In this document: in pieces, positions 1 to 24,412 of the stretch
How the letters are laid out: each line of letters starts with the position of its first letter
Numbering within the stretch: position 1 is the first letter of the stretch
From: a virus
DNA: 24,412 nucleotides
IMG/VR virus record: IMGVR_UViG_3300042691_019888
Span: 1-24,412 of that record
Strand: one strand, 5' to 3'
The notes under the pieces: generated by a model
The model's database searches: none
Told to the model about the DNA's origin: nothing
What the model saw: the letters and a program-made list of their open reading frames with translations, nothing else
Translations under genes and position numbers: made by a program

Positions 1-686
1 CGGCGGTCATGTCGACCCCGCGACTCGCGTTTACCGACAACCTCCTCTGCGTCTCGGCAGCCCTCGCACCACACGGCCTCTCGCCGATCAAGGTGACTGG
101 GGCTTACTGGTCGCAATCTCTCGCCAAAGGGATGTCGAGCGTCATCGACACGCACGACTTCATCCTGACGGTCGATTACGACACCGTCTTCAACGCGAAG
201 ACTGTCGAGGCTCTCCTCGCCCTCATGCTTCACAGCGGGGTTGACGCCATCGCTCCGCTTCAGATGAAGCGAGAGACGGACTCGGTCATGTTCTCCATGC
301 CCGGAGTCTCCCCCGACGACAAGTGTCAGGTCGACGGTTCGTGGTTCGAGAAGCCGGTTCAGTTGGTCGGCACGGCTCACTTCGGCCTGACGTTCCTGCG
401 GACATCTGCCCTCAAGCGGATGCCGAAGCCCTGGTTCGAGTCGACGCCGAACAAGGACGGCGAGTTCACGGGCGGGCACATCGACGAAGATGTGTCGTTC
501 TGGAACAAGTGGCGGGCGGCCGGCAACACGCTCGGCATGGCAACGGGGATCAGTGTGGGTCACTGCGAGTTGATGGTGACGTGGCCGAGTCTGGGGGCTC
601 CAGACAACAAGATTCAACAGCACTCGACGGAGTATTGGAACAGCGGACAGAAGGCACCAAAGGAAGCCTGGGGGGCCATTCAGTGA
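1..686 (+). CDS. GT-A-type glycosyltransferase-like protein, 5' end outside window
   Basis: Probable nucleotide-sugar-dependent glycosyltransferase of the GT-A fold. The reading frame is open to the left edge of the window. The first visible ATG is at 9, but the residues around it (A-V-M-S-T-P-R) look like the first beta strand of the fold, so the true start is probably upstream. Counting from that ATG, a hydrophobic strand ends in D56-Y57-D58-T, which fits the DXD metal/nucleotide-sugar motif. A second acidic motif D-E-D (159-161) precedes S-F-W-N-K-W, and a G-I-S-V-G-H segment ends at H185; both are usual in GT-A enzymes. The gene ends by overlapping the next one at GTGA (683-686). Its position just before the head-tail connector suggests it follows the capsid genes. 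Acceptor unknown: virion protein, host surface or modified DNA are all possible. The family call is fairly secure; the substrate is not. Confidence 0.7.
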   Translation, partial: AVMSTPRLAFTDNLLCVSAALAPHGLSPIKVTGAYWSQSLAKGMSSVIDTHDFILTVDYDTVFNAKTVEALLALMLHSGVDAIAPLQMKRETDSVMFSMPGVSPDDKCQVDGSWFEKPVQLVGTAHFGLTFLRTSALKRMPKPWFESTPNKDGEFTGGHIDEDVSFWNKWRAAGNTLGMATGISVGHCELMVTWPSLGAPDNKIQQHSTEYWNSGQKAPKEAWGAIQ

Positions 687-886
687 GAATCCGCATCGTC
701 CGAGGTTTCGACGCCTACGAGCCTGGGCAAGTCTTCGAGGATTGGCCGGGCGGCATGTGCGAAATCCTCATCGCCCGCGGCCTGATCGAGGAAGTCAAGG
801 ACAAGGTCGTCGAGCGGAGCATCGACGAGCCGGAGGTGGAGACGGCAGAAGCCTCGCCGAGAGCAGTCAAGAAGCCACGAAAGTAG
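683..886 (+). CDS. Small conserved phage protein (67 aa), unknown function
   Basis: A 67-codon gene starting with GTG at 683, whose first bases overlap the TGA of the upstream gene (GTGA). The N-terminal half begins R-I-R-I-V-R-G-F-D-A-Y and continues E-P-G-Q-V-F, then W-P-G-G-M-C-E-I-L and R-G-L-I-E. This is a compact beta/helix pattern I associate with short proteins found between capsid and connector genes in many siphoviruses. The last ~25 residues are charged and Lys/Arg-Glu rich, ending K-K-P-R-K, and are probably disordered. The same frame is open much further upstream, but that part overlaps the glycosyltransferase and should not be translated. No catalytic motif is visible. The role is unknown; a head or neck accessory protein is the likeliest guess from position. 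Confidence 0.6.
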   Translation: MRIRIVRGFDAYEPGQVFEDWPGGMCEILIARGLIEEVKDKVVERSIDEPEVETAEASPRAVKKPRK

Positions 887-898
887 CAAGGGAATGCA

Positions 899-1543
899 AT
901 GGACACGATTGTCTTCGGCACGCCGCACCCGCCGAACTCGACGCTGACCCCATACCGGAGCCTCGTTCGCGTGACGAGCCCGGCCGTCGAGCCCGTCACG
1001 CTCTCGATGGCGAAGACGCAGTGTCGAATCGACACGAACGCCGAGGATGAGTACATCCAAAATCTGATCGCCGTGGCGAGGCAGTATGTCGAGGACGTGC
1101 TCGACATCACGCTCTGCACGACCGTCTGGGAAACTCGCTACGACCTGTTTCCAATCTGGGCGATCGTCCTGCCGCGAGCCCCGATGGCCGCCGGGAACGT
1201 CACCGTGACCTACCGGAATGGCGACGGGACGACGGCTACCCTCACAAGCGCCGCCGGCGACTTCCAAGTCGACACCAAGTCGATTCCAGGCCGCATCTTC
1301 CCGCTCTGGGCGAGGTCGTGGCCCCCGACCCGAGGCGACGAGAATAGCGTCGTCGTGCAGTTCACGGCCGGCTACGGTGCGGACGGCACGAATGTGCCCC
1401 CGGCCGCCAAGCACCTCATTCTCATGCTCGTGGCCCACCTCTTTGAATCGAGGCAACCGGCCGTCGTCGGCGGCGTCACCTCGGTGCCGTACACGTTCGA
1501 CACGCTTCTGGCCGCCAGCGGCCTGGGGATCAACTACCGATGA
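899..1543 (+). CDS. Head-tail connector (gp6-like / phiE125 gp8 family)
   Basis: Neck adaptor expected to form a ring under the portal and link head to tail. The 214-aa product has the family layout. A helical segment at about 34-70 begins V-T-L-S-M-A-K-T-Q-C-R-I, continues D-E-Y-I-Q-N-L-I-A-V-A-R, and ends with V-E-D-V-L-D-I. A beta region follows. The signature V-V-V-Q-F-T-A-G-Y-G is at 151-160, with P-P-A-A-K-H-L-I-L-M-L-V-A-H-L-F and E-S-R at about 167-185. ATG at 899 is preceded by AAGGGA (888-893). The stop overlaps the next start at ATGA (1540-1543). Placement ahead of a head-closure protein and a gp10-like protein fits the standard neck order of long-tailed phages. The N-terminal ~30 residues are an extra Pro/Thr-rich extension. 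Confidence 0.85.
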   Translation: MDTIVFGTPHPPNSTLTPYRSLVRVTSPAVEPVTLSMAKTQCRIDTNAEDEYIQNLIAVARQYVEDVLDITLCTTVWETRYDLFPIWAIVLPRAPMAAGNVTVTYRNGDGTTATLTSAAGDFQVDTKSIPGRIFPLWARSWPPTRGDENSVVVQFTAGYGADGTNVPPAAKHLILMLVAHLFESRQPAVVGGVTSVPYTFDTLLAASGLGINYR

Positions 1544-1869
1544 CCATCCGCGCCCGAATCGACACCGACGTCATCTACCACAACTCGACCGACACGACGT
1601 TCACCATCGGGTCGCTGTCCGAGCACTCGATGGCGACGGCGACATCGGCCTTGACCATCGCTGGCACGGCCACGACGGCTACCACGCAGATCGTCGGCTC
1701 CGGTGCCCTGTCCACCTTGGCCGTCAAGAACACCGGCACCACCGTGCTGCGGCTGGCTGGCGCGATCGACGTGCCGGCCGGGCGAGTGGCCGTCATCCCG
1801 ACGACCGCCACGATCACCGTCTCGACGCCCAGCGGCTCCTGCCCCTACACCGCACTCTGGATTGGCTGA
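1540..1869 (+). CDS. Small beta-rich virion-type protein (109 aa)
   Basis: Begins at ATG 1540, overlapping the connector stop (ATGA), and ends two bases before the next gene, so it is translationally linked to neck genes. The sequence is almost entirely alternating Thr/Ser/Ala/Val/Gly, for example T-A-T-S-A-L-T-I-A-G-T, with N-T-G-T-T-V-L-R-L in the middle and P-A-G-R-V-A-V-I-P-T near the end. This predicts a single beta sandwich and no enzyme. Similar composition and a similar layout (variable strands, then a P-x-G-x-x-x-x-L/I element) occur in the proteins encoded at 8784 and 20934. Its location between connector and head-closure genes is not part of the canonical neck set. A decoration or neck-fibre protein is possible, but this is inference from composition and position only. 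Confidence 0.55.
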   Translation: MTIRARIDTDVIYHNSTDTTFTIGSLSEHSMATATSALTIAGTATTATTQIVGSGALSTLAVKNTGTTVLRLAGAIDVPAGRVAVIPTTATITVSTPSGSCPYTALWIG

Positions 1870-1871
1870 CC

Positions 1872-2186
1872 ATGAAGATCGGCCTCATGCGCGAGCGGGT
1901 GACGATCCAGGCTCCAGTGGATCAACAGAACCCGTTCGGAGAGGCGACGGTCGAGTGGCAGGACGTTGGCGAGGTCTGGGCGAGCGTGGCTGGCGTCAGC
2001 ACCAGGGACTATTTCTCGGCGCAGCAGTCCGGCGTGCTCGTGACGCATCGCATCTTCATCAGGGCGTATCCAGGGCTGACGCACCAGCACAGGCTCGTGT
2101 GGCGAGGCCGGCACCTTGAGATCACCAGCATCCTCGAACGCGAGATGCGGACGGTCTACGAACTCTTGGCGAGGGAAGACCCATGA
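1872..2186 (+). CDS. Head-closure / head-tail adaptor protein (SPP1 gp16-like)
   Basis: Small ring-forming neck protein expected to close the DNA channel of the filled head and receive the tail. The 104-aa product starts at ATG 1872 and matches the family pattern throughout: M-R-E-R-V-T-I-Q at the N-terminus, N-P-F-G followed by W-Q-D-V-G-E-V-W-A-S-V, then R-D-Y-F-S-A-Q-Q. The strand T-H-R-I-F-I-R-A-Y-P-G follows, and then L-V-W-R-G-R-H-L-E-I-T-S-I near the C-terminus. Length is typical. Its stop overlaps the next ATG (ATGA at 2183-2186). Position after a gp6/phiE125-gp8-type connector and before a gp10-like gene is the normal arrangement. The longer reading-frame extension upstream of 1872 overlaps the previous two genes and has no coding character. 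Confidence 0.85.
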   Translation: MKIGLMRERVTIQAPVDQQNPFGEATVEWQDVGEVWASVAGVSTRDYFSAQQSGVLVTHRIFIRAYPGLTHQHRLVWRGRHLEITSILEREMRTVYELLAREDP

Positions 2187-2935
2187 TCACCCAAGGACAG
2201 GGTTCACCTCGTGACTTCGGCGGCCAGTCCGGCAAGCAACTGGCCGAGGGGTTCATCAGCATTCAGACGGCCGGCGCTCGCGAGGTGGCCGAGCAACTGC
2301 GGGCACTCGCTAACAAGGTCGGCGAAGACGCCGACAAACTCCTAGGCGATTCCTGTCGAAAGGCGGCCGGAGTTATTCAGGCGAGGTACAAGTCACGGGT
2401 CGGCGACGTCACAGGGAACCTCAAGAAGTCCGTCAGGATCAAGACTAAGTCCTACCCGCAGGACGGTGCCGTCATCGCCATCGTCGGCCCTCTACAGACA
2501 GGCCGAGGTGCCAGCCAAGAAGGAGCGGAGTCGGGCAATCACGCATGGCTTGTCGAATGGGGTAGTGGTCGTCGCAAGCCCGGCACGAACGGCCGCCGGA
2601 CGTACCTGAACGTCCACCAAATGATCAACGGCAAGATGCGGCGAGCCGGATCGTTCAACAATGATCAGTTCGCCAATATGTCGAAGGGCCACTACTACCT
2701 TATGGGCTCGATCAATGAGCCGACGAGGCAGGCTCGCATGGGCAAGGGCTACCCGCACGACTTCGGCGTGACGAACGGGAAAATGCACCCGGTCACCCTC
2801 CACCCCGGCGAAACCTACGGGGCCATGCCGCCAAAGCACGCCATGGAGCAGGCCATTTCAGAGTCCGGCCCCGAGGCCCTGAACGTGCTCATCAACGGCA
2901 TTCAGAGCAAAATCAACGGGATACTGGGCCAATGA
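2183..2935 (+). CDS. HK97 gp10-like neck / tail-completion protein
   Basis: Likely neck protein of the HK97 gp10 family that helps complete the tail-head joint. Family features: an amphipathic helix with V-A-E-Q-L-R-A-L-A, a second helix C-R-K-A-A-G-V-I-Q-A-R, the signature T-G-N-L-K-K-S-V-R-I-K followed by a beta hairpin ending A-I-V-G, the segment H-A-W-L-V-E-W-G, and a C-terminal P-P-K-H-A-M-E-Q-A-I element. At 250 aa it is clearly longer than the usual 120-170. The excess is an insert of roughly 90 residues between the E-W-G and P-P-K-H elements, containing R-R-T-Y-L-N-V-H-Q-M and G-H-Y-Y-L-M-G-S. ATGA overlaps join it to both neighbours. The family call is good; what the insert does is unknown. 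Confidence 0.78.
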   Translation: MITQGQGSPRDFGGQSGKQLAEGFISIQTAGAREVAEQLRALANKVGEDADKLLGDSCRKAAGVIQARYKSRVGDVTGNLKKSVRIKTKSYPQDGAVIAIVGPLQTGRGASQEGAESGNHAWLVEWGSGRRKPGTNGRRTYLNVHQMINGKMRRAGSFNNDQFANMSKGHYYLMGSINEPTRQARMGKGYPHDFGVTNGKMHPVTLHPGETYGAMPPKHAMEQAISESGPEALNVLINGIQSKINGILGQ

Positions 2936-3357
2936 TCATCTCCCCAGAAAAACACGTTTGGCTGCGGCTGGTGACCACGCCGGAAGTGGCAAGGACGGCA
3001 GGCTTTCAGGTTTACGCCGTCGCCGTGCCGAAGGCGGCCACGATGCCGTTCTGCGTCTATCGTCGGGCCAACATCACCCGCGAGTCGACGCTGGCGGGTC
3101 CGATCTTCCTGCCGCTGGTCAACCTTCAGATCGCGACTTGGGGGAAGAACTACGACGAGGCTCGCGAGTTGGCAGACGAGGTCCGGCTCGCGCTGGACGG
3201 CCGAATCGGCACCCTCGCCGGTTGTACAATACATGATATGAGGCTTGTCTCCGAAACGGATGACTACCTCGATCCGTCGGCCGTGGGAGCGCAACTTCCG
3301 CCGGCCTACGAAGTGCGGCAGTTATACCAGATTCGATGGAGTGAATCCGAGGGGTAA
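2932..3357 (+). CDS. Tail terminator / minor tail protein (DUF3168-like)
   Basis: A 141-aa protein with the DUF3168 / tail-terminator layout. It has an N-terminal helix, a strand pair P-F-C-V-Y-R-R around residues 41-47, then L-V-N-L-Q-I-A-T-W and the helix Y-D-E-A-R-E-L-A-D-E-V-R-L-A-L-D-G typical of the family. It ends in a beta strand Y-E-V-R-Q-L-Y-Q-I-R-W. Such proteins cap the growing tail tube and bind the head-closure ring. The start overlaps the upstream stop at ATGA (2932-2935), and the next gene begins two bases after its stop. Location directly before tube-like genes supports the call. Confidence 0.78.
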   Translation: MIISPEKHVWLRLVTTPEVARTAGFQVYAVAVPKAATMPFCVYRRANITRESTLAGPIFLPLVNLQIATWGKNYDEARELADEVRLALDGRIGTLAGCTIHDMRLVSETDDYLDPSAVGAQLPPAYEVRQLYQIRWSESEG

Positions 3358-3359
3358 CA

Positions 3360-3695
3360 ATGGCTTACACCGTATCACAAGGCGTCTCCTGCTCCCTCGG
3401 CGGCTCGGCCGTCGCGAACGTGACTCAGGTCGCTGTTAACGAGACGTGCCCGACCGTTGAGACGTCGGACATGAGCATTACGAACAACGGCTACAAGACG
3501 TACATCAGGGGTCTGCCGGACGCTGCCGACATCACGATCAACCACATCGGCTCCACGCTGGCGATTGGAAATCAGGCCGGAGGGTTCTCCTGCGGCAACA
3601 TCTCGTTCTCCGGGGCCACGGTGATGTCAAGCGAGGTTTCGTACCGCGTCGGCGAGATCGTTGCATACACCACGACCGTGCGGGCGTCGAACTAA
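3360..3695 (+). CDS. Putative tail-tube paralogue 1 (111 aa)
   Basis: First of three consecutive small beta-rich proteins lying where the major tail (tube) protein is expected, between the terminator and the tail assembly chaperone. ATG at 3360 is preceded by GAGGGG. The pattern is an N-terminal strand pair, then N-E-T-C-P-T-V-E-T-S-D, a short helix-like stretch around Y-K-T-Y-I-R-G-L, the strand A-D-I-T-I-N-H-I-G, a Gly-rich loop, and a C-terminal strand ending Y-T-T-T-V-R-A-S-N. It is shorter than most siphovirus tube proteins. It is the most divergent of the trio. It could instead be a tail decoration subunit. The call rests on position and shared layout rather than a strong motif. Confidence 0.5.
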   Translation: MAYTVSQGVSCSLGGSAVANVTQVAVNETCPTVETSDMSITNNGYKTYIRGLPDAADITINHIGSTLAIGNQAGGFSCGNISFSGATVMSSEVSYRVGEIVAYTTTVRASN

Positions 3696-3731
3696 CCTCT
3701 ACCCTACACGCCACTACAAGGAGTCGTTCCA

Positions 3732-4052
3732 GTGCCAGCCGCTCTTTCTTCGACCGGGATCACGTTCTCTGGCAGCACCTACGCCTGCGCCAGCGTCACC
3801 GTCCGCGACTCTGCCGAGCAGTTGGACGTCACGACTCTCACCGACACCCAGAAGCAGTACCAGAACTCGCCGCTGAAGAACGGCTCGGAAGCGACGCTGG
3901 AGTTCATGGGGTACGGACCTCGGGCAGGAGCAACTGGAGCGTTCTCGGCTCCGGGCGTCTCCGGCCTCGGAGCGACCGTGACATCGTCGAGCGTGACGTT
4001 CGCCGTCAACAACATCATCCGGTCGCAGGCGACTGTTCAGTTTTCTCGGTAA
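3732..4052 (+). CDS. Putative tail-tube paralogue 2 (106 aa)
   Basis: Starts with GTG at 3732, supported by AAGGAG at 3718-3723. Layout: S-S-T-G-I-T-F-S-G-S, the strand A-S-V-T-V-R, then S-A-E-Q-L-D-V-T-T-L-T-D, a short helix region around K-Q-Y-Q-N-S-P-L-K-N-G, the strand A-T-L-E-F-M-G-Y-G, a Gly/Ala loop, and terminal strands V-T-S-S-S-V-T-F-A and A-T-V-Q-F-S-R. The E-x-x-D-V-T and G-x-x-x-T-L/V-E-F elements resemble gpV-like tube folds. They also align by eye with the next gene (V-T-V-E-F-N-S-Y-G). No other product is suggested. Likely a tail-tube or tube-like protein; which of the three is the major subunit cannot be decided here. Confidence 0.52.
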   Translation: MPAALSSTGITFSGSTYACASVTVRDSAEQLDVTTLTDTQKQYQNSPLKNGSEATLEFMGYGPRAGATGAFSAPGVSGLGATVTSSSVTFAVNNIIRSQATVQFSR

Positions 4053-4071
4053 CCGGCTAACTGGCTAACAG

Positions 4072-4428
4072 ATGGCACAGATAGCGCAGGGGGCGCGTTT
4101 CTCGTTCCCTGGAGTCTCTGGAGTGCCGACTCGCGTAACCGTCGAGTCGCAGACTCCAGAGATCGTCAACATGACAAGGCCGTCGGACGCTGCGAACAAA
4201 TGCGTCCTCGTCCCGTCCGGCGTCAAGACCGGAGGGTCGGTAACGGTCGAGTTCAACTCATACGGCGAGACGACAGCGAGCGTGGGGACGGTCGGTCAAC
4301 TCCATTTCATTGCCCCAGGGCTGACTGTCTCCCGGCAAGTCATCCTTGAGTCTGTGTCGGTGTCAGCACAGACCGGCGACGTCGTCAAGGGAACGGCGAA
4401 GTTTTTATTTACTGACTACTACAAATAG
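4072..4428 (+). CDS. Putative tail-tube paralogue 3 (118 aa)
   Basis: Third tube-like protein. It opens Q-G-A-R-F-S-F-P-G, then T-R-V-T-V-E-S, then P-E-I-V-N-M-T-R-P-S-D. It continues G-G-S-V-T-V-E-F-N-S-Y-G in the centre and closes with V-S-V-S-A-Q-T-G-D-V-V-K-G-T-A-K-F-L-F. The strand-helix-strand order and the V-T-V-E-F / Y-G element match the product encoded at 3732. The D-V-V-K-G-T-A-K-F terminal strand is the sort of edge strand seen in tube proteins. No good Shine-Dalgarno sequence precedes ATG 4072; the short spacer (4053-4071) instead holds a direct repeat of GGCTAAC. The next gene, the assembly chaperone, starts 7 bp after the stop, which is the usual position of the major tail protein gene, so this copy may be the main tube subunit. 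Confidence 0.55.
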   Translation: MAQIAQGARFSFPGVSGVPTRVTVESQTPEIVNMTRPSDAANKCVLVPSGVKTGGSVTVEFNSYGETTASVGTVGQLHFIAPGLTVSRQVILESVSVSAQTGDVVKGTAKFLFTDYYK

Positions 4429-4435
4429 GTGTTTC

Positions 4436-4807
4436 ATGGCTCTCAATAAGGCTGCGATTCTCGCCGCCGGTGACTACAAGTTGGAGAAGATTCACGTTCC
4501 CGAGTGGGGCGGCGACGTCTACGCAAAGACGATCAGCGGCATCGAGCGAGATCGCTTCGAGGAGGGGTATTCGGAGCAGAAGATGAAGAACTTCCGCGGC
4601 CGGTTCCTCGTCCTCTGCCTCTGCGACGAGAAGGGGGAGCGTTTGTTCACCGACGCCGAGGTCGATGAGATCAGCAAGAAGTCGAGCGTCGTCCTGAATC
4701 GCCTTTTCGAGAAGGCGTGGTCGCTGAATGCGTTCACGAATGAGGCGATCGACGAACTGGGAAACGATTCGACCGTCGCCCCGAGCGGCGGTTCTACTTC
4801 CGTCTAG
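4436..4807 (+). CDS. Tail assembly chaperone, zero-frame product (lambda gpG-like)
   Basis: A 123-aa protein expected to coat the tape measure during tail assembly and then leave the virion. ATG at 4436 lies 7 bp past the previous stop. The sequence starts A-L-N-K-A-A-I-L-A-A-G-D and has W-G-G-D-V-Y-A-K-T-I-S-G around residues 23-34. A helical region R-D-R-F-E-E-G and the strand G-R-F-L-V-L-C-L-C-D follow. It then runs G-E-R-L-F-T-D-A-E-V-D-E and L-N-R-L-F-E-K-A-W-S-L-N. This resembles gpG/TAC proteins, including the central hydrophobic strand followed by an acidic helix. The last 13 zero-frame codons after the slippery site encode a low-complexity Ser/Gly tail. Directly upstream of the tape measure, and carrying a -1 slippery site at 4759, it has the classic G/GT arrangement. 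Confidence 0.85.
   Translation: MALNKAAILAAGDYKLEKIHVPEWGGDVYAKTISGIERDRFEEGYSEQKMKNFRGRFLVLCLCDEKGERLFTDAEVDEISKKSSVVLNRLFEKAWSLNAFTNEAIDELGNDSTVAPSGGSTSV
4759..4792 (+). promoter_or_regulatory. -1 programmed ribosomal frameshift element (slippery heptamer plus hairpin)
   Basis: The heptamer GGGAAAC occupies 4759-4765 and is phased as G|GGA|AAC in the zero frame of the chaperone gene. That is exactly the X-XXY-YYZ arrangement for tandem -1 slippage; lambda uses the near-identical GGGAAAG at its G-T junction. After a 6-base spacer there is a hairpin. Bases 4772-4779 pair with 4785-4792 (eight pairs, one of them G-U), with a five-base loop at 4780-4784. An extra G-U pair at 4771/4793 is possible. 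Spacer and stem are in the normal range for stimulatory structures. The -1 frame continues into a gpT-like domain. The efficiency cannot be judged from sequence. Confidence 0.9.
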
Positions 4808-5073
4808 CGCTGGCACTCGGGAAGACGGTCAAGCAACTCCTACAAGAGATCGACAGCGAGGAGTTGAGCGAGTGGTTTGCCTACGACCAGCGATGGCCGT
4901 TGCCTGATCACTGGCAGCAAACAGCAAGGTTGTGCCGGATCGTGATGGCATCGTCCGGCAACTACAAGAAGCACGACATTCCAGATGAGTCTGCTTTCAT
5001 CCCTACTGCCAGACGTCCCGTGCAGGGCGAGCAGGAGATGATCGCGGAGTTCAAGAAGTTGCAGGGGCTCTGA
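4765..5073 (+). CDS. gpT-like extension of tail assembly chaperone, reached by -1 frameshift
   Basis: C-terminal half of the long chaperone (gpGT-like). It is translated by ribosomes that slip one base back at 4759-4765. The first codon after the slip is 4765-4767 and the frame runs to TGA at 5071-5073, adding 102 residues to the first 110, a 212-aa fusion in total. The -1 frame is closed by TGA at 4741, upstream of the slip site, so entry has to occur between 4741 and the zero-frame stop. The extension reads R-F-Y-F-R-L-A-L-A-L-G-K-T-V-K-Q-L-L, then E-E-L-S-E-W-F-A-Y-D-Q-R-W-P, and later M-I-A-E-F-K-K-L. The W/F-x-A-Y element is typical of gpT-like domains, which bind tape measure and tube subunits. 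A separate short gene starting within 4864-5073 is less likely, because obvious domain sequence lies before its first possible start. Confidence 0.85.
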   Translation, partial: RFDRRPERRFYFRLALALGKTVKQLLQEIDSEELSEWFAYDQRWPLPDHWQQTARLCRIVMASSGNYKKHDIPDESAFIPTARRPVQGEQEMIAEFKKLQGL

Positions 5074-5074
5074 C

Positions 5075-8000
5075 GTGGGCAACGGCTACCTCGGCAAAAT
5101 CTCCGCGATCGTCTCGGCCAACACCGGCGACTTCAAGCCGAAGTTGGATGCGGCGGCGAAGGACGTAACGTCTTTCGCGAAGTCGATGCAATCGACCCTG
5201 GCGTCTGCCTCGTCAGCATCGTCTGCCTCACTCAGGGCCATCTACACCGAAGCGCAGAAGTTCGACCGCGCCCTGGCGGCGGCGACGAGCCGCAAGTTGT
5301 CCTTCAAGGGATTCGACGCGGCCGACCTCGGCGCTGCCGCCGACAGGATGCGGCAACTCTATTCCGCAACCAATCAAGTCTCAAAACCGCTCGCCGACGC
5401 CGCCAAGACTTTTGGCAAACTCTCCTACGAAGTCCAGGGCGAGTTCCTTCCGGCGCTGATTTCGGCCCAGAAGGCGACAGAGGCGCTGGCATCCACGATC
5501 AGCCGCACCGGGCAAGTCGGCGAGGAGCGATTTGGTCGGGTGCAACAGAAGGTTGCAGCGGTCATAGCGTCGATGTCTCGGATCAGGGAAGCGGACGCCC
5601 TCGCCGGCGGCCTCGCCACCGGGCGGGAACTCGCCTTTCAGCAACCCGGCTTGGTTGCCGAGATGCAGCGGTCGCGAGCGCTCCAGGCAAAAGCGCTGGC
5701 ACTTAGCCCCGAAGTCCTCGCAGGATCGCAGATCACGGGTCTTGTGGGTCAGCAAAAGGCCGCCGCAGCCGAGACAGTTCGCCTGCATTCCGCACTTGAG
5801 AAAGTGAGGAACTCAAGAAACGGCGACGCAGTGGCCGCAGAGGCCGCGCTTAACAAACAACTTGCACTCTACTCGCAGATCAACGCTCAGATTGAGCAAC
5901 AGATTGCAAACATTGAGCAGGCCGCCGCCGCTCGGGCGAGAGACGCCGAGATCGAGCAGAACACCGGCGCATCGTCGAGGCGAATGACGCCAGTCGCAGA
6001 CCTCCTGCGGATGAGGGCAGAGGACGCGCGCAAGGCGAGGGACGCCGAAATCGAGAAGAACATCGGCGCATCGTCGAGGCGAATGACGCCAGTCGCAGAC
6101 CTCCTACGGATGAGGGCAGAGGACGAGCGCAAGGCGAGGGATGCCGAGATCGAGAAGAACATCGGCGCATCGTCGAGGCGAATGACGCCAGTCGCAGACC
6201 TCCTGCGGATCAGGGCCGAGGACGAGGAGAGGCGTGCCCTCCAGGGGAATCCGACGGGAGTGTTCGGCCCCCAACTCACTGAAGACATGAAGAGGGCCAG
6301 GGCCGAGGCAAAGGCGCTGGACGAGACGATGTCGTCGCTGCGAGCCAAGTCAAACTTCATCATCTCTGGAGACGTTCAGAACGTAAAGCAGGCAGAGGCA
6401 GAGGTTTCAAGGCTGATTGATCTAGTCGTGCAACTAAAGACGGAGCAGAGAAAGCAGGCTGCTCCACTCATTGATAACGCTGTTGCCTCCCTTGCGACCG
6501 GCGATGTCGGAAAGATGCAGGCGAGCATTGCGAAACTTCGCGGCGGGCTCGTTGGAATGGGCGTGAGAGGGACCGGCGATATAGGCCGCGGCGGGTTCGA
6601 CAAGTTTACGCTGGCCGCGCAACAGGCAGCGTTCGCTGTCGACGACTTCTTCTCAGTCACAGGAGATATGTCGCAGCGGATCAGGGCGGTCGGAAACAAC
6701 ATCACGCAGTTGGGCTTCGTTCTAGGCAATACAACCGGCCTCGTTCTAGCGCTCGCCGCCTCGCTTGGCGCGCAAGGCGTCGCGGCCTACCTGAAATATG
6801 CAAACGGCGGCCGGACGGCCGAGATGTCTGCCAAGTCTTTGAACGAGGCTCTCGCGAAGCAGAAGTCACTTGTCGACGAGTTGCGACAAGCCTTTGGCTC
6901 GCTCGCTTCGTCAATTGGCGAAAGCGTATTCTCTGGCGCGAAGGCAGGACTGTTCGAGTTCGCGGAGCAACTCAAGGCCGTTCGCAAGGAAGCCGAGAAG
7001 GCGAGAAATGAGTCAGCCTCCGCAACGGACCCGAGGATGCTTGGAATCGCGGATCGCGAAAAATCGATCAGCGAGCGGGTGGAGGGTGAGGCAAATCCCG
7101 GAAGGGCCGCTGGCCTTCGCGAGGGGCTTCGCGATCTTGATGCCGCGAAGATTCGCGTTCGGCGGCAAGTCGACGGAATGCAAACCCCGAGCAAGGACGA
7201 ACTCCTAAATCTGCTCGGGCGTTCCGTCTCGGCCTTTGATGAACAGGTTGCACTGGAGGCCGGATCGCCATTCCGCAACAGGAGGGTGGTAACTCAGAGA
7301 ACACTCCTAAACGACGCCATTCGAGAGTCGGCAAACGCGGCCGGCGGAAACTCTTTTGACGCCGTTCTTCAGCGACGCGAAACAGTGTCGTCTCAACTGA
7401 AGTCGATGTCGCTTGTGTCGCCTCGCGGCGACTATGGCTTGTCCACAAGATTTGATGTCTCGGGCCAACTCGAAGGGTTTAGGCAGCAAATCGAACTCTT
7501 GGACCGCGCGCTTGCCACCTTAAACGACGAGTCGTTTTTCAGGATTGCAGAAAGTGCAAAGAAAGCAAGTGACAAGTTAGATCAAAGTCAAGAGTCGCTG
7601 AACTCGCTTGCCGAAGGTGGTTTTGCCGGCGCTCGCGAGTTGCAGAACGAACTAAACGCGATCGGCGCGCGGCTGCGATCCGCGAGAGAGCAGTTGATTG
7701 ACGCCACGAAGATCGAGGACGCCGGAAAACGCAAGGCCGCACAAGACGAAGCCGAGCGGGCCGTTGCCGCCATCGGAAAGGAGATCGAGGAGCGGTCGAA
7801 GTCGGCGGCGGCACTCGCTTCGGCGTCAAGAAGCATCGACGCTTTCGCCGGCGCTTTGGAGAGAGCAGGCGGAAAACTGATCTCCGACGTCATTGGCGAG
7901 GTAAACGCCGATGCCGCCAAGGCTAGGCGAGACGCGAACGCGGCAGAGGCTGCGGCCGGGGCTGGCGGCGGCCCAGTGGCTCGTGCCGAAGCAGACGCGA

Positions 8001-8770
8001 TGCAGCGCCGGCGAGATCGGGTGCAGGAGAACGAGAGGATTGCTCAAGGCAGGGGCGAGGAACTCGCGAGGCAGCGAGAAGCGATCAAGGCCCGGTTCGA
8101 GGCCGACGCGAGAGGCGGCAGGCTGGACAAAGAATCACAAGACCTAATCAGGAGAAGAGACGAGGCTCAGTCGCAGATTGACAAGGCGAAGGCCGAGGGA
8201 GTGTCGCCGCCGGCGGACGCTGAACGAAGGGCGGCTGACGCACAGCGGGGACTCGACCGCATTTTTGACAAGTCGCCTGCCGCGGAGGCCGCTCGCAAGC
8301 AGGCCGATGAGTTTGATCGAGAGGTGACGGCGAAGAGACAGCGGGAGGAGTTGATAGCAAGGGGCCGCGAACTTGCGGTGACTCCGGCTCAAAAGGCCGG
8401 AGCCGAACTTGCCGGCAACCTCAGAGCACTCGGCGAGGCGTTTAAGGACAGCCCTGCCGCTGACAGGGGGATGTTCGAGGCCCGCACAAGACAACTTACC
8501 GACGATGCCATGCGGCAAACGGCTCCCGCTATTGCTCAACTTGCCGGGTCGGTGAAGGCATCAGTGGCGATGGGTCCGTCCCGAGCCGCCCTCCAGGCAT
8601 CCGATGCGACGACGTCTCAAGGGGCCGCCGAACTCAACCGACTAATCCGCGGCGACGACTCGGCGAAGAGTCAAGACCTCGCTGAACTACAGAGGCAGTC
8701 GAGCCTTCTTCAGCAACTCATTCAAGCGGTCAACGCAAACGGCGGCTCGCCGCCGGTCCTAAACCTGTAA
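5075..8770 (+). CDS. Tail tape measure protein (1231 aa)
   Basis: Sets tail length and is threaded through the tube, probably released with DNA at infection. GTG at 5075, one base after the chaperone stop, is preceded by CAGGGGC. The product is overwhelmingly helical, Ala/Glu/Lys/Arg-rich with long coiled-coil stretches, as tape measures are. It starts G-K-I-S-A-I-V-S-A-N-T-G-D-F, a common tape-measure opening followed by K-P-K-L-D. Residues 288-386 are three near-identical 33-residue repeats. One strongly hydrophobic segment lies at about 546-566 (L-G-F-V-L-G, then L-V-L-A-L-A-A-S-L), the expected membrane-interacting part. The C-terminal third is rich in charged helices with A-x-R-D/E and A-E-A runs. 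It ends L-L-Q-Q-L-I-Q-A-V-N-A-N-G. No lysozyme or peptidase motif is evident. The position right after the chaperone is diagnostic. Confidence 0.93.
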   Translation: MGNGYLGKISAIVSANTGDFKPKLDAAAKDVTSFAKSMQSTLASASSASSASLRAIYTEAQKFDRALAAATSRKLSFKGFDAADLGAAADRMRQLYSATNQVSKPLADAAKTFGKLSYEVQGEFLPALISAQKATEALASTISRTGQVGEERFGRVQQKVAAVIASMSRIREADALAGGLATGRELAFQQPGLVAEMQRSRALQAKALALSPEVLAGSQITGLVGQQKAAAAETVRLHSALEKVRNSRNGDAVAAEAALNKQLALYSQINAQIEQQIANIEQAAAARARDAEIEQNTGASSRRMTPVADLLRMRAEDARKARDAEIEKNIGASSRRMTPVADLLRMRAEDERKARDAEIEKNIGASSRRMTPVADLLRIRAEDEERRALQGNPTGVFGPQLTEDMKRARAEAKALDETMSSLRAKSNFIISGDVQNVKQAEAEVSRLIDLVVQLKTEQRKQAAPLIDNAVASLATGDVGKMQASIAKLRGGLVGMGVRGTGDIGRGGFDKFTLAAQQAAFAVDDFFSVTGDMSQRIRAVGNNITQLGFVLGNTTGLVLALAASLGAQGVAAYLKYANGGRTAEMSAKSLNEALAKQKSLVDELRQAFGSLASSIGESVFSGAKAGLFEFAEQLKAVRKEAEKARNESASATDPRMLGIADREKSISERVEGEANPGRAAGLREGLRDLDAAKIRVRRQVDGMQTPSKDELLNLLGRSVSAFDEQVALEAGSPFRNRRVVTQRTLLNDAIRESANAAGGNSFDAVLQRRETVSSQLKSMSLVSPRGDYGLSTRFDVSGQLEGFRQQIELLDRALATLNDESFFRIAESAKKASDKLDQSQESLNSLAEGGFAGARELQNELNAIGARLRSAREQLIDATKIEDAGKRKAAQDEAERAVAAIGKEIEERSKSAAALASASRSIDAFAGALERAGGKLISDVIGEVNADAAKARRDANAAEAAAGAGGGPVARAEADAMQRRRDRVQENERIAQGRGEELARQREAIKARFEADARGGRLDKESQDLIRRRDEAQSQIDKAKAEGVSPPADAERRAADAQRGLDRIFDKSPAAEAARKQADEFDREVTAKRQREELIARGRELAVTPAQKAGAELAGNLRALGEAFKDSPAADRGMFEARTRQLTDDAMRQTAPAIAQLAGSVKASVAMGPSRAALQASDATTSQGAAELNRLIRGDDSAKSQDLAELQRQSSLLQQLIQAVNANGGSPPVLNL
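5936..6232 (+). repeat. Three tandem 99-bp repeats inside the tape measure gene
   Basis: In-frame direct repeats at 5936-6034, 6035-6133 and 6134-6232. Each encodes 33 residues beginning A-R-D-A-E-I-E, with a shared core G-A-S-S-R-R-M-T-P-V-A-D-L-L-R and R-A-E-D. By my count units 1 and 2 differ at only six bases. Unit 3 is close to unit 2 until its last ~9 bases, where it diverges. A block of about 40 bases in the middle is identical in all three. The high DNA identity points to recent duplication by recombination or slippage. Each unit would lengthen the tail by roughly 5 nm under the ~0.15 nm/residue rule. Confidence 0.92.
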
Positions 8771-8783
8771 AGGAGCATCGTCA

Positions 8784-9152
8784 GTGGCAGACATCATTTA
8801 CGGCGTCAACGTCAACGTGTCGAAGGACTTGCTATTGCACTCCGCATCGGCGAGCGGCATCACGGCCGACATGAGCGTCGCGGGCCTGCGAAGCAACACA
8901 TACGTCTTGTCATCCACGCCGACGAGCATCAGCACCGCCGCAATGACTGCCGTGGGCCTGTCCTTCATGCGAAACCTGTCGTCTAGCGACTCTGCGACGT
9001 GCTCGATCGGGGTTGTTTCGGGCGGGTCGATGGTTCCGTTTGCAACTCTTCGCCCCGGAGAGGCAGCGATGCTCAGGCTCGCGGCAGGCGCTTCGTATCA
9101 GGCGACAGGCAGCCAAGACTGCCGCATGCGCGTCGACATCATTGAAGGGTGA
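8784..9152 (+). CDS. Small beta-rich virion-type protein (122 aa), tail-tip region
   Basis: GTG start at 8784 with a strong AAAGGAG ribosome-binding site just upstream (around 8769-8775). The product begins A-D-I-I-Y-G-V-N-V-N-V-S-K-D and is Ser/Ala/Thr-rich. It has M-S-V-A-G-L-R-S, T-S-I-S-T-A-A-M, then R-N-L-S-S-S-D-S, then R-P-G-E-A-A-M-L-R-L-A-A-G-A-S-Y and a final strand C-R-M-R-V-D-I-I. This predicts a small beta sandwich with a conserved-looking P-G-E loop. The general plan resembles the proteins encoded at 1540 and 20934. It directly follows the tape measure and precedes the main tip protein, so a minor tail or tip component is plausible. No named family is recognised. Confidence 0.6.
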   Translation: MADIIYGVNVNVSKDLLLHSASASGITADMSVAGLRSNTYVLSSTPTSISTAAMTAVGLSFMRNLSSSDSATCSIGVVSGGSMVPFATLRPGEAAMLRLAAGASYQATGSQDCRMRVDIIEG

Positions 9153-9157
9153 CCCCA

Positions 9158-10279
9158 ATGCCACTTGTTTCTGAACTTGTTACCGGGTCGAGCACTTCGA
9201 GAACCTTTGACGAAGGCGGGATGGCGGACTCGAACACCAGAGTGTTTCGCGTTCTTTTGACAGAGCCGTCCGAGGGCTTCGACATTCAAGAGGTGTGCGG
9301 CGTCTCTATCGGAGACGCTCACCCCAGCAACCCTCCGTCCAGATGCTACGCATACGAGTCCAGGGCCGAAGGCGACAGCCGCCTGTCGGTTCTCTGCACG
9401 TTTAACTACAGGGCCATCCCATCGGCAGCCGCGTCTGGCGACGCAGGCGGTGTTGTGGCTGGCGGCGGAAGCGACCCTCTCTCCATATCCCCAAACATTC
9501 GACCCGCGAACTGGACGACGAGCGTCGCAACGTATGAGGTGCCTGTTTCTTCATGGAAGAAGGTCACCAAGGCCGCCAAGGGGTGGGTGGCTGGCGCTAG
9601 GTCGCCGGCCGTAAATCCAGCGAAGGATTTGTACGACGGCATTTCTCGCCTTTGTCCACTCGTCACGATAAGCGTCGAACAGTTTTACACATACCCAGCC
9701 CTGCGGTTCGAAAACGCCGCCGGCTGCATCAACAGCAAAGACCTTATCGTCGGCGGCGTGAAGATGCCCCCTGGGACCGTTCTGCTCAGAAGCATCAGTT
9801 CTCAGCCAGACGTCGTTCCATGGGGTCGCGACATCTACCGCGGATGGAAAGTATCTTTTGAGTTCCTGTATAAGCACAATCCAGTAGACATTTGGACAGG
9901 CACCGCATCGGAGTCAGTGAACATCGGCTGGGACGTCGCCATCCCGCAGTCTGGCTTCAACTGCAAGGCGTTCAACCCCGCCGCCGCCGGTGCCACGCAA
10001 GACCCGTGGGGGCAGCCGCTCAAGCACACGAACTACAAGGTCGCCGACCCGCTGGCGCTCTTCGAGAAAGTCAGCCCAGGCGACAAAGTGAGGGCGATGG
10101 TCAAAGTGTTCTCGTACACCGACGGCGGCGCGTCTCAGACACCGTCAGCCCAGCCGATCGCACTCAATGACGACGGCACGCCGCGGAAAGACACTGCGGA
10201 CCCGCCCGTTCTCGTGTACCGCTATCGCGTGTACGAAGAGTACGACTTCACGACACTCGACATAAGGCTGAATCAATGA
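9158..10279 (+). CDS. Tail-tip / baseplate structural protein (373 aa), unclassified
   Basis: Large beta-rich protein following the tape measure, where the distal tail or hub protein usually lies. I prefer ATG 9158 because GAAGGG (9144-9149) sits at good spacing. A GTG at 9149 overlapping the previous stop is an alternative that adds three residues. Features: P-L-V-S-E-L-V-T-G-S-S-T at the N-terminus, a region with W-K-K-V-T-K-A-A-K-G-W around residues 130-140, Y-R-G-W-K-V-S-F-E-F-L-Y-K-H-N in the middle, and a C-terminal beta stretch ending Y-R-V-Y-E-E-Y-D-F-T-T-L-D-I-R-L. The strand K-V-S-F-E-F fits a Dit- or hub-like beta fold, but I see no decisive motif. The next gene overlaps at ATGA (10276-10279). 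Confidence 0.6.
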   Translation: MPLVSELVTGSSTSRTFDEGGMADSNTRVFRVLLTEPSEGFDIQEVCGVSIGDAHPSNPPSRCYAYESRAEGDSRLSVLCTFNYRAIPSAAASGDAGGVVAGGGSDPLSISPNIRPANWTTSVATYEVPVSSWKKVTKAAKGWVAGARSPAVNPAKDLYDGISRLCPLVTISVEQFYTYPALRFENAAGCINSKDLIVGGVKMPPGTVLLRSISSQPDVVPWGRDIYRGWKVSFEFLYKHNPVDIWTGTASESVNIGWDVAIPQSGFNCKAFNPAAAGATQDPWGQPLKHTNYKVADPLALFEKVSPGDKVRAMVKVFSYTDGGASQTPSAQPIALNDDGTPRKDTADPPVLVYRYRVYEEYDFTTLDIRLNQ

Positions 10280-10635
10280 GGACGCCGCAGGGAGCGTTTC
10301 TAGTCGGACAAGGGCTCCGCGAAAAACTTCGCGGCATGGTGGCCGCCTACGATGACAGGCCGATCGGCGGCGGGGCGATGACGATCCCCGTTCGGCACGA
10401 GCGACTGAACCAGCCATCCAACTCAGCGTCCGTCATTGAAGCCTATTTCACTGGCGCGTGGATAAAAGGCGCGACAAAGCAAATCACGTTTCTTGGGAAT
10501 ACTGCGACTACGGCGACGGCCGTAAACCTCATCCGAACAATCCCGCTGGCCGTCGGTCAGACCGCTCGCTCATGCACCGTTGCGGCGAGGTCCGTAAGTT
10601 CGCCGGACTATGTCTTGCTAAACTCAGAGTGCTAG
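10276..10635 (+). CDS. Hypothetical tail-tip protein (119 aa)
   Basis: ATG 10276 overlaps the upstream stop (ATGA), and the stop codon is three bases before the giant fibre gene, so it is part of the same translational chain. The product starts R-T-P-Q-G-A-F-L-V-G-Q-G. It contains A-M-T-I-P-V-R-H-E-R-L-N-Q-P-S, a beta-rich middle A-Y-F-T-G-A-W-I-K-G-A, then K-Q-I-T-F-L-G-N-T-A-T-T-A-T-A. It ends V-L-L-N-S-E-C. No signal peptide, transmembrane segment or enzyme motif is visible. I do not recognise the family. Its position suggests a connector between the tip protein upstream and the 1972-aa protein downstream. Confidence 0.55.
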   Translation: MRTPQGAFLVGQGLREKLRGMVAAYDDRPIGGGAMTIPVRHERLNQPSNSASVIEAYFTGAWIKGATKQITFLGNTATTATAVNLIRTIPLAVGQTARSCTVAARSVSSPDYVLLNSEC

Positions 10636-10638
10636 CAG

Positions 10639-13600
10639 ATGTCATTCTGGGCCTTTTGCTGCAAGTTTCCGCAGGTCTATCGACCTTGGTTTAATGCGGA
10701 GCAGTACCCAAACGAGGAAGCAAGTTCCGCCGGCGGATATGGGTTCCCTCAGATCGAAGGCTGCGGAAGCCACGCGGTCGACAATCAAGGGAACTGGAAG
10801 TGCCTGTCGGACTTTGCAGGAGTTCAGACCGACGGAACGCTATGGTGCTGGATTAGGCACATCGCCGTCTTGCGTAACTTCCGAGAGACGGGAGAAGTGA
10901 AAGACGTGTATTCGCCCTTTCCCAAGCAGCGAGACAGGCCGTGGAAGATAAGCGACGACACGGACTGGGAGTGGGTGACATCAGACTCCACGAGGGGGTT
11001 CGCGATAAAGACCGACGGCACGCTGTGGGCCTTCGGCATAAATAATATGGGAAGCCTTGGGATTGGGCTGCACAAGACGTCGTACCAGTCGAGCAACGTG
11101 TACGGCGGGTATAGGGCAAAACTCTCCTGCGGAATCAAGGCTGTTCACCCCAACCCTGCGACGACGTCCACCCAGAAGCCTACCGTATCCATCTCGTCGA
11201 CCGTGGTGGAAGACCTTGCGGGCGTTCAGCCGCCAACGCTAAACGCAAAGTGGACCGCCAGAGCCGTGAGCGTGGCGCTTACCTCGGGCGGGAGCGGCTA
11301 TACGTCCGCTCCATCAGTGAGAATGATCGGTAGCGGCGCTGACCAGGGGCTATCGCTCAACGCCTCGTCGGTCGTAATGACGAACTCCTACATCCAGGGC
11401 ATCAACGTCGACTCGGCCGGGACCGGATACACATACGCCTCACTGACAATACCAGTGATTTCGGCGTCGGCATACGCGACGGTCGAGGACGGGGAAATCG
11501 TTGGATGGACAATATCAAACCAGGGAGCCTCGTTCGGACTCTTCACCGAAGAGCAGATGAAGGTCATCGTCTTAGGGGACGGAGAAGGCGCGTCCGTCTC
11601 TTTGACGATCGGCAAGCGAAGCGTTTCATCCATTCAGTTTCCAGAGACGAAGATGTGGACTGAGTTGCCCACAATAGAGTTCTCCGGCGGCGGCGGCTCC
11701 GGCGCTTCGGCGACCGTGGGCAGTCTCCTCGGAACAGTCGACAGCGTCGAGGTTTTGTCTCCAGGCAGTGGATACACGCAGCGACAGCAGGTCTTCAGTT
11801 TCGATGGCGGCGTGCTCAAGGCGATGTTTACGGCCGACGGGCAAACCGTCGAGGGGGGGACGGTCGAACTCCTGCCGGGGAAGGTCGTGTCCATCGAGGC
11901 AGTGGACGCAACTGTTCCTCTGTCAAAATATTCCACTGGCAGAGTGTTCCCTTTCAGTTGTTACGCTACGCCTCACTACGGACTCCATCCAGAGAGGCAG
12001 TTGCTGGCGGCGACACTAAAGTCGCCAACCGCAGACGATGTTTCGCTGTCCATTGAGCAGACCAATAGTGGCAACCTGTTGTTGTCAAATGATGAAACAA
12101 TGGACGGATACGCATATCCGCCGTTTTTGGTGGAGTCATTTGGCTGCGTTCCAAACACTGACGACTACGCGATAACATCAATCAGGTCATCCCAACCCAC
12201 GCCGTGCGAACCGTATGGCGATATACGGCTTTGGAGCGCGCCGTCCATCAACTATCAGTGGCCTGTCTCTGACTCGATTGAGACGCTGGAGATCAGCGGG
12301 GAAGGAGGCAGCACCTCCGAGTACACAAACATTGACGGTCACCTTCTGCTCACGAGCCAGACATGGGGCGACCTGGGAACTTTCGCCGACAGCAGTCAGT
12401 TTCCTGCTTACGAAGACCTCGGCGAAGAAACGCTACCGCTCTACACGGGCGAGTTGTGGAGAAGAACAACAAACATAACCAACATACCGACGTTGTCTTT
12501 TGAACTAAACGAGTTTTGGAGGACGCCAACAATCAGCGAGGTTGTGACCATTCACTTTCAACCTCCAACGCACGGGGGGCAGCCGCCGTCGGCTCACGCC
12601 GACCCGGTCGGCGAGGATGACCTGATCGGCTACGGAACGCAGCCGGTCCTTGATTCTGATGGAAACGGCCTGTATCAGACTGAGCCACTGTTGCTTTGCA
12701 CGTCGCAGATGTTTGACAAACCTGTTCAAGTCGGGTCAGACACATGGATGTCCGCTTCCATAAAGGGTGACCTGTCGCTTGGTGTCAATTCTGAAGGTAA
12801 ACTATACTGGTGGGGCTCGCCGGCTGCCAACGGAAGCAACCTCCCGTGCGTTTCGCCGTCGCCGATTGGCAGGGGCGCGACGCTGCAAGTGAACTCCGAG
12901 GGAGACGAGGTTCCGAACCAAGGGCTTTACGGCGGGCTTAATTACTACTACACAGATGAAGCGGGGTTAAGTCGTGGCCGCATAAGTTTCTCAATTCCAG
13001 ACCATGGAATTTACAATAACCCAGAGCACATTGCGTGGCCGATTGTTGACTACGATTCAAATGCCGCGTGGATCGGCTCTGTCCCGAAAAGCGAGGGTGG
13101 GGGGCATTACACGACATACTTCCCTCCCGACCCTGACGGAATGCACAAGCGCGGATGGGCGGCCGGAGGACTTGGATACATTGACACCCCGACCGTCTGG
13201 TCAGCGCAGATTGGCGGGAGCGTCGTAACCTTTACGCCGCGGCTTTTTGGGCCAGACGAATTCACCGAGGTTCGCGAGGACTGCGCCAGAGGCTCGAACG
13301 GGGCATGGTACGCCGCCCCTGGCGCGACGAGGATGTCTACCCCAGGCGTTCCGCACATCGTCGCGCCGGGACAGTTGTGGAACTACACGACAACGGCTGT
13401 CACGAAATACTATGAGTCGCCGCAAGATCAGCCTGCCACGACTACCGTCCGCGAATCCGCCGGAAAGGCGTACCGGGCAGCGCTGTACATTACAGCCGGA
13501 GGTTCCGGCTACACAGAAGCCAACGTCAGCGTGACTTCAACCCCCTTGCCTTCGCCATCGTCATCGCAAACGTATACGGTCACTGCGACTACGACGTGTC

Positions 13601-16557
13601 CAGATAACAGTGAGTTGCCAACGGAAGGGACTTACGTCACTGTTAGGGAGTACACGCAAGGCGAGAGCGACACCACCCTATCGTCGCCTCTTGATATATT
13701 TGCCGGAACTGTCAAGCAGGCGATAGTCGATCCAAGTTACGCGATATCGTACACGGGAAGCACGGCATACACGGCATCGGTGGTCGGCGACGGTGGTGAC
13801 GCCGCCGTATTCGCCAAGGTCTTTGATTCCATGTACGAAAGCCATCTCGCCCAACTTACGCCGCCGGGGGTAAGTGGCTACTCGCAAAATAGCGGCATCG
13901 GCATAGTAGACGGCGAACTTGTTGCCTTCCCTTACGCGCCCACCTCGAACAGTCTCCTAATTCAAACAGAAGACTATAGCGCAGCCGGATACAGTCTCCC
14001 GAACACGCAAGGCGTCAATAAGTCGGAGGGGGCAACAGTCAGAAAGACTGACGGCAGCATTTGGAGAGTCAATAACGCAAGAGACGTAGAGTTCGCCTCT
14101 GCGTACAGAGTCTTCCCGTTTGAGTTGACGATCAGTAACACAGGGTCCGGCTACGGCGACACGGCAACGGCAGTAGTCGCCCAGCCCTCCGGCGTCGCCC
14201 AAGCCCGCGCCATCTTCAACGGAAAGATAGCGGCGATCGGAGCCGTTTCGGGCGGAAGCGGTTACACGTCGCCGCCTGCACTCACCATCACCGCGGCGCA
14301 AGGAACGGCAGGCACCGCGCAGGCGGTCATCGCAGGGCCTCTCGGGAGAGTGAACGTGACGTCGCAGGGCTCTGGCTACCGAGTGCCGCCAAAGGTCAAG
14401 TTCACCGGAGCGGGGATTCACGCCACGGCGACGTGCCATATAAATCAGGCAGGCGGCGTGCAGTCGGTGACCGTTACCGATGGAGGCCGCTACAGAAACG
14501 TAGCGCCGACCGTGTCATTCGAGCCGGTCGTAGAGGTCGAGACGCTGACACTGACTGATGGCGGTGAAGGGTACACCCAGACGCCGAAGGTGTTCATTGG
14601 CGGTGGTGGTGGTGTCGGCGCTACGGCTGAATGCACGATCCTGGCAGAGGTCGACTCGATCGCAGTGCTTTCTGGTGGTTCAGGCTACACGTCACCCCCC
14701 AGCGTTTCAATTATTGGTGGAGAAGGTTCTGGCGCTCTCGCAACTGCAACGATTCAGGGTGGGGTCGTTACGGCTGTATCCGTAACCAACTCAGGCAGCG
14801 GCTATAGGTCGCAGCCGAGTGTCGTGCTTTCTGGGGGCGGCGGAAGCGGGGCCGCGGCAGAGGCTCGAATCTCGGGCCATGTCGATAGCCTCACTCTGCT
14901 AACGAGGGGCGAGGGATTCGTCAACACGCCCGCGGTCGTTTTTCACGACGGTGGGGGAGACGGCGCGGCGGCGTCGGTCACAATCGGCAGTGTTGGCAGC
15001 GGCGCGGCGGCGACGGCGCTCATAAACGGGTCTGTCATTTTCTGCACGCACTCTGGTTCTGAGTGGCTCCAAGGTGAGCCGGTTGTCACCGTGTCGGAAA
15101 GCCCGTCAACGAACTACCTGATCAAAGACCTGAATGATGCACTTAGCAGGGGTGACATCACGCAGGAGCAGCGGGACGCAGGCGTGAAGAGTGTTTCCGC
15201 AAGGCTGAAGGCACGAATGATCGGCAACATCACTGAACTTGAGGTCTTGAACGGCGGCGGGGATTACGTTGAGTCGTGGGTTCTGTCTTCACTGCCGCCA
15301 CTCGCAAACAAGAAGTATCCTGCGGTTGCCGAGGTTTCACGGGTGCTGGCTGACCCCTCGACATACTACGAATCGCTAGGCCAGCCAAGGTTGTTTTATC
15401 CAGTCGGCGAAGTGGATGAAAGCGGAGAGGTAACGTCTCTGGCAATGCCAAGTGGCCTCGCGGACGTAGAGTTTTGGGGTTTGCCGTGGGTTCGGATGGT
15501 GGATGGACTGTCGGCTGACCCTTACACTTGCCTAACGCTCGTCAGTTCAGCCGTCCGAAGTGCGGATACGATTTCGGCTGGTGTGAGTTGGGAGTCTCAA
15601 GGCAGCAGCGTCGGGCCTTCGTACAACGGCATTCGAGTCTTAGTGACCGAGACAGCCTCCGCACGGCATAGTCGCATACCAACGGCAATCAGCCTTTGCG
15701 GCGAACTGTCTCAGTTCAACTCAGCCGGCATTACGCTCACCCTGCAATACGATCCGCTGCCGTCGCTTGAAATACAGGACGAATGCGGCACTGGGGCCGT
15801 GGCCGCGGTAACGGCTAGTGGTGCGTGGCAGATTTCTATCTCTGATGGCGGCAGCGGGTACACATTCGCGGCGAGGCCGGTGCTTACAGGAGGAACGCCC
15901 ATTGCTTGGGGGAGCCCCGCGGCCGCGACGGCGGCGGTCACCAACGGATCGGTGTCGTCTGTCAGCGTGACCGACTCTGGAAACGGCTACACGGAGCCCC
16001 CTACAGTTATGTTCGTCGGCGGGGGTGGAAGCGGCGCAGAGGCCGTCGCGATCATGGCGAACTACAGCGTCGCCGGGATACTGATCACTAGCGCCGGGCG
16101 TGGATACACGTCCGCGCCCGAGGTGGTGATCATCGACAAGGAGCGTCGGTTTCAGGACTCGACATTAGGGAAGTCGTGGCAATCTTATGTAAACAAAAAC
16201 GCCAGCCCGAGTTTAATCAACTACAAGGTCGAATACTGTTTTGGCATCGAGCGACAGCAACTCACGCTACAGTCGCCGATTGGCCTGATCGGAGATTCGC
16301 ACGGCGCGAAGTTTGTGCCGCTCTTCGATGACGATGGGTACATTGAGGCTATCGAATGGAGTGCGACCACGCTGCTTGCGTCCTACTACTACCTCGAATA
16401 TGCGGAAAAGCGGCCGGGCTACTTCTACACATCACTCGACAACCTGTCGCCTCCAGTAGTCACCCCTTCAGGCCGAATGACAACCCCGGCCGTCTTCAGC
16501 GTGGACACCGTCTCGTTTGACTCCATTTTCTCGGAGAACTCGATCAAGCGACTGTGA
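10639..16557 (+). CDS. Giant tail-tip/fibre protein with RCC1-like blades and GSGYT repeats (1972 aa)
   Basis: The largest gene here, at the position of the central tail-tip or receptor-contacting protein. The N-terminus (M-S-F-W-A-F-C-C-K-F) is followed by two RCC1-like blade motifs: V-Q-T-D-G-T-L-W-C-W near residue 67 and I-K-T-D-G-T-L-W-A-F-G near 128. Further look-alikes occur around residues 710-730 (N-S-E-G-K-L-Y-W-W-G) and 1130-1145 (K-T-D-G-S-I-W). About fifteen repeats of the form V-x-x-G-G-S-G-Y-T-x-x-P-x-V occur. They cluster at residues ~1161-1464 and ~1730-1832, with scattered copies near 215-390 and 955. Each repeat predicts two or three beta strands with a Gly/Ala-rich turn (G-G-G-G-S-G-A). 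ATG 10639 follows the previous stop directly. No catalytic motif is visible. The role in host contact is inferred from size, position and repeats. Confidence 0.75.
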   Translation: MSFWAFCCKFPQVYRPWFNAEQYPNEEASSAGGYGFPQIEGCGSHAVDNQGNWKCLSDFAGVQTDGTLWCWIRHIAVLRNFRETGEVKDVYSPFPKQRDRPWKISDDTDWEWVTSDSTRGFAIKTDGTLWAFGINNMGSLGIGLHKTSYQSSNVYGGYRAKLSCGIKAVHPNPATTSTQKPTVSISSTVVEDLAGVQPPTLNAKWTARAVSVALTSGGSGYTSAPSVRMIGSGADQGLSLNASSVVMTNSYIQGINVDSAGTGYTYASLTIPVISASAYATVEDGEIVGWTISNQGASFGLFTEEQMKVIVLGDGEGASVSLTIGKRSVSSIQFPETKMWTELPTIEFSGGGGSGASATVGSLLGTVDSVEVLSPGSGYTQRQQVFSFDGGVLKAMFTADGQTVEGGTVELLPGKVVSIEAVDATVPLSKYSTGRVFPFSCYATPHYGLHPERQLLAATLKSPTADDVSLSIEQTNSGNLLLSNDETMDGYAYPPFLVESFGCVPNTDDYAITSIRSSQPTPCEPYGDIRLWSAPSINYQWPVSDSIETLEISGEGGSTSEYTNIDGHLLLTSQTWGDLGTFADSSQFPAYEDLGEETLPLYTGELWRRTTNITNIPTLSFELNEFWRTPTISEVVTIHFQPPTHGGQPPSAHADPVGEDDLIGYGTQPVLDSDGNGLYQTEPLLLCTSQMFDKPVQVGSDTWMSASIKGDLSLGVNSEGKLYWWGSPAANGSNLPCVSPSPIGRGATLQVNSEGDEVPNQGLYGGLNYYYTDEAGLSRGRISFSIPDHGIYNNPEHIAWPIVDYDSNAAWIGSVPKSEGGGHYTTYFPPDPDGMHKRGWAAGGLGYIDTPTVWSAQIGGSVVTFTPRLFGPDEFTEVREDCARGSNGAWYAAPGATRMSTPGVPHIVAPGQLWNYTTTAVTKYYESPQDQPATTTVRESAGKAYRAALYITAGGSGYTEANVSVTSTPLPSPSSSQTYTVTATTTCPDNSELPTEGTYVTVREYTQGESDTTLSSPLDIFAGTVKQAIVDPSYAISYTGSTAYTASVVGDGGDAAVFAKVFDSMYESHLAQLTPPGVSGYSQNSGIGIVDGELVAFPYAPTSNSLLIQTEDYSAAGYSLPNTQGVNKSEGATVRKTDGSIWRVNNARDVEFASAYRVFPFELTISNTGSGYGDTATAVVAQPSGVAQARAIFNGKIAAIGAVSGGSGYTSPPALTITAAQGTAGTAQAVIAGPLGRVNVTSQGSGYRVPPKVKFTGAGIHATATCHINQAGGVQSVTVTDGGRYRNVAPTVSFEPVVEVETLTLTDGGEGYTQTPKVFIGGGGGVGATAECTILAEVDSIAVLSGGSGYTSPPSVSIIGGEGSGALATATIQGGVVTAVSVTNSGSGYRSQPSVVLSGGGGSGAAAEARISGHVDSLTLLTRGEGFVNTPAVVFHDGGGDGAAASVTIGSVGSGAAATALINGSVIFCTHSGSEWLQGEPVVTVSESPSTNYLIKDLNDALSRGDITQEQRDAGVKSVSARLKARMIGNITELEVLNGGGDYVESWVLSSLPPLANKKYPAVAEVSRVLADPSTYYESLGQPRLFYPVGEVDESGEVTSLAMPSGLADVEFWGLPWVRMVDGLSADPYTCLTLVSSAVRSADTISAGVSWESQGSSVGPSYNGIRVLVTETASARHSRIPTAISLCGELSQFNSAGITLTLQYDPLPSLEIQDECGTGAVAAVTASGAWQISISDGGSGYTFAARPVLTGGTPIAWGSPAAATAAVTNGSVSSVSVTDSGNGYTEPPTVMFVGGGGSGAEAVAIMANYSVAGILITSAGRGYTSAPEVVIIDKERRFQDSTLGKSWQSYVNKNASPSLINYKVEYCFGIERQQLTLQSPIGLIGDSHGAKFVPLFDDDGYIEAIEWSATTLLASYYYLEYAEKRPGYFYTSLDNLSPPVVTPSGRMTTPAVFSVDTVSFDSIFSENSIKRL
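14119..15030 (+). repeat. Main cluster of GSGYT-type protein repeats in the giant fibre gene
   Basis: About eight degenerate repeats of roughly 35-45 codons. Each contains a glycine-rich signature before Y or F: S-N-T-G-S-G-Y, S-G-G-S-G-Y-T-S-P-P, S-Q-G-S-G-Y-R-V-P-P, D-G-G-R-Y-R-N-V-A-P, D-G-G-E-G-Y-T-Q-T-P, a second S-G-G-S-G-Y-T-S-P-P, N-S-G-S-G-Y-R-S-Q-P and R-G-E-G-F-V-N-T-P. Several are followed by G-G-G-G-x-G-A. A smaller cluster of three lies at about 15826-16134, and isolated copies lie near 11281, 11410, 11759 and 13495. The DNA identity is modest, so these are protein-level repeats rather than a recent tandem array. Confidence 0.85.
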
Positions 16558-16666
16558 CCGAAAGGCTGCATTCTGGGCTTAAAATAGGCAAGAAGTGACG
16601 ATTCTCAGCACATCGGCAGCGGCAATTCCCATTGACTCACATTAGTCCACTCGTCACCATAATCAG

Positions 16667-16957
16667 ATGCCGACAGACCATCATTTCACCCTGGCCGGCG
16701 TCAAGTGGCTCCTCCGGTTCACGAGGCTGCGAGGGCAGGCGGCTGGCTGGGCGTATCTGCCGGACTCCAAGAACCCGCTGATGAAGCGGAAAATTCTCAT
16801 CGACGAGCGGCTCAAGGGCCGCGCTCTTCTCGAAACCACTATCCACGAGTGCCTTCATGCCTGCTACCCGCAGATGTCGGAAGAAACCGTCACCGAGTCG
16901 GCTCGCGACATCGCCCGAGTCCTCTGGGCCCTCGGCTACCGGCAGTCGGCTTCTTGA
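16667..16957 (+). CDS. HExxH mini-protein, putative small metallopeptidase-like (96 aa)
   Basis: Short protein with a textbook zinc-metallopeptidase core: T-T-I-H60-E61-C-L-H64-A, preceded by an L-L-E helix. The helix S-E-E-T-V-T-E-S-A-R-D-I-A-R follows and could supply a third ligand (E73 or E78), and the protein ends V-L-W-A-L-G-Y-R. An N-terminal strand region has A-G-W-A-Y-L-P-D and K-R-K-I-L-I-D-E-R-L, like the substrate-side strand of minimal peptidase domains. It is first in the enzyme cassette, after a 109-bp gap following the giant fibre gene. Proteins of this type with H-E-x-L-H-A and a terminal A-R-x-L-W-x-L-G-Y-R are familiar to me from phage genomes, without known substrate. It may bind zinc without being a protease. 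Confidence 0.72.
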   Translation: MPTDHHFTLAGVKWLLRFTRLRGQAAGWAYLPDSKNPLMKRKILIDERLKGRALLETTIHECLHACYPQMSEETVTESARDIARVLWALGYRQSAS

Positions 16958-16961
16958 TCGG

Positions 16962-17192
16962 GTGGCCGCCGCGGCGTCAAGGAGTCGAGACGCTCGATAC
17001 ACAACGTGGCTCGATCGCCTGGACTGCGAAGTTCGAGATGAAGTCATTGCCGTCCGCGATGCCTACCGGGCCGGCGAACTGGACGTTAAGGCGAGGACGC
17101 TCGCGTCCGCGATCCTCGAAGACCTCAAGCAGAATCGTGACCTCACCCCGTGCAGCCTCCACACGATGAACCAATGGCTCCTCCACGGCTAA
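16962..17192 (+). CDS. Small helical hypothetical protein (76 aa)
   Basis: I use the GTG at 16962, just after the previous stop. The open frame reaches back to 16857, but that part overlaps the HExxH gene and is Pro/Ser/Arg-rich as expected of a shadow frame. The product reads S-R-D-A-R-Y-T-T-W-L-D-R-L, then R-D-E-V-I-A-V-R-D-A-Y-R-A-G-E-L, K-A-R-T-L-A-S-A-I-L-E-D-L, and ends L-H-T-M-N-Q-W-L-L-H-G. This is an all-helical layout that could end in a helix-turn-helix (S-L-H-T-M-N-Q-W-L). No strong ribosome-binding site is seen, so the start is uncertain. Function unknown; a DNA-binding accessory role is only a guess. It overlaps the metallophosphoesterase start by about 19 bases. Confidence 0.5.
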   Translation: MAAAASRSRDARYTTWLDRLDCEVRDEVIAVRDAYRAGELDVKARTLASAILEDLKQNRDLTPCSLHTMNQWLLHG

Positions 17193-18196
17193 AAGACAGA
17201 GTGGTCGCCGTCACGGCCGACGCAGAGGCAAGCCGCCTCCGCGGCGAACTGACCGCCTTGCGTAAGAAGTACGAGGTGGCCCTCGGTCAACTCGACCGTG
17301 AGAAGCAGGCCCGCGAGAACCTGACCGCCCTGGCCGGCGTCAAGTCGAAGAAGATCAGCCGTGCCAAGCCCGCCGGCAAGCGACCGGAGGCCACGGCTAT
17401 CCTCGTCTGCTCTGATTGGCACGTCGAGGAGCGAGTCGATCCTGCCACCAACGTGCCTGGGAACGAGTACACGCTCGACATCGCCGACCGCCGCATCAAG
17501 CAACTGGTGCAGCGGGCGTCGATGCTCATCGAGCACGAGAAGTCGCTGACCAACATTCGCCGCGTCGTCGTGGCCGCGTTGGGGGACATGATCACGGGCC
17601 AGATTCACGACGACCTCGTCGAGATGACCCAACTGGCTCCGCTGGCCGCCACTCGCTGGGCCCAGGCCCGGCTCGGCGGCGTGATTGACGCGATGTCGGA
17701 GATCGCTCCCGTCGTCGTCGCAACGAGCAGCGGCAACCACGGTCGAACGACACACAAGCCCAGGATCGCCACCGAGAACGAGCATTCGTTCGAGCAGCAT
17801 ATGTACCTGACAATGGCCGCCGCAGAGAAGCGTCCGAACGTCTCGTGGCAGATCGGCCATGGCTACCTGAACGTCGTCGACCTCGACGGTTTCGCAGTTC
17901 GCTTTCATCACGGTCACGCCATTCGGTTCGGCGGGGGCGTCGGGGGTCTGACCATCCCGACCAACAAGGCGATCGCCAACTGGAATATCTCTCGGCGCGT
18001 TTCGCTCGACGTCTTCGGTCATTGGCACACTTTCTGTTGGCTTCCCTACCGCTTCGTTGCCAACGGTTCACTCATCGGCCACAACGCCTTCGCCGACCGC
18101 ATCAAGGCCGAGTTCCAGCCCCCGTCTCAGTCGCTGATCATCGTCGATCACGACCATGACAGAGTGACCAAAGTCCTCCCGGTGTTCGTCTCGTGA
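17174..18196 (+). CDS. Calcineurin-like metallophosphoesterase (340 aa)
   Basis: Metal-dependent phosphoesterase of the calcineurin superfamily, acting on phosphodiesters or nucleotides. All motif blocks are present, counting from ATG 17174: D81-W-H83 (C-S-D-W-H), G137-D138 (A-A-L-G-D), G187-N188-H189 (T-S-S-G-N-H-G-R), H246-G-H248 (F-H-H-G-H), and G282-H-W-H285 at the end. A charged helical N-terminal segment (about 15-55) looks like a coiled coil. A Lys/Arg-rich stretch, K-S-K-K-I-S-R-A-K-P, precedes the catalytic domain. GTG at 17150 is an alternative start adding eight residues, but both starts overlap the upstream gene. The stop overlaps the deaminase start (GTGA at 18193-18196). Whether it cuts DNA or nucleotides is unknown. 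Confidence 0.88.
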   Translation: MAPPRLKDRVVAVTADAEASRLRGELTALRKKYEVALGQLDREKQARENLTALAGVKSKKISRAKPAGKRPEATAILVCSDWHVEERVDPATNVPGNEYTLDIADRRIKQLVQRASMLIEHEKSLTNIRRVVVAALGDMITGQIHDDLVEMTQLAPLAATRWAQARLGGVIDAMSEIAPVVVATSSGNHGRTTHKPRIATENEHSFEQHMYLTMAAAEKRPNVSWQIGHGYLNVVDLDGFAVRFHHGHAIRFGGGVGGLTIPTNKAIANWNISRRVSLDVFGHWHTFCWLPYRFVANGSLIGHNAFADRIKAEFQPPSQSLIIVDHDHDRVTKVLPVFVS

Positions 18197-18690
18197 TTGA
18201 ACGCCCGATGACAGAGGTCGACATCCTCCGGCTCGCGGCCCGCGAGGCGACGAGGCACTCAAGCGACACCCAAACCCAGAACGGGGCCGCGGTGGCGAGG
18301 CTCAACGACCTCGTCTTCACTGCCGCCAATGCCTTCCCGGCCGGCGTCGAGCGGCGGCATCACCGGCTCGGGCGGCCCGAGAAGTACACGTTCATCGAGC
18401 ACGCCGAGCGGAACGTCATCTACAAGGCCGCGTCGGTCGGCTGGGCCACCGGCGGTGCGACGATGTACTGCCTCTGGTTCGCCTGCCCCGACTGCGCCAG
18501 GGCGATCATCCAGGCCGGCATCTACGAGGTCGTCGGCCACGTCAAGCCTCGGAACGCCACACCGTCCAGATGGCTCCAGGCCGTCAGGGACGGCGAGACG
18601 ATGCTGCGGGAGGCCGGGGTCGGGATGCGGTGGCTCACCGACGACCTCGGGGTAACGATTCGATTCGATGGAAAGGAGATGCGACTGTGA
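18193..18690 (+). CDS. dCMP deaminase-like cytidine/deoxycytidylate deaminase (165 aa)
   Basis: Zinc-dependent deaminase, most likely making dUMP from dCMP to feed dTMP synthesis. Key residues from GTG 18193: D-T-Q-T-Q-N-G-A near 25-32, catalytic H70-A71-E72 (I-E-H-A-E-R-N-V-I), and the second zinc pair C98-P-D-C101 in W-F-A-C-P-D-C-A-R. The usual P-C-x-x-C is A-C-x-x-C here (Ala for the proline), which is a small departure. A-I-I-Q-A-G-I-Y-E-V-V-G fits the helix-strand after the zinc site. ATG 18208 (after I-E-R-P) is an alternative start. It overlaps the metallophosphoesterase stop and the kinase start (GTGA at 18687-18690). Position beside a dNMP kinase supports a nucleotide-supply role. 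Confidence 0.85.
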   Translation: MIERPMTEVDILRLAAREATRHSSDTQTQNGAAVARLNDLVFTAANAFPAGVERRHHRLGRPEKYTFIEHAERNVIYKAASVGWATGGATMYCLWFACPDCARAIIQAGIYEVVGHVKPRNATPSRWLQAVRDGETMLREAGVGMRWLTDDLGVTIRFDGKEMRL

Positions 18691-19235
18691 TCCTGATCGG
18701 ACTCTGCGGAGCCGCCGGCAGCGGCAAGGGAGAGGTGGCGCGGCGGCTGGCGAGCAGTCACGGCTTCACCGAAATGGCCTTCGCCGACCCTCTCTACGAG
18801 GCCGTTGCAGCGATCGTGGGGAAGCCGGTCGCGTGGCTGAAAGACCGAGCCAACAAGGAGGCCGTGATCCCGTGGCTCGGCAAGTCGCCGCGGGAACTCC
18901 TGCAACTCATGGGGACGGAGTTCGGCCGGAACATGATCCACCCTGAAATCTGGGTCAGGAGTGCCGTGGAGCGGTTCGACTCGTCGCAGCGGGTTGTGAT
19001 CACCGACGTCCGGTTCGACAACGAGGCCGAGATGATTCAGGAGGCCGGCGGCGTCATCTTTCAAGTCGTCCGACCAGGGGGCCGGTGCCTGTCGGACGCC
19101 ACCGCCGCCCACGAAAGCGAGAGCGGTATCGCGGCCGATCACATCTACTCGACCATTGAGAATGCCGGCACGCTCGACGACCTCGCAGCCGCCGTGGATG
19201 CGGCCGTTGTTAGTCTATACGCCGATATAATGTAG
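18687..19235 (+). CDS. Deoxynucleoside monophosphate kinase (182 aa)
   Basis: P-loop kinase converting dNMPs to dNDPs with ATP, resembling the phage T4 gp1-type dNMP kinase family. GTG at 18687 has GAAAGGAG immediately upstream (18670-18677), one of the best ribosome-binding sites in the window. The N-terminus I-L-I-G-L-C-G-A-A-G-S-G-K-G-E gives the Walker A loop at about residues 8-15. A-F-A-D-P-L-Y-E follows, then S-P-R-E-L-L-Q-L-M-G-T-E-F-G-R and V-V-I-T-D-V-R-F-D-N-E-A, the acidic strand typical of this family. The C-terminal region V-V-R-P-G-G-R and H-E-S-E matches the lid/substrate part. With the adjacent deaminase it makes a small nucleotide-supply pair. In T4 the same enzyme also phosphorylates 5-hydroxymethyl-dCMP, so base-modified DNA is an open possibility, not shown here. 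Confidence 0.9.
   Translation: MILIGLCGAAGSGKGEVARRLASSHGFTEMAFADPLYEAVAAIVGKPVAWLKDRANKEAVIPWLGKSPRELLQLMGTEFGRNMIHPEIWVRSAVERFDSSQRVVITDVRFDNEAEMIQEAGGVIFQVVRPGGRCLSDATAAHESESGIAADHIYSTIENAGTLDDLAAAVDAAVVSLYADIM
19205..19231 (+). promoter_or_regulatory. Candidate promoter before the holin-like gene
   Basis: A perfect -10 hexamer TATAAT lies at 19226-19231, inside the last codons of the kinase gene and upstream of the gap that precedes the holin-like gene. Such an AT-rich hexamer stands out in this GC-rich sequence. The best -35 resemblance is TTGTTA, only about 13 bases away, which is short for a sigma-70 promoter. No extended TGn element is present. The call is therefore tentative. Confidence 0.25.
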
Positions 19236-19268
19236 GGAGGCAGTTTCTGTCGCCCAAGGAGGGGCGTG

Positions 19269-19577
19269 ATGAGCGAAAAAGCGCCCCAGACGACCACCGA
19301 GGTCGCCATCAGGGTCGCCGAGAGATTCGGCGTCCCCGTTTTCGTTTTGATAGCCCTGCTCTGGATGATCCGCGAGGCGGCGACCTCGCTGAACGGCACG
19401 GTCGTCGTTCCGATCGTGAAGTCGCACACCGAGTTCCTCGACACGACTCGCGAGACGCTGACCGAGATCAGCCGGACGCAGTTGCAACAGGCTTCGACCA
19501 TGCAGGAAATCGCCGAAAACCAGAAGGAACTCAAGATCATCGTCACCAGCCGGCAGGGTGACGAGGGAGGCCGGTGA
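19269..19577 (+). CDS. Holin-like single-span membrane protein (102 aa)
   Basis: ATG 19269 is served by AAGGAGGGG ending about 5 bases upstream, a very strong ribosome-binding site. A GTG at 19266 is an alternative. The short N-terminus (S-E-K-A-P-Q-T-T-T) leads into an amphipathic stretch and then one hydrophobic span at about residues 21-35 (G-V-P-V-F-V-L-I-A-L-L-W-M-I). A hydrophilic region of ~65 residues follows with helical character (T-R-E-T-L-T-E-I-S-R-T-Q-L-Q-Q-A and E-I-A-E-N-Q-K-E-L), ending in Arg/Gly/Glu. This fits single-span phage holins or spanin-like membrane proteins, but no lysin gene is visible next door. Treat as a phage membrane protein, holin possible. Confidence 0.5.
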   Translation: MSEKAPQTTTEVAIRVAERFGVPVFVLIALLWMIREAATSLNGTVVVPIVKSHTEFLDTTRETLTEISRTQLQQASTMQEIAENQKELKIIVTSRQGDEGGR

Positions 19578-19578
19578 C

Positions 19579-19947
19579 GTGGCAGATGTCATTCAGATTC
19601 CAGGGGAATTGAACGTCACACTGATCCCAGGCGATGAACTGCGGGTGCCGTGTGACTTCGACGTCAACATCACCGGCTACACCGTCACCAACTCGATCTA
19701 CGTCACCAACGTCTATGCGGCCGGCGGCGGCGGCAGCGGGTTTGTAACGACCATCGGTGCCACCGTGACGTCCTTTGACCAGACCGTCACGAACGCTGCG
19801 AGTGGGCAGATTCTCCTGACGCTCCCCGAGAACAAGTCTTCACTCCTGTCGCCCGGCGTCGCCTATCGATGGTATCTCCGGTGGATTGACACTGACAGCG
19901 CCACGAGAACGGTCCTGTCTGGGAGCGTCACCGCGGCGAATCCGTAA
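19579..19947 (+). CDS. Baseplate upper-protein-like (BppU N-domain-like) protein (122 aa)
   Basis: GTG 19579 follows GAGGGAGG at 19562-19569 with good spacing; the frame's earlier GTG (19558) overlaps the previous gene and lacks a good site. The product opens A-D-V-I-Q-I-P-G-E-L-N-V-T-L, then I-P-G-D-E-L-R-V-P-C-D-F-D and I-T-G-Y-T-V. This is the pattern of BppU-like N-terminal domains (a G-D strand, then L-x-G-Y/T), which bind fibres to the tail tip. It continues with a beta-sandwich-like stretch, ending Y-R-W-Y-L-R-W-I-D-T-D-S and V-L-S-G-S-V-T. The whole protein is a single domain, unlike classical BppU, which carries further modules. Located at the head of the fibre block, it is a plausible adaptor for the fibre at 19950. 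Confidence 0.6.
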   Translation: MADVIQIPGELNVTLIPGDELRVPCDFDVNITGYTVTNSIYVTNVYAAGGGGSGFVTTIGATVTSFDQTVTNAASGQILLTLPENKSSLLSPGVAYRWYLRWIDTDSATRTVLSGSVTAANP

Positions 19948-19949
19948 CC

Positions 19950-20921
19950 ATGGTCAGCGTCAACGTCACCAGCACCGCGATCGGCGCTACCGTCTCGTCC
20001 GCGGGCAGCGTGAGCGTCTCCGCGACCCAGGCCGGCAGCATCGTCGCGGTCGGCAGCGCGTACCAGCCCGCCAGCCATGCGGCATCGCACGGTGCGGGCG
20101 GTTCCGACGAAATCTCTATCTCGCAGTCGCAGATTGAGTCTGTCTTTGGCGCGGAACCGTCAAACATCACCGGCGACCTGAACTTAATCCTGTCGACGAC
20201 GGCCGATGCCGGCAGCCTGTCGTCGGGGACGGTCGGGAGGGCTCGACTCCCTGCCGCAACGACTACCGCGGTCGGTGTCATTGCCGTGGGCACGGGGCTG
20301 TCCATGGTCGGCGGCACCTCGCTGCGGGCCAACGTCGTGAGCGTCAACGGGAGGACCGGAGTTGTATCGCTCACCGCATCGGACGTCTCGGCGGCCGATG
20401 GCGACCACTCGCACGGCCCGATCGCAGGCGACGGGACGGTGAACGGCGAAATGTTTTTCATCGGCGACAACGACACAAGCGGGTCGATCAATGGAGGAAC
20501 GGCCTACCTCTCCGGCATTGTGTTCTCAGGAAACCTGTCGTCGCAGAACACGGCATTCACCGGCTCGGCCGGAGCGCTGACGTCCGGCACACTGTCCATC
20601 GACAGGCTACCCGTCATTCAGGACAAGTCGTCTTCACTGGGCAACACCGGCTCGTCGCTGACTCTGTCGCTCTCTTCCGCGAGTGTGCAGCGGGCCACAC
20701 TCTCGGCGAACTGCACATTTACGATGCCGACGGCGACCGCCGGCGCATCCCTGATCCTGATCCTGACGCAAGGAGGCACCGGCAACACGGCGACGTTCAC
20801 GAGTGTCAAGTGGCCTGGGGGCTCGGCCCCAACGGTCACGGCGACGAACGGGAAGGTTGACGTGCTTCGATTCGTCAGCGACGGAACTTCTTGGTACGGA
20901 TTCGCTCACCAAAACTACTGA
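19950..20921 (+). CDS. Tail fibre protein (323 aa)
   Basis: Ser/Thr/Gly/Ala-rich fibre. ATG at 19950 is two bases past the previous stop. Near residues 42-56 it has S-H-A-A-S-H-G-A-G-G-S-D-E-I, a motif seen in many phage tail fibres. The middle has N-V-V-S-V-N-G-R-T-G-V-V-S-L-T-A-S-D-V, the usual N-G-x-T-G-x-V-x-L fibre strand-turn element. The C-terminus is a recognisable fibre tip: A-T-L-S-A-N-C-T-F-T-M-P-T-A, L-I-L-I-L-T-Q-G-G-T-G-N, then S-V-K-W-P-G-G and a final F-V-S-D-G-T-S-W-Y-G-F. It is expected to form trimers. Receptor unknown. Fibre call secure, specificity not. Confidence 0.8.
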   Translation: MVSVNVTSTAIGATVSSAGSVSVSATQAGSIVAVGSAYQPASHAASHGAGGSDEISISQSQIESVFGAEPSNITGDLNLILSTTADAGSLSSGTVGRARLPAATTTAVGVIAVGTGLSMVGGTSLRANVVSVNGRTGVVSLTASDVSAADGDHSHGPIAGDGTVNGEMFFIGDNDTSGSINGGTAYLSGIVFSGNLSSQNTAFTGSAGALTSGTLSIDRLPVIQDKSSSLGNTGSSLTLSLSSASVQRATLSANCTFTMPTATAGASLILILTQGGTGNTATFTSVKWPGGSAPTVTATNGKVDVLRFVSDGTSWYGFAHQNY

Positions 20922-20933
20922 TTGGAGTCTCAA

Positions 20934-21218
20934 GTGTCACTCGTCCACACATCACGAACGGTCGGAACGGCCATCACGTCGATTGTTCCAGCCTCCGGCG
21001 ACAACTACGAGTTCATCGCCATCGCCAACAACGGTTCGGGCACGGCCTATCTCAAGATGGTGCCGTCGACCGTGACTCTCACTGTCGCCAACGGCATCCC
21101 GCTCGCGTCGGGGGCGTCGATCCTTCTGGATCAGGACGTGACGCCGATCCTCACCGGCGGCGTGTCGGCGGTCTGTGACACGGGCGCAACCACGACCCTG
21201 GCCGTGCAGGCATACTGA
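20934..21218 (+). CDS. Small beta-rich fibre-associated protein (94 aa)
   Basis: I take GTG 20934, with GGAG at 20924-20927 upstream; TTG 20922 overlapping the site is less likely. The product is a compact beta sequence: S-L-V-H-T-S-R-T-V-G-T, then N-Y-E-F-I-A-I-A-N-N-G-S-G-T-A-Y-L, T-V-A-N-G-I-P-L-A-S-G-A-S-I-L-L and a final T-T-T-L-A-V-Q-A-Y. The N-N-G-S-G-T/N-T-G-x-x-x-L and G-I-P-L-A-S-G-A elements parallel the proteins at 1540 and 8784, suggesting a shared beta-sandwich fold used at three points of the virion. The gene sits between two fibres. It may be a fibre accessory or decoration protein. No established family recognised. Confidence 0.55.
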   Translation: MSLVHTSRTVGTAITSIVPASGDNYEFIAIANNGSGTAYLKMVPSTVTLTVANGIPLASGASILLDQDVTPILTGGVSAVCDTGATTTLAVQAY

Positions 21219-21219
21219 A

Positions 21220-23544
21220 ATGGGCTTCCTGTCAATCAACGGCGACAGGTCGGCGTCCTCGAAGTCGAGGATGGTAGCCTCTGGAGCATTCACCCCTCGC
21301 TCCATCAGCGGCCTCGCCCTCTGGCTTGACGCGAGCGACACCACCTCCACCTACACCACCGACGCTGGTCCGGTGACGGCGGTGAGTTCGCCTACGGAGA
21401 TTGCGGGGTGCGTGGGGTGGTGGGATGCGAGCGATGCCAGCACGCTGTTTGCTGCCGACACCGGCAGCACGCTTGCGACAACGACGGTGGGTCGCTGGGC
21501 GAACAAGGGGACGCTGGGAAGCGCTGCGGATTTGCTGCAAGCGACGAGCGCATCGCGACCAACAACGGCTGCTTCCACGCGCAACGGCCGGAACGTCCTT
21601 TCGTTCGACGGCACAGACGATTTTTTGCAGCGATCTTTCACCCTGTCGCAGCCATGCACTGTCTTGATGGCATTTGCATGTCCGTCAACACCAGGATCAA
21701 ACCTCACCCTCATCGACGGTGCTGGTGCCGGAAACAAGTTGCGAGTCTTTACGTCAGGGTCAAATCTGGCGATGTATAGCGGCGCGCAGTTGACGAGCAA
21801 CATTCTGCCATCCTCGCTGCCCGCGTGGGGCGTGCGGTCGTTTGTGTTCAACGGAGCGTCGTCTGCTGCCATAAGCGGCGGGCTTGTGGACACTGCTGGC
21901 AACACGGGAACCACTGCGGCCGATGGCTTGACGGTCGCAGCGTGGGGGGCCGGTGGATCGCAGTTCTTTGGCGTCACTGTCGCCGAGATCGTTGTCTTCA
22001 ACTCGGCCCTCTCCACCGCAGACCGCGCCCGCGTGGAGGCTTACTTAGCCCAGCGATGGGGCGTCTCAGGCGTCCACGCACAGGCCACCGCATCAAGCGA
22101 TCCGGTCGGCTACTGGCGAGACAAGTCGGGCAACGCGAGGCACGCCACGCAGAGTACGGCGGCGAATCGGCCAAAGGCCAACGCGGCGGGACTCAACTCG
22201 CGGCGATCCATTCAGTTCTTTGGTGGCAACACGGAACTGCTTTCGCTTGGCAACCTGTCGGCTGTGTTCCCGGCTGCTGGCGAAGTGCTGGTTGCCTACT
22301 CGCCAACGAACGACACATCGTACGGGCTGTATGAGACGAGGGCCAACTCTTCCTACTTCCGCAACGGGAACGGTCTGTCGTACTTCGGCACGTTCTCAAC
22401 GGGCAGGCAGGCTGGCATTTCCGTATCCATGCCGTCCAGCGGCAATCACGTTGTCAGCATGAGGAACGACAACTCTGGAAATGCAACGCAGATTGTGCGA
22501 CTTGATGGCGCTCAGGTGTTCGCGGGAGTCAATGTCGGCGGATACGCTGGCGGCGACTCGCACGTTCTCGGCAACAACAACAACTCTGCTTCAGACACGG
22601 GCCTCACCGGATACATTGGCGAGGTGCTTGCGTTCCCGAGAATCCTGTCCACCGCAGAACGCCGCCGCCTTGAGGTCTACTTGGCAAACCGATGGGGCAT
22701 CACCCTCGCCCCGCAAGTCTCCAACGCCGACGCGCAAGACTGGATCAATCGCGTCTATGCCAACGGCGGGTCGGTGAGTGCCAGTACGGCGAGCGCGGTG
22801 AACACGCTGTGCGACTCACTGGATGCGGCATCGCTGCGGGATCGGTTCTATCGGCTCAACCTCTTCTGCGGCACCGGCCTCAACGCCTGCCTCGTCCCGC
22901 TGTATCGCGGGCCGTCGCTGGGCGGAACGCAGTACGGCAACACCACCGACACTAACGTCGGGCCGTTTGTCAGTGGCGACTACACCGAGACAGGCGCGGG
23001 CGGCGGGCTGCTGGGGAACGGAACAAGCAAGTATCTCAACACCGGCCTGACGGTCAGCGACATCGGGACAGCGGCCAGCGGGCATATGTCTGTGTATCAC
23101 GGCTTGAGCAGTGGCGCGAACGTCAACCGCTACTACATGGGCGCGAACGACGCAACTACTGGAAACCGCTTCTACTTTGGAACGGATTCCTTCTCCACGG
23201 CATCCGCCCTTGGTATATACGGCGGTGTTCAAGGCGCATCGCAGTCGCTGGCCGCGAACGGTCACGGCCCTGCTGGACACAGAATCCTCTCGCGAGAAAC
23301 GGATTCTTTGCTCACGCACTACCACAACGGAAGCGTTGTCGCGACAAACACCACCGGGATTGCGACGGCCGTGTCCAACGCTGCGTTTGCCGTCTTCGCC
23401 GTAAATCGGAACGGCACTGTCGACAGGTGGCACAACTCTTGGATTTCAGCCTACTCCATCGGCCTTGGGCTTAACTCAACGCAAGCCAGTGCATACAGGT
23501 CGATCTTGCAGACCTTTCAGACCGCTCTCGGGAGGAACGTCTGA
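21220..23544 (+). CDS. LamG/concanavalin-like tail fibre or receptor-binding protein (774 aa)
   Basis: ATG 21220 starts right after the previous stop; the frame's earlier GTG overlaps the upstream gene. It contains lectin-like (LamG/ConA) domains recognisable from recurrent blocks. These are L-A-L-W-L-D-A-S-D (31-40) and G-W-W-D-A-S-D (66-72) openings, W-R-D-K-S-G-N-A-R-H-A-T-Q (299-311), and the closing blocks E-I-V-V-F, L-S-T-A-D-R-A-R-V-E-A-Y-L-A-Q-R-W-G (256-281) and E-V-L-A-F, L-S-T-A-E-R-R-R-L-E-V-Y-L-A-N-R-W-G (468-493). The domain order suggests one domain nested in another (see the separate entry). Residues ~500-774 form another probable ConA-like region (G-N-G-T-S-K-Y-L-N-T-G-L, then S-A-Y-S-I-G-L-G-L-N-S). 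Such domains bind glycans. Likely a host-recognition fibre. Confidence 0.8.
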   Translation: MGFLSINGDRSASSKSRMVASGAFTPRSISGLALWLDASDTTSTYTTDAGPVTAVSSPTEIAGCVGWWDASDASTLFAADTGSTLATTTVGRWANKGTLGSAADLLQATSASRPTTAASTRNGRNVLSFDGTDDFLQRSFTLSQPCTVLMAFACPSTPGSNLTLIDGAGAGNKLRVFTSGSNLAMYSGAQLTSNILPSSLPAWGVRSFVFNGASSAAISGGLVDTAGNTGTTAADGLTVAAWGAGGSQFFGVTVAEIVVFNSALSTADRARVEAYLAQRWGVSGVHAQATASSDPVGYWRDKSGNARHATQSTAANRPKANAAGLNSRRSIQFFGGNTELLSLGNLSAVFPAAGEVLVAYSPTNDTSYGLYETRANSSYFRNGNGLSYFGTFSTGRQAGISVSMPSSGNHVVSMRNDNSGNATQIVRLDGAQVFAGVNVGGYAGGDSHVLGNNNNSASDTGLTGYIGEVLAFPRILSTAERRRLEVYLANRWGITLAPQVSNADAQDWINRVYANGGSVSASTASAVNTLCDSLDAASLRDRFYRLNLFCGTGLNACLVPLYRGPSLGGTQYGNTTDTNVGPFVSGDYTETGAGGGLLGNGTSKYLNTGLTVSDIGTAASGHMSVYHGLSSGANVNRYYMGANDATTGNRFYFGTDSFSTASALGIYGGVQGASQSLAANGHGPAGHRILSRETDSLLTHYHNGSVVATNTTGIATAVSNAAFAVFAVNRNGTVDRWHNSWISAYSIGLGLNSTQASAYRSILQTFQTALGRNV
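21391..22098 (+). other. Apparent nested LamG domain inserted within a LamG domain
   Basis: Residues about 58-293 of the fibre form one whole lectin-like domain, from P-T-E-I-A-G-C-V-G-W-W-D-A-S-D to the A-Q-R-W-G-V block and a short linker. The domain around it is split. Its first strand and acidic loop (L-A-L-W-L-D-A-S-D, then T-D-A-G-P-V-T-A-V-S-S) precede the insert, while its second half resumes with D-P-V-G-Y-W-R-D-K-S-G-N after it. Both junctions end in Ser-Ser, and removing the middle gives a continuous normal domain reading V-S-S-D-P-V-G-Y-W. That makes an insertion the simplest reading. An alternative is three tandem domains of which two have lost parts. Confidence 0.55.
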
Positions 23545-23858
23545 TGCTCCTCTCCGAACTCACACTCCCAGTTCCCTACGCCGACTGCAAAGACCTCGCA
23601 CTGGTCTATCCCTACGAGATCGCTGTCGCCCTGTACGGTGTGCAGGAGGAGCATGGCGATCCACGCCACGTTCCGGTTGGGCGGCAACTCGTTGACGGCC
23701 GATGGGCCATGTGCGGCGACGTTCTCTCGGAGGTGGGCGAGGGCGGCATCCTGTCGCAGGCGTTCTCGTACATCACGCATGAGATGATGGCGAACGTGGA
23801 GGTGGTGCCGCTGGCTGGTCTGGAGTTTGCGGGGCCGGAGTTGGTGCTGGAAGAGTGA
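23544..23858 (+). CDS. Hypothetical protein downstream of the LamG fibre (104 aa)
   Basis: ATG 23544 shares one base with the fibre stop codon and is preceded by GGGAGGAACG, a good ribosome-binding site. The sequence includes L-P-V-P-Y-A-D-C-K-D-L-A-L-V-Y-P-Y, then I-A-V-A-L-Y-G-V-Q-E-E-H-G-D-P-R-H-V-P-V-G-R, W-A-M-C-G-D-V-L-S-E-V-G-E-G-G and a terminal L-A-G-L-E-F-A-G-P-E-L. No known domain is recognised. The two Cys residues do not form a zinc motif. A fibre chaperone or trigger is conceivable because the gene is coupled to a fibre, but this is only a positional inference. Confidence 0.5.
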   Translation: MLLSELTLPVPYADCKDLALVYPYEIAVALYGVQEEHGDPRHVPVGRQLVDGRWAMCGDVLSEVGEGGILSQAFSYITHEMMANVEVVPLAGLEFAGPELVLEE

Positions 23859-24115
23859 TGAACGACCTCGTCCAAAAACTCCGCGACATGAGCGGGCCGA
23901 TTCGCCCAAACGTCGTGTCGACGGCGGCAGACTTCATCGCCAAAATGCAGTGGCGAAGTTTCGATGAAGACAAGCCAGAAAACTATTCTCGCGTGCTCAT
24001 TCATCGCGTTGTCGGCCAGCATTCGTATGTCGATGTCACGAACTACATCGAAGAGCCGTTCCGCGACTTGTCGGGCGTCAAACACTGGATGCCGCTTCCG
24101 GAGCCGCCTCAATAA
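23858..24115 (+). CDS. DUF551-like small phage protein (85 aa)
   Basis: ATG 23858 overlaps the previous stop; the GTG at 23855 adds one residue. The N-terminus N-D-L-V-Q-K-L-R-D-M-S-G is followed by M-Q-W-R-S-F-D-E-D-K-P-E-N-Y-S-R-V-L-I-H-R-V-V-G-Q-H. It then has Y-V-D-V-T-N-Y-I-E-E-P-F-R-D-L and K-H-W-M-P-L-P-E-P-P at the end. The W-x-x-x-x-x-x-K/L-P start, the V-L strand and the terminal H-W-M-P-L-P-x-P-P are the DUF551 signature, a short domain found in many phages with no known job. The stop overlaps the HNH gene start (TAATG at 24113-24117). Confidence 0.75.
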   Translation: MNDLVQKLRDMSGPIRPNVVSTAADFIAKMQWRSFDEDKPENYSRVLIHRVVGQHSYVDVTNYIEEPFRDLSGVKHWMPLPEPPQ

Positions 24116-24412
24116 TGTTCGGCTGGCTCAGAGACTCGCTGTTCGGTGCAGGAAAGCCGCGATCTGGGTCGTGGCCCAGAGTGCGTCGCGAACATCTCAA
24201 GAAAGAGCCATCCTGCGTGGCCTGCGGCCGGTCGAGAGACTTGGAAGTCCATCACGTTCGGCCTTTTCACGATCACCCAGAACTGGAACTCGATGACGGG
24301 AACTTGGTCACGGTCTGCGGCGACCCATGTCACTTCGTCTTCGGGCATCTCCTGAACTGGCGGCAGTGCAACCCGCACGTCCGCGAGGACGCCGCGGCGT
24401 ATCGCCGCCGCA
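24115..24412 (+). CDS. HNH endonuclease, 3' end outside window
   Basis: ATG 24115 overlaps the TAA of the DUF551-like gene, and the frame is open to the window edge (99 residues visible). The protein has an HNH core of the zinc-ribbon type: C34-V-A-C37-G-R, L-E-V-H46-H47-V-R-P-F, then D-D-G-N63-L-V-T-V-C68-G-D-P-C72-H73, and H78 soon after. The two CxxC-like pairs would bind structural zinc, and the His-His/Asn/His set forms the metal-dependent nicking site. In many siphoviruses a small HNH gene sits next to the terminase and helps DNA packaging. The gene could equally be a mobile HNH nuclease. Which holds depends on what follows outside the window. Confidence 0.85.
   Translation, partial: MFGWLRDSLFGAGKPRSGSWPRVRREHLKKEPSCVACGRSRDLEVHHVRPFHDHPELELDDGNLVTVCGDPCHFVFGHLLNWRQCNPHVREDAAAYRRR

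Follow-up and report, generated by a model that had tools for sequence, protein, structure and literature searches.

The window analysed here is a 24,412-nucleotide stretch of viral DNA (IMG/VR record IMGVR_UViG_3300042691_019888) in which two reading frames overlap in a −1 relation between the genes for a probable major tail protein and a tape measure protein; all features of this locus lie on the plus strand. The zero frame (4436–4807) runs from ATG 4436 to TAG 4805–4807 and encodes a gpG-like tail assembly chaperone of 123 aa, with which homologues align from residue 1. The second frame is shut by TGA 4741–4743, opens 18 nt before a G_GGA_AAC heptamer at 4759–4765 and continues to TGA 5071–5073; its post-shift part (4765–5073, 102 aa) encodes a gpT-like domain, so that a fusion of the two is predicted to comprise 212 aa. 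A single base (5074) separates the T stop from GTG 5075, where a gene for a 1231-aa protein begins (5075–8770), assigned as the tape measure gene by its position directly after G/T and by its length. Searches of PHROG and Pfam gave no significant match to its product, in which a unit of about 33 residues (DAEIEKNIGASSRRMTPVADLLRMRAEDERKAR) is repeated almost in tandem. On the other side, the probable major tail (tube) protein (3732–4052) is weakly identified (phrog_158, E 0.0026; Phage_TTP_11, E 8e-4, below its cut-off), and a small open reading frame (4072–4428) lies between its gene and G.

Elsewhere in the window, a single open reading frame of 1972 aa (10639–16557) has no Pfam match, and many profiles of phage virion structural and baseplate proteins find matches in its C-terminal third (phrog_701, E 1.7e-66). 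An exonuclease-like frame (phrog_284, E 1e-38) and a dCMP deaminase-like frame (phrog_174, E 1.5e-23) sit inside the structural gene region at 17150–18690, positions 9–686 show weak similarity to glycosyltransferase family 2, just under the Pfam cut-off (24.6 versus 27), and an Rfam scan of the window returned no match. The one MAG contig found when genome contigs were scanned for a host (Planctomycetaceae, 14,043 bp) was set aside as a clue; it is probably a binned phage contig, being as long as the viral contig L037.

In profile searches, the G half matches phrog_344 (tail assembly chaperone, E 2.4e-27) and the T half phrog_337 (tail protein, E 1.1e-11). Set against the Pfam chaperone and gpT families, a comparison proposed in the first-pass annotation of this DNA, the two halves fare differently: T lies just above the cut-off of Phage_tail_T (PF06223; 26.2 and 26.3 bits versus 25.9), a family that 23 of 23 aligned relatives also match (E ≤ 0.01), whereas G stays under the gathering score of Phage_TAC_1 (PF06222; 19.6–20.2 bits versus 25). 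The identification of G as a chaperone rests on phrog_344 and on annotated relatives. The named ones among the relatives of G (29–46% identity) are genes of Rhodococcus, Streptomyces and Thermobifida phages, the majority carrying a tail assembly chaperone annotation; no named phage close to the window turned up. Searching the PDB with a profile of the G alignment gave chance-level matches only.

The codons at the junction read CTG|GGA|AAC, which places G_GGA_AAC in slippery phase. GGGAAAC is expected by chance in this window (two occurrences seen versus 3.3 expected), so we dropped its rarity as evidence and rely instead on position, phase and conservation. Protein searches of viral contigs, together with two Rhodococcus phages, yielded 149 loci with both halves, 102 of them non-redundant, and in every one of the 102 T lies in the −1 frame relative to G. 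GGGAAAC, GGGAAAA or GGGGGAA stands in phase at the junction in 99 of these loci, the remaining three being Jflix2 (GGGTTTC), L151 (AAAAAAC) and REQ1 (none). Elsewhere in frame, these G genes offer 10,332 positions, of which none carries any of the three forms and nine carry a strict X_XXY_YYZ of any kind. On a protein tree containing only loci that bear one of the three forms, the heptamer type switched at least seven times, each time to another of the three. GGGAAAC itself is also found in phages Dubu, phiSASD1, Yara and phiRKBJ001. Judged by sequence comparison, this is a genuine slippery site, and some 100 relatives conserve it strongly.

Four distant named relatives, REQ1, Madraxi, Shagrat and P1312 (L002, L158, L157 and L159), have no strict heptamer, and separate T starts are annotated in them. 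Homologues of this kind had been named in the first-pass annotation as evidence against its reading; they exist, yet their overlapping −1 frames persist. A T_TTC step, read as TCT TTC or GAT TTC, is found 37 nt ahead of the stop codon of G in each of the four and is perhaps a degenerate slip site.

The substitution pattern among relatives shows where the coding frame changes. Across 59 sequences, mean pairwise differences at the three codon positions are 0.25/0.20/0.52 in the zero frame 5′ of the heptamer, and in the −1 frame 3′ of it 0.22/0.16/0.38 within the overlap and 0.33/0.11/0.64 just past it; the third-position substitutions move from one frame to the other at the heptamer, and hence so does the coding phase. 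This argues against the view that T is an independent gene, translated from an internal start of its own by coupled re-initiation at the stop codon of G or beyond it, with the heptamer merely incidental. T is annotated as a gene of its own in several distant relatives (REQ1 gp77, Yara 20, Shagrat 20), and possible starts can be pointed to, namely TTG 4864 in the window and an in-frame ATG at +63 in many relatives. However, TTG 4864, the sole start codon in the open −1 frame of the window, lies inside the conserved domain, and its use would remove about the first third of that domain, including RPERRFYF. The T protein is conserved from the first post-shift residue (R-F-x-x-RPERRFYF), yet in 62 of 99 loci the T frame lacks a start codon before +45, so an own start cannot explain the first T segment. 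A T-frame stop stands 9 nt before the heptamer in 27 of the 99, and nine loci, one of them a truncated contig, offer no T-frame start at all up to +140. We therefore consider a separate T gene very improbable, and we give even less credence to a change of frame produced by transcriptional slippage or sequencing error. A run of A or G could slip in principle, but the longest run here is 3 bases, which is too short for transcriptional slippage, and the −1 relation is not an error, since it is present in 102 distinct loci, named phages among them.

Most of what the first-pass annotation had read at this junction is borne out by these comparisons: the phase of the heptamer, a −1 frame that opens only after TGA 4741, a downstream domain lacking a convincing start of its own, and a fusion whose length we recomputed to the same figure. 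Its likening of the locus to lambda G/GT is strongly supported by the phrog_344 and Phage_tail_T matches, the gene order, and the conserved heptamer and −1 arrangement.

The RNA downstream of the heptamer calls for a revision. Pairing of 4772–4779 with 4785–4792 had been described as a hairpin, and the site, spacer and stem together as unusually clean. The hairpin does fold, as 9 bp around a 5-nt loop when G4771–U4793 is included (4771–4793; −14.4 kcal/mol; z −2.3 to −3.0 versus dinucleotide shuffles), and the first 30 nt or so have no better fold. Folded over 72 nt, the RNA instead has as its minimum-free-energy structure another, longer stem (−33.6), which takes up the same 5′ arm. This interrupted stem of about 60 nt (4771–4830) pairs 4771–4777 with 4824–4830 and 4780–4785 with 4816–4821, plus inner pairs. 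Measured against codon shuffles that preserve the T protein in 58 loci, the RNA is not unusually stable over the first 40 nt downstream (mean z +0.34; window −1.5) but becomes so over 66 nt (mean z −1.71; window −4.28, with 0 of 200 shuffles as low), these means, like those that follow, overstating the independent evidence because the loci are related. A scan of G and T with 66-nt windows, each shifted by 12, gave the GGGAAAC/A group its minimum mean z (−2.17, n = 34) at +5 after the heptamer, where the long stem starts; for the GGGGGAA group the mean z was −0.82 at +5 (n = 23), with its minimum at +173 (−1.76). In 42 of 49 GGGAAAC/A and 12 of 25 GGGGGAA sequences, the best 70-nt fold links the two outer regions by a stem of at least 8 bp, and the short hairpin appears in none of the 49.

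Among near relatives, the short hairpin is retained in L004 and L006 and lost in L007–L009, where the outer arms of the long stem are kept. It is restricted to a few close relatives, shows no detectable selection and is probably not the main stimulator; that it is the functional stimulator we think rather unlikely. Comparison of homologues has thus upheld the heptamer but not the hairpin, and the combination of site, spacer and stem is not unusual within these relatives. As to the long stem, its pairing partners vary between clades, RNAalifold found no consensus structure for 49 sequences, and fixed-register covariation, calculated for the short hairpin, the window's long stem and the long stem of L022, did not exceed that of shuffles, so the case for it is one of folding energy against a protein-preserving null and not of covariation. 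On these folding predictions, the stem of about 60 nt is the likeliest stimulator, and a probable one.

A weaker candidate lies upstream. A Shine–Dalgarno-like GAGG at 4742–4745, 13 nt 5′ of the heptamer (−17 to −14), is nearly invariant, third codon position included; two other Glu columns also attain 95%. Its sequence conservation is no more than suggestive of a role as frameshift stimulator. Shine–Dalgarno stimulators are known in the −1 frameshifting of dnaX and many IS elements (PMC5009743). A tentative reading, which we hold to be possible but doubtful, is that the family keeps GAGG, the heptamer and a stem of 45–60 nt about 5 nt downstream, with the existence and position of the stem under selection, its partners repeatedly rewired between clades, and the stem weaker on average at GGGGGAA. 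If it is true, these loci would form a natural series in which to study the trade-off between site and stimulator that holds the gpG:gpGT ratio fixed.

We conclude with high confidence, from the sequence comparisons described above, that the locus encodes a lambda G/GT-style programmed −1 frameshift giving gpG and gpGT. The majority of ribosomes would stop at TAG 4805 and release the 123-aa gpG, and we infer that a minority slip back by one base, re-pairing from GGA-AAC to GGG-AAA, to yield the gpGT fusion. The locus resembles that of phage lambda in its position before the tape measure gene, in its gpG-like and gpT-like (Phage_tail_T) halves, in a −1 shift at a heptamer of the G_GGA_AA type close to the 3′ end of G, and in the low-frequency fusion to be expected. 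It differs in that the heptamer ends in C, where that of lambda ends in G, in the high divergence of the proteins, and in the long downstream stem predicted here. Slippage would be stimulated by a stem starting 5–6 nt downstream, most plausibly the one of about 60 nt. As in lambda, gpG would then coat the tape measure protein and gpGT recruit the tail tube protein (PMC5009743).

Other phages provide closer or complementary parallels. Streptomyces phages Dubu and phiSASD1 have homologous G (38–41% identity) and T, GGGAAAC and an annotated joined gene, but their G stop, TGA, directly follows the heptamer, whereas the G of the window runs 13 codons further to TAG. GGGGGAA, one of the three forms among the window's relatives although the window itself has GGGAAAC, is known in actinobacteriophage tail assembly chaperone genes as the ‘fivetwo’ motif of PRFect, with about a thousand motifs in SEA-PHAGES data, and requires G:U re-pairing in the A site (PMC10885494). 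In Burkholderia phage KL1, a −1 shift at GGGAAAC with a possible downstream stem-loop has been predicted for gp18/gp19; unlike the arrangement described here, an intervening gene precedes its tape measure gene and the predicted site abuts TGA (PMC3483164).

The locus is an ordinary, well-conserved new example of the known lambda G/GT device and holds no surprise in that respect. It indicates that the usual frameshift of tail chaperone genes is employed by a family of environmental phages of which few relatives are in culture, and it supplies some 100 homologous sites, among which three heptamers stand in for one another. In all of these genomes, the T protein will come out of gene calling split or truncated if the frameshift is left unannotated.
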